The notes under the pieces were generated by a model. The model worked only from the letters and a program-made list of their open reading frames with translations, had not been told where the DNA came from and did not search any database. DNA of 50,690 nt from the NCBI GenBank assembly GCA_017628235.1, contig JAGBZM010000078.1, positions 1-50,690 of the forward strand, given 5' to 3'. This DNA comes from Lentisphaeria bacterium. Its GTDB lineage: Bacteria; Verrucomicrobiota; Lentisphaeria; Victivallales; Victivallaceae. Shown here one piece after another: positions 1-50,690 of the stretch. Numbering within the stretch: position 1 is the first letter of the stretch; each line of letters begins with the position of its first letter. The translations under genes and the position numbers were made by a program.

Positions 1-80
1 CATCGCAATAACTACCAGCAATTCTATCAAAGTGAATGAGTGTGCGGGGGACAAGGAAAACTTTCTTTTCACGAGAAAAA

Positions 81-329
81 AAAGTTTTCCCTTTCCCCCA
101 CGCCCCCTTTCTCTTTCAAAGAAAAGCGGAACTTTTTGTGATAATTTGTCCGAGCCCCAGCGAAGCGATGGGCAAGTTTCAGCGCAACCCGCCGCGCGGG
201 CGGGAAAAGAAAGTTTTCCCTTTTCCCCACGCCCCCTTTCTCTTTCAAAGAAAAGCGGAACTCTTTGTGATAACTTGTTCGAGCCCCAGCGAAGCGATGG
301 GCGAGTTTCGGCACAACCCGCCGCGCGGG
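81..329. repeat. 120-bp direct repeat, two copies with 129-bp period
   Basis: Copy 1 is 81-200 and copy 2 is 210-329. They have equal length and differ at about seven positions by eye. Each begins with a pyrimidine-rich stretch, then CTCTTTCAAAGAAAAG, which can form a small hairpin, and ends in the GC-rich palindromic CCCGCCGCGCGGG. All reading frames through the repeat are low-complexity and repeat themselves, so I do not call it coding. The first 488 bases hold only this repeat and the promoter of the next gene. Confidence 0.9.
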
Positions 330-441
330 GAGATTGGTTATCAACACCGGTACAACGGCATACGCGGACATCTGTCAGATTGTTCATAATGTCATTTCCC
401 TTTTATTGCCTTTTTCTGTGACTGTTACAATATACTTTTAT

Positions 442-469
442 TTGCAATTTTCCGCAAGAAGACTATATT
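442..469 (+). promoter_or_regulatory. Candidate sigma70-type promoter of the AraC-family gene
   Basis: TTGCAA (442-447) and TATATT (464-469) are separated by 16 bases. The start codon follows 19 bases after the -10 box, with AGGAG at 478-482, so the leader would be very short. Confidence 0.5.
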
Positions 470-488
470 ATAAAAAAAGGAGACAAAA

Positions 489-1283
489 ATGCATAATATG
501 TCGGAATTACCTCTTACGCCTCATAATGGCGGCAGATTTCTCTCCCGGGGCAAGGGTCGTCATGCAGTGCGGGTCATCGACTCGGATGAATTGATTTTCT
601 GCGTAAAGGGAACACTCACGATGTTTGAAAACGGCAAGCTCTTTGAACTCCATCCGGGCGACTATCTGCTTTTACGGCGCGGGCGGCGGCATGGCGGTTT
701 GCGGGATTATCCGGGGGGTCTGACTTTTTTCTGGCTGCATTTTGTTGATGAAGGTGGATTTCTGGATGATTTTCCGCCATTCGGCAGAGTTGCCCGTCCG
801 GAACAGCTTGCCATTTATTTTCAAAGTTTCCTTGCCGAACAGCAGCAGCAGGAGAGTGATCCGCGCGCTTTGAAACTGCTGTTGGAACTGATTTTCTGTG
901 AATTATCCCGCGCTGTGATTCATGGTGACACCTCCCGGGCACTGCCCCGGCTGGTACACGATGCCGGAGAGTTGATCAAGCTGCACTTCAACGAGGAACT
1001 TTCTCTCCACATTGCGGCGGATAAGCTTCACTGCAATCCGAAGTATCTCGGGCGGCTTTTTCACCTGCACTTCAACGAAACCTTTTCGGCCATGCTCAAC
1101 CGGTTCCGGATCGAAGCCGCCGCGAAACTGTTGTTGGAAACCACTATGCCGATCAAAGTTATTCTGCACGAAACCGGTTTCAATGATCCGGCATACTTCC
1201 GGCGGATGTTTTTCCGTCGTTACTCCGCCACGCCCACAGCCTTCCGCAAATTTTACCGCAGCGGACATCACAACACCTGCTGA
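489..1283 (+). CDS. AraC-family transcriptional regulator with cupin sensor domain
   Basis: The 264-residue protein has the two-domain layout of sugar-responsive AraC regulators. Residues about 25-100 form a cupin-like ligand-binding half, with the pattern ELHPGDYLLLRRGRRHGG. Residues about 160-260 form two helix-turn-helix motifs, including CNPKYLGRLFHLHF and the conserved second-helix segment HETGFNDPAYFRRMF. The start is set by AGGAG six bases upstream of ATG 489. There is no signal peptide, so it should act in the cytoplasm. Its target is not evident: the next gene runs on the other strand nearly 400 bases away. Many Lentisphaerae and Bacteroidetes regulators of this type control glycoside hydrolase genes, so a carbohydrate ligand is likely but inferred. 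Confidence 0.93.
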   Translation: MHNMSELPLTPHNGGRFLSRGKGRHAVRVIDSDELIFCVKGTLTMFENGKLFELHPGDYLLLRRGRRHGGLRDYPGGLTFFWLHFVDEGGFLDDFPPFGRVARPEQLAIYFQSFLAEQQQQESDPRALKLLLELIFCELSRAVIHGDTSRALPRLVHDAGELIKLHFNEELSLHIAADKLHCNPKYLGRLFHLHFNETFSAMLNRFRIEAAAKLLLETTMPIKVILHETGFNDPAYFRRMFFRRYSATPTAFRKFYRSGHHNTC

Positions 1284-1477
1284 TCCCGTAAAAAAATAAA
1301 AAATCTGCCGCCGGGTGCTTACCCGGACGTGGGCCGGCGGCGGAACGCCGGTCGCCGCTATGGGCGGCGAAACTTCGCGCAGCGGTCATGCTGCCGTGAG
1401 GCAGCTCCTCTGAATGGAGGCGATGTTGCGCAAGGCGGGGGCCTTGCGTAACGGTTGAGCCGCAGTGAACAAAAACT

Positions 1478-1500
1478 CGGGCGGCAACGTGCCGCTGCGA
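1478..1500. repeat. 23-bp repeat, copy 1
   Basis: CGGGCGGCAACGTGCCGCTG followed by CGA. The same 23 bases recur exactly at 1646-1668. The core GCGGCAACGTGCCGC is a near-palindrome (GCGGCA / TGCCGC). Confidence 0.85.
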
Positions 1501-1572
1501 TAAGCGCGCCTTTGCTGCGCTGGGCGCGGGGGAATGGCGTTTGCAGTCTGCTCACCTTACCCCATCGGAGTT

Positions 1573-1618
1573 GTCTGTATAGTCCGTAAAAGTCTGTACT
1601 GTCCGTACTGTCCGTTTT
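1573..1618. repeat. Short tandem array of about 9-bp units
   Basis: Five units of the form GTCYGTANN start at 1573, 1582, 1592, 1601 and 1610. One unit is a base longer. The period is close to 9 bp. No function is apparent. Confidence 0.75.
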
Positions 1619-1645
1619 GCCCCGTCGCATAGATCGCCGGCGAGG

Positions 1646-1668
1646 CGGGCGGCAACGTGCCGCTGCGA
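1646..1668. repeat. 23-bp repeat, copy 2
   Basis: An exact copy of 1478-1500. It lies directly beyond the stop codon of the minus-strand transporter gene that ends at 1673, so it could form a hairpin at the 3' end of that transcript. Confidence 0.85.
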
Positions 1669-1672
1669 AAAT

Positions 1673-2239
1673 TCAACCGAGCAGCGGAATAAGTATTGCC
1701 CCCAGCAGTCCGGAGAGTAAAATCACCCAGGTGGTTTGGATTTTGCTGAATTTCACCAGCAGAAACGAAATCACCATGATCAGCAATCCGGAACATGATA
1801 CTCCGGTAAAAGTGCCGCTTTCCCCGGAACGTTTCAATACAGACAATTGCATAAATATCAGCACCGCGTACACCACCAAAGCAGCCGCCCCCAGTCTGGC
1901 TCCGTACAGAATGCTTTTCATCAGCGGGTGTTCACGGTAACGGATGATGAACTTCATCGCCAATCCGGCCAGAAACAGAGTCGGAAATACCAGTCCGGCC
2001 GTCGCCGCCAGCGATCCCCAGAAATTACCGGAAATATATCCGACAAAAGTGGCAGTATTGATCCCGACCGGGCCGGGGGTCAACTGGGAAATTGAGATCA
2101 GATTGCCGAACCTTTCCGGAGTCAGCAATTTACCGGGACCGACAAACTCCGCCGTCAGCAGCGGAATAAGCATATAACCGCCGCCGAAACAGAGCAGACC
2201 GAATTTACAGAAATTGACAAAAAGCAGCAATATGGTCAT
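1673..2239 (-). CDS. Chromate transporter family protein, second subunit of a short-chain pair
   Basis: This 188-residue membrane protein matches one half of the CHR (ChrA) family: FGGGYMLIPLL near the N-terminus and the loop LTPGPVGINTATFVGY typical of the family, followed by several hydrophobic helices. The family includes chromate/sulfate antiporters. Short members usually occur as adjacent pairs that together equal one full-length ChrA. The ATG at 2239 overlaps the TGA of the upstream partner (ATGA), which indicates translational coupling and 1:1 synthesis. An upstream GTG-like extension is possible but would place the start deep inside the partner. The true substrate is not known from sequence. 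Confidence 0.9.
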   Translation of the reverse strand: MTILLLFVNFCKFGLLCFGGGYMLIPLLTAEFVGPGKLLTPERFGNLISISQLTPGPVGINTATFVGYISGNFWGSLAATAGLVFPTLFLAGLAMKFIIRYREHPLMKSILYGARLGAAALVVYAVLIFMQLSVLKRSGESGTFTGVSCSGLLIMVISFLLVKFSKIQTTWVILLSGLLGAILIPLLG

Positions 2240-2808
2240 TTGCCGCCTCCGTTTCCGGCTTTGGCCACGCGCCAGGCACAAATACGGCAGTATATCACTC
2301 CGCTGACCACCGCCGTCACAATAATGAATCCCGGATTCACTCCGTACAGTGCCGCTGCCAGCAGAATCGCCGCCGCGATGACTTCAAATCTGCCGGTCAG
2401 GGTCTTTTTACCGATTTTCAATGCAGTTGCCGCAATCAATCCGGTCACTCCCGCCCGGATACCGGCAAATGCCCCCAGATAATATACATTGTCCGGCGAA
2501 AGAGCCGGAAACAGCATGGCTATAATCAGTATTATCACAAATGACGGCAATACCGCACCGGCCAAAGCCGCCAGCGCACCGGCGAATCCGGCGATCTTCA
2601 TTCCGATGGAAACTGCCGCATTGGCAGCAATTATCCCCGGGACAGTCTGGGTGATAGCCACCACATCCAGCAGTTCTTCTGCGGTCAGCAGCTTCTTTTT
2701 ATTAACGAAAGTCTCCTCAATAACCGGCAGCATCGCCAATCCCCCGCCCAGCACCAGCGCAGCGATCCGGGCAAAGGTAAAAAAGAGCAGCCACAAACGG
2801 TAAAGCAT
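2236..2808 (-). CDS. Chromate transporter family protein, first subunit of a short-chain pair
   Basis: The 190-residue protein has the family signature in the N-terminal half: LGGGLAMLPVIEETFV, then AITQTVPGIIAANAAVSIG, followed by about five more hydrophobic helices. It is the partner of the gene that overlaps its stop codon. The ATG at 2808 has only a weak GAG upstream and lies three bases past the stop of threonine synthase, so it is probably translated from the same message as thrC. Transport of an oxyanion such as chromate or sulfate is known for the family. Here the linkage to thrC gives no direct clue to the substrate. Confidence 0.9.
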   Translation of the reverse strand: MLYRLWLLFFTFARIAALVLGGGLAMLPVIEETFVNKKKLLTAEELLDVVAITQTVPGIIAANAAVSIGMKIAGFAGALAALAGAVLPSFVIILIIAMLFPALSPDNVYYLGAFAGIRAGVTGLIAATALKIGKKTLTGRFEVIAAAILLAAALYGVNPGFIIVTAVVSGVIYCRICAWRVAKAGNGGGK

Positions 2809-2811
2809 TTC

Positions 2812-4296
2812 TCACTCCAGATTACGGCGGATGAATTCAGCCATATCTTCTTTGGCGACACACTCTTTATGCAGCACTTCCGCCCCCTGCAGATCCGCCA
2901 GCGGTGCGGGGATTGCCGTACCGGTAAGTTTGGAGAGCAATTCAAGTTTGGCGAAGTCATCCGCCGGCAGTTCCCCGTCGGTCAGAGCCTGCAGTACTGC
3001 CGGAGCAAATTTGTAAGCACTGGCAGTTGAAGCAATAACCTGCAAAGTATCATCTCCGGTATTTTTCCGGTAATCTTCACCGGCGGCCAACGCCACTGCC
3101 GTATGGGTGTCGCAAAGGTATCCGCGTTCTTTGAAAATCTCCCGGATCGCCTGACGGCCGGAAGCATCATCACAACAGCTGCCGTAAAATTCCTGCTGCA
3201 GTTTTTCCAGCATCGCACCGGAAATCTGATATCTACCGCTGTTTTTCAAATCCGCCATCAGCTTTGCCACCTGTTCACAATCTCCGTCAGCCAACAGCAG
3301 CAGCATCCGTTCCAAATTGGAAGATATCAGAATATCCATCGACGGGCTTTCAGTGGTGTAAAATTCCCGGTTGCGGTCATAAATACCGGTGCGGATGAAG
3401 TCGGTCAGTACGTTATTCTTATTGGAAGCACAGATAAATTTTTTGATCGGCACGCCCATCTGTTTGGCGTAAACCGCCGCCAGAATATTACCGAAATTGC
3501 CAGTCGGCACCACCACATTGAATTGTTCTCCGGCTTGGAGCGAACCATCTTTCAAAAGGTCGCAGTAAGCAGAAACATAATAGACGATCTGCGGCACCAG
3601 ACGGCCGAAGTTGATCGAATTGGCACTGGAAAATTCCATATTGCGCCCATGCAGAAACTCCTTTATCGCCTGATCGGTGAATATCGCCTTGACCCCGTTC
3701 TGGGCATCATCAAAGTTTCCGGCGATGGCGCAAACGGCGACATTGTTTCCAGTCTGAGTTGTCATCTGCAATTTCTGCATGTCACTGACCCCGTCACGGG
3801 GATAGAAGACCACGATCCGGGTGTCTTTGACACCGGAAAAACCTGCCAGAGCCGCCTTGCCGGTATCGCCGCTGGTCGCCACGAGGATGACCGCCTGCTT
3901 ACCGGTGTTGAGTTTTTTCAAAGCAACAGTCAGCAGATACGGCAGCAGCTGAAGTGCCAGATCTTTGAATGCACATGTCGGTCCGTGCCACAATTCAAGC
4001 ATCCGGCGATTGCCGCCGATATCGGCCAGCGGCGCGGGGATATCATTGTCGAAAGTTCCTTTATAGGCTCCTTCCACACAATACTTTATCTCTTCAGGAG
4101 AATAGTCGGTCAGATATTTTTCCAACACGATCTGCGCGCGCCGGCAATAATCCATTGCCGTCATGGTACGGAACTCATCCGCACTGATCGCAGGGAAATT
4201 CTGCGGCACGAAAAGTCCGCCGTCGGCAGCCAGACCTGAAGCGATGGCAAAAGCTGATTCAACCGCACTGTTGCTGCGGGTTCCGGTAAAAAGCAT
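2812..4296 (-). CDS. thrC: Threonine synthase
   Basis: This 494-residue PLP enzyme converts O-phosphohomoserine to threonine in the cytoplasm, the last step of threonine synthesis. The N-terminus SNSAVESAFAIASGLAADGG and the PLP-lysine region HGPTCAFKDLALQ (lysine about residue 111) are those of the longer, E. coli-type threonine synthases. The glycine-rich phosphate-binding loop PTGNFGNILAA is also present. GAGGT lies five bases upstream of the ATG. It has its own likely promoter (4330-4358) and is followed at 3 bp by the chromate-type transporter pair. No other threonine gene is nearby. Confidence 0.96.
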   Translation of the reverse strand: MLFTGTRSNSAVESAFAIASGLAADGGLFVPQNFPAISADEFRTMTAMDYCRRAQIVLEKYLTDYSPEEIKYCVEGAYKGTFDNDIPAPLADIGGNRRMLELWHGPTCAFKDLALQLLPYLLTVALKKLNTGKQAVILVATSGDTGKAALAGFSGVKDTRIVVFYPRDGVSDMQKLQMTTQTGNNVAVCAIAGNFDDAQNGVKAIFTDQAIKEFLHGRNMEFSSANSINFGRLVPQIVYYVSAYCDLLKDGSLQAGEQFNVVVPTGNFGNILAAVYAKQMGVPIKKFICASNKNNVLTDFIRTGIYDRNREFYTTESPSMDILISSNLERMLLLLADGDCEQVAKLMADLKNSGRYQISGAMLEKLQQEFYGSCCDDASGRQAIREIFKERGYLCDTHTAVALAAGEDYRKNTGDDTLQVIASTASAYKFAPAVLQALTDGELPADDFAKLELLSKLTGTAIPAPLADLQGAEVLHKECVAKEDMAEFIRRNLE

Positions 4297-4329
4297 ATTG
4301 TACCTCTTAAAATTTTTATTGGATTTGTT

Positions 4330-4358
4330 ATTATCGCATTTACATAACCGTCTTTCAA
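4330..4358 (-). promoter_or_regulatory. Candidate promoter of thrC
   Basis: Read on the minus strand, TTGAAA (4353-4358) and GATAAT (4330-4335) are separated by 17 bases, 34 bases upstream of the thrC start codon. Each box matches the sigma70 consensus at five of six positions. Confidence 0.6.
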
Positions 4359-4365
4359 GTGCCGG

Positions 4366-6189
4366 TCACTGATTCTGCCGCTGCTGCCGGTAGGACAACT
4401 CGTAAAGTTCTTTGTACTGACCGTTTTCAATGGCGAGCAGCTCATCGTGCGTCCCCAGTTCAACCAGCGAACCGTCATTGATAACAGCGATCCGGTCAGC
4501 ATTGCGGATGGTGGAAAGACGGTGGGCGATAATAAAAACTGTCCGGTCTTTCATCAGATTGTCCATCGCTTTCTGCACGACAGCTTCGGATTCGTTATCC
4601 AGTGCGCTGGTAGCTTCATCAAGAATGATCACCGGAGCATTTTTCAATATGGCCCGGGCGATAGCCACCCGCTGCCGCTGACCTCCGGAAAGAGTGATGC
4701 CGCGTTCACCGAGTTCCGTATCCAGGCCGTCGGGCAGAGCAGCAAGGGTGTCGGTCAAATGCGCGGATTTAACAGCGGCGGCCAACTCCTCTCCGGTGGC
4801 TTCGGGTTTGCCCATCATGATATTTTCACGGATGGTGCCGGAGAAAAGGAAGTTGTCCTGAAAAACAATGGCAATGTTATCCCGCAGTGAACGCAGGGAA
4901 ATATCGCGTACATCCACCCCGTCGAACTTCAATGCCCCGGACTTGATATCGTAGAAACGGGGCAGAAGATTGACCAGAGTGGATTTACCGCCGCCGGAAT
5001 TGCCGACAATGGCCAGAGTTTCATTTTTGGCGACACGCAGATCGATATTATGAAGCACCTCGTTGCCGTCCTCATATTCAAAACAGAGATTTTCAAAGGT
5101 GACAGCCTCTTTCAATCCGGTCATTTCCACCGGGGAGGCAGCTTCTGAAATTTCGCTGCGGCAGTCAAAGAGTTCCAACACGCGGCTCAAAGCGACAAAG
5201 GTCGTCTGGATATTGGTAATGGCATGGCTCAGTGATTTGATCGGCTTGTACAACAGCAGCAGCGAAGCCAGAAATGAGGCAAAACCGCCGGAAGTAAGTG
5301 TGCCGTTGTTGATAAGGTAAGTACCGAAGCCCAGAATTATCGCCACGCCGACCGATGATATCAGATGCATGACCGGCGAAAGCCAGATCAGCCGCTTGGA
5401 CAGCGAAATATTCACATGAAAGGCGTCCCAGGTGAGTTTTTTGAAAAGTTTATTCTGCCGCTGCTGCAGATTGTACGCTGCCATAACTTTGTTGCCGGAA
5501 TAAGTTTCATTGACGTTGGTGGTCAGTTGTCCGCCGATGACCATATTCTGATTGGAAGCGCGTTTGATCCGTTTACGCAGCAGCGAAGCGGGCAGAAAAG
5601 CGCAAACCAGCACCAGCACCCCGACAATCGCCAGCTGCCAGCTGCTGTAAAGCATCACCGCGATCAGACCGACAGCACTGCAGGCGGTGGTAACGATGGT
5701 TTTAAGCTGATCGACAAAACTGGTGGAGGCGGTCACCGGGTCATTCATATAACGCGAAATGATCACTCCGGAACTGTTTTCATCAAAAAACTTCGGATGC
5801 ATACCGATGAGATTTTCAAAGAGAGCCATCTTTATATCATTGGTAATGCGTTGACTGGTCCAGATGCAGATATATTGATTGATATACTGCAAAAGTCCCT
5901 GAAACGCGGTGAATGCCACCACACAGAAAGGGATGATAAATGCCAATTGCAGACTGGTGAAAGAAAAATCTATTCCCAGAAAGGTGAATGCCAGATCATT
6001 GCCGCTGATGACATAATCCATATACGGTTTAAGCACGAACGCCGTCACACCGTCGAGCAGTCCCAAAGGCAGAGCGATCAGGAACCCGATGATTATCCGG
6101 GGGATATACGGTTTGACGAATGGGTACATCCGCTTGATCAGCCATGAGTAGGCGAAAGATTTTTGGGCAGTGGTTTCTTCGAGTTTCAT
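4366..6189 (-). CDS. MsbA-like ABC exporter, fused membrane and ATPase domains
   Basis: The 607-residue half-transporter has a six-helix membrane domain (about residues 20-315) and a nucleotide-binding domain (about 350-600). The latter shows Walker A GNSGGGKST, a Q-loop IVFQDNFLF, signature LSGGQRQR, Walker B VIILDEATSALD and switch histidine IIAHRLSTI. The layout matches the lipid A flippase MsbA and related lipid, peptide or drug exporters, which act as homodimers in the inner membrane. I chose ATG 6189. A TTG seven codons upstream is open, but it would make the protein start inside the GGAG that probably serves as ribosome site. Export of lipid A core is plausible given the LptD homologue in the window, but this is inference. 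Confidence 0.93.
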   Translation of the reverse strand: MKLEETTAQKSFAYSWLIKRMYPFVKPYIPRIIIGFLIALPLGLLDGVTAFVLKPYMDYVISGNDLAFTFLGIDFSFTSLQLAFIIPFCVVAFTAFQGLLQYINQYICIWTSQRITNDIKMALFENLIGMHPKFFDENSSGVIISRYMNDPVTASTSFVDQLKTIVTTACSAVGLIAVMLYSSWQLAIVGVLVLVCAFLPASLLRKRIKRASNQNMVIGGQLTTNVNETYSGNKVMAAYNLQQRQNKLFKKLTWDAFHVNISLSKRLIWLSPVMHLISSVGVAIILGFGTYLINNGTLTSGGFASFLASLLLLYKPIKSLSHAITNIQTTFVALSRVLELFDCRSEISEAASPVEMTGLKEAVTFENLCFEYEDGNEVLHNIDLRVAKNETLAIVGNSGGGKSTLVNLLPRFYDIKSGALKFDGVDVRDISLRSLRDNIAIVFQDNFLFSGTIRENIMMGKPEATGEELAAAVKSAHLTDTLAALPDGLDTELGERGITLSGGQRQRVAIARAILKNAPVIILDEATSALDNESEAVVQKAMDNLMKDRTVFIIAHRLSTIRNADRIAVINDGSLVELGTHDELLAIENGQYKELYELSYRQQRQNQ

Positions 6190-6236
6190 AATATAATATT
6201 TCTCCGGCAAAGCATGATAACTGTTGACATTTTCTA

Positions 6237-6265
6237 AAGATACCCCCGAAATCCGGATATTTCAA
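6237..6265 (-). promoter_or_regulatory. Candidate promoter of the ABC exporter
   Basis: Read on the minus strand, TTGAAA (6260-6265) and TATCTT (6237-6242) are 17 bases apart, 47 bases upstream of the start codon. It is divergent from the promoter at 6343-6371. Confidence 0.5.
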
Positions 6266-6342
6266 GCCTGAAAGCGCAAAAAGCCGTTTTTCTCCGGCGG
6301 ATGTACAACAGGATCTGACAACAGCGACATCTGATATAAGAT

Positions 6343-6371
6343 TTGACAAATACGAATTAACGTGCTATGTT
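6343..6371 (+). promoter_or_regulatory. Candidate promoter of the metallophosphoesterase gene
   Basis: TTGACA (6343-6348), a 17-base spacer, then TATGTT (6366-6371). The two inverted-repeat operators at 6404 and 6435 lie downstream of the expected transcription start, a layout that fits repression. Confidence 0.65.
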
Positions 6372-6403
6372 ATTAGCGTAATCACATGATTATCAATCAT
6401 TAT

Positions 6404-6416
6404 TTCATAATGTGAA
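6404..6416. promoter_or_regulatory. Operator candidate 1 (TTCAT-n3-GTGAA)
   Basis: TTCATAATGTGAA, an inverted repeat with one mismatch. It shares AATGTGAAATTA with the second copy 31 bases downstream. Confidence 0.6.
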
Positions 6417-6434
6417 ATTACGGCACATCTTAAC

Positions 6435-6447
6435 TTCACAATGTGAA
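6435..6447. promoter_or_regulatory. Operator candidate 2 (TTCAC-n3-GTGAA)
   Basis: TTCACAATGTGAA, a perfect inverted repeat with a three-base centre. Its 31-base distance from copy 1 is close to three helical turns, so two dimers would sit on the same face of the DNA. Confidence 0.6.
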
Positions 6448-6485
6448 ATTAGCGGAGAAACTGGGTCTTGAACGGAGAAAAAAAA

Positions 6486-8897
6486 ATGAAAAAAATTTTA
6501 TTCGTGATATTTGCGCTCATCCTGCCTTTTCTGAATCAGGCGGCAGAGAGGATCAGCGGCCGGGTATTTGACCGGAATTCCGGCAAAGGCATCTCCGGCA
6601 TGCTGGTTTCCGATGGGACCAACATTGTCAGAACCGCTGCCGACGGCACCTATGATCTGGAGCTTGGCGGCAAACGGGCGTATGTCATGCTGCATGACAC
6701 CGGAACTTTCCGGGCGGACAAACGCTTTGTCAAACTGGAAAAAGGTAAAACTGTATACGACTTCCCCGGCCGGAAGAGTGCAAATAAAAAGGAAATAACC
6801 TTTCTCCATTACGGAGACCCGGAAACTGAAAATATGGCCATTTGGAGCGATGACCTCATTGAACTTGCCAAAAATCTCAAAGTCGATTTCGTGGTAAACG
6901 GCGGGGATATCTGCAATCTGCACGGCATGACCGCCCATGCCGGACGTTTCAAAGCTGAAAAGCTCCCATTTGATCACTTTTATGTTGTCGGCAATCACGA
7001 TATCAATAAGCCAGAACCGGCTGCTTATGAACGCATTATCGGACCTTACTGGTACAGTTTCGAGCGCGGCGGCGTAGTTTTCATTGCCGCACCGATGAAG
7101 TATGGCGATATCGGTTCGATGATGGCTGGCAGCAGCAGCAAATATTCCCGGCCCTATACGATGGAGGAATTCGGTACTTATCTGGAAAAACTTCTGGCCA
7201 TGCTCCCGGCCGATCAGCCGAAATTCTTTATGATGCACGGTACTCCGTCCACCGGGACTGCCGATATAACATTCACCACTGAATCCGGGAAAAGCATCCC
7301 CATCAGCAAATACAATGTGCAGGGAGTGATTCTGGCGCACAGCCATTACAATCTGGTCGTCCACTATCCGGGTACTTATTCCATCTATGTCACCAGCCAT
7401 ACCAATATGGGCGGCGAAGACTGGAACCCGGCCGCCGCCAGAGTACTAAAATATGACGGTAAAAAGTGGTCGAGCGAACTTGTCTGGTCGGGACAGCATA
7501 AAGTACTTTCGCTTATGTCCTTTGCCAATAACGGCAATACCGTACTGTCGGTGATCGCCTGCAATTCGGCTGATCCGGTGGTCAAAGTCACCGCCGGTAC
7601 AGAAAATAAAAGTGTGGAACTGCAGACCCTTTCCAAACTGGCGTATCAGGCGGAACTTCCCGGCCTGATCTCCGGCAAGGTGACAGTTACGGCGCAGACC
7701 GTTTCCGGAAAAACTTTCAGCAGAGAGTTTTCCATCGCGCCGGCAGCACTCAAACCGGCAGACAGGATCACGGATAATTGGAATAATTTCCTCGGCAACG
7801 CCGCACACAATGGATTTTATCCCGGAGCCGAACCGGTTATTTACCGCAATGTCCGGTTCATTTCCCCGGTCAAAGGAGAAATTTTAATGGCTTCTCCGGT
7901 GGTGACAGACGGCAAAGTTTTCACCGCGACCATCGACAATCACAACAGTTTCAATGGCGGCATCTATGCCTTTGATGCGGCGACCGGGAAAAAACTCTGG
8001 GGCAGACGGATAAAAAACAGTGTTCCCAACTCGCTGGCCGCCGGGGACGGCAAAATTTTCGCCATCGACCTGCGCGGCAAAGTTTACGCACTTAATATGC
8101 AGGGGAAACTGCTCTGGACGGAAAATACTTACTGCTCCGATTACCGGATCATGACCGCCGGAATAGTTTACAGCAACGGCAAGGTTTTCGCCGGCAGCCG
8201 GGATACTCTGCGGGCGATCGATGCAGCTTCAGGTAAAGTGATATGGCGCAACCCGGCCAAAAGTTTTGATACCGGTTCGGTAAATACCATCACCGTCGGC
8301 GGCGGCGTGGTGTGTACAGCAACCAACGGCGATGGGATCTATGCATTTGATGAGAACAGCGGCAAACTGCTCTGGAAGCATGAACGCGGTCAATTCGGCG
8401 GACAAAGTGCCAGTGCGGTTTACAATGACGGCAAATTCTATGTCAAAGGTACCAAAACGCTCTTTATCCTTGAAGCTGCCGGAGGCAGGATCATCGCGCA
8501 GAAAGATATGGGCGAAAGACTTTACCCCTCTGTCATGCCCATACTGGTGACCGGCAAAATGGTGATCGTACCGGCCGCTGCCGGAAATATCTACTGTCTG
8601 GATAAAAACACGCTTGAAATCATCCGGACCATTCCGCTGAGTAATAATGCCATGATGAAAACCGGACCTTATCAAACCTGGAACCGTTCCCGGGCTTCGC
8701 TGGCCGCCGGAGCAGTCATCCGGGGCAATATCATATATCTGACCAATGCCGACGGTCACCTTTACATGATCGACACCGATACCGGGAAAACAGTTCATAA
8801 GATCGAACTGGGGATCCCCGGATTCTGTGCTCCGGCATTTGCCGGTAATAAAATGTATGTGACAGATTTTGCCGGCAGGCTGATCTGTCTGGAATAA
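6486..8897 (+). CDS. Secreted calcineurin-like metallophosphoesterase fused to a PQQ-type beta-propeller
   Basis: The 803-residue protein starts at ATG 6486 (GGAG eight bases upstream); an open TTG six codons earlier has no ribosome site. Residues 1-20 are a signal peptide. Residues about 22-90 resemble the carboxypeptidase-regulatory-like domain often found before metallophosphoesterases (GKGISGMLVSDG). Residues about 98-300 carry calcineurin-type metal motifs: GGDICN, GNHD, HGTPS and AHSHYN. The first motif is unusual (HYGDPE, with no histidine two residues after the aspartate). From about residue 440 to the end, repeats such as YAFDAATGKKLWG, RAIDAASGKVIW and YAFDENSGKLLWK mark a seven- or eight-bladed PQQ-like propeller. 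A periplasmic or surface phosphoesterase is likely; the substrate is unknown. Two operators upstream suggest tight control. Confidence 0.9.
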   Translation: MKKILFVIFALILPFLNQAAERISGRVFDRNSGKGISGMLVSDGTNIVRTAADGTYDLELGGKRAYVMLHDTGTFRADKRFVKLEKGKTVYDFPGRKSANKKEITFLHYGDPETENMAIWSDDLIELAKNLKVDFVVNGGDICNLHGMTAHAGRFKAEKLPFDHFYVVGNHDINKPEPAAYERIIGPYWYSFERGGVVFIAAPMKYGDIGSMMAGSSSKYSRPYTMEEFGTYLEKLLAMLPADQPKFFMMHGTPSTGTADITFTTESGKSIPISKYNVQGVILAHSHYNLVVHYPGTYSIYVTSHTNMGGEDWNPAAARVLKYDGKKWSSELVWSGQHKVLSLMSFANNGNTVLSVIACNSADPVVKVTAGTENKSVELQTLSKLAYQAELPGLISGKVTVTAQTVSGKTFSREFSIAPAALKPADRITDNWNNFLGNAAHNGFYPGAEPVIYRNVRFISPVKGEILMASPVVTDGKVFTATIDNHNSFNGGIYAFDAATGKKLWGRRIKNSVPNSLAAGDGKIFAIDLRGKVYALNMQGKLLWTENTYCSDYRIMTAGIVYSNGKVFAGSRDTLRAIDAASGKVIWRNPAKSFDTGSVNTITVGGGVVCTATNGDGIYAFDENSGKLLWKHERGQFGGQSASAVYNDGKFYVKGTKTLFILEAAGGRIIAQKDMGERLYPSVMPILVTGKMVIVPAAAGNIYCLDKNTLEIIRTIPLSNNAMMKTGPYQTWNRSRASLAAGAVIRGNIIYLTNADGHLYMIDTDTGKTVHKIELGIPGFCAPAFAGNKMYVTDFAGRLICLE

Positions 8898-8947
8898 GGG
8901 AGGAACCGGAACCTGGTAAAAATCAAATACCGACAGTAAAAATTGCC

Positions 8948-8977
8948 TTGACAAGTTGAAACAATAAAAAATATTTT
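8948..8977 (+). promoter_or_regulatory. Candidate promoter of the first pseudopilin operon
   Basis: TTGACA (8948-8953), an 18-base spacer, then TATTTT (8972-8977), 34 bases before the start codon. AAGGAA near 8999-9004 is the likely ribosome site. Confidence 0.55.
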
Positions 8978-9010
8978 TCAAACCCCAACCAAATCGAAAG
9001 GAAAGAAAAA

Positions 9011-9805
<795 letters not shown>

Positions 9806-9825
9806 TTCAGAAAGGTAACAGAGAG

Positions 9826-12666
9826 ATGAAACATACCCTTTTTGTGCTCTTTTTTCTGATGACATCACTGGCGGTATCTGCCGCCAATCCGGTGGCCATC
9901 AGATGTGACAAAGCACCGAAACTGGATGGCAGACTGGATGATGCCGTCTGGAAACAGGCAAAGGTTTTTGATAAATTTTTCGTTATCAATACCGGGAAAA
10001 AACCAGATCACCGCACCGAAGTGCGGATCCTTTACGATGACAAAGCATTCTATTTCGGCTTCCGCAGCTTCTGGGCTCCGGGCAAGCCGGTGATCCCGCC
10101 CTCCTATCCCCGGGATGCCGGTACCGGACTGGGCAGACATGAATGCGTGGAGATCATGCTTGATATCGGTGCGACCGGCAGCGAATACTTCCACTTTTTC
10201 ATCACCGCCGGCAACACCATGCTCGACCGTTACTGCAATCAGGGCGGTTATGTCGCCAATATCCGCTGGAATTCAACTGCCAGAAGCAAAGTTTCCACCT
10301 CTCACCCGGACTATTGGGAATGCGAAGTAATGATCCCTTACAGCACGCTGGAGATCCGCAACGATAAAAACGGCAAATTCCCGATCAATATCAATATCGC
10401 CCGGGGGGCGCGTAGCGTGTTTGAGGATTCCAGTATCGGCAGCAACGGGCTCTTTCACAATGCCGGAGCATTCCGCAAACTCGAAGGTTTTGATATGGAT
10501 CTTTCGCCGTACGCGTGGAGCTTCACGCCGCCGGTGATCAAGACCTCTTCTGCCGGAAAAACCATCTGCGCCGATGTTTCAAGCAATATCGTCAATAACA
10601 CCGGAAAAAAACAGCAGACCAGAGTCTCCTGCATCCTGAAAAATAACAACGATGCCGGTATGGCTTCGGTAAAAAAGGATTTTGCTCCCGGCAAAACTGA
10701 AACGTTCACTGCTGCCGGCATCAAATTGGGCGAAGCCGGAAATTACACCTGCTATATCACGGTCCATGATCAGAAAAATACAGTTCTGCACCGCAGTTCC
10801 TTCCCGGTGAAAATCGGTTTTTCACCGCTGGAAATCACTTTGTGCGATCCCCATTACCGCGACGCGATCTTTGCTACGCAGAATTTGAAAGAAATTTCCG
10901 CTGATATCAGAATCAATCTCCCCGGACGGGCCGCCAAAGTCGCTCTGCTCGATGATAAAGGCAAAATTTACGGCGAAAAACTCCTCAAAGTCAGCGGCAA
11001 TGTGAAGTTCGATGCCGCCAAACTGCCCGACGGAAATTATAAACTCACCGCTTCGATCGCAGATGATCCGGCTGCCGGAACAGTGGAAAAAGCCTTCCGC
11101 AAATTGCCCTATCTCAAAAATGAGGTATGGCGCGGCAAAGACGGCAACTGGTATGTCGACGGCCAAAAATTCTTTATCACCACCGAATGGAACGCCCGCA
11201 ACCATCATATTGAAGGTATCAAAACTTCCAAAACCAGTTTTGACAACGGGCTGCCCGCCGGGGTCAGACGGCTGACCAGAGAGTTCTCCGAACATCCATT
11301 TACCACGATGATGAAATCCGGCAAAGCGGAACTTTCGGCAGAAGATCTGGCTCTGATCCGTTCAACTGCCAAAAAACTTTCCGTCGATCCGGATACTTTC
11401 GCCCACTTCCTGGTCGATGAACCGGATAACGGCCGCTTCCCGCAGAAAATGCTGCTCACTCTCGCCGCAACCATCCGTGAAGCCGACCCGTATCATCCGA
11501 TATTCGTCTCCAATAATACGGTTGACGGCATGATGGACTACATCGATGCCGCTGAAGTCAACGGCCTGCACCCGTATCCCCACATCGACCGGGATAAGCA
11601 GAAAGCCAACATGGGGCAGGTGGTTTCCTACCTTGACCGTGCCGTGGATTTCTACAGAAACATCGGTAAAGAACAAACCATCGCCTATATGCAGCAGGGA
11701 TTCAACTACACTGACTACGGTGCCATCTACACCCGGACACCCTCTTATGATGAGATCCGGACGGAGTTCCTCCTCGCCCATATCATCTGCGCCAGAGGTA
11801 TCTTTGCTTACACCGCACCGGATGGCAGATATTATCCGGAATTAAAGATCGGTATGGTCGAATTGATGAAGGAATTCAACCATTACGGCAATATCTTCAT
11901 GGAACCGGAAGCAAAAACTGCCGCCATGAGCGCCAAAGGCGGCCCGGTGCGCTGGATTGTCCGGAAATACAAGGGCGATTACTGGATCTTTGCCGTTTCC
12001 ACTGATGACAAAAAGCATCAGATAACTTTCGATATCCCGGAAATCGGCGGCAAAAAAGTTCAGGTCTTTGCCGAAGAACGCTTCATTACCGCAGTAAACG
12101 GCAAATTCACCGACACCTTTGATAATTTCCAGGTGCATGTCTACACGACAAGCAGTGAACTTCACCCGGAAATATCGGTTGCCAAAGCTGAAAAACTGAT
12201 CGCTGAAGCCAACGCCGCACGTAAAGTCCCCGGCAGTCTGCTCTGGCAGAAGTTTGAGGATGTCACTGTAAGCATCACCACCAATTCCAATGCCAAAGTG
12301 TTCCGCCGCCCCATCGATACCTTGTGGCATCTGGCCGACGGTATCAAATTCGATAAAAATTACGGCGGTCAGCGTTTCGCGTGGCTTTCCAACGCAAAAG
12401 AGTTGCCAGTCTGGGTGCAGATGGATTTCAAAAAGCCGCAGACTTTCAGTAAAGCGGTCATCTGGTGTCTGGACAAGAGTTTGAAAGATTACACCATCTC
12501 GGTCAACGTCAACGGCAAATGGGTGGAGATCGCCAAAGTCACCGGCGGTAAAGAGTACAAACGGGAATTCAACTTCCCAACCGTAACCGCCACCGGCTTG
12601 CGGTTGGATGTGACCGCCACCAACGGCGACCGTGCCGGAGTAAGCGAAATAGAGATATTCAAATAA
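9826..12666 (+). CDS. Secreted multidomain sugar-active protein: CBM9-like, glycosidase-like barrel, discoidin-like end
   Basis: The 946-residue protein starts at ATG 9826; an in-frame TTG at 9802 lacks support. Residues 1-20 form a signal peptide. Residues about 21-215 look like a CBM9/DOMON-type domain (KLDGRLDDAVWKQA, then ECVEIMLDIG). Residues about 230-430 are beta-rich. Residues about 430-720 look like a TIM-barrel glycosidase; FLVDEPDN near residue 533 offers a candidate catalytic acid and HPYPHIDRD lies nearby. The C-terminal about 120 residues resemble an F5/8 type C (discoidin) domain, including YTISVNVNGKWVEIA and the final SEIEIF. I cannot assign a GH family. The gene is 20 bases behind a pseudopilin gene, which suggests a link in secretion or surface display. 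Confidence 0.8.
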   Translation: MKHTLFVLFFLMTSLAVSAANPVAIRCDKAPKLDGRLDDAVWKQAKVFDKFFVINTGKKPDHRTEVRILYDDKAFYFGFRSFWAPGKPVIPPSYPRDAGTGLGRHECVEIMLDIGATGSEYFHFFITAGNTMLDRYCNQGGYVANIRWNSTARSKVSTSHPDYWECEVMIPYSTLEIRNDKNGKFPININIARGARSVFEDSSIGSNGLFHNAGAFRKLEGFDMDLSPYAWSFTPPVIKTSSAGKTICADVSSNIVNNTGKKQQTRVSCILKNNNDAGMASVKKDFAPGKTETFTAAGIKLGEAGNYTCYITVHDQKNTVLHRSSFPVKIGFSPLEITLCDPHYRDAIFATQNLKEISADIRINLPGRAAKVALLDDKGKIYGEKLLKVSGNVKFDAAKLPDGNYKLTASIADDPAAGTVEKAFRKLPYLKNEVWRGKDGNWYVDGQKFFITTEWNARNHHIEGIKTSKTSFDNGLPAGVRRLTREFSEHPFTTMMKSGKAELSAEDLALIRSTAKKLSVDPDTFAHFLVDEPDNGRFPQKMLLTLAATIREADPYHPIFVSNNTVDGMMDYIDAAEVNGLHPYPHIDRDKQKANMGQVVSYLDRAVDFYRNIGKEQTIAYMQQGFNYTDYGAIYTRTPSYDEIRTEFLLAHIICARGIFAYTAPDGRYYPELKIGMVELMKEFNHYGNIFMEPEAKTAAMSAKGGPVRWIVRKYKGDYWIFAVSTDDKKHQITFDIPEIGGKKVQVFAEERFITAVNGKFTDTFDNFQVHVYTTSSELHPEISVAKAEKLIAEANAARKVPGSLLWQKFEDVTVSITTNSNAKVFRRPIDTLWHLADGIKFDKNYGGQRFAWLSNAKELPVWVQMDFKKPQTFSKAVIWCLDKSLKDYTISVNVNGKWVEIAKVTGGKEYKREFNFPTVTATGLRLDVTATNGDRAGVSEIEIFK

Positions 12667-12680
12667 GGTAATGTTTTTCG

Positions 12681-12705
12681 GGGAGAGAAAAACATTTTCT
12701 CTCCC
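12681..12705. terminator. Strong intergenic hairpin, possible terminator
   Basis: GGGAGAGAAAA (12681-12691) pairs perfectly with TTTTCTCTCCC (12695-12705) around a 3-base loop, directly after the sugar-active protein gene. No run of T follows on the plus strand, so it may stabilise the mRNA end or attenuate rather than terminate. The pyrimidine-rich tail CCCCCTCTCTGCTTTTC resembles part of the 120-bp repeat near the left edge. Confidence 0.45.
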
Positions 12706-12762
12706 GTCCCCCTCTCTGCTTTTCAAAAAGCAGGATTTTCAATCAGATAAGGAATATACATC

Positions 12763-13500
12763 ATGAAAAAAACAGCTGTACTTTTATTTTGTGCCGCCGC
12801 CTTCACTCTGGGCGCAACAGAAAAATCCGCACCGGTCGTTGAAGTGGAAATGGTTCCAGCTGCCATTAAAGATGCTTCGGCCAATAATCTGCCGGTTTCC
12901 ATCACTCGCGGTCAATTTCTCACGCCGGTTGACGGACCGGAAGGAAAAAAAGCTCTGCTTTTTGATGCCAAAAAAGGTCTGGCTTTCCGTAAACGGGCCG
13001 GAGGAGCATGCATCATTGTCAAAGGGATGAATAAGTTTGATTTCACCAAAGGCTTCGCGCTTTCGGCGTGGTACAAACTGGCTGCAGATGCCGGAGACGG
13101 CTTTGATCTGGCGGCTACCGCCAAAGGCAGCAAAGGCCCGGGGTTCCGGATCACTTATGATTACAAAACCTGGCGGTGGCTCACCGGCGACGGCAACAGT
13201 TTTAAAGTGCTGGCCACCGCCAAGGGTAAAACCCCCATCGCCAAAGATGTCTGGACCCATATCGTACTCTCCTTTGACGGCAAAACAGCCCGGATCTATC
13301 TCAACGGTGAATTGGCCGCCGAAACCGCCCCCGGTGAAATTTTTCCGCTGACCAACGGTGAAGATTTCCTCACCATCGGGGCCTATTCCCGGGGGTACTA
13401 TTACTACTTTGACGGAGCGATCGCTGATATGAAAATCTACAACCGCCCGCTGGAAACTTCCGAAATCATCGGTGAAGCCCAGGAACTTGATGAACTTTAA
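12763..13500 (+). CDS. Secreted LamG-like (concanavalin A fold) domain protein
   Basis: The 245-residue protein has a signal peptide (MKKTAVLLFCAAAFTLGA) and then a single LamG-like jelly-roll domain, recognised by FALSAWYKLA, VWTHIVLSFDGKTARIYLNG and the closing GAIADMKIYNRPLETSEI. Such domains bind sugars or proteins and often occur on exported enzymes. There is no visible catalytic domain, so it may be a carbohydrate-binding accessory protein in the periplasm or on the surface. AAGGAA lies about nine bases upstream of the ATG. It is 21 bases before the hexosaminidase gene, so the two are likely cotranscribed. Confidence 0.88.
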   Translation: MKKTAVLLFCAAAFTLGATEKSAPVVEVEMVPAAIKDASANNLPVSITRGQFLTPVDGPEGKKALLFDAKKGLAFRKRAGGACIIVKGMNKFDFTKGFALSAWYKLAADAGDGFDLAATAKGSKGPGFRITYDYKTWRWLTGDGNSFKVLATAKGKTPIAKDVWTHIVLSFDGKTARIYLNGELAAETAPGEIFPLTNGEDFLTIGAYSRGYYYYFDGAIADMKIYNRPLETSEIIGEAQELDEL

Positions 13501-13521
13501 TTTAAAAAAAGCAACTGTTTT

Positions 13522-15384
13522 ATGACTCTCTATTGGAACCCATCTGCCGTACCGGCAGAATTACATCCGGTCATCCGCACTCTGGCCGAAGAATACCCGA
13601 TCATCGAATGTGCGGAAAAAAGCAATCTTTCCTTTGAAAAATGTGACTGCAAAGAACATCTTTCTGTCCAAAAAAATGACGGTAAATTCACCGTCACCTA
13701 CGGCAATGCCTCTTTTGCCGGCCGGGGGATCGGCTATGCGCTGGCCGGGTTGGAAGCGGATGAAAAAATCTGCTTTGATACTCACGGTATTCTGCTGGAT
13801 TGCTCCCGGACAATGGTCGTCACGCCGGAATATTTCAAAAAATGGCTCCGGAGGATGTCTCTGCTCGGCTACAACATGGCCATGCTCTACACTAAAGATG
13901 CTTATGAAGTGCCCGGAGAAACCTACTTCGGCTTCATGCGGGGAACATACTCTCTGGAAGAAGTGCGGGAAATAGATGCCTATGCCAAACAGCTCGGTAT
14001 CGAAATGATCGCTTCCATTCAGGCCCTCGGCCATCTCGAACCGGTCTTGCGCTGGCACATCTACGAAATGGACAAAGATACCGACAATGTCATCATGCCG
14101 GATGCGGAAAAAACTTATACCATGCTGGATAAAATGCTCAAATTCTGGAGTGATGCATTCGATTCCCGCCGCATCCATCTGGGGATGGATGAAACCCACG
14201 ACCTCGGACGCGGCAGATTTATGGATATCAACGGTTATGAGCGTCCCTTCGATATCTACAACCGCCACTTGAGAAAACTCTGTGCCATCTGCGGCAAATA
14301 TGATCTCCAACCGATCATCTGGGGCGACATGTATTTCCGCTTCGGCAACAAGGATCAGGAATATTATTCCGACAGTTCGCAGATCCCGCAGGATGTACGT
14401 GATGCCATTCCCAAAGAGGTCCAGCTGGCCTACTGGGATTACACCCACCGGGATGCGGAAACTTATGCCGGGATGCTGCAAAGCACCCGCGCGCTCAATG
14501 GACATGCGCCCATGATGGCCTCCGGAATCCATACCTGGGCCAGACTGTGGTGCGATTTTGAATTGACCAAAGCAACCGTTTCCGCCTGCATTGCCGGGTG
14601 TCAGCAGCAGAATGTCCGGGAAATCGTTTACACCATGTGGGGCGATGACGGCGGATACTGCGAATTTGAATCAGCATTTGCTTCAATGGCCTGGGCAGCA
14701 GATAAAGCATTCAACGGCGAAGCGTGTGACCAACGTATTGCCGGAGTTTTTGCCGCAGTCTGCGGCACAGATTATTTCCTGCAGACTGAACTGGGAAAAA
14801 TGGAGTTCCAGCACAGTGAAGGCATCCTCGACCGCTGGACCAATGTCAACACCGCCACCGTCCTCTGGGATGATCCGGTCATGGGTATCGTCTGGCACGA
14901 AATGCTCCATCACGGTGCTGATATCTGGGACCGGACACTGGCCGAATACCGCCGGTTGATCTCTCTGATCCATGATAAACGCAATGATAAAAATGCCGGA
15001 TATATCGATTATGCCTGGAATATTCTCAACGTTCTGATCAAAAAACTTGAATTCCGGAAAAAACTGGTTTCCGGCTACCGTCAGCGCAACTTCACCACTC
15101 TCCGCGAAGCCTGCGATATGGTGCCGGAAATCTGCGATGCGCTGGATATGCTCAATGATTCATTCCGCGAACAGTGGTTCAGAGGATACAAATCCTACGG
15201 CCTGGAGATCATGCAGATCCGGCTGGGCGGCCTGAAAGAACGTTACATCGAGGCGGTGCGCCGGATCGACGAATTGGAACAGGGCATCATCAACAATATC
15301 CATGAACTTGACCATGATTACGATACCATCGGCTGGGGCGAACTGCGTTACCGGATGATCGCCACCGGCGGCTGGTTTGTGTGA
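13522..15384 (+). CDS. Glycoside hydrolase family 20-type beta-N-acetylhexosaminidase, cytoplasmic
   Basis: The 620-residue protein has no signal peptide. Its barrel contains FDTHGILLDCSR at about 85-96, the GH20-type catalytic pair in HLGMDETHDLGRGR (Asp223, Glu224), then PIIWGDMYFRF and YTMWGDDGGYCEFES. This order fits the GH20 clade close to HEXDC-like hexosaminidases. GH20 enzymes remove terminal beta-linked GlcNAc or GalNAc by substrate-assisted catalysis. Being cytoplasmic, it would act on imported oligosaccharides. No ribosome site is visible before ATG 13522, so translation may depend on the LamG gene upstream. The next gene begins 10 bases after the stop. The specific sugar released is not known. 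Confidence 0.88.
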   Translation: MTLYWNPSAVPAELHPVIRTLAEEYPIIECAEKSNLSFEKCDCKEHLSVQKNDGKFTVTYGNASFAGRGIGYALAGLEADEKICFDTHGILLDCSRTMVVTPEYFKKWLRRMSLLGYNMAMLYTKDAYEVPGETYFGFMRGTYSLEEVREIDAYAKQLGIEMIASIQALGHLEPVLRWHIYEMDKDTDNVIMPDAEKTYTMLDKMLKFWSDAFDSRRIHLGMDETHDLGRGRFMDINGYERPFDIYNRHLRKLCAICGKYDLQPIIWGDMYFRFGNKDQEYYSDSSQIPQDVRDAIPKEVQLAYWDYTHRDAETYAGMLQSTRALNGHAPMMASGIHTWARLWCDFELTKATVSACIAGCQQQNVREIVYTMWGDDGGYCEFESAFASMAWAADKAFNGEACDQRIAGVFAAVCGTDYFLQTELGKMEFQHSEGILDRWTNVNTATVLWDDPVMGIVWHEMLHHGADIWDRTLAEYRRLISLIHDKRNDKNAGYIDYAWNILNVLIKKLEFRKKLVSGYRQRNFTTLREACDMVPEICDALDMLNDSFREQWFRGYKSYGLEIMQIRLGGLKERYIEAVRRIDELEQGIINNIHELDHDYDTIGWGELRYRMIATGGWFV

Positions 15385-15393
15385 GGAGAAGCT

Positions 15394-16500
15394 ATGAAAA
15401 GAAACCGTACCCCCTATACCGGAATAAACTGGGAAAAAGCTCTGAAAATCACCGGCTGTACCCACATGCACTGTACCACACAGGAGATGTTGGATGATTT
15501 CGTCAGTCAGGGGCTGGAATTTGCCACTTTTTCCAACTATTATCCGTCAGCCCCCTGGTATCCTCTGCGGGATATCAGAGAAAACAGCTTCCGTATAAGT
15601 CAGAACGGCATAGTGAAAAACCACCGGATCATCCGTGACCGGATCGATTTTGCCGCCGCCGTCAGTCAGTGGGATGAAAAACTGGCCGCCCGTCTGCCGG
15701 CCGATCCGGGAAAACCGGTTTTCAACAATATCCCGGAATATCTGCTGGAAGCTCCCAATGCCGAACATCACTGGTTCGCCGATCACAATGTCTATCTGCA
15801 CATCTGCGCTCCGGGTTCATACCTGAGTACCAGCCATTTTGACCGGAAACATGAGTTCAAACTCCATGAACACGGCTATGCTCTGGGGTGTCCGGTTTCA
15901 TGGAAAAACGCACTGGATGCCATGTTTGAATCCCTGATGATCCCCGATGGCGGCGGTGCGGTGATCGCCCATCCGCACTGGTCGCATTTGCCGATAAGTT
16001 TTCTGATGGAAGTTCTGGATTACGATTCGCGGGTGCTGGGGATAGAGGTTTTCAACTACAATAACGTGGATTATACAGAAAACAGCGAAGTGGAGTGGGA
16101 TCATATTCTGGCCACCGGCCGGCAGTGTTTCGGCTTTTTTGTCGAAGATCATACGATGGAAACCTGGAAAGGCAAATGCATTCTGCTGCCGGAAGAGCGG
16201 ACCGCCGAAGCGTGCCTGCGGGCTTACCGGCAGGGCAATTTCTACGGCGCGATCCTCGGCAACGGCTGCGAATTTGAATATATCAATTTCGACGGCCGTA
16301 CCCTGCGGGCCAAATGCAACCGCCCGATGATCTTCCAGCTGACCACCGCCCAAGGGGTGGAAGTGGACTCTTACGGCAGTGATGAATTTGTCTATCAGCT
16401 CAATGAAAATGAGCGCAGTAAACACGTTTTTCTCCGGCTGACTGCCAGCGAACACCATTCACGGGAAAAACTTTTCGCTCAGCCTTTCATGCTCGTATGA
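15394..16500 (+). CDS. PHP-domain metal-dependent hydrolase-like protein
   Basis: The 368-residue protein begins with the PHP-like motif GCTHMHCTTQEMLDDF (His24, His26) and continues with DHNVYLHI, VIAHPHWSHLP, GIEVFNYNN and VEDHTME, in the order of the metal-binding motifs of the polymerase/histidinol phosphatase superfamily. No signal peptide is seen. GAGGAG sits just before the ATG. It follows the GH20 gene by 9 bases and ends 91 bases before the LacI-family gene, so it likely belongs to the GH20 operon. Family members are phosphoesterases or deacylase-like enzymes; a role on a sugar phosphate or an N-acetyl sugar derivative is a guess from context. Confidence 0.72.
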   Translation: MKRNRTPYTGINWEKALKITGCTHMHCTTQEMLDDFVSQGLEFATFSNYYPSAPWYPLRDIRENSFRISQNGIVKNHRIIRDRIDFAAAVSQWDEKLAARLPADPGKPVFNNIPEYLLEAPNAEHHWFADHNVYLHICAPGSYLSTSHFDRKHEFKLHEHGYALGCPVSWKNALDAMFESLMIPDGGGAVIAHPHWSHLPISFLMEVLDYDSRVLGIEVFNYNNVDYTENSEVEWDHILATGRQCFGFFVEDHTMETWKGKCILLPEERTAEACLRAYRQGNFYGAILGNGCEFEYINFDGRTLRAKCNRPMIFQLTTAQGVEVDSYGSDEFVYQLNENERSKHVFLRLTASEHHSREKLFAQPFMLV

Positions 16501-16523
16501 TCCGGATATTTTGCAGAATCAGC

Positions 16524-16552
16524 TTGACAAATACAGTTTTTTACGTTATATT
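16524..16552 (+). promoter_or_regulatory. Candidate promoter of the LacI-family gene, with a degenerate operator
   Basis: TTGACA (16524-16529), a 17-base spacer, then TATATT (16547-16552). The spacer end TTTACGTTA is close to the TTTACGTAAA operator found twice elsewhere upstream of likely target genes, so weak autoregulation is possible. Confidence 0.65.
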
Positions 16553-16591
16553 TTGAGATGTGTTCTGTCACTGTAAAATATCGGAAGTACC

Positions 16592-17629
16592 ATGATAACC
16601 CAAAAAGAGATCGCACGGATACTCGGAATCAGCCAAATGACCGTTTCCGCCATTATGCGCAACGGTGAACTGGCAAAACGGTATCGCCCGGAACTGCGGG
16701 AAAAAGTCCTGAAAACTGCCGCACAGTACGGTTACTGCCGCAACGAGATCGCCTGCGCAGTACGTTACCGCAAAAGAAATGTCATCGGGTTCGTTTCACA
16801 GGAGTTGGGCAACGGATATTCCGGGGTTATCCTGCAGGGTGTGATCGATGCAGCGGCTGAACATTCTTTTCTGGTGAAAATTTTTTCCATCAACAGCAGC
16901 AGCACTCCCGGTCATAATTCCCTCGCTGAAACAGCTGCCAATCTGGCCGGTCAATGCATCGGCCAGCGGCTTGCCGGTTTGATCTGCTTCGATGTGGTCT
17001 TCCCGGAAGTGGTGGAAATCATCAACCGCAAACTGTACGATAACGGCATCCCGCTGCTGATGGCCAACGACCAGTCATATTTGGCCGCCAACAGCATCGG
17101 AGTATATTCCGATAATGCCGCCAGCGGTAAATTGGCTTTTGAACACTTCCACGCTCTCGGACATCGGAAATTTGCCCTGCTGGGAGGATACCGATGGACA
17201 GATAAAAACCGGTTGCTCCTGAAATCATTCAAACAGGCCGCCGAAAGTGCCGGTATCCCGCCGGAAAATGTGCTGGATCTGATCCAGGATGAGGATTGGG
17301 ATTATCATATGTATAGAGAACCGCTGCTGGATATCAGGCCGACAGCTGTTTTTACCACCTGTGATCCGGTCGCCTTGAATACCATGACCTCGCTCACAGC
17401 CGACGGCTTCAAAATCCCCCGGGACTTCGCCATCATGGGAGTGGGAAATCTCGCCTTTTCCAGAGTGTGCCGCCCCGGATTGACCTCGCTGGATGAAAAT
17501 TTGTACTCCATCGGTTATCGCTCTGCGGAATTGATCCTCGCTCACGGATGCAATCCGGTCGAAGAACCTTACCGCGAATTGATCCGTCCTTCCCTGGTCA
17601 TCAGAGAATCGACCGCCGCTGCAGAATAA
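16592..17629 (+). CDS. LacI-family transcriptional regulator
   Basis: The 345-residue protein starts with a LacI-type helix-turn-helix (ITQKEIARILGISQMTVSA, residues 2-20) and hinge, then a periplasmic-binding-protein-like sensor (NVIGFVSQELGNGYSG, about residue 65 on; FEHFHALGHRKFALLGGY; MGVGNLAFSRVCRPGLTSL). These regulators bind palindromic operators as dimers and respond to sugars or sugar derivatives. Its own promoter is at 16524-16552. The strongest candidate operator is the 18-bp palindrome 70 bases after its stop, in front of the GH106-type gene, with further copies upstream of the second pseudopilin. The ligand is probably a product of these enzymes, such as rhamnose or an oligosaccharide; this is inferred. 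Confidence 0.95.
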   Translation: MITQKEIARILGISQMTVSAIMRNGELAKRYRPELREKVLKTAAQYGYCRNEIACAVRYRKRNVIGFVSQELGNGYSGVILQGVIDAAAEHSFLVKIFSINSSSTPGHNSLAETAANLAGQCIGQRLAGLICFDVVFPEVVEIINRKLYDNGIPLLMANDQSYLAANSIGVYSDNAASGKLAFEHFHALGHRKFALLGGYRWTDKNRLLLKSFKQAAESAGIPPENVLDLIQDEDWDYHMYREPLLDIRPTAVFTTCDPVALNTMTSLTADGFKIPRDFAIMGVGNLAFSRVCRPGLTSLDENLYSIGYRSAELILAHGCNPVEEPYRELIRPSLVIRESTAAAE

Positions 17630-17656
17630 AAATTACATTTTTTTTCAATCACGTAT

Positions 17657-17685
17657 TTGACAAAACATTTTCCAGAGACTATATT
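17657..17685 (+). promoter_or_regulatory. Promoter of the GH106-type gene
   Basis: TTGACA (17657-17662), a 17-base spacer, then TATATT (17680-17685). The operator palindrome begins 12 bases downstream of the -10 box. Confidence 0.75.
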
Positions 17686-17697
17686 AGACGCCGTGGC

Positions 17698-17715
17698 TAT
17701 ATTTACGTAAATATA
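17698..17715. promoter_or_regulatory. Operator O1, perfect 18-bp palindrome
   Basis: TATATTTACGTAAATATA is perfectly self-complementary. Its place over the early transcribed region is typical of a repressor site. The core TTTACGTAAA recurs at 20973 and 21019. The adjacent LacI-family protein is the obvious candidate to bind it. Confidence 0.8.
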
Positions 17716-17803
17716 AAATATGATTTCTGCTACGTTCGCAAAAAAATTCAGTTTTCAGCGAATGGTTTTATCAAAAGCCGCAATTACGGCAAAAGGGATT
17801 CTT

Positions 17804-20800
17804 ATGAAAAAAAACTGCTATGACCCGTCTGCACCGGAGATCGACATGCAATTCCGGCCGGTGCCGTTCTGGAGCTGGAATGATCGACTGGAAAAATCCG
17901 AATTGCTCCGGCAAATCCATGAGCTGTATCAGGCCGGCAACGGTGGTTTTTTCATGCACGCCCGGGGCGGCTTGAAAACAGAGTATATGGGGCAGCAATG
18001 GCTGGATGCGATCAGCCTCTGCACCCGCGAAGCTGTAAAACTCGGCATGAAACCCTGGCTTTACGATGAGAATGGCTGGCCGTCGGGCTTCGGTAACGGT
18101 CTGGTCAACGGACTCGGCACGGAATATCAGGCCAAATATGCCAAACTGCTGCCGGTAACCGGAATATCTGACCGGAAGCAGATTCTGGCATGGTACGATG
18201 AAAACGGCAGGCGGCTGCCGGATGACAATAATGCCGCATACGCCCTGCAGATCTTTGTCAATCCTTTTTATGTGGATAATCTCAATCCCGCCGTAGTCCG
18301 GGAGTTTATCAAGCAGATATATCAGCGGTACTGGGATGAGCTGCCGCCGGATGTCCGGGAAAATCTGACCGGTATTTTCACCGACGAACCGCAGCTCTCC
18401 TGCGACGGTATCCCCTGGTCAATGGTTCTGACTGAGAAATATCGTGAAGACTGCGGCCGGGAACTGCTGGATGATTTTCCCGAATTGTCTCTGGAAACCG
18501 GCAATTGGCGGCAGACCAGAATCCGGTTCTGGAAGAGCGTCACCACCCTTTTCCGGGACAGCTACATCAACCAGATCGGGCAGTGGTGCCGGGAACACAA
18601 CTGGCAGTTGACCGGACATCATCTGATGGAAGAATCTTTTGACTCGCAGCTGAATATAAATGGTTCTGTCATGCCCCAATATGAAGGTTTCACCAGTCCG
18701 GGCATCGACCATCTATACCGGGTATCCACCTTTCTGACTCCGGAAATACAGGTCGTTTCCGCTTCCGCCATGAATGGGCAGCGGCAGGTTCTGGCTGAAA
18801 CTTTCGGCTGCAGCGGTTGGAACTTCAACCTGCGGGGCATGAAGTGGCTCGCCCAGCAGCATCTGGTGCTGGGGATCAATCTGCTGTGTCAGCATCTGGC
18901 CGCCTATTCCCTGCACGGTCTGCGTAAACGGGATTATCCGGCATCCATTTTCTACCAGCATCCGATGTGGAAATATGTACGGCAGTTGAATGACAGTTTT
19001 TCCCGTGTCGGCCGGATGCTGGCAACAGGAGATATCGAGTGTGAAGTACTGGTAATTCACGGGGAAAGTTCGGCGTGGATGCGCAGTCACGGCCACTTTC
19101 AGGATCATTTCAGCGGTAATATTTTCCAAAACTTCTGTCAATTATCCCAGATGCTGAGTGCTGCCGGAATACCATTTCACTACGGCGATGAGATCATGCT
19201 GGCGGAAAAAGGTACGGTCAGCGGCGGCAAACTGCGTTCCGGTGCCATGAGTTACTCCTGTGCAGTTATTCCGGCAGTGGATAATCTGTTGAGTTCGACG
19301 GTGCAACTCCTGCAGAAATTTTCGGCACAAGGCGGCAGGATCATCCGCTTGGCCATGCCGGAGAACGGTGATTTTTATATCGACGGCCGGCTGCCGGAGG
19401 AAAGTGAACTGCAATTTCTCAATCAGATACCGGTCTGCCCATCTCCGGAAGAAGCCGTTGCATTTCTCCGGCAGTTTCCGGCTCTGGAGATCCGTAATAT
19501 CGGCGGTCAACCCGGACGGGTTCGCGGCACCTGGCGCAACTTCCCGGAGAAAAGTGAACGCTGGTATTATCTTGCTGACTTTGCTTTTCTGCCTGAAAAC
19601 CGGATACCGGATGAAGATTTCCTGACCGAGATCCACTCCAATGTCCCGGAAGTGGAATCAGCCTGCGCTCTGGAAATAACGCTGCCGTTCCCCGCCGACT
19701 TTGCCGAAATCATCGACCAGGAAAGCGGTGCAGTTTCCGGACATGCTGACCTGATTTGCCGTCCGGACGGCAAATGCACTTTTCTGAAAACGATTCCGGC
19801 AGCCGGTTCTCTTCTGTTGCGGACCGGATACCATTCCGGCAGCAACCGGCAGATCGACCTGACGGCCAATTGGCAGGTGCATACAGATGATAATGTCATG
19901 ACTCTGGAAAAAGTTGCATACCGGCTGGAAGACAGCAGCTGCCGGCCGGAGGAAACAGATACCCTGAGCCTTTTCAACCGGCTGCTTGCTCTGGGAAAAG
20001 ATACCCCTCTGCAACTTTGTTACACATTTGAAGTTTCTCCGGAATTCGATCCGGAAAAAGCGGATTTGAAAATAGCTGTTGAACCGGATGACAGTGCGGC
20101 ATATTTTCTCAACGGCACGGAGATCAAACCGGAATTTCTGCCGGGATATTTCCTCGACCGGTCCATTCGCATACTGCAGCTGCCGGTCACTGCGATCCGG
20201 GCGGGAACAAATTTCTTTGAAGTAAAAAGTATATTCAGCCAAAGTCCGGAGATCCGGGCAGCAGTAATTCGGGCTAAAGAATTCGGCAGTGAAGCCAATA
20301 AACTCTCTTTTGACAGTGAAGTGGAAGCGGTTTATCTGCTCGGCAAATTCGGGTGTTTCTGCCGGGGAGAATATCGTAAGGAAAAAGCCGGATCGTTCTT
20401 TCTTGCCCCCTCATTCATCATCGGCAATATGCCGGAAACGGTGGATTCCGGACGGTCAGTGCTGCAGGGATTCCCGTTTTTCACCGGAACGCTGGTTCTG
20501 GAAAAAGAGATCGAACTCTCCGGAACCGATGCTGCCGGATTCCGGAAACTGTGCTGGTCGCAATTCAAAGCCGATACGGTGCAGGTAACGGTAAACGGGA
20601 AATCGTCCGGATGGATTTTTGCCCCTCCTTATGAATTCGATCTGACCAACCTGCTGAAAGAGGGGAAAAATCATATCAGAGTAGCTCTGGAAACCTCCTG
20701 CCGGAACACTCTGGGGCCGTTTCACACACCGGAAACCGAACCGATATGTACTTCACCGGGATCGTTTCTGACTGAACAGGACTTTCTCGGCAAGTATCAT

Positions 20801-20863
20801 CCTGGAAATGTCGCTGAATACGGAGTGCTGGAACCATCTCCGGAAAAAATAGTTATCTGCTGA
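17804..20863 (+). CDS. GH106-type glycoside hydrolase (alpha-L-rhamnosidase-like)
   Basis: The 1019-residue protein starts at ATG 17804 (AAGGG six bases upstream); the longer open frame to 17720 would begin inside the leader. The segment FRPVPFWSWNDRLEKSELL followed by GNGGFFMHARGGL and PWLYDENGWPSGFGNG is characteristic of family GH106, whose known members release alpha-L-rhamnose from pectic and other glycans. TGIFTDEPQ and GHHLMEES carry candidate acidic residues. C-terminal beta-sandwich parts include a sugar-binding-like segment near residue 900. No signal peptide is apparent, so the enzyme may work in the cytoplasm on imported oligosaccharides. A rhamnulokinase gene 8 kb downstream supports rhamnose use. 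Likely repressed through the operator at 17698. Confidence 0.82.
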   Translation: MKKNCYDPSAPEIDMQFRPVPFWSWNDRLEKSELLRQIHELYQAGNGGFFMHARGGLKTEYMGQQWLDAISLCTREAVKLGMKPWLYDENGWPSGFGNGLVNGLGTEYQAKYAKLLPVTGISDRKQILAWYDENGRRLPDDNNAAYALQIFVNPFYVDNLNPAVVREFIKQIYQRYWDELPPDVRENLTGIFTDEPQLSCDGIPWSMVLTEKYREDCGRELLDDFPELSLETGNWRQTRIRFWKSVTTLFRDSYINQIGQWCREHNWQLTGHHLMEESFDSQLNINGSVMPQYEGFTSPGIDHLYRVSTFLTPEIQVVSASAMNGQRQVLAETFGCSGWNFNLRGMKWLAQQHLVLGINLLCQHLAAYSLHGLRKRDYPASIFYQHPMWKYVRQLNDSFSRVGRMLATGDIECEVLVIHGESSAWMRSHGHFQDHFSGNIFQNFCQLSQMLSAAGIPFHYGDEIMLAEKGTVSGGKLRSGAMSYSCAVIPAVDNLLSSTVQLLQKFSAQGGRIIRLAMPENGDFYIDGRLPEESELQFLNQIPVCPSPEEAVAFLRQFPALEIRNIGGQPGRVRGTWRNFPEKSERWYYLADFAFLPENRIPDEDFLTEIHSNVPEVESACALEITLPFPADFAEIIDQESGAVSGHADLICRPDGKCTFLKTIPAAGSLLLRTGYHSGSNRQIDLTANWQVHTDDNVMTLEKVAYRLEDSSCRPEETDTLSLFNRLLALGKDTPLQLCYTFEVSPEFDPEKADLKIAVEPDDSAAYFLNGTEIKPEFLPGYFLDRSIRILQLPVTAIRAGTNFFEVKSIFSQSPEIRAAVIRAKEFGSEANKLSFDSEVEAVYLLGKFGCFCRGEYRKEKAGSFFLAPSFIIGNMPETVDSGRSVLQGFPFFTGTLVLEKEIELSGTDAAGFRKLCWSQFKADTVQVTVNGKSSGWIFAPPYEFDLTNLLKEGKNHIRVALETSCRNTLGPFHTPETEPICTSPGSFLTEQDFLGKYHPGNVAEYGVLEPSPEKIVIC

Positions 20864-20943
20864 TCCGGATTCCGGGCAGGCGGGATTTTACTGATTGAAA
20901 CGGAAAACTGACAATATTTGAAATATTTTTGAATTTACTTTAG

Positions 20944-20971
20944 TTGACAAGGAGATTTTCGGGAGTATATT
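20944..20971 (+). promoter_or_regulatory. Promoter of the second pseudopilin / DUF4838 operon
   Basis: TTGACA (20944-20949), a 16-base spacer, then TATATT (20966-20971). The first operator overlaps the end of the -10 region. Confidence 0.7.
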
Positions 20972-20972
20972 A

Positions 20973-20982
20973 TTTACGTAAA
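20973..20982. promoter_or_regulatory. Operator O2 (TTTACGTAAA)
   Basis: A perfect 10-bp palindrome next to the -10 box. It has the same core as O1 and O3. Confidence 0.7.
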
Positions 20983-21017
20983 CAACCGTCCCGGCAGAAT
21001 AATCCGGCGATTTTTAT

Positions 21018-21029
21018 ATTTACGTAAAT
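21018..21029. promoter_or_regulatory. Operator O3 (ATTTACGTAAAT)
   Basis: A perfect 12-bp palindrome preceded by TAT as in O1. Its centre is 46 bases from that of O2, so the two sites could be bound together through a short loop or by separate dimers. Confidence 0.7.
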
Positions 21030-21160
21030 GCCAATTATCCGGAGGAGGTTCAAAAAACAAGACAGCGGCAAACATAAATTATTAATCAGCAATCGGAAGA
21101 AAAATTTGCAATCATTGGCAGTGTGTTCATCAACCAACCAAACACAAGGAGTTAAAAAAC

Positions 21161-21862
21161 ATGAAAAACACGATGTCGGTAAATGGGAATTACTCCCTTA
21201 TGTTCAAGGGAGTAAAGGTGTTCAGCTTTACGCTTATCGAATTGCTTGTCGTAATAGCGATCATCGCCATTCTGGCGGCGATACTGCTGCCTGCGCTCAA
21301 TTCTGCCAGAGAACGCGGCCGCAACACCACCTGTAAAAACAATCTCTCCCAGCTGGGACGTTTCATGATGCTGTACGCTGATGACAATGACGGCCATGCC
21401 CATTGGAACAGCGGCGGCAGCGGTGCCATATCCACCTCATATGCTCTGCCCGGCAGCAGCACTTATAAAACCTCTTTGCCCTTCAGTGCTTATGTCGGCT
21501 ATGCCGCCAATGACAGTTCCGCCAAGAAAGGAGATTCCCTTTACCGTTGTCCTTCAGCGGCCAAAGGAAATGGCGGAAGTACAGACTATTCCTACGTCAG
21601 TTATGGCATGAATTGGTATATCGCCTGCAGTGCCAATGGCAATAAAACCACCAGACACAACTCTCCCAGCGCGACCAGCCTCTTTGCTCCCGGTCCTCAA
21701 GCCGCCCCCTGGAATTACTCTGAAAGTACCGATTACTCGGTAATGGCCAAGAGACACAGCAAATCATATCTGCTCAACATCAACTATCTGGACGGGCATG
21801 TCGCGGAATTGCAGGAAGCTCCGCCGACAAGCGGTCAGAATGTGTTTTTCAAAAGTTATTGA
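21161..21862 (+). CDS. Type II-like pseudopilin, second copy
   Basis: The 233-residue protein has a 22-residue leader and then [30 protein letters not shown] and, near the end, [17 protein letters not shown] (histidine and DG separated by 11 residues rather than nine). The residue before the cleavage site is serine instead of glycine. The leader [10 protein letters not shown] matches [10 protein letters not shown] of the first pseudopilin, and the DNA coding it forms the same two overlapping stems. AAGGAG lies upstream of the ATG. The DUF4838 gene starts 24 bases after its stop. Two LacI-type operators in front suggest it is induced together with the enzymes. Its partner secretion machinery is not in this window. 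Confidence 0.93.
21190..21231 (+). other. Two overlapping stem-loops inside the pseudopilin leader coding sequence
   Basis: Stem 1 pairs 21190-21199 with 21206-21215 (10 bp, 6-base loop). Stem 2 pairs GTAAAG 21212-21217 with CTTTAC 21226-21231. Bases 21212-21215 are shared. Compared with the first pseudopilin gene, stem 1 shows a compensatory change: A-T there, T-A here. Confidence 0.8.
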
Positions 21863-21886
21863 CCGGTCTGCTTGAGGATATCATAA

Positions 21887-24742
21887 ATGAGACACATTAT
21901 TTCTGCAATATTTGCATATTCAGCTGTTATTCTGGCGGCGGCGGACCAAATACCGGCTCTGATGCCGGAAAGACCGCGTAAAATTGTTATCGGTCAGGAA
22001 AATACTCTGCCAATGATCCGCAACGGACAGACGGAATTTGTGATTGTCTTAACTCCTGACAGCGGCAAAGCAGCTCAATTCGCCGCCGGAGAACTTGCCG
22101 TACACCTCTCCGGGATCGCCGGTTCGCCAATTCCGGTAGTGGACACGCCCCCGGCAGACAAAGCGGCGATCATCGTCGGCTCTCCGGCAATTGCTGCTGC
22201 GTGGGGGATCAACCCTGCAGAGTTTGACCGGGACGGATTCATCATCCGGCGCAAAGGCAGACAAATCCTGCTTATCGGACGGGATACTCCGGGCAGATCA
22301 CCTTTGAAAACCACCCTTGAACCGGGTTACAAGCGGGAGTGTGCCACGCTGTTTGCCGTCTATGACTTTCTGGAACGTTTTGCCGGAGTCAGATTCTATT
22401 TCCCCGGAGAATTGGGGGTAGTCACCCCGCCAAAGAAAGATTGGTCTTTGCCGGAAATCGACATTTATGACCGTCCGGATTGGATACAGCGGCGGTTCAG
22501 TTCCGGCAACCATTCAGGACGCCCGGCGCGTTATCCGGCAAAAATCACCGCTGACAGGAAAAATGAATTCATCGCTTACCACCAGCTGCGCAACCGCCGG
22601 GAAACTCTGCTGCTGCCGTGCTGTCACGGAATGAGCTGCCTTAAATTGATCGAGCGTTTCGGTCAATCCCATCCGGAATACTTCTGCCTCTATCCGGACG
22701 GCAGCCGCAGCAACGATCCCCATGCCCCCGGCATTCAGGGACATATATGTTATTCCAATGCCGGAATCAAAAATGAGATAGTACAGGACGGCATCGCCTT
22801 TCTGCAGCAGAAACCGGCCAAAGAACGCAATTTGAAATCATGGCACAGCTGGTGGCACCCGGTTGGATTGCCGATTTTTGATATGATGCCGACAGACGGC
22901 TTGCGACTCTGCTGCTGCCCGGAGTGCAGCAAACACTTCGGTAAAGATGCCAAGGCTGCCAACGATTACATCTGGGATTTTTTCATCGACACCGCCAATA
23001 AAATCAAAGCCGGCGGCGGGAACGGTTACGTTTCCACGATGGCATACGCTCAATACGGCAATCCGCCGGAACGGGAGATCCCGGAACATTTGATGGTGAT
23101 GCTGGCCACACGCGGCCCCTGGGATCTGGATTCTCCGGAAATACTCAAGCATGAAACTGACCGGATCAAACTCTGGACCGGTAAACTCGGCCGCCGCACC
23201 TGGCTGTGGACATATCCGGGCAAATACTGGGGTATGCTTAAAGGAGTTCCGCACTCCACTCCGCGCACCATCGGCAAATACTTCAAACTGATCAGCCCGC
23301 ATATTTTCGGAGCCTACATTGAATCCGACTCCGATGTATTCATATTCAACCACCTCAACCACTACATTTTCGGCAAGGTGGCATGGAACAACGATTGCGA
23401 TATCGATGCTCTGCTGGATGAATATTACACCCTCATGTACGGCGCGGCAGCCGGACCGATGAAGGAGTTCTTTGAACGTATCGAAACCCTGTGGATGACC
23501 CGGATCGGCGGCAAGGCGGTAAATACTCCGCTGGGGCCGAAAATTGTCACCCCGTCGGATATCGAATTGTGGCAGGATATTTATTCTCCGGCGGAGATCA
23601 AAAAACTTGACCGGATTTTTGACCGGGCGGAAAAAGCGGTCAAAAACGGTTCATTGGAATATAAACGGATCGTATTCATGCGTGAAGAATTTTTCGGTCC
23701 GTTGAAATCTGCCGCTTCCTCCTGGCACACTCTCACCCTGGCCAGGGATGCCTTCTGCGGATACCCGGGTAAAAAACTCTATCTGCGTCCGACTTCCGGC
23801 AGAAAATCAGAAGTTAAAACTGTTGTCACTTACCGGGTCGATCCGGAATTTTTCTACTTTGATTTTGATTGCGAAGAACCTTACACCGATGATATGATCA
23901 TTTCGCAAAAAGGCGGGGTATGGAGCGATTCGGAAGTGGAATTGCTGCTTGATCCCAGTGGTAAACGCACCGGATACTTTCAGATCATGGTCAATGCCGG
24001 CGGCTTCAACCGGCAGCTGCAGTACCGTGACGGTGTCGAATTACCCTGGGAGAGCAACGCGGAAATATCTTCCCGTATCACTCCGGGCAAAGGTTACAAA
24101 GTAAGTATAAAACTGCCGAAAAAGAGTCTGGGAGAGATCAGTACTGACCGGATACCGGCAGATTTCTGCCGGGTACGGGGATTAAAAAACCGTAAAGTTG
24201 CGGAATTGACCAGTTTCTGGCGGCCGTATCCCGGGAAGTTCGGTGATGTGGCAAATTTCGGCACTCTGCATCTGCAGCCGGCGGTTCCGGCACTGATCGA
24301 TTTTGATTTTTCGGCCAATGTTATCAGCAACAAATATATTTACGGTTACGCGGCAGAAAAAACACTGAATCTTGACAGTGAATATTTTATTGCCGGCGGC
24401 AGATCACTGGTTCTGGTTCCGGAAAACCGCTGGTTCTCCGGCGGAGTGAAGTTGGAACCCGACAGTGAATATACCTTAAGTTATTTTGCCAAACTGGACA
24501 ATGTCCGTCCTCTGAAAACCTCTGCCGATTGCGGTCTGCTGGTACGCATTTATGATGGCGGTAAAAAATATTTCCGGCTGCCTCCGACGGCTCTGCACGG
24601 TTCTGCTGACTGGAAATACTGCAGCTATACTTTCAAAACCGGCAAGGAGGCCGGTCAGAAAAAAGGCTGGTTGAATTTTTCATTGAGTCAATGCACCGGA
24701 AAAGTGTGGATCGATTGCATAAAACTCCGTAAAATCCGGTAA
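21887..24742 (+). CDS. Secreted DUF4838 glycoside hydrolase-like protein with CBM9-like C-terminal region
   Basis: The 951-residue protein has a signal peptide (residues 1-18). Residues about 50-170 look like the alpha-glucuronidase-type N-terminal domain (GKAAQFAAGELAVHLSGIAG; AAIIVGSPAIA; ECATLFAVYDFLERFAGVRF). Residues about 200-500 match the DUF4838 barrel-like domain, with CHGMSCLKL, PTDGLRLCCCPECSKHFG and LWTYPGKYWG. Residues about 650-800 resemble a CBM9/DOMON domain (VEWSD-like WSDSEVELLLD). The last 150 residues look like a second carbohydrate-binding beta-sandwich. DUF4838 proteins accompany polysaccharide-degradation genes in Bacteroidetes and Lentisphaerae, but their reaction is not established. 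It follows the pseudopilin by 24 bases and shares its operators. Confidence 0.85.
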   Translation: MRHIISAIFAYSAVILAAADQIPALMPERPRKIVIGQENTLPMIRNGQTEFVIVLTPDSGKAAQFAAGELAVHLSGIAGSPIPVVDTPPADKAAIIVGSPAIAAAWGINPAEFDRDGFIIRRKGRQILLIGRDTPGRSPLKTTLEPGYKRECATLFAVYDFLERFAGVRFYFPGELGVVTPPKKDWSLPEIDIYDRPDWIQRRFSSGNHSGRPARYPAKITADRKNEFIAYHQLRNRRETLLLPCCHGMSCLKLIERFGQSHPEYFCLYPDGSRSNDPHAPGIQGHICYSNAGIKNEIVQDGIAFLQQKPAKERNLKSWHSWWHPVGLPIFDMMPTDGLRLCCCPECSKHFGKDAKAANDYIWDFFIDTANKIKAGGGNGYVSTMAYAQYGNPPEREIPEHLMVMLATRGPWDLDSPEILKHETDRIKLWTGKLGRRTWLWTYPGKYWGMLKGVPHSTPRTIGKYFKLISPHIFGAYIESDSDVFIFNHLNHYIFGKVAWNNDCDIDALLDEYYTLMYGAAAGPMKEFFERIETLWMTRIGGKAVNTPLGPKIVTPSDIELWQDIYSPAEIKKLDRIFDRAEKAVKNGSLEYKRIVFMREEFFGPLKSAASSWHTLTLARDAFCGYPGKKLYLRPTSGRKSEVKTVVTYRVDPEFFYFDFDCEEPYTDDMIISQKGGVWSDSEVELLLDPSGKRTGYFQIMVNAGGFNRQLQYRDGVELPWESNAEISSRITPGKGYKVSIKLPKKSLGEISTDRIPADFCRVRGLKNRKVAELTSFWRPYPGKFGDVANFGTLHLQPAVPALIDFDFSANVISNKYIYGYAAEKTLNLDSEYFIAGGRSLVLVPENRWFSGGVKLEPDSEYTLSYFAKLDNVRPLKTSADCGLLVRIYDGGKKYFRLPPTALHGSADWKYCSYTFKTGKEAGQKKGWLNFSLSQCTGKVWIDCIKLRKIR

Positions 24743-24783
24743 CATACCACAGATTTACCGGAAAAACAGCGGTATATCTTTCA

Positions 24784-24831
24784 TGCCTTGCGCACGACAC
24801 TGATCCCGGCGCGCAAGGCAGTTATTCTTTT
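24784..24831 (+). terminator. Intrinsic terminator after the DUF4838 gene
   Basis: TGCCTTGCGC (24784-24793) pairs perfectly with GCGCAAGGCA (24811-24820), followed within a few bases by TTATTCTTTTT. It separates the glycan-degradation region from the following operon. Confidence 0.75.
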
Positions 24832-24869
24832 TAAACGGTTTTCTTTGCTTACTTTCTTTGCCGGAATGC

Positions 24870-24898
24870 TTGTAAATAATGCTTTGAACTGCTATATT
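24870..24898 (+). promoter_or_regulatory. Candidate promoter of the ricT operon
   Basis: TTGTAA (24870-24875), a 17-base spacer, then TATATT (24893-24898), 50 bases before the ricT start. Confidence 0.55.
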
Positions 24899-24947
24899 GT
24901 TTGTGTAACAGTGTTTTTGACCGCAAATGGAGCAAATTTGATTTTTT

Positions 24948-25835
24948 ATGGAAAAAGTTTGGGTTGTAAAGTTGGAAAACGGTGCCTCGTTTGAAGTGCG
25001 CGGTTCTGAGGAACTGGAGTTCAAACAGGGCGATCTGTGCGTTTTCCGCCGCGATTTTTACGAAGAATTGGGAACTGTCCGCACGCAGCTGCCATCACCG
25101 AGTATGACCTCCAGGATCGAAGATCTGCCGCAAATCCTCCGGGCCGCCGGAGAACCGGAATGCAACGAAGCAGCTGAAAACCGGATCAAAGCCAAAACCG
25201 ATATGGCAGTGGTGCGCGACTGGATCGCCAGACTCGCACTGGAAATGACCCCGGTAAATGCCCACTATTCCCTTGACCGCAAACTGCTTACCGTCCAATT
25301 TTGCGCCGACGGCCGGGTGGACTTCCGGGAACTGGTCAAAGAACTCTCCCGCGCGTTGAATGTGCGGATCGAATTGCGCCAGATCGGAGTACGCGACGAA
25401 ACCGGTATTTACGGCGGGATCGCCGTTTGCGGACAGGTGTTGTGCTGCAGCCGCTTCCTCAAGGAATTCAATTCGATCAATGTAAAAATGGCCAAAGAGC
25501 AGGATCTGCTGCTCACCCCCGGCACCATCTCCGGGATCTGCGGCAGATTGAAGTGCTGTCTTAAGTATGAACATGAGGGATATCTGGAGCTGGCCAAAGG
25601 ATTTCCGCACAAAGGCGAATTCTGCGAAACTCCTTCCGGCAAAGGACGGATCACCGACCGCAATCTGCTGACCGGCAAAGTTAATGTGACCTTTGAAAAC
25701 GGCAGCGTTTCGGTCTTCCCGGTTTCGGAAATCACCGTCTGCCAGCCAGATAAAAGCCACGACAGCAACGAAAACAAGGGCGGGAAAAACAACAAAAACC
25801 GCAACGGCAAAAATCAGCCCGGAGCTAAAAAGTGA
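24948..25835 (+). CDS. ricT: RicT / PSP1-domain protein (YaaT-like)
   Basis: The 295-residue protein carries the PSP1 domain with six conserved cysteines: VCGQVLCC (Cys161, 166, 167) and ICGRLKCCLKYE (Cys198, 203, 204), with MAKEQDLLLTPGTISG between them. In Bacillus, RicT (YaaT) works with RicA and RicF in a complex that carries Fe-S clusters and affects RNA processing by RNase Y; partners are not visible here. The C-terminal 35 residues are a basic, Asn/Lys-rich tail (NKGGKNNKNRNGKNQ) not typical of the Bacillus protein and likely disordered, possibly RNA-binding. No good ribosome site precedes the ATG. Its TGA overlaps the GTG of the next gene. Confidence 0.92.
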   Translation: MEKVWVVKLENGASFEVRGSEELEFKQGDLCVFRRDFYEELGTVRTQLPSPSMTSRIEDLPQILRAAGEPECNEAAENRIKAKTDMAVVRDWIARLALEMTPVNAHYSLDRKLLTVQFCADGRVDFRELVKELSRALNVRIELRQIGVRDETGIYGGIAVCGQVLCCSRFLKEFNSINVKMAKEQDLLLTPGTISGICGRLKCCLKYEHEGYLELAKGFPHKGEFCETPSGKGRITDRNLLTGKVNVTFENGSVSVFPVSEITVCQPDKSHDSNENKGGKNNKNRNGKNQPGAKK

Positions 25836-26755
25836 ATTCCGGAGTATTGGCAAAACTCATCGAATTGGACAGTTGCGGGTTTCTCATCTCCGGGGATGAA
25901 AGCGCAGAAGATTTCCTGCTCCGGGTGGATAAGACCCGGCAGGTTTACGCCGATTTTGAGAATATGCTTGCCGACGGCAGCAGCGTCCGGCTTTTCGACC
26001 TATTTGAAGTCAGCGCCGCCCAGCGCATCCTGCCGGAATTATCCGCTGAAGCCGCGCAGATAACTCAAAATCTCTACGGTTTTACGGTCACTCATGTCCC
26101 CGGATTCTATCTGACCAGACAGATCGGCTGGCTGTGGGGCGGCTGCCTGATCGGTGATCCGGATGAAAATTTTTCCGTTTTTTTACTGCGCGATGCATTC
26201 CGCAAACGCTCAAGATTTCTCAACTACCGCCGGGAAGAATTGCTGGCACACGAGTTGTGTCATTCCGTCCGGCAGGCGGCCGATGAACCGCTGCTGGAGG
26301 AGTATTTTGCCTACCAGACTTCGCCGTCGCCCCTGCGCCGTTATCTGGGGAATTGTTTTATTTCCGACCGGGATGCCTGGGGCTTTCTCCTGCCGGTCAT
26401 GCTCCTGCCGGCGGCAGAACTGCTGCGGGCATTGTGGAATCCGGCATTTCCGTCCTGGATATTCTGGATCGCAGCGGCGGTTTATCCGGCTTATCTGCTG
26501 ATCCGCAACTTCCGGTCACGACGGCTGGTCAACCGGGCGCGCCGGACGATCATCGCCGTCGGTGCCAAACGGACAGAAGCAGTTCTTTTCCGCTGTACTT
26601 TGGCAGAATTGACCGGCTTTGCCGCCATGTCCGGAGAGGAAGCGGCCGCTTTCATCCGGGAAAAATGCACCTCCTCGCCGCGCTGGCAGGTGATATATGA
26701 ACGTTTTTTCCGGCCGAATCCCGGAAACAGTGAGGATGATAACCATGAAAATTGA
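25832..26755 (+). CDS. Membrane-associated protein with HExxH zinc-protease-like motif, unknown family
   Basis: I do not recognise the family. The 307-residue protein has the zinc-ligand pattern HELCH at residues 140-144 and, 12 residues later, EE (156-157), which could supply a third ligand as in gluzincin-like peptidases. Residues about 183-205 and 208-226 are hydrophobic and probably cross the membrane twice. The C-terminal 80 residues are charged. It starts with GTG overlapping the ricT stop (GTGA), so its translation is coupled to ricT. The next gene overlaps its end by 11 bases. A membrane metallopeptidase is a reasonable reading but no substrate can be named. Confidence 0.7.
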   Translation: MNSGVLAKLIELDSCGFLISGDESAEDFLLRVDKTRQVYADFENMLADGSSVRLFDLFEVSAAQRILPELSAEAAQITQNLYGFTVTHVPGFYLTRQIGWLWGGCLIGDPDENFSVFLLRDAFRKRSRFLNYRREELLAHELCHSVRQAADEPLLEEYFAYQTSPSPLRRYLGNCFISDRDAWGFLLPVMLLPAAELLRALWNPAFPSWIFWIAAAVYPAYLLIRNFRSRRLVNRARRTIIAVGAKRTEAVLFRCTLAELTGFAAMSGEEAAAFIREKCTSSPRWQVIYERFFRPNPGNSEDDNHEN

Positions 26756-27788
26756 ATCTTTGATCAAAATTCTTTCCGGCGAAAACACCTTTGAGATCTA
26801 TCCGGACGGCCCGGAATGCGGGGCATTGTTTCGCGGGGAAAGGAAAATTTTAAGCATCGGCCGGATACGCACCGGGAAATTCGATGAAGCTCTGGGATTG
26901 GCGGAAAAACTGCGGAAACACTTTGCCAATGACCGTATTTCCGCCCGGGCAGACAGCTTGAATGTGATCCCTTTCGGCTGTGAATATCAGGTGCAGCGGC
27001 ACTGGAACTTCGCCGGTGATACCGGGGAATTGACCGTTGATATCGCTGCTGACAATGGCGGCAGGATCAGCGATCTGTCCCTTGAAGATATCTTTTTCCC
27101 CGGCAGAATAAGCGAAGTGAAATACCTGCTTGACGGCGAAAATACCATGTGCAGCAGCAACGGAAAAGGAGTCGTATATTCCGGTTCCCGGCTGCCGGTG
27201 ATGGTGCAGGTGACTTTTGCCGACGGAGTGAAAGCTGAATTCTACAACGGCGACGACTTCTGGCGGTACCGGTGTGCGGAAAATTATCCCGGCGGCAGTG
27301 CTTTACATACGCTCACTCTGGATGACAGCGGTCTGCGCTGGCAGCGTCAGGTTTTGCTCCTGCCGGAAGATGCAGTCGTGGAAAAATGCCCCCGGAGATT
27401 CAAAGCCATGTTTGCCGCAGATTCCGGCAGCCAAGCTCCGGACGGGGAAAAATTCACCTTTTCCGGCTGTTTTGCTTCTCCGGCCGGACACCGGGATTTC
27501 CGGAACTTCATCCGGAAACTTGCCCCGGGAACCAATGCGGTACTGGAAGTCACCGGCCAATGGTGCTGTACTCAGGGAAATCATGTTTCCCGGCCGGGCA
27601 GAACGGTGCAGCACGGAATGCTCGGAGAACTTTTTGATGAATATATCTGGGGCAATTCAATCATGGCGCGCAAAGGCGGCTCCCTGCGGATAAATGCCGC
27701 TGTTTCCGCGATGGAGGATTCTATCATCTGCCGAAATCTGCAAAACATTCCGGCAGAGTTGATCCCGGCAGAAACGGAGGAGGCATGA
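26745..27788 (+). CDS. Hypothetical protein, beta-rich
   Basis: Unrecognised, 347 residues, no signal peptide and no membrane segment. The start is ATG 26745, with GAGG nine bases upstream; a longer frame from 26697 lies wholly inside the previous gene. The middle is rich in alternating hydrophobic residues and glycines (FAGDTGELTVDIAADNGGRI, VMVQVTFADGVKAEFYNGDD), which suggests a beta-sandwich. Cysteines are scattered and show no clear metal site. It overlaps the upstream HExxH gene by 11 bases and its TGA overlaps the hisA ATG, so all three should be made from one message. Function unknown. Confidence 0.75.
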   Translation: MKIESLIKILSGENTFEIYPDGPECGALFRGERKILSIGRIRTGKFDEALGLAEKLRKHFANDRISARADSLNVIPFGCEYQVQRHWNFAGDTGELTVDIAADNGGRISDLSLEDIFFPGRISEVKYLLDGENTMCSSNGKGVVYSGSRLPVMVQVTFADGVKAEFYNGDDFWRYRCAENYPGGSALHTLTLDDSGLRWQRQVLLLPEDAVVEKCPRRFKAMFAADSGSQAPDGEKFTFSGCFASPAGHRDFRNFIRKLAPGTNAVLEVTGQWCCTQGNHVSRPGRTVQHGMLGELFDEYIWGNSIMARKGGSLRINAAVSAMEDSIICRNLQNIPAELIPAETEEA

Positions 27789-28576
27789 GCAATATATCAC
27801 GCTTCCGCCCCTGTATCGATCTGCATGACGGTCAGGTCAAACAGATCGTCGGCGGTTCACTGAATACTGCCGCCGGAGAAAAAGAGTTGAAAACCAATTT
27901 CGTTTCGGAAAAAAGCCCGGCTTACTACGCGGAACTCTACAAACGTGATCAACTCTCCGGCGGCCATGTCATCAAACTCGGCCCCGGCAATGAAGAGGCG
28001 GCTCTGGCGGCCCTGCGCGCTTATCCCGGCGGCCTGCAGCTCGGCGGCGGAGTCAATGCCGATAATGCCCAAAACTATCTCGATGCCGGAGCTGCCGGAG
28101 TGATCGTCACCAGTTTCGTCTTCGCTGACGGCATTTTCAACGAAACCAATATGAAAAAACTGCTCAAAGCGGTCGGCCGGGAACGGATCATTCTGGATCT
28201 CTCCTGCCGCAAAACCGCTGACGGCAGATATCTGGTGGTCACTGACCGCTGGAAAAATTTTACTCAACTGGAACTCAACCGCGCAACTCTGGAAAATCTG
28301 GCGGCCAACTGCTGCGAATTTCTCGTACATGCCGTCGATGTGGAGGGCAAATGTTCCGGGATCGACCGGGAACTGCTGCAGATCCTCGCGGAAAATTCCC
28401 CTCTGAAGTGCGTTTACGCCGGAGGGATAGCTTCGCCGGATGATATCCGGATCATCGCCGACACCGGAAAAGGAATGGTCGATTACACTATCGGTTCGGC
28501 ACTGGATATATTCGGCGGAAACATGTCATATCAGGAAATCGTCAAATCAAATAATCAAAATGGGGTGAATTTATGA
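27785..28576 (+). CDS. hisA: Eukaryote-type HisA, phosphoribosylformimino-AICAR-phosphate isomerase
   Basis: The 263-residue TIM-barrel enzyme would carry out the Amadori rearrangement of ProFAR, the fourth step of histidine synthesis. The sequence is of the long, fungal and plant HIS6 type rather than the common bacterial one: PCIDLHDGQVKQIVGG at the N-terminus, HVIKLGPGNEEAALAAL, ILDLSCRKTADGRY, FLVHAVDVEGKCSGID and VDYTIGSALDIFGG. Aspartates in CIDLH and AVDVEG fit the two catalytic acids. A GAGGAGG ribosome site precedes the ATG, which overlaps the stop of the previous gene. Its own TGA overlaps the start of rhaB. No other histidine genes are in the window. Confidence 0.93.
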   Translation: MSNISRFRPCIDLHDGQVKQIVGGSLNTAAGEKELKTNFVSEKSPAYYAELYKRDQLSGGHVIKLGPGNEEAALAALRAYPGGLQLGGGVNADNAQNYLDAGAAGVIVTSFVFADGIFNETNMKKLLKAVGRERIILDLSCRKTADGRYLVVTDRWKNFTQLELNRATLENLAANCCEFLVHAVDVEGKCSGIDRELLQILAENSPLKCVYAGGIASPDDIRIIADTGKGMVDYTIGSALDIFGGNMSYQEIVKSNNQNGVNL

Positions 28577-30048
28577 AAAACTTTCTGGCATTCGACTTGG
28601 GAGCCTCCAGCGGCAGAGCCATCATCGGCACGATAGACAACGGCAGACTTGCCATGCAGGAGGTCCACCGTTTCGCCAACGGACCGACAGAGATAGACAA
28701 CTCTTTTTACTGGGATTACCCCCGGTTGTGCGAAGAGTTGAAAACCGGTTTGAAAAATGCTCTGGCCACCGGAATCAAACTCGACGGTATTTCCATCGAT
28801 ACCTGGGGCGTGGACTATGTACTCTTTGACAAAAAAACCATGCAGATGCGCCGGCTGCCCTACAATTACCGCGATCCGCGCACCATCAAAGCCGCTGAAA
28901 AAGTGTGGCAGGATATTCCGCAGAGCCAACTGTATGAATACACCGGCATCCAGTGCATGACTCTCAATACCATCTATCAGCTCTGCGCTCATTATGAGGA
29001 ACATCCGGAAGATTTTGAAAATTCCGTATTCCTGCCGATCCCGGATGCTCTTGCTTACAGTCTGGGCGGCAATGCCACTGCCGAATACACCTTTTGCTCG
29101 ACCACCAACCTGCTTGATCCGGCCACGCGCCGCTGGCACTGGCAGCTGATCGACCGCCTCGGTCTGCCCCGGGAAGTTTTCCCGGAGATCGTGGAAGCCG
29201 GAAGTGCTTCCGGACAGTTGAGTGCGGAACTCTGCGCGCAGCTGGGCTGTGAACCGATCCCCATTTTCAAGTGCGGTTCCCATGACACGGCCAGTGCCGT
29301 TGCAGCGGTTCCCGCCCCCGAAAAGGGCGAATGGGCCTATCTTTCGGCTGGCACCTGGGCGTTGCTGGGAGCAGAGCTCGATGCGCCGTGCATCACTCCG
29401 GAAAGCGAAAAAAATTCCATTACCAACGAGGGCGGAGTCGGCGGCAAGATCCGTTTCCTGACCAATATCATGGGTTCATGGCTCTTTCAGGAATTGCGCC
29501 GGGTCTGGAACAGCGAGGGCAAAAATCTCTCATTCAACGATATGGAACTTATGGCACGCAACGCCGAACCCTGCAAGTACTTCATCAATCCCAACTGTGC
29601 CGAATTTGCCGCCCCCGGAGATATGCCGGGCAATATCCGTAAATTCATCCGCACCACCGGACAGGGAACTGATATTTCCGATGCTGAAGTCATCCGGGCG
29701 GTCTATGACAGTCTGGCTCTCTATTTCGCCGGAAAAATCAGACTTTTTGAGGAACTCCTGCAAGTGAAATATGCCTGTTTGAATGTGGTCGGCGGCGGTA
29801 CCAAAGACGGATTTTTAATGGAATTGACCGCCAGCGCGCTCAACCGTCCGGTGATCGCCGGACCGATCGAAGCGACAGCGGCGGGAAATATTCTGGTACA
29901 AGCGATGGCAGCCGGAGAATTATCTTCACTGGCAGAAATCCGGGAAGTTATCCGTAACTCATTTACTCTCAAAACATTCACTCCGGATGCCGAAGCTGCC
30001 GGACGCTATGCTGCGGTGGCTGAAAACTTCCGGGAAATCGCCGGATAA
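28573..30048 (+). CDS. rhaB: L-rhamnulokinase
   Basis: The 491-residue FGGY-family kinase phosphorylates L-rhamnulose to rhamnulose 1-phosphate in the cytoplasm. The N-terminal ATP-binding motif FDLGASSGRAIIG, the sugar-site segment ISIDTWGVDYVLFD, NYRDPRT and the C-terminal NVVGGGTKDGFLMELTA are those of rhamnulokinase rather than xylulokinase or glycerol kinase. Length is usual for RhaB. No isomerase (RhaA) or aldolase (RhaD) gene lies next to it. It sits in the overlapping hisA-rhaB-transport run, 8 kb from the GH106-type rhamnosidase-like gene. GGGGTGAATTT leads into ATG 28573, which overlaps the hisA stop by four bases. Confidence 0.93.
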   Translation: MKNFLAFDLGASSGRAIIGTIDNGRLAMQEVHRFANGPTEIDNSFYWDYPRLCEELKTGLKNALATGIKLDGISIDTWGVDYVLFDKKTMQMRRLPYNYRDPRTIKAAEKVWQDIPQSQLYEYTGIQCMTLNTIYQLCAHYEEHPEDFENSVFLPIPDALAYSLGGNATAEYTFCSTTNLLDPATRRWHWQLIDRLGLPREVFPEIVEAGSASGQLSAELCAQLGCEPIPIFKCGSHDTASAVAAVPAPEKGEWAYLSAGTWALLGAELDAPCITPESEKNSITNEGGVGGKIRFLTNIMGSWLFQELRRVWNSEGKNLSFNDMELMARNAEPCKYFINPNCAEFAAPGDMPGNIRKFIRTTGQGTDISDAEVIRAVYDSLALYFAGKIRLFEELLQVKYACLNVVGGGTKDGFLMELTASALNRPVIAGPIEATAAGNILVQAMAAGELSSLAEIREVIRNSFTLKTFTPDAEAAGRYAAVAENFREIAG

Positions 30049-31874
30049 TGACCTCCCGACGGAAAAAATCCATTCTGACACTGTTGTCCATACTGTTGAG
30101 CATTGCCGCCGCAGTATGGGCCGGGGTCATATTTTTTCCGTCGCCGTCACCGGATAATGCCGGCAAAGCAAAGATCATGTACAGCGGAGCCGGAGGCACG
30201 GTGAAAACCCTCGATCCGGCTTACGCGGATGATCTGGCCAGCCGTGACCTGACCGCATTGTGTTACGATACGCTTGTGCAGTACGACTATCAGGCGCGTC
30301 CTTACAAACTTGTTCCGTCCATGCTGGAAAAGATGCCGGAAATATCTGCCGACCGCAAAAGTTACACTTTTACGCTGCGCGATGATCTCTTTTTTGCCGA
30401 TGATCCGGTATTTTCCGGCGGTAACGGGCGCAAAGTCACTTCCGGAGATGTGAAGTTTTCCATCCTGCGGATCGCGGATGCCCGCAATCACAGTCCGGTC
30501 TACTGGATATTCCGCAATAAGATCAGCGGCATCGGCCGCTTCCGGGAAAAGAGTGCTTCTCTGGCTGAAGGTGACATGTCGGTTTATGATGAGGATATTC
30601 CCGGCATAAAAATCATTTCAGAACGTGAATTTGTCCTCACCCTGGATGCTCCCGATCCGGGTTTTCTCTATCTGCTGGCCATGCCCAATGCCGGAATCGT
30701 CTCCCGGCTGGCGGCAACATCGGCCGGGCGGGATATTTCCCGGCAGCCTGCCGGCAGCGGTCCGTTTATTCTCCGACAATGGATACCCAATCTGCACTTG
30801 TATTTTGCCCGCAACCCGGATTACCGTACCGAATATTTCCCCGGTGCCGCAGATCCGGCTGACCGGCAGAAAAAATTACCGCTGCTCGATGGTATAAAAA
30901 TCAGCCAGATCCGCCAGATGATGACCCAGTGGATGCTCTTTCTGCAGGGCGAACTGGACTGCAATGCTCTGGATAAAGATAATCAGGAGACTATCTCCGC
31001 CAACGGCACTCTGCTCCCGGCTCTGACCGACCGGGGGGTGGTCATGGAATATCATCCCGAATTTGAAATACGTTATGTCGGTTTCAACTTCCGGGACCCG
31101 CTGCTGGGCAAAAATCTCAAACTGCGGCAGGCTTTGCGGCAGGCTTATGATATCCGCCGCCGGATAAAACACGCTTCGGGGATGCTGCTGCCGGCGGCCG
31201 GTCCCATTCCGCAGGGGATCTCCGGCTTCGTTCCCGCCCCTCCGGCGCGCTCCCCGGAACCGGCGGAAATTGAAGCACTGTTTTCCGCTGCCGGTTTTCC
31301 CGGCGGTATCGATCCGGCTACCGGCAAAGCTCTGGAATTGACCTTCGATCAGGCCGGTTCCACCGTCGCTCACCGCCAGATGGGTGAACTGGCAGCCGAT
31401 GACTGGGGCAAAGCCGGAGTAATGGTCACTTCCCATCTCAACAGCCGTCCCCGTTTTTCCGACAAACTGCGCCGGGGCAAATTTCAGCTTTTCCGTTATT
31501 CCTGGATCGGGGATTACCCGGACGGTGCGAATTTTCTGCAGCTTTTTTACTCCGGAAATATCGGCAGCTGCAACTACTGCGGCTTCTCCGATGAGCAGTT
31601 TGACCGGCTTTACGAAAAAGCGGTGCTGCTGCCGGACTGTCTGGAACGGACGGAATTGTATCTGCAGATGGTCAGAATACTGGAAGAAAAATGTGTCTGG
31701 ATCTATGAAGGATTCCCGGTTTCCGGAGTGCTGCGTCACAGCTGGCTGCAAAACAGCATCCCGCATGACTTCAGTTTCACCCGCTGGAAGTATCTTTCCG
31801 TCGATCCGGACGGACGCGAAAAGCGCAAAGCCGGTTTCCGGCCGCTGTCGCTGAACGAATTGAACGGCAGGTGA
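30048..31874 (+). CDS. Family 5 extracellular solute-binding protein (oligopeptide/dipeptide/nickel type)
   Basis: The 608-residue protein has an N-terminal hydrophobic segment (about residues 9-31) with no lipobox cysteine, so it is likely anchored by an uncleaved helix or released to the periplasm. The SBP family 5 pattern follows: TVKTLDPAYADDLASRDL, LVPSMLEKMPEISADRKSYT, FTLRDDLFFADD, QPAGSGPFILRQW and LKLRQALRQAYDIRR. Such proteins deliver peptides, opines, nickel-chelates or oligosaccharides to Opp/Dpp-type ABC permeases. The ATG overlaps the rhaB stop by one base (TAATG). The OppC-type permease follows, but no OppB permease or ATPase is nearby. Confidence 0.92.
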   Translation: MTSRRKKSILTLLSILLSIAAAVWAGVIFFPSPSPDNAGKAKIMYSGAGGTVKTLDPAYADDLASRDLTALCYDTLVQYDYQARPYKLVPSMLEKMPEISADRKSYTFTLRDDLFFADDPVFSGGNGRKVTSGDVKFSILRIADARNHSPVYWIFRNKISGIGRFREKSASLAEGDMSVYDEDIPGIKIISEREFVLTLDAPDPGFLYLLAMPNAGIVSRLAATSAGRDISRQPAGSGPFILRQWIPNLHLYFARNPDYRTEYFPGAADPADRQKKLPLLDGIKISQIRQMMTQWMLFLQGELDCNALDKDNQETISANGTLLPALTDRGVVMEYHPEFEIRYVGFNFRDPLLGKNLKLRQALRQAYDIRRRIKHASGMLLPAAGPIPQGISGFVPAPPARSPEPAEIEALFSAAGFPGGIDPATGKALELTFDQAGSTVAHRQMGELAADDWGKAGVMVTSHLNSRPRFSDKLRRGKFQLFRYSWIGDYPDGANFLQLFYSGNIGSCNYCGFSDEQFDRLYEKAVLLPDCLERTELYLQMVRILEEKCVWIYEGFPVSGVLRHSWLQNSIPHDFSFTRWKYLSVDPDGREKRKAGFRPLSLNELNGR

Positions 31875-33052
31875 ATATGATGAATTGTCATGACGGAAAT
31901 TCCCCGCTGCAGCGTATCCGGAAAAAATTTTTCCGGGACAAGGTCGCCCTGACCGGCACGATCGGCATTCTGCTGCTGCTGATCCCGGCGGTTTTTGCCC
32001 CTTTCATCGCCAACGGCCGCCCCTGGCTGATGACCGGGGACGGGGGCAAAGTATTCTTTCCGGCCCTGCGGTACTTTTTTGCTCCGGAAAGTTCGGAAGT
32101 GCTGGTGGAAAAATTTTTCAACTTTATCGCGCTGTACACTCTGCCGGCGGCAGTCGCGGCGGTGATCCTGCGCCATAAACGCCGGGTACGGCAAACCGTA
32201 CTGTTCCTGCTGGCGGTATTGACTCTGCTGCCGTTTATTTTCACTTCCCCCCGGATGGATAAGAGCGATTACCGGCTGAAAGCCGCCAAAGCGGAACTGG
32301 CGGTCTTTGCTCTGATACCTTACAACCCGGATGAGATCAGCGGTCAGCCATTCGCCGAACCGGATAAGGAACATCTGCTGGGGTGTGATGATATCGGGCG
32401 GGATCTGGCTTCCCGGCTGATCTACGGAGCGCGGGTCTCGCTGGCGGTGGGGATCATGGCAACGGTACTGGCGATGGCGATCGGCTTGACAGTGGGGATG
32501 TGTGCCGGATTTTTCCGGGGTAAACTGGATCTGCTGTTGATGCGGGCAGTGGAAATACTGCTCTGTTTTCCCACATTTTTACTGCTTCTGATATTGATGT
32601 CCATGCTGGGAGATTACCGGATAGCACAATCCATTCCGCTGGTGATCATGGTCATCGGTCTGACCGGATGGATAAATCTGGCATTTCTGGTGCGCGGAGA
32701 AGTGCTGAAAGAGAGTTCTCTGGCTTACGTAAAAAGCTGCATCGTCACCGGGATACCGGCGTGGAAGATCATGTTCAAACACCTGCTGCCCAATATTCTG
32801 GCTCCGGTGCTGATCAGTTTCACTTTCGGGGTGGCCGGAGCGATCACCGGTGAAAGCGGTTTGAGTTTTCTGGGCTTCGGAGTACAACCGCCGACCGCCA
32901 GCTGGGGAAATCTGCTGCGGCAGGCTTTTGACAATCCGCTGGCATACTGGCACCTGACGGTGTTTCCGGGGGCGGCATTATTTATTGCAGTGATCTCTTT
33001 CAACTTCACCGGAGAGGGGTTGCGGCGCGCTTTTGAAGTGAAAGAGGAGTAG
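31871..33052 (+). CDS. OppC/DppC-type ABC transporter permease
   Basis: The 393-residue inner-membrane protein has an N-terminal helix (about residues 28-48), two further helices with a basic loop, and then the binding-protein-dependent permease core from about residue 170: LLGCDDIGRDLASRLIYGAR, several helices, and the EAA-type loop AYVKSCIVTGIPAWKIMFKH followed by LLPN. GESGLSFLGFGVQPP is typical of OppC. The extra N-terminal membrane part of about 80 residues makes it longer than E. coli OppC. A GTG at 31871 overlaps the upstream stop; ATG 31877 or 31880, closer to AGGTG, are equally plausible starts. Partner OppB and ATPase subunits must be encoded elsewhere. Confidence 0.92.
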   Translation: MNMMNCHDGNSPLQRIRKKFFRDKVALTGTIGILLLLIPAVFAPFIANGRPWLMTGDGGKVFFPALRYFFAPESSEVLVEKFFNFIALYTLPAAVAAVILRHKRRVRQTVLFLLAVLTLLPFIFTSPRMDKSDYRLKAAKAELAVFALIPYNPDEISGQPFAEPDKEHLLGCDDIGRDLASRLIYGARVSLAVGIMATVLAMAIGLTVGMCAGFFRGKLDLLLMRAVEILLCFPTFLLLLILMSMLGDYRIAQSIPLVIMVIGLTGWINLAFLVRGEVLKESSLAYVKSCIVTGIPAWKIMFKHLLPNILAPVLISFTFGVAGAITGESGLSFLGFGVQPPTASWGNLLRQAFDNPLAYWHLTVFPGAALFIAVISFNFTGEGLRRAFEVKEE

Positions 33053-33056
33053 AAAA

Positions 33057-34166
33057 ATGGATTTTTACCGGATTCTGGCCAAAGCCCGGTCCAACCCCGG
33101 AGAACTGGATGCCGGGGATATCGCCGTTCTGCTTGATCCGCCGGATGCAGCAGCGCAGCAGGAGTTGTTTCAGGCGGCTTACCGCAAAAAAGTTGAATTG
33201 TGCGGCAAGCGAGTCCATTTGCGCGGCTTGATCGAATTTTCCAACATCTGCACGCGCAACTGTCTTTATTGCGGTATCCGGCGGGACAATGACAGGGTCA
33301 GCCGTTACACCATGAGCATGGATGAAATCATCCGCAGTGCCGCTGCGGCCGGAGAATTCGGCTACGGTTCGGCAGTACTGCAAAGCGGCGAAAGAAACGA
33401 CAGACAATTTGTCGATCTGGTCGAAGAGATCCTGTTGAAAATCAGAGAATTGCCTTATGACCTCGGCATCACGCTGTCCTGCGGGGAACAGAGTTTGGAA
33501 ACTTATATCCGGTGGCGGAAAGCCGGCGCGCGGAGATATCTTTTACGGATCGAAAGTGCCAGTGAAAAAATATTCCGGGCCATCCACCCGGCTGATGCTT
33601 CATTCACCGGACGCAAAGATGCTCTGCAGAGATTGAAAGATGCCGGGTTCCAAACCGGTTCCGGAGTGATGATCGGTCTGCCCGGTCAGAGTATTGCAGA
33701 TCTGGCGCAGGATATACTATTTTTCCGGGAAACAGATCTGGATATGATCGGCATGGGCCCCTATCTGCCGCAGGATGAGACCCCGCTGGGGAAAATGTTC
33801 CCGGATCAGGGAAACGCAGCGGAAAAACGGCTGGAACTCGCGTTGCGGATGATCGCCGTCACCCGCCTGGTGCTGCCGGATGTGAATATTGCCGCGACCA
33901 CTGCTCTGCAGGCGATTTCACCTGCCGACGGCCGGGAACGGGGGATTCTGGCCGGAGCGAATGTCATCATGCCCAATGTGGGAGATGTTTCCCGCCGCAA
34001 GGATTATCAGCTTTACAACGGCAAACCGGCTCTGGATGAAAACAATTCGCTGATCCGGGAAAAACTGATCGCTTCTCTGGCGGCGATCGGAGAACAACCC
34101 GGATTCAATGAAGCCGGTGATCCGCAGCACTTTTTCAACCGGATCAAAAAAAATGAGAGAATTTGA
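33057..34166 (+). CDS. hydE: [FeFe]-hydrogenase H-cluster maturase HydE, radical SAM
   Basis: The 369-residue radical SAM protein has the CX3CX2C cluster motif in CTRNCLYCGIRR (Cys65, 69, 72). HydE-specific segments include HLRGLIEFSNIC, RYLLRIESASEKIFRAIHP, GVMIGLPGQS, MGPYLPQDETPL and GANVIMPNVGDVSRR. HydE makes a precursor of the dithiolate-bridged diiron site of [FeFe] hydrogenases, together with HydF and HydG. Those genes and a hydrogenase are not in the window. GAGGAG precedes the ATG, four bases after the permease stop. It overlaps the glycosyltransferase gene by 14 bases. Its presence points to hydrogen-producing fermentation. Confidence 0.94.
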   Translation: MDFYRILAKARSNPGELDAGDIAVLLDPPDAAAQQELFQAAYRKKVELCGKRVHLRGLIEFSNICTRNCLYCGIRRDNDRVSRYTMSMDEIIRSAAAAGEFGYGSAVLQSGERNDRQFVDLVEEILLKIRELPYDLGITLSCGEQSLETYIRWRKAGARRYLLRIESASEKIFRAIHPADASFTGRKDALQRLKDAGFQTGSGVMIGLPGQSIADLAQDILFFRETDLDMIGMGPYLPQDETPLGKMFPDQGNAAEKRLELALRMIAVTRLVLPDVNIAATTALQAISPADGRERGILAGANVIMPNVGDVSRRKDYQLYNGKPALDENNSLIREKLIASLAAIGEQPGFNEAGDPQHFFNRIKKNERI

Positions 34167-35238
34167 TGTAAACAAGTATCTGCGCCGCAGCCGGATACCG
34201 CAGCTGCCGGAAAAAAAATCTTTCCGGCATGCAGTTGTGATCCCGGTTTACAATGAATTGACCAGCTTTGCCGCCACTGAACACTCCATCCGTACCGCAA
34301 TGGCGCAAGTACCGGACGATATTGCGGTGATCGCCGTGATAAATTATCCGGCCGGCGAAGACAAAACCGAGTCGGAAGCCCTCCTGAACCTGATCCGCGC
34401 CGGAGTTTTCCCCGGAGTCATCCCGGTCTATCTGCCGGAATTGACCGGCGGAGTCGGAGCCGCAAGAAAAGCGGGTATGGATGCATTCATCCGGATGCTC
34501 AATGCCGCTGATATGGAAAAAAGCGTGATTTTTTCTCTGGATGCCGACACTTTGATCTCCGGCGATTATTTTGTCAAAGTTCTGCCGGAAGTTCTCAAAG
34601 GCGGTGCCGTAACTATCGGCTTTGCCCACCGTCCGGCAGCCGATGCCATCCATCAGGCGGCGATCGACTGTTACGAAGCCTATCTGACACGTTATGTGGA
34701 AAAGTTGCGTGATGCCGGTTCGCCGTATGCTTTTTTCACGGTCGGTTCAGCGTTTGCGGTGCGGTGTGATGCCTATGTGAAAGCCGGCGGCATGAAAGTG
34801 CGTGAAGCCGGGGAAGATTTTTACTTTCTTCAGGCGGTGGCCAAAACCACCGGAGTCCGGAGTATGGAGGAGAAATTGGTTTTCCCCTCGCCGCGCATTT
34901 CCACACGGGTTCCTTTCGGTACCGGCCCGGCGGTCGCCCGGCTGCTCCGCAATGAACCTTTGAATGAGATCCCGGACGGAGCGTTTGTCATATTGAAAAA
35001 ACTGTTGGAAAAAGTCACCGGAGAATCACTGTTTTCTCCGGAAAAATTCCTCGCTTCGCTTCCGGCTCCGGCAGCGGAATTTCTGCTCAAAGAGAACTTC
35101 CCGGCTGTCTGGCAACGGGTGTTGAATAACCTCCCGGAAACTCCCGGAGCGCGGCAGAAAGCCTTCCACGAGTGGTTTGACGGACTGAAAACCCTGCGTT
35201 TCCTGCATTTTTTGATACGATTTATTGAAAAAATATAA
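34153..35238 (+). CDS. Family 2 glycosyltransferase-like protein
   Basis: The 361-residue protein begins, after an N-terminal extension, with the GT-A opening HAVVIPVYNEL, followed by GVGAARKAGMDA and the metal-binding DXD-like motif FSLDADTLISGDY (about residue 134). GSAFAVRCDAYVKAGGM and GEDFYFLQAV match the acceptor-side region of GT2 enzymes. No membrane helices are evident, so it acts in the cytoplasm or at the membrane surface. The start is ATG 34153 inside the end of hydE. A longer frame from 34108 would overlap hydE further without a ribosome site. Sugar and acceptor are unknown; a glycan or compatible-solute product is possible. Confidence 0.82.
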   Translation: MREFDVNKYLRRSRIPQLPEKKSFRHAVVIPVYNELTSFAATEHSIRTAMAQVPDDIAVIAVINYPAGEDKTESEALLNLIRAGVFPGVIPVYLPELTGGVGAARKAGMDAFIRMLNAADMEKSVIFSLDADTLISGDYFVKVLPEVLKGGAVTIGFAHRPAADAIHQAAIDCYEAYLTRYVEKLRDAGSPYAFFTVGSAFAVRCDAYVKAGGMKVREAGEDFYFLQAVAKTTGVRSMEEKLVFPSPRISTRVPFGTGPAVARLLRNEPLNEIPDGAFVILKKLLEKVTGESLFSPEKFLASLPAPAAEFLLKENFPAVWQRVLNNLPETPGARQKAFHEWFDGLKTLRFLHFLIRFIEKI

Positions 35239-35246
35239 AAAAAAGG

Positions 35247-35275
35247 TTGACAAAAATATTTTTCTGCGGTATTTT
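35247..35275 (+). promoter_or_regulatory. Promoter of the PTS IIA-like gene
   Basis: TTGACA (35247-35252), a 17-base spacer, then TATTTT (35270-35275), 58 bases before the start codon. It marks the start of the ptsN-like to secA group. Confidence 0.65.
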
Positions 35276-35333
35276 ATCAGTTGTAACAAGTGTAATTTTC
35301 ATAAATGTTTATGGTTATTCGGAGAAAGAAACT

Positions 35334-35801
35334 ATGAAAAACGATTTTTCCCAGTATGTGGACAAGGATTCGGTGATGACCCTTGTGGGGAAAACTAAAC
35401 TCGAAGTGATGGATCAGCTGATCTCCCGGGCGGCAGATCTGACCAAATTGAGCCGCGATGTGATCTTCCGTCTGGCATGGAAACGCGAACAGATGATGAC
35501 CACCGGCGTCGGCGGCATGCTCGCTCTGCCCCATATCCGGGTCAATGATATCCTGCACCCCTACGTGATCGTCGGTGTCTGCGAAAATCCGATCGAGGAT
35601 TATCAGGGTCTGGATGACCAGCCGGTACGGGTGATCGTATTCACCGTCGCCCCGGACGAAAATCAGGAAGCTTACCTGCAGCTGCTCTCAAGCATCTCCC
35701 GCCGCCTGCGTAATCCGAAACTTATCGAACAGATCCTCGGCACCGTCGGCAATACCGTCGAATTGCTCAAAGTCATCCAGCAGGAAGCCGATCCCCAATG
35801 A
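35334..35801 (+). CDS. PTS EIIA type-2 domain protein, PtsN-like
   Basis: The 155-residue single-domain protein matches the fructose/mannitol-type IIA domain (PF00359). The phosphorylatable histidine lies in GMLALPHIRV (His67), and VIVFTVAPDENQEAYLQLLS follows the family pattern. There is no EIIB or EIIC domain and no sugar permease gene nearby, so a regulatory role like that of PtsN in the nitrogen PTS is more likely than sugar uptake. GGAG nine bases upstream supports ATG 35334; the frame open to 35247 would start inside the promoter. Its stop overlaps the next gene (ATGA). Confidence 0.9.
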   Translation: MKNDFSQYVDKDSVMTLVGKTKLEVMDQLISRAADLTKLSRDVIFRLAWKREQMMTTGVGGMLALPHIRVNDILHPYVIVGVCENPIEDYQGLDDQPVRVIVFTVAPDENQEAYLQLLSSISRRLRNPKLIEQILGTVGNTVELLKVIQQEADPQ

Positions 35802-36190
35802 GTACTGACAAAGCTGCTTCATCACCCAAAGCCCAGTTGGATTTCCACTGCCTGAATGGCAGCTGCGAAGGCGTGGTGAAGTTCGATATAAACAGTGTGG
35901 CCGATCCGGAATTTCAGGCGGTGTGTCCCGTCTGTCACCGGGCGTACGCGCTGGATGACACCCTGCGGGATAAATTGACGCGGATGATGAATCTGATCGC
36001 GTCGATCCGGCAGTGTGAAGATATTCTCGGAGACAGCGTGGTGTCGGTGAATGTCGCCGGCGGAAATGTCCGGGTGCCGTATGCTTTGCTGCTGACCCGG
36101 CTCAATACGCTGATCTCTCTCGATGTCGCCGGACAGAAAATCGACTTCCATTTGTGGGTCGAACCGTCCAATCCCCAGATGTTCCGTTAA
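35798..36190 (+). CDS. Small zinc-ribbon-like protein
   Basis: Unrecognised as a named family. The 130-residue protein has four cysteines in two pairs, FHCLNGSCEG (Cys22, Cys27) and VCPVCHRAY (about 44 and 47), which would make a zinc ribbon, followed by a helical region (LRDKLTRMMNLIASIRQCED). The ATG overlaps the stop of the IIA-like gene, so the two are coupled and may work together. No catalytic motif is visible. Confidence 0.8.
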   Translation: MSTDKAASSPKAQLDFHCLNGSCEGVVKFDINSVADPEFQAVCPVCHRAYALDDTLRDKLTRMMNLIASIRQCEDILGDSVVSVNVAGGNVRVPYALLLTRLNTLISLDVAGQKIDFHLWVEPSNPQMFR

Positions 36191-36246
36191 ACAAAAGGTT
36201 TTTCATACACAAAAGCGGTCATATCTGGTCAATCGTGCGGCATCCG

Positions 36247-36278
36247 GGGCGAAGGAGGTAGAATATACCCTTTCGCCC
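36247..36278 (+). promoter_or_regulatory. Leader hairpin before pyrE holding an unused ribosome-binding sequence
   Basis: GGGCGAA (36247-36253) pairs with TTCGCCC (36272-36278). The loop carries GGAGGT at 36254-36259 but no start codon lies at a proper distance. No T-run follows, so it is not a clear terminator. It may be a regulatory leader for pyrE. Confidence 0.4.
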
Positions 36279-36335
36279 TTTGGCGCACTTATAGAATTGA
36301 TGAAAAACAAATACCAAAATACAGAGGTGAATATC

Positions 36336-36905
36336 ATGACTGAAAACGAAATCGTCAACATTCTCAAAGAATCCGGAGCCTTGCTTACCGGCCACTTTCA
36401 ACTCCGCAGCGGTCTGCACAGCAACCAGTTTTTTCAGGCGGCTCTGCTGCTTCAGTACCCGGATAAGGCGGAGATCGTCTGCCGTCATCTGGCGGAAAAA
36501 TTTGCCGGAGAAAAAATTTCCGCAGTCATCAGTCCGGCCGTCGGCGGCCTGATCGTCGGTCAGGAAGTTGCCCGCGCCCTGGGATGCCGTGCCATTTTCG
36601 CGGACAAAGAAGATGGTGAACTGGTTCTCAAACGCGGATTTTCCATCGCTCCGGGAGAAAAGATCCTGGTCGCGGAGGATGTCGTGACCAAAGGCGGCAG
36701 AGTTCAGCAGACTATCGATCTGGTCCGCAGCAAGGGCGGCGATGTGGCCGGTGTGGCCGTGATCGTTGACCGTTCCGGCGGCACCGCATCGTTTGACGTG
36801 CCGAAGTTTGAAAGCGCATTGAAGCTCTCCCTGCCCACTTTCGATCCGGCCGAATGCCCGCTGTGTGCGGAGAAACTCCCCATCGACCGTCCCGGCAGCA
36901 AGTAA
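36336..36905 (+). CDS. pyrE: Orotate phosphoribosyltransferase
   Basis: The 189-residue enzyme joins orotate to PRPP to make OMP, the fifth step of UMP synthesis. It has FQLRSGLHSNQFFQ near the N-terminus, AVISPAVGGLIVGQEVARAL and the PRPP-binding segment KILVAEDVVTKGGRVQQT. The C-terminus carries a CPLCAEKLPIDRPGS motif as seen in the clade of OPRTases from diverse bacteria. GAGGTG six bases upstream supports ATG 36336. An in-frame ATG at 36300 would add 12 residues but has no ribosome site. It is 36 bases before secA. Confidence 0.94.
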   Translation: MTENEIVNILKESGALLTGHFQLRSGLHSNQFFQAALLLQYPDKAEIVCRHLAEKFAGEKISAVISPAVGGLIVGQEVARALGCRAIFADKEDGELVLKRGFSIAPGEKILVAEDVVTKGGRVQQTIDLVRSKGGDVAGVAVIVDRSGGTASFDVPKFESALKLSLPTFDPAECPLCAEKLPIDRPGSK

Positions 36906-36941
36906 TTCTTTGTGTCGCCTCCGAAAGGAAGAGTTCTACCC

Positions 36942-39905
36942 ATGATAAATGCCATAATCAAAGCAATATTCGGCACCAAAAGTCAGCGGGACATCAAAAA
37001 GATGCGCCCGCTGGTCGCCCGGATCAACGCCCTGGAAGTGGAGTATCAGAAACTTTCTGATGAAGAACTTCAAGCGAAAACTCCCGAATTCAAAAGCCGC
37101 CTCGCCAACGGGGAAACCCTCGATGACATCATGTGCGAAGCTTATGCGGTGGTCAAAAATGCCTGCCGCAGAATGTGCGGCAAATCCAAAGAGGTCTGCG
37201 GTCAGGAACAGGTGTGGAATATGGTCCCGTTTGACGTGCAGCTCATGGGTGCCATCGCTCTGCATCGCGGTTCCATCGCGGAAATGGCCACCGGTGAAGG
37301 TAAAACCCTGGTGGCAACCATGCCGCTTTACCTCAATGCCTTGACCGGCAAAAACTGTCAGTTGATCACGGTCAACGATTATCTTGCCCGCCGCGACTCG
37401 GAATGGATGGGCATGATCTACGAATTTCTCGGCCTGACGGTCGGCTGTCTGCAGAATATGCAGATGCCGGAGGTCCGCCGCGCCCAGTATGCCTGCGATA
37501 TCACTTACGGTACCAACAGTGAATTCGGCTTCGACTATCTGCGGGATATGGGCATGGCCACTGAAGCATCGCAGCTGGTCCAGCGCGATTACTATTATGC
37601 GATCGTCGACGAGATCGACAGTATCCTGATCGATGAAGCACGGACCCCGCTGATCATTTCCGGCCCGGTACCGATGTCCAGCAACCAGTATGCTGAACTC
37701 AAACCGCCGGTAGCCCAGCTCTTTACCAAACAGAATATGCTCTGTTCCCGGCTGGTCAGAGAGGCCAGGGAAATCCTGACTGCAGAAAATGTCTCCCCGG
37801 AAGAGCATGAAGCAGCGTGCATGAAACTGCTGCAGGTGAAATTCGGTATGCCCACACACCGGCAGCTGCTGCACGCTCTGGAAGATGGCGAAATTCTCCG
37901 GGAAGTCGAACGTCTGGATTCCAAAGTCCACAGCGACAACAATCGCGGCATGCTGCAGGAAGTGCAGTCCATTCTCTATTTCACCATCGATGAAAAGACC
38001 CATGAAGCGGATCTGACAGCTCTGGGCAGAAATACTTTGAGTCCGGATAATCCGGAAGACTTCATCGTGCCGGATCTGCTCGGTGAATTGCACCGCATCG
38101 AAAATGATGAAACGCTCTCCGCCGCAGAAAGGGTGGAGGCCAAAAATCGTTTTGAAGAACAATTCGCCGCCAAGAGCGAAAGACTCCACGATCTTTCCCA
38201 GCTCCTGAAAGCATACTGCCTCTTTGAAAAAGATGTCAACTATGTGGTCATGGACAAAAAAGTGATGATCGTCGATGAACATACCGGCCGTCTGATGCCC
38301 GGCCGCCGCTTCTCCGACGGTCTGCATCAGGCTCTGGAAGCCAAAGAGGATGTCCCCATCGAACAGGAGACCCAGACGATGGCGACCATCACCATCCAGA
38401 ACTACTTCCGGATGTATACCAAACTTGCCGGTATGACCGGTACGGCGGAAACCGAAGCATCGGAATTTCACCAGATCTACAAACTTGATGTCACCGTTGT
38501 ACCGACCAACCGTCCCTGCATCCGCAAGGATGAGAATGATTCGATATTCAAAACCAAACGGGAAAAATTCAATGCGATTCTCAATGACGTTTCCGAACGT
38601 CACGCAATGGGGCAGCCGGTGCTTCTGGGAACCATTTCAGTAGATGATTCCGAAAAGCTCTCCCGGATGCTGAAAATCCGCAACATCCCCCATAATGTTT
38701 TGAATGCCAAAAACCATCAGCATGAAGCTGAAATCGTGGCCCGCGCCGGTCAGCTCGGAGCCGTCACCGTTGCCACCAACATGGCCGGTCGCGGTACCGA
38801 TATCAAACTCGGCCCGGGAGTGGCGGAAAAAGGCGGATTGCATGTCATCGGCAGTTCCCGGCATGATTCCCGGCGGATCGACCGTCAGCTGCGCGGCCGC
38901 TGTTCCCGTCAGGGCGATCCGGGAAGTTCCAAATTTTATGTCTCACTGGAAGATGATCTCATGCGCCTTTTCGGCGGCGACCGGATCGTTAAAATTTTTG
39001 ACCGTTTCGGCCTGAAAGAGGGGGATGAATTGCAGCACCCCTGGCTGGATCACTCCATTGAAACTGCCCAGAAACGGGTCGAACAGCAGCACTTTGCCAT
39101 TCGTAAACGGACACTGGATTTCGACGATGTGATGAATAAGCAGCGTGAGATCGTTTACGCGCTGCGCCGGGATGCGCTGCTCTCGGAAACCCCGCACGAA
39201 GTGCTGTTCGGGATCATCGATCAGGTGGTGGAATCTCTGGTGCAGAAAGTGGCAGCTGCCGGTGACGGCAAAAATGATACCGCATTCCGGACGGACAAAC
39301 TGGCCGCTGAGATCAATGCGGTCTTTCCGCTGGATTTCCGGGCGGAATTTTTCACTGACGGCATCACTGACGGCAAATTGACCGATCCGGGAAAACTGGC
39401 ATTGCAGATCATCGACCGGATCGAAAGTTCCTATTCCGACCGCAATGCTTCGCTCGATCCGGAGCAGTTGGCTTACCTGCAGCGGCACACCGTTCTTGAA
39501 GCCATCGACCGGCTGTGGCAGGAACATCTCTACTCGATGGATCAGCTGCGTTCAAGCATGTCGCTGCGGGTATACGCCCAGAAAGATCCGCTGGTGGAAT
39601 ACAAAAATGAGGCTTTCGGCATATTCAAGAGTATGATGGATCAGGTGTATATGGATGTGGCGAAAAATCTTTTCCGCATCACCATCACCCGGATCGCTTC
39701 ATTGGAGGAGCTGCTTGCTTCCATGCCGCAGGAACTGCGCCATCAGACGATGGAGCAATTCGGCATGCCTCTGCCGGAAGAGGAGGAACCGCGCGAAGAG
39801 GTGCAGATAACTTTTCACCGGGAAACTCCCAAAGTCGGACGCAACGACCTCTGCCCCTGCGGCAGCGGTAAGAAATATAAAAAATGCTGCGGTAAAGAGC
39901 AGTAA
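36942..39905 (+). CDS. secA: Preprotein translocase ATPase SecA
   Basis: The 987-residue motor drives export of unfolded proteins through SecYEG. Visible landmarks are Walker A ATGEGKTLVATMP (residues about 116-128), the DEAD-type box VDEIDSILIDEARTPLIIS, motif TIQNYFRMYTKLAGMTGTA, and NMAGRGTDIKLG followed by RQLRGRCSRQGDPGSS. The C-terminus has the zinc-binding CPCGSGKKYKKCC tail that binds SecB or ribosomes. It is longer than E. coli SecA (901) through an insertion of about 100 residues near 240-380 that includes many glutamates. AAGGAAGAG precedes the ATG. valS starts 26 bases after the stop. Confidence 0.98.
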   Translation: MINAIIKAIFGTKSQRDIKKMRPLVARINALEVEYQKLSDEELQAKTPEFKSRLANGETLDDIMCEAYAVVKNACRRMCGKSKEVCGQEQVWNMVPFDVQLMGAIALHRGSIAEMATGEGKTLVATMPLYLNALTGKNCQLITVNDYLARRDSEWMGMIYEFLGLTVGCLQNMQMPEVRRAQYACDITYGTNSEFGFDYLRDMGMATEASQLVQRDYYYAIVDEIDSILIDEARTPLIISGPVPMSSNQYAELKPPVAQLFTKQNMLCSRLVREAREILTAENVSPEEHEAACMKLLQVKFGMPTHRQLLHALEDGEILREVERLDSKVHSDNNRGMLQEVQSILYFTIDEKTHEADLTALGRNTLSPDNPEDFIVPDLLGELHRIENDETLSAAERVEAKNRFEEQFAAKSERLHDLSQLLKAYCLFEKDVNYVVMDKKVMIVDEHTGRLMPGRRFSDGLHQALEAKEDVPIEQETQTMATITIQNYFRMYTKLAGMTGTAETEASEFHQIYKLDVTVVPTNRPCIRKDENDSIFKTKREKFNAILNDVSERHAMGQPVLLGTISVDDSEKLSRMLKIRNIPHNVLNAKNHQHEAEIVARAGQLGAVTVATNMAGRGTDIKLGPGVAEKGGLHVIGSSRHDSRRIDRQLRGRCSRQGDPGSSKFYVSLEDDLMRLFGGDRIVKIFDRFGLKEGDELQHPWLDHSIETAQKRVEQQHFAIRKRTLDFDDVMNKQREIVYALRRDALLSETPHEVLFGIIDQVVESLVQKVAAAGDGKNDTAFRTDKLAAEINAVFPLDFRAEFFTDGITDGKLTDPGKLALQIIDRIESSYSDRNASLDPEQLAYLQRHTVLEAIDRLWQEHLYSMDQLRSSMSLRVYAQKDPLVEYKNEAFGIFKSMMDQVYMDVAKNLFRITITRIASLEELLASMPQELRHQTMEQFGMPLPEEEEPREEVQITFHRETPKVGRNDLCPCGSGKKYKKCCGKEQ

Positions 39906-39931
39906 AAGAATAATTCTGGAGACAACAGATC

Positions 39932-42580
39932 ATGGCATCTATGGAAGCGTTGCCGAGAGCATACGAATCGGCAGATGTGGAGAAAAAGTGGTTCCCTGAA
40001 TGGGAAAAAGCGAACTGTTTTCACGGTGATCCCAAATCCGGCAAACCCGGATATTCGATCGTGATCCCGCCGCCTAATGTGACGGGCATTCTGACTCTGG
40101 GGCATGTTTTGAATAATACGCTGCAGGATATCCTCTGCCGCCGCGCCCGGATGAAAGGTTATGAGGTGTGCTGGTTCCCCGGTACCGACCATGCCGGTAT
40201 CGCCACCGAAGCGCGGGTGGTGAAATATCTCAAAGAGACGGAAAATGTGTCGCGTGACGAACTGGGCCGGGAAGAATTCATCAAACGGGTCTGGCAGTGG
40301 AAAGAGGAGTTCGGCGGCAAAATCATCCGTCAGCTCCGCACTCTGGGCTGTTCATGTGATTGGGAAAGAGAACGTTTCACAATGGATGAGGGACTTTCGG
40401 CGGCAGTGCGTAAAGTCTTTATCCAGCTCTATGAAAAGGGATATATTTATCGCGGTCAGCGGATGATCAACTGGTGTCCGGCGGCCAAAAGTGCGCTGTC
40501 GGATGAGGAGGTCATTTACAAAGATGTGGCCGGTAAATTTTATTATTTCCGTTATCCGCTGGCTGATGGTTCCGGCTTTCTGACCGTTGCCACCACGCGT
40601 CCGGAAACGATGTTCGGAGATACGGCGGTGGCGGTGCATCCGGACGATCCGCGCTTCAAAGCTCTGATCGGCAAGATGGTCAAACTGCCGCTGACCGACC
40701 GGGAAATCCCGATTGTCGGTGATCAGCATGCCGACCCGACCAAAGGTACCGGCTGCGTAAAAATCACTCCGGGACACGACCCCAACGACTTTGAAGTCGG
40801 CAAACGGTGCAACCTCGAAGTGATCAATATCATGAATCCGGACGGTTCACTCAATGACCTCTGCCCGGCGGAATTTGCCGGTATGGACCGTTTTGCCGCC
40901 CGCGAATTGTGCGTAAAACGGATGGAAGAGGCCGGACTGCTCGAAAAAATCGAAGATATCACTCACGCCGTCGGCTTCTCTGAACGCGGCAATGTCCCCA
41001 TCGAAACTCTGGTCAGTGCCCAATGGTTCTGCAAAATGGGTGAATTGGCCAAACCCGCCATCGAAGCGGTGAAAAGCGGCAAAATCAAATTCCACCCGGA
41101 ACGGTGGACCAAGACCTATTTCCACTGGATGGAGAATATTCAGGACTGGTGCATTTCCCGGCAGCTCTGGTGGGGACACCGGATCCCGGCATGGTACAAT
41201 GAAAAAGGTGAAGTCTATGTCGGAGAAACTGCTCCGGAGGGCGACAACTGGCGTCAGGAAGAGGATGTACTGGATACCTGGTTCAGCAGCTGGCTGTGGC
41301 CGTTCTCCATCATGGGCTGGCCCAATGACGGCAAAGATGAGATGGCGAAATTCTATCCGACCAATGATCTGGTCACCGGACCGGACATCATCTTTTTCTG
41401 GGTGGCGCGGATGATCATGGCCGGTTGTGAATTTACCGGAGAGATCCCCTTTAAAAATGTTTACTTCACCAGCATCATCCGGGATGATCTGGGCCGCAAG
41501 CTCTCCAAGAGTCTGGGCAATTCTCCCGACCCGCTGGATGTTATCCGCGAATACGGTGCCGATGCGCTGCGTTTCTCCATCGCCTACATCGCGCCGATCG
41601 GTATGGATATCAAATACAGCAATGAGAAGTGCGAAATCGGCCGTAACTTTGCCAATAAGTTGTGGAATGCCTGCCGTTTCCGGCAGATGCAGGGTGACTG
41701 TTCGGCGGATTGCAGACAGCTGCCGGCCGGACCGCTTTCCAGTGATGAAAACTGGATGCTGGCCAAACTTGATGCGGCAACTCTGACCATTGAAAATGAG
41801 TTGGAAAACTTCCGTTTCCACGCGGCGGCCCACGCGCTGTACGATCTGGTGTGGAGCGACTTCTGCGACTGGTTTGTGGAAGCTGAAAAAGTTCCGATGC
41901 GTGCCGGAGGAGCCGACCGGGAACGGGCATTGGCGGTATTGGATTACGCGCTGTTCCGGATTTTGAAACTGCTGCATCCTTTCATGCCCTTCATCACTGA
42001 AGAACTGGCGCACCGCATGGGCTTTATCGAAGAGGGTAAATTCCTGATGTTCGAGGAGTTCCCGACCACCGGCAGCGACCGTAGCGATGCGGAACTGGCA
42101 GCGGTCACGGATGATAAATTTGAATTGATCCGTGCCGGCCGCTTCCTGCGCAGCAGCTACAATCTCTCCGACGGCAAAAAGCTCAATTTCCATGTCAAAG
42201 CCGCCAATGACAAAGTTGCAGAATTTCTCCGCAGCGAACTTGCTTCGCTGAAAAGTCTGCTCAATGCCAATGAAATAGAAATTTCCGAAGACTCCTTTGA
42301 CACCGCTGCCAACGGAGCCGGTGCCAGTCAGACCGTCAACTGCGGAGTGATAACTCTGCCGCTGGCCGACCTGATCGATATCGATGCGGAAATTGCCCGG
42401 TTGAAAAAACAGATGGCTGATCTGGAAAAATGGATCGCCGGTACCCGCGCCAGACTGGCCAATGAAAAATTCGTGGCTTCCGCCCCGGCCCAGGTGGTGG
42501 CGGATACCCGGAGCAAACTGGCAGAATTGGAACAGAAGGCCGGAGAAACGGCTAAATTGCTGGCAGTTTTGAGCAAATAA
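39932..42580 (+). CDS. valS: Valyl-tRNA synthetase
   Basis: The 882-residue class I synthetase attaches valine to tRNA-Val. PPPNVTGILTLGHVLNN (residues 46-62) contains the HIGH-type motif, here TLGH with threonine in the first position. FPGTDHAGIATEARV, the editing-domain segment TVATTRPETMFGDTA and GRKLSKSLGNSPDP (KMSKS-type, about residue 520) are intact. The last about 70 residues form the coiled-coil arm typical of ValRS (LIDIDAEIARLKKQMADLEK). GGAG precedes the ATG; the gap to secA is 26 bases. Confidence 0.97.
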   Translation: MASMEALPRAYESADVEKKWFPEWEKANCFHGDPKSGKPGYSIVIPPPNVTGILTLGHVLNNTLQDILCRRARMKGYEVCWFPGTDHAGIATEARVVKYLKETENVSRDELGREEFIKRVWQWKEEFGGKIIRQLRTLGCSCDWERERFTMDEGLSAAVRKVFIQLYEKGYIYRGQRMINWCPAAKSALSDEEVIYKDVAGKFYYFRYPLADGSGFLTVATTRPETMFGDTAVAVHPDDPRFKALIGKMVKLPLTDREIPIVGDQHADPTKGTGCVKITPGHDPNDFEVGKRCNLEVINIMNPDGSLNDLCPAEFAGMDRFAARELCVKRMEEAGLLEKIEDITHAVGFSERGNVPIETLVSAQWFCKMGELAKPAIEAVKSGKIKFHPERWTKTYFHWMENIQDWCISRQLWWGHRIPAWYNEKGEVYVGETAPEGDNWRQEEDVLDTWFSSWLWPFSIMGWPNDGKDEMAKFYPTNDLVTGPDIIFFWVARMIMAGCEFTGEIPFKNVYFTSIIRDDLGRKLSKSLGNSPDPLDVIREYGADALRFSIAYIAPIGMDIKYSNEKCEIGRNFANKLWNACRFRQMQGDCSADCRQLPAGPLSSDENWMLAKLDAATLTIENELENFRFHAAAHALYDLVWSDFCDWFVEAEKVPMRAGGADRERALAVLDYALFRILKLLHPFMPFITEELAHRMGFIEEGKFLMFEEFPTTGSDRSDAELAAVTDDKFELIRAGRFLRSSYNLSDGKKLNFHVKAANDKVAEFLRSELASLKSLLNANEIEISEDSFDTAANGAGASQTVNCGVITLPLADLIDIDAEIARLKKQMADLEKWIAGTRARLANEKFVASAPAQVVADTRSKLAELEQKAGETAKLLAVLSK

Positions 42581-42607
42581 CCGGGACCCGGAATATATTA
42601 ACCGCTG

Positions 42608-42638
42608 TCCCATAATGTAAAATCCTTGCATTATGGGA
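42608..42638. promoter_or_regulatory. Inverted repeat overlapping the plsC promoter
   Basis: TCCCATAATG (42608-42617) is an exact reverse complement of CATTATGGGA (42629-42638), with an 11-base centre. The right arm covers the -35 box. It could be a regulator-binding site, or the 3' hairpin of the valS message, although no run of T follows. Confidence 0.5.
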
Positions 42639-42654
42639 TATATGGTGATATATT
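42626..42654 (+). promoter_or_regulatory. Candidate promoter of the plsC-lptD group
   Basis: TTGCAT (42626-42631), a 17-base spacer, then TATATT (42649-42654), 36 bases before the plsC start codon. Confidence 0.5.
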
Positions 42655-42689
42655 AAGTGATGGTTATGGTATAGAATTTTGGGGGATTT

Positions 42690-43499
42690 ATGTCCGAATA
42701 CATGTTTAATGGTGCCGACAGTTACGACACTCCTGCCGGTCATCCGGTGGCAGCCGGATTCAAACTGATGTTGAAAAGCCGCTGGTACTTCTATTTGCGC
42801 AACTTCGGTACTTTTGTCAAAAGCGGCCGCTGTGCCGCACGCGGCGAATTGGACAAAGATCACCAGATTCATTACTCCAATGACAATATCCGGCTGATTG
42901 AGGATTGCGGTTCGAGTGTCCATCTGCGCGGTCTGGATCATCTGCGGGCGTTGAATGGTCAACCGGCGGTGATCATCGGCAACCACATGAGTCTGCTGGA
43001 AACGGCTTCGCTCCATGCGATCATCCGGGAATATGTGGACTTCTCATTTGTCGTCAAAGAGTCGCTTCTGCGGACATTTTACATAAAAGACATTCTTCTT
43101 TCGCTCGGAGCGATCGGGGTATCACGCACCAATCCGCGTGAAGATCTGAAAAAGGTTCTCACCGAGGGTAAGAAAGTTTTGCAGAACGGCCGTTCCATGA
43201 TCGTCTTTCCCCAATCGACCCGGACACGCAGCTTCGACCGGGAACAATTCAACTCCATCGGTGTCAAGCTGGCCAAATCGGCCGGGGTGCCGGTGGTGCC
43301 GATGGCTCTGAAAACTGATTTTCTGGAAAACGGCAAAGTTATCCGCGATCTCGGCCCGATCAAACCGGAGCGTCCGGTGCGTTTTGAATTCGGTCCGGCG
43401 ATGAATATCGAGGGCAACGGTCAGGCACAGCAGGAGTATGTCGAGAACTTCATTGCCGATGCCTTTGCCCGGTGGGAAAAAGAGGAGAAACAGGGGTGA
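42690..43499 (+). CDS. 1-acyl-glycerol-3-phosphate acyltransferase family protein (PlsC-like)
   Basis: The 269-residue protein belongs to the PlsC/LPLAT acyltransferases, which use acyl-ACP or acyl-CoA at the inner membrane. The active-site motif is IIGNHMSLLETASLH (His99 with Glu104 in place of the usual aspartate of HX4D). The second motif is VFPQSTRTR, followed by GVKLAKSAGVPVVPMALKTD. The glutamate variant and the FPQSTRTR box are unlike classical PlsC (FPEGTRS), so the acceptor may differ, for example a lipid A precursor. Its stop overlaps the lptD ATG (TGATG). GGGGG lies four bases before the ATG. Confidence 0.85.
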   Translation: MSEYMFNGADSYDTPAGHPVAAGFKLMLKSRWYFYLRNFGTFVKSGRCAARGELDKDHQIHYSNDNIRLIEDCGSSVHLRGLDHLRALNGQPAVIIGNHMSLLETASLHAIIREYVDFSFVVKESLLRTFYIKDILLSLGAIGVSRTNPREDLKKVLTEGKKVLQNGRSMIVFPQSTRTRSFDREQFNSIGVKLAKSAGVPVVPMALKTDFLENGKVIRDLGPIKPERPVRFEFGPAMNIEGNGQAQQEYVENFIADAFARWEKEEKQG

Positions 43500-46114
43500 T
43501 GAAGCTCTTTTCCGGTCTGAAAAAAAGTTTGCTGTTCACGGGGATACTGGCATTGCTGCCGGTAATTCCTGCCGGAGCTTCTCCGACCGGCAACTTGAAA
43601 AAACTGACTCCGGACGACTTCAAATACCTTTATGCCGACTCCTGGCGGGCCGTCGGTCATAATATTATTATCGAGGGCAATGCCTGTCTGCCGCTGGCCA
43701 ATATGGAAATTTGCGCCGACAAGATCATTGTCAATACTCAAAGCAGTGATTTTGAAGCCATCGGCCATATCAGCATTTACCGCTGGCAGAACGGTGCGGG
43801 CAAAAGTTCATTGGATAAGATTGCTGAAATGGAACAATCCGGCAATGTGGTTGTCCGGGCGGTCTCCTCTTCGGCTTCGCTTTTCAACGAGCGTTCCTTT
43901 GATGTGAAATTCTCCTATCAGACCGACCGGATCACCGCTGACAAAATCACGGGCAACCTGCAGACCGGTTACTTTGACATCATCAATCCGGTGGTGCGTT
44001 ACACCAATTTTGTCTGCAAAGCGCGTTCTGCGGTCCGCACTTCCGACGGGGTGATAACCATGAAGGATGCGGAGTTGAGTTCATGCAGCTATCTGGAATC
44101 CAACAACGCTCATTACTCGATCGCTGCCGGCGAAGTCAAACTTACTCCTTACGAACCGCGTTTTTACGAGGTGAAAAACAGTGATTTTGTTCTGGGAGAC
44201 TGTTCAGTGCTGCTGGTCAACGGCGTGGTAAAAGTTTACGGAGTGCCGGTTTTGTGGCTGCCGGTCTTTTACAAACCCAAAGATGAACATCCCGGTATTG
44301 CCGGATTCCAACAGGGACGTACTGGGGATTTCGGTTATTTCATCCGGCTCTACAAACAATTCAGGCTTTCGGATGCGCCGGATTTCCAAGTTAAACTGCA
44401 TGCTGACTGGTATGAAAAACGCGGATTCGGTTACGGTCTGGACAGCCAGTTGATCACCAAAAACAGCCGTACGGATGTTTTTATCTACTCCATCTACGAC
44501 ACCGACCGGTATGAAACGGATGATTATTACAAGTTCCGGCTGGATGTTCCGCATGGGCGTTACGATTTCCGGATCAGCAATGTGACCCATTTCACGCCTT
44601 ATACCGACTTCCGGGGGGTCTTTGACTATCAGAGTGATCCCTACTTCAAGCGGGACTTTTTCCGCGGGATGTACGATCAGGACCCGCAGCCGGCAACTTT
44701 TGCGGCTCTGGAACAGCAGTTTGATCTTTTCAGTGCGGCCGCCTACATGCGTATCCGGGTGAATGACTTTTATACCACTGTCGAAAAGCTCCCGGAACTC
44801 CGGCTGGATGTTCCCCGGCAGGAATTATTCAATACCGGCTTGTACTATCAGAGTGATCTGGATGCGACTTACCTGAAACGCCGGTGGATCAAGTTTGACG
44901 CGCCGCCGCCACGGGGGTTTGATACACTGCAGAATTATGATACATTCCGCTTTGACATGACCCATTTTTTCTACTATCCGTTATCCAACAAATACTTCTC
45001 GCTGGTTCCCCGGGCCGGTTTGAAAATGACTGCGTATTCCCATACCAGTGATTCTCCGGTGGATGATGATGATTTGAAAGCGATGTTCGCCGCTGCTGAA
45101 CCGCAGAGTTTCGGCCGTTACAAGTTCAAAAATTACGACCGGCGCGGCGGTTCCGATGTCCGGCTGGCGATTGAATTGGGTTTTGAATTATCCACCAAGA
45201 TCCACCGCACCTGGCAGAATGTCCAAAGCGGCTTTTTCGGCGTGGACGGTTTGCGCCACATCATCCAGCCTTATGTCAACTACACCTACATTCCGAAACC
45301 GACTCTCAGCCGCAAACACATCTACTTCTTTGATGACATCGACCGGATCAGCAAGCAGAATTTCTTCCGTCTGGGCTTGATCAACCGGTTGCAGACCAGG
45401 GACGGCAACAGTGTAAAAAATCTGCTCTATATGGAAAATTACTGGGATATCCATATGGAGAAAGAGGACGGCAAGAGCGCATTCGGCAATATCGGCACTC
45501 TGCTTTCGTGGCAGATATTCAAGGGTCTTTCACTGAATACCGAATTTCTGATCGATGTCAGCGGTGACGGAGAGATCGCCGACACCATCCGGCACGGCCG
45601 CAACGCGGGCAAAACCGGTCTGGCGCAGGATTGGCTCAACCTCTGGAACATCAATCTGACTTACACTCCGGCAGAGAACTGGGAATTTTCCGCAGGTTAC
45701 AACTATGTGCGTCCCTACACCATGCGCAACAGTTATTCGATGGGTTCGACCCTGACCCAGATCAATTCTGCCAGTTACTTCCAGCAGTACAATGATGAAA
45801 CTGATGAAGGTTTCTATCTGCAGGCCAAGATGCCGCTGACTCCGGATCACCGTACTTTCGGAACTTTCTACTTTGCTTACGATGTTCATGCCGGTACGAT
45901 CGACCGGATTGACTTTGCGGTTCTGCGTAAATTCCACTGCTGGCAGCTGGCGGCCTCTCTCGGATTTGAAAGGGAGTGGGAGGACAGTGACTGGGATTGG
46001 GATGTCCGTTATGCCGTCACGGCCAATCTGACCGGTTTGAATGATACGATGAATAACGTTCAGAATTCCGTTCTGCGGGAGATGAACGGTGTGATCCACA
46101 ACTTTGAATTCTGA
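43499..46114 (+). CDS. lptD: LptD-like LPS-assembly outer-membrane protein
   Basis: The 871-residue protein has a signal peptide (about residues 1-27), then an OstA/LptA-like jelly-roll region (IIIEGNACLPLANMEICADKI, VITMKDAELSSCSY), and from about residue 250 a long C-terminal beta-barrel (GVPVLWLPVFYKPKDEHPGI at its start; many Tyr/Asp/Phe-rich strands; terminal FEF). Its length and order fit LptD, which inserts lipopolysaccharide into the outer leaflet with LptE. Cysteines near residue 165 and 190 could correspond to the disulfides of E. coli LptD but cannot be matched by eye. ATG 43499 overlaps the acyltransferase stop, so the two are coupled and suit a joint role in envelope lipid assembly. 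Confidence 0.83.
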   Translation: MKLFSGLKKSLLFTGILALLPVIPAGASPTGNLKKLTPDDFKYLYADSWRAVGHNIIIEGNACLPLANMEICADKIIVNTQSSDFEAIGHISIYRWQNGAGKSSLDKIAEMEQSGNVVVRAVSSSASLFNERSFDVKFSYQTDRITADKITGNLQTGYFDIINPVVRYTNFVCKARSAVRTSDGVITMKDAELSSCSYLESNNAHYSIAAGEVKLTPYEPRFYEVKNSDFVLGDCSVLLVNGVVKVYGVPVLWLPVFYKPKDEHPGIAGFQQGRTGDFGYFIRLYKQFRLSDAPDFQVKLHADWYEKRGFGYGLDSQLITKNSRTDVFIYSIYDTDRYETDDYYKFRLDVPHGRYDFRISNVTHFTPYTDFRGVFDYQSDPYFKRDFFRGMYDQDPQPATFAALEQQFDLFSAAAYMRIRVNDFYTTVEKLPELRLDVPRQELFNTGLYYQSDLDATYLKRRWIKFDAPPPRGFDTLQNYDTFRFDMTHFFYYPLSNKYFSLVPRAGLKMTAYSHTSDSPVDDDDLKAMFAAAEPQSFGRYKFKNYDRRGGSDVRLAIELGFELSTKIHRTWQNVQSGFFGVDGLRHIIQPYVNYTYIPKPTLSRKHIYFFDDIDRISKQNFFRLGLINRLQTRDGNSVKNLLYMENYWDIHMEKEDGKSAFGNIGTLLSWQIFKGLSLNTEFLIDVSGDGEIADTIRHGRNAGKTGLAQDWLNLWNINLTYTPAENWEFSAGYNYVRPYTMRNSYSMGSTLTQINSASYFQQYNDETDEGFYLQAKMPLTPDHRTFGTFYFAYDVHAGTIDRIDFAVLRKFHCWQLAASLGFEREWEDSDWDWDVRYAVTANLTGLNDTMNNVQNSVLREMNGVIHNFEF

Positions 46115-46118
46115 CGAT

Positions 46119-47357
46119 ATGAATAATAAACGTCCCCCGGCGAAACTGGCGGAGCATAAGAGACGTGCCGCCAATTCCGGCACCCTGGGCCGGGTATTGA
46201 TCTACGCTTCGGAAGCATTGCTGCTGATCGACTCGGGCCGCACGACTCTGGATGAGGTACTGGATCACGCTCCGGATGATTCCCGGCGTATTCTGGAACA
46301 TCTGCTGCTCAATATTTACCGTTTCCGCAGAAGCATCCGGGCTTCATGGGAAAAATTCTGTCGCAAAAAGAGTTCTCCGGAAGTGGCGGCTCTGCTGGAC
46401 ACCGCCCTGACTCAATGCCGGTTTCAAAGTGCGGTCGTTCCGTATTCGGTGGTCAATGCGGCAGTGGATATTGCCCGGAAACTTCACGCGGATAAATTTG
46501 TTAATGCAGTTCTGCGTGCTGCGCTGAAAGAGCCTTTCCGATATCCCTCCACGCCCGGAGAAATATTGCCGGAAGCGATCCTGCGCCACTGGGAAAAGAG
46601 TTTTGCACCGGAACAACTGGAAAAATTTGCCCGGTTGTTTATATCCCATCCGGAATTCACTTTCCGCCTGTGCGGTAATGCGGTTCTGCCGGTCAATGCC
46701 CGGGCGGTACCGGCATTTGCGCCGTTTGTTTTCGGCAGCGGCAATGCGGCAAATATCATTGCTTCGGAGGAGTTTGCCCGGGGAGCTTACTATATTCAGG
46801 ACCCGGCGGCGGCAATGGCCATTGCGCTGGCTTCCGGCCATGTCCGAGAATGCCGTTCGCTGCTTGATCTCTGTGCCGCCCCCGGCGGCAAAACGCTGAT
46901 GGCCGCTGAATTGCTCAAGGATGATGCAGAGATCACTGCAGCTGATATCTCAGCCAGACGGCAGAAGCTGACAGCGGAAAACTTTTCCCGTCACCGAAAA
47001 AAAGCGCAGATCATCACTGCTGAACCGGCAAATATTTCCGGAAGTTTTGAGTGGGTGATCGCTGATCTGCCCTGTTCCAATACCGGAGTTTTCCGCCGCC
47101 GTCCGGATGCGTTGTGGCGTTTTTCCGGCCAAGCCATGACGGAAGTAATGGCATTGCAGAAACACATCATCCGTCAGGCGGCCAGACTTACCGCCCCCGG
47201 CGGCTGGCTGCTGTGTTCGACCTGTTCGATCGAGGCAGCCGAAAATGATGCTCTGGCCGGAGAATTGACCGGTTTCACTCTGGTGGAGAAAAGAACTCTG
47301 CTCCCGGATGAACAGCATGACGGGGCTTTTGCCGCACTTTGGCAAAAAGTTCGTTAA
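46119..47357 (+). CDS. rsmB: RsmB/NSUN-type rRNA cytosine-C5 methyltransferase
   Basis: The 412-residue protein has an N-terminal NusB-like helical domain (about residues 15-130) and a SAM-dependent methyltransferase domain with LLDLCAAPGGKTLMAAE (about 249-265), the catalytic-cysteine motif ADLPCSNTGVFRRRPD and LLCSTCSIEAAEND. This layout fits RsmB, which makes m5C967 in 16S rRNA; other NSUN targets are possible. The start is ATG 46119; a TTG at 46104 overlaps the lptD end. No clear ribosome site is seen. Confidence 0.88.
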   Translation: MNNKRPPAKLAEHKRRAANSGTLGRVLIYASEALLLIDSGRTTLDEVLDHAPDDSRRILEHLLLNIYRFRRSIRASWEKFCRKKSSPEVAALLDTALTQCRFQSAVVPYSVVNAAVDIARKLHADKFVNAVLRAALKEPFRYPSTPGEILPEAILRHWEKSFAPEQLEKFARLFISHPEFTFRLCGNAVLPVNARAVPAFAPFVFGSGNAANIIASEEFARGAYYIQDPAAAMAIALASGHVRECRSLLDLCAAPGGKTLMAAELLKDDAEITAADISARRQKLTAENFSRHRKKAQIITAEPANISGSFEWVIADLPCSNTGVFRRRPDALWRFSGQAMTEVMALQKHIIRQAARLTAPGGWLLCSTCSIEAAENDALAGELTGFTLVEKRTLLPDEQHDGAFAALWQKVR

Positions 47358-47446
47358 GGAAACTGCACTTTTTTGTGGCAGAAGCAGATAATGCGTGCTA
47401 TATTATATGCAAGTATATTTTTTTTGTAAAGTAACAGGGTATTATT

Positions 47447-48946
47447 ATGTCAGAAAACATTCAACCGGCTGTCGGACAGATGGATATGTTCGAGCAGCGT
47501 CTTGCCAAGATCCGTGAATATCAGGAAGCCGGAGTCAATCCTTTCGGCGGAGCATTCCCCGGCGCAGAACTTATTGAAGTCGTCCGTACCCGGGAACTTC
47601 CCCCCGAAGGCAGCGATCAGCCCGGCCCGGCCGCCATCATTGCCGGCAGAATGACCGCCAAACGCGGCATGGGCAAATCCATCTTTGCCGATGTGCGCGA
47701 CAGCACCGGCAGATTGCAGCTTTTCGCCGGTAAAAGCGATATGCCTGAGGAGATGTTCGCCCTCTGCCGCAAACTGGATATCGGTGATATCGTCGGCGTG
47801 AAAGGAACTCTTTTCACCACCAAAACCGGTGAATTGACTCTCCGGGTGAAAGAGATCACGCTTCTGTCCAAATCCATGCGTCCGCTGCCGGAAAAATTTC
47901 ACGGTCTGGTCGATGTCGAACAGCGTTACCGCCAGCGTTATCTTGACCTGATCGCCAATCCGGAGGTCAAAGATGTTTTCCGTAAACGTTCTGCGATCAT
48001 CCGCGAAGTACGCAATTTCCTCGCAGACCGGGGATTTATGGAGGTGGAAACTCCGATGCTCCAGCCGCTGGCCGGTGGTGCTTCAGCCACCCCCTTTGAA
48101 ACCTTTTACGGCGCACTCAACAGCACCGTTTACATGCGTATCGCTCCGGAACTTTACCTCAAACGGCTGCTGGTCGGCGGTTTTGAGAAAGTTTTTGAAT
48201 TGAACCGTTCTTTCCGTAATGAAGGTTTGGACCGGCGGCATAATCCGGAATTCACCATGTTGGAGATCTATCAGGCTTACAGCGATTGTCAGGGTATGAT
48301 GGAGTTGATCGAATCCATGATCTCCACGATTGCCCTTAAAGTTTGCGGAACGCTGAAAATCGATCACGGCAATGGCAAAATCATCGACTTCACTCCGCCT
48401 TTCCGCCGCGCCACCTATCATGAATTGTGCAAAGAAAAAGGTGGAGATGACTGGTTCGATATCACTCCGGCAGAGAGAATTGAACGCGGTCAGAAACTGG
48501 GGCTGGATGTCAACTCTTCCATGAGCGATCTGGAAGTGACCAATGAACTTTATGAAAAACTGGTCGAACCGACCAATATCCAGCCCACATTCGTCACCCG
48601 GCTCCCGGCAGAATTGCTGCCGTTGGCCAATCCCTGCGCCGATGATCCGTCACTGGTCGATGTCTTTGAACTCGGCGTCAACGGTATGGAACTGGCTCCG
48701 GCTTACAGCGAATTGAATAACCCGATCATTCAGCGGCAGCGGTTCCTCGATCAGTTTGAAGCTACCAAAGAAGAGGGCGACACTCTGGAAAACAAGGTCG
48801 ATGAGGACTTCCTCACTGCCCTGGAATACGGTATGCCCCCCGCCGGCGGTATGGGAGTGGGAATCGACCGTCTGGTTATGGCTCTCACCGGTGCGGAATC
48901 CATCCGCGATGTCATCCTCTTCCCGCAGATGAAACGGCTGAAATAA
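47447..48946 (+). CDS. lysS: Lysyl-tRNA synthetase, class II
   Basis: The 499-residue enzyme has an N-terminal anticodon-binding OB fold (AAIIAGRMTAKRGMGKSIFA), class II motif 2 FELNRSFRNEGLDRRHNPEF with TMLEIYQAY, and motif 3 GMGVGIDRLVMALTG. These are the hallmarks of class II LysRS. AGGG lies nine bases before the ATG. The preceding 89 bases contain TATATT at 47399-47404 without a good -35 box, so a separate promoter is possible but weak. murD starts 19 bases after the stop. Confidence 0.97.
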   Translation: MSENIQPAVGQMDMFEQRLAKIREYQEAGVNPFGGAFPGAELIEVVRTRELPPEGSDQPGPAAIIAGRMTAKRGMGKSIFADVRDSTGRLQLFAGKSDMPEEMFALCRKLDIGDIVGVKGTLFTTKTGELTLRVKEITLLSKSMRPLPEKFHGLVDVEQRYRQRYLDLIANPEVKDVFRKRSAIIREVRNFLADRGFMEVETPMLQPLAGGASATPFETFYGALNSTVYMRIAPELYLKRLLVGGFEKVFELNRSFRNEGLDRRHNPEFTMLEIYQAYSDCQGMMELIESMISTIALKVCGTLKIDHGNGKIIDFTPPFRRATYHELCKEKGGDDWFDITPAERIERGQKLGLDVNSSMSDLEVTNELYEKLVEPTNIQPTFVTRLPAELLPLANPCADDPSLVDVFELGVNGMELAPAYSELNNPIIQRQRFLDQFEATKEEGDTLENKVDEDFLTALEYGMPPAGGMGVGIDRLVMALTGAESIRDVILFPQMKRLK

Positions 48947-48964
48947 TCCTTTCCGGGGTGTCAA

Positions 48965-50167
48965 GTGCAAAACGTGACGATCCTCGGCAGCGGTGTTTCC
49001 GGGACTGCGGCGGCCAAACTGTGTGCCGCCAATCATATCAACTGCACTGTCGTCAATGATGGCGGCGGTGCAGTTTTGCCTGACGGGGATCTGATCGTCG
49101 TTTCTCCGGGACTGCATCCGGCCAAATCCCCTCTCTATCAGCAGGCATTGGCTTCCGGCAGGGAGATCGTCAGTGAAATGGAGTTCGGCTGCCGTTTCTG
49201 GCACCGGCCGCTGCTGGCGATCACCGGAACCAACGGGAAAACCACCACCACTGAATTGACCTGCCATCTGCTGCGCGCCTGCGGGATCGCAGCGGAAAGT
49301 TGCGGCAATATCGGCCGGCCGCTTTCCGATCTGGCCGCCGAACCGGGAAATTGCAGTTGTGCAGTTATTGAAGTAAGTTCATTTCAACTGGAAAAGATCC
49401 GGGATTTCGCACCGCTGGCGGCAGTGATACTCAATTTTCAGAGCGATCATATCGACCGTTATCCCGGCGGCTTTGCCGAATATTGTGCCACCAAAGAGAA
49501 GATATTCACTCATGTATCTCCTGAAAACCGGATATCAGGCTTGAGTTTTGCCGATGCCCCGCACCGGGTGACCGTAAATGGCAGCGGGCTTGAAATTGAC
49601 GGAAAATTTTTCTTTGACCTCTCCGGCAGTGATCTGCCGGGAATGCATAATGCGGAAAACGCAGCGGCGGCAGTGGAGTTGTGCCTGCGTTTCCTCCCGG
49701 AAAAGATGATCTTTTCCGCCCAATTTATTTCGGCATTGCAATCATTCAAACGAGGCAGGCACCGGATCGAAATGGTTTGTGTCCGCAACGGCGTAACCTA
49801 CATCAATGATTCCAAAGGCACCAATCCGGCAGCGGTATTGGCGGCAATAGATTCCTGTTCCGGCAAGCTGGTGATACTGCTTGGCGGTCTGGGTAAAGGA
49901 ATGGACTTTTCCCCGCTGGCTTCCCGGGCCCACCGTTTCCGGGCAGCGGTACTTTACGGGCAGGACCGGGCCGAACTGGCACGGGTATTGACAGGCAAGT
50001 GTCCATGTTTTGATTGCGGCAGCGACTTCAAAGAGGTAATGCGCTGCGCCGGAATGCAGGCACAGCCCGGTGATACCGTACTGCTTTCTCCGGCATGCGC
50101 CAGTATGGATATGTTCAAAAACTACGCTGAACGCGGCGATACTTTCGCCCGCCTCGCCCGGAAGTGA
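48965..50167 (+). CDS. murD: UDP-N-acetylmuramoylalanine--D-glutamate ligase
   Basis: The 400-residue Mur ligase adds D-Glu to UDP-MurNAc-L-Ala in peptidoglycan synthesis. Seen are the N-terminal nucleotide-binding VTILGSGVSGTAAAKL, the ATP loop AITGTNGKTTTTELT, SSFQLEKIRDFAPL, the magnesium-site SDHIDRY and the C-terminal YINDSKGTNPAA and LSPACASMDMFKNY. It is about 40 residues shorter than E. coli MurD, mainly in the N-terminal domain. It begins with GTG, preceded by GGGGTG. The window shows no other mur genes after it. Confidence 0.95.
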   Translation: MQNVTILGSGVSGTAAAKLCAANHINCTVVNDGGGAVLPDGDLIVVSPGLHPAKSPLYQQALASGREIVSEMEFGCRFWHRPLLAITGTNGKTTTTELTCHLLRACGIAAESCGNIGRPLSDLAAEPGNCSCAVIEVSSFQLEKIRDFAPLAAVILNFQSDHIDRYPGGFAEYCATKEKIFTHVSPENRISGLSFADAPHRVTVNGSGLEIDGKFFFDLSGSDLPGMHNAENAAAAVELCLRFLPEKMIFSAQFISALQSFKRGRHRIEMVCVRNGVTYINDSKGTNPAAVLAAIDSCSGKLVILLGGLGKGMDFSPLASRAHRFRAAVLYGQDRAELARVLTGKCPCFDCGSDFKEVMRCAGMQAQPGDTVLLSPACASMDMFKNYAERGDTFARLARK

Positions 50168-50183
50168 ATTACCGTATTGGAAT

Positions 50184-50690
50184 TCAATGGTCTTGATTTT
50201 CCGGGATATCAAATATTGTGATACAGGAAGAATTGTCAAAGGCAATTTCAGGAGAAAAATCTTCCAAATAGCTGATTGCTCCTTGAGTTGTTTCGAATTT
50301 TTTGCGAATTGTTTCTCCATGATCACTTACTATTTCAAGAATAACCTTGGATACTTCTCTGATTTTTGAATCATCCAAAATATTATCCAGCAGAGTAAAT
50401 AAATTATTTTTTATGGAATCAACCATTTTTATGGCAATATCCTCCCGGTCATTTTCAGGAAGACGAGAATATTTATCCCAAGCCAGCATAGCTTTTTCTT
50501 TATCATTTTCTTCCCAATTGAAATCAATACCTTTTTCAGATAAAAAGCGAACAATCAAACTGAAATTTATTAAAAAAAAGTTGACATCACAACTTTGAAG
50601 CATTGCCAAAGAACTTTTGCTCCAGTTTCCGGCAAGAATTGCAATAGAAGAACGGATTGACGGGTAATGTTTCCGGATTGCAGAATGGGC
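50184..50690 (-). CDS. Unknown AT-rich gene, 3' part, cut by the window edge
   Basis: The reading frame stays open from the right edge to the stop at 50184; no start is seen inside the window beyond internal codons, so the N-terminus lies outside. The visible part is about 168 residues, rich in Lys, Glu, Ile and Asn (ENDREDIAIKMVDSIKNN, ILDDSKIREVSKVILEIVS). I recognise no domain. A 60-base sample (50341-50400) is 30% G+C, against 58% in an equal sample of murD (49861-49920), which suggests recent transfer. Genes with such composition next to housekeeping genes are often restriction or other defence genes, but nothing here shows this. Confidence 0.65.
   Translation of the reverse strand, partial: AHSAIRKHYPSIRSSIAILAGNWSKSSLAMLQSCDVNFFLINFSLIVRFLSEKGIDFNWEENDKEKAMLAWDKYSRLPENDREDIAIKMVDSIKNNLFTLLDNILDDSKIREVSKVILEIVSDHGETIRKKFETTQGAISYLEDFSPEIAFDNSSCITIFDIPENQDH

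Follow-up and report, generated by a model that had tools for sequence, protein, structure and literature searches.

A probable local LacI-type regulon that ties a pseudopilin to enzyme genes in a Lentisphaeria bacterium

A LacI-family gene in a 50,690-nucleotide stretch of DNA from a Lentisphaeria bacterium (the whole stretch is referred to here as the window) very probably controls its neighbours as a local LacI regulon, which is a regulon of familiar type. We regard it as highly likely that the encoded protein (16592..17629, plus strand) is a local repressor of a GH106-like glycosidase gene and of a pseudopilin-DUF4838 gene pair, acting through TATATTTACGTAAATATA-type sites. Computation shows directly where the sites lie, that they are conserved together with this clade of regulators, and how the genes are ordered, and the strongest support for such a regulon is the conservation of the operator beside orthologous regulators in two other genera. 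The pairing gives a concrete operator and candidate regulator for a little-studied lineage.

Operator sites, promoters and target genes in the window

The regulator is a protein of 345 amino acids with the recognition helix SQMTVSA. Its C-terminal periplasmic-binding-protein-like effector domain (Peripla_BP_3, 6e-29) scores 101.7 bits against PF13377, well past the cut-off of 26.5, and similarity to solved members of the family runs through nearly the full length, with the CcpA structures 1zvv and 1rzr giving the best matches (E 3e-30, residues 3-341) and PurR and LacI matching too. The DNA-binding head reaches 24.8 bits against PF00356, where the cut-off is 27, and its helix-turn-helix aligns to CcpA without gaps.

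The earlier note had described a perfect 18-bp palindrome at 17698-17715, and the sequence at that position, TATATTTACGTAAATATA, is indeed exactly symmetrical. This operator, O1, begins 69 positions past the end of the LacI-family gene at 17629 (68 bases lie between), in agreement with the spacing of 69 bases reported before. Exact copies of the 10-bp core TTTACGTAAA are found at 20973-20982 and 21019-21028, 46 bp apart, within operators O2 (20969..20986, ATTATTTACGTAAACAAC) and O3 (21015..21032, TATATTTACGTAAATGCC); none of the three operators is assigned a strand. The second copy had been placed at 21018, which is where a 12-bp version of the core starts, and the earlier coordinates are correct overall to one base or better. 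The window operator has the form described for most sites of the LacI family, an even palindrome centred on CG (PMC4052901).

Allowing up to one mismatch, the core occurs eight times in the window where 0.93 occurrences would be expected, a count that was not reached in any of 100 shuffles. The earlier note had proposed scanning the genome for the palindrome. In the draft assembly, which at 1.46 Mb is 54% complete and sets the extent of our site list, three of the five exact 10-mers lie at the window promoters, within 3.3 kb. The remaining pair is intragenic, with one copy in an AraC-type gene on contig 5 and one in a membrane-protein gene on contig 77. Given five copies against four for the reversed control, the 10-mer is not over-represented globally. 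Its count alone is not rare enough genome-wide to serve as proof, and it is the distribution of the copies that is telling. No other intergenic exact 10-mer that would mark a further regulon member was detected in this 1.46-Mb, 54% complete draft, and 12-mers with up to two mismatches are at background across it (64 versus 60).

A pattern scan for TTGACA-N15-19-TATA(A/T)T detects only three promoters in the 50.7-kb window, all on the plus strand. They precede lacI (TTGACA-17-TATATT, 16524..16552), the GH106-like gene (TTGACA-17-TATATT, 17657..17685) and the pseudopilin-DUF4838 pair (TTGACA-16-TATATT, 20944..20971). The centre of O1 is located 21.5 bp downstream of the GH106-like -10 box, and those of O2 and O3 are located 6.5 and 52.5 bp downstream of the pseudopilin -10 box, which O2 abuts. 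Relative to the predicted start sites, O1 extends from about +6 to +23 and O2 lies over the start, a placement that suits repression by a protein bound there. The predicted lacI promoter is without an operator, as the operator matrix gives no 18-mer in 16510-16591 a score higher than 2. A TTTACGT that overlaps this promoter had suggested autoregulation of the window lacI, and this candidate was rejected because its full-site score is too low.

The GH106-like gene (17804..20863, plus strand) is only a distant relative of the GH106 family and the label is a weak one: its match to PF17132, the GH106 alpha-L-rhamnosidase family, has an E value of 3e-5 and 23.1 bits, short of the cut-off of 29. Its start is probably at 17804, within a longest open reading frame from 17720, on the basis that homologues align from about residue 29. 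Orthologues are 46-48% identical, and the protein is without an evident signal peptide. The DUF4838 gene (21887..24742, plus strand; PF16126, 1.8e-24) starts 24 bp past the end of the pseudopilin gene and encodes a protein with an apparent signal peptide, as judged by eye. A relative, G071 (contig 74, locus L155, 572-9208), has the same gene content with another type of regulator: its pseudopilin and DUF4838 genes are followed in a row by a gene for a GntR-type regulator and by the GH106-like gene.

We infer binding, repression rather than activation, the effector and the task of the pseudopilin as follows. The repressor, probably as a dimer, would recognize TATATTTACGTAAATATA, of which TTTACGTAAA is the conserved core. 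When a sugar-type effector is lacking, the repressor would occupy O1 and so block escape from the GH106-like promoter immediately upstream. It would also occupy two sites at the promoter of the pseudopilin-DUF4838 pair, namely O2, which adjoins the -10 box, and O3, 46 bp further on. Binding of the effector, presumably a sugar derived from the substrate, would make the repressor leave and free both operons together. The cell would then make the glycosidase, export the DUF4838 protein and supply a pseudopilin to a type II-secretion or type IV-pilus-like machine. Looping between O2 and O3 by a tetramer was considered and rejected: the 46-bp spacing does not correspond to an integral number of turns of the helix, a tetramerization tail is not apparent, and therefore two dimers are the likelier arrangement.

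Some LacI-family members activate transcription, and the transcription starts used here are predicted ones. A regulator that binds these sites but activates or merely fine-tunes, such that the operons would not be repressed when substrate is absent, is nevertheless improbable, given that all sites are at or downstream of predicted -10 boxes, where binding normally hinders RNA polymerase. The operators of the orthologous genes either include the -10 box of the lacI promoter or directly adjoin it, and these operators, like O2, are positioned as expected of repressor sites.

Orthologous regulators and recognition of the operator

Close orthologues of the regulator were found only when its DNA-binding head was used as a class-wide query, and the orthologue set consists of two proteins. 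Across 198 class genomes, only G073 (75%) and G068 (73% over 67 residues) carry a closely related head, the next best being 60% and 51% identical. Both are in other genera, and their full-length proteins are 48-50% identical to that of the window. The full LacI protein, searched against 60 relatives and genome contigs, retrieved distant homologues only, mostly 23-36% identical.

In both genomes the operator is located approximately 25 bp 5' of the lacI start, as TATATTTACGTAAACATA in G073 and as TATATTTACGTAAATATA, the very 18-mer of O1, in G068, so that each is identical to the window palindrome or differs by one mismatch. The orthologues have the operator at their own lacI promoter and the window lacI does not; therefore the wiring differs between genera. 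No further LacI-type locus from the head search has an exact copy of the core. With up to one mismatch, the 18-mer is found at five places class-wide (198 genomes), three of which are beside this LacI clade. The near-perfect sites also include G139 and G146, genomes with no detectable orthologue. In G146, a distant class member, the TACGTA-centred palindromes TATATTACGTAATATA and TTTATTTACGTAAATATA (contig 16, locus L255, approximately 1484-1518) are located 5' of a pseudopilin gene followed by a sulfatase-like gene.

A weight matrix was built from the two orthologue sites alone, with the window sites excluded. Over the 50.7 kb, it ranks O1, O3 and O2 first, second and third (31.0, 18.7 and 13.3), ahead of a next score of 10.6. 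Windows simulated with a third-order Markov model contain 0.2 sites each that score at least 13.3. The operator travels with orthologous lacI in two other genera and the matrix from those genera retrieves the window sites, which upholds the earlier proposal that the adjacent LacI protein is the likely binder.

The target genes themselves are not conserved, because the orthologous lacI sits with a different enzyme from that of the window, and in G073 and G068 the GH106-like genes are on other contigs, without an operator. Phylogenetic footprinting through the GH106-like orthologues likewise revealed no upstream operator, and the lone exact 10-mer there is inside a coding region.

It is conceivable that another transcription factor binds TTTACGTAAA and that the LacI gene is a bystander, given that the core is an easily recurring palindrome and that G146 has a near-identical site before its pseudopilin-sulfatase pair and no detectable orthologue. 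We consider this a little less probable even than activation. The site lies directly at lacI in both genomes that have the orthologue, and two orthologue sites are sufficient to recover those of the window. Moreover, scanning part of the window for regulators revealed just one more, encoded by an AraC-family gene (489-1283) with no operator nearby in a core scan of the window, and the next most similar LacI head in the same genome has Ala-Met rather than Gln-Met at positions 15-16. That the palindromes arose by chance or have a structural nature, such as AT-rich promoter sequence or terminator stems, is hardly credible, for although the 10-mer is no commoner genome-wide than its reversed control, the sites cluster at promoters, are conserved with the orthologous regulator and rank highest with an independent matrix.

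Features of the recognition helix are also compatible with binding by the adjacent LacI protein. The T at NT-3 of the operator is, to our knowledge, unusual, and it prompted a survey of palindromes. In 55 regions upstream of LacI-type genes of this group, 14 CG-centred palindromes were found against 0.9 expected, compared with 4, 3 and 2 for AT, TA and GC centres (2.1, 1.7 and 0.8 expected), which is at or near background. The window protein has Gln at recognition-helix position 15. A TACGTA centre characterizes 7/7 palindromes of Gln-15 regulators and 0/7 of the others (Fisher p 0.0003; a wider sample was also taken), and as the Gln-15 genes are partly related, falling into three clades with two of them being the G073 and G068 orthologues, the real strength of this association is below that implied by the p value. 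The association between Gln-15 and TACGTA may make it possible to match further regulators in this group with their operators. Arg at position 20 pairs with G at NT-6 according to the AA-20/NT-6 rule (PMC2978694). Residue 20 of the window protein is Ala, not Arg, and NT-6 is A, not G, in five of the six window half-sites, a combination that is consistent with the rule.

Three related LacI genes with the helix SQSTVSL, from different genomes (L227, L229 and L230), have upstream TCATACGTATGA palindromes in common, apparently another operator family of the same group. Lys-15 LacI genes (L022, L024 and L217) have AACCGGTT-centred palindromes near the start codon.

Pseudopilin genes beside LacI-type regulators

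The pseudopilin gene (21161..21862, plus strand) encodes a prepilin N-terminal motif (PF07963, 1.4e-5, 24.9 bits against a cut-off of 21.2; TIGR02532) and an H-X9-DG-like motif in its tail, and the protein was aligned with other cassette pseudopilins. The assembly ATPase PF00437 has four matches in the same genome (E 6e-138) and is present throughout the genus.

In G073, the orthologous lacI leads directly into a pseudopilin gene and then into a gene for a 1012-amino-acid enzyme-like protein with a carbohydrate-binding domain, and the three apparently form one operon, regulator, pseudopilin and secreted enzyme, behind the operator. The G068 gene leads into an 830-amino-acid protein without a pseudopilin, and by eye this protein seems to be related to the 1012-amino-acid protein of G073. 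Of the 59 distinct LacI-type genes examined, 23 are followed within 300 bp by a pseudopilin gene in the same orientation, and only one other pseudopilin motif was found elsewhere in the flanks; therefore the link is a habit of the lineage. The earlier note had tied a pseudopilin to an enzyme regulon, and the G073 arrangement together with this recurrent adjacency speaks in favour of that idea.

In the genome of the window, 20 of 30 inspected pseudopilin genes are followed within 120 bp by a gene on the same strand, often one with a signal-peptide-like start. The number of pseudopilin genes per genome in the genus ranges from 3 to 150 (34 genomes). The window itself contains a second pseudopilin gene (9011-9805), which overlaps by 4 bp the start of a gene for a 954-amino-acid F5/8-type-C protein; this further pseudopilin-enzyme-like cassette (9011-12666) is without the operator. 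In the literature that we searched, which was covered in part, no description of LacI-pseudopilin-enzyme cassettes was found.

It is possible, and we offer it tentatively, that in this lineage every enzyme locus is equipped with a pseudopilin under the control of its regulator, that induction by a given glycan thereby also alters the composition of a secretion or surface filament, and that the pseudopilin serves as a dedicated adaptor for its enzyme. Pseudopilin genes number as many as 150 per genome in this genus, and across the wider order a large share of them directly follow a LacI-type gene and precede that of an exported enzyme, a puzzle that becomes testable here. If pseudopilins are co-induced with single enzymes, the role of the expanded set can be asked locus by locus.

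Comparison with known systems

In common with local LacI regulons (Ravcheev et al. 2014, PMC4052901; Camas et al. 2010, PMC2978694), the regulator lies beside its presumed targets, the CG-centred even palindromes lie at promoters, and the presumed targets include sugar enzymes; the operators are located at the adjacent operons and the operator is kept beside orthologous regulators. Most local LacI regulators are autoregulated (PMC4052901), a trait suggested here in the orthologues only, the window lacI being without an operator at its own promoter. Unlike those regulons, the recognition helix ends in TVSA and not TVSR, and a pseudopilin is among the predicted targets.

As with the repressors CcpA, PurR and LacI, the match is full length and combines a DNA-binding head with a periplasmic-binding-protein-like core. 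However, in comparison with the solved structures the window protein has a loop three residues longer after the recognition helix, a hinge residue that aligns with the intercalating leucine but is Val/Ile, and no apparent C-terminal tetramerization helix. The operators of CcpA and PurR have an AACGTT-like core, whereas that of the window is TACGTA.

Similar to GspG/H-type pseudopilins and DUF1559 proteins, the pseudopilins of the genus have the prepilin cleavage and methylation motif and an H-X9-DG-like tail. Unlike them, they reach 150 copies per genome, and their genes are often found outside the secretion gene cluster, with a regulator gene on one side and the gene of an exported enzyme on the other.
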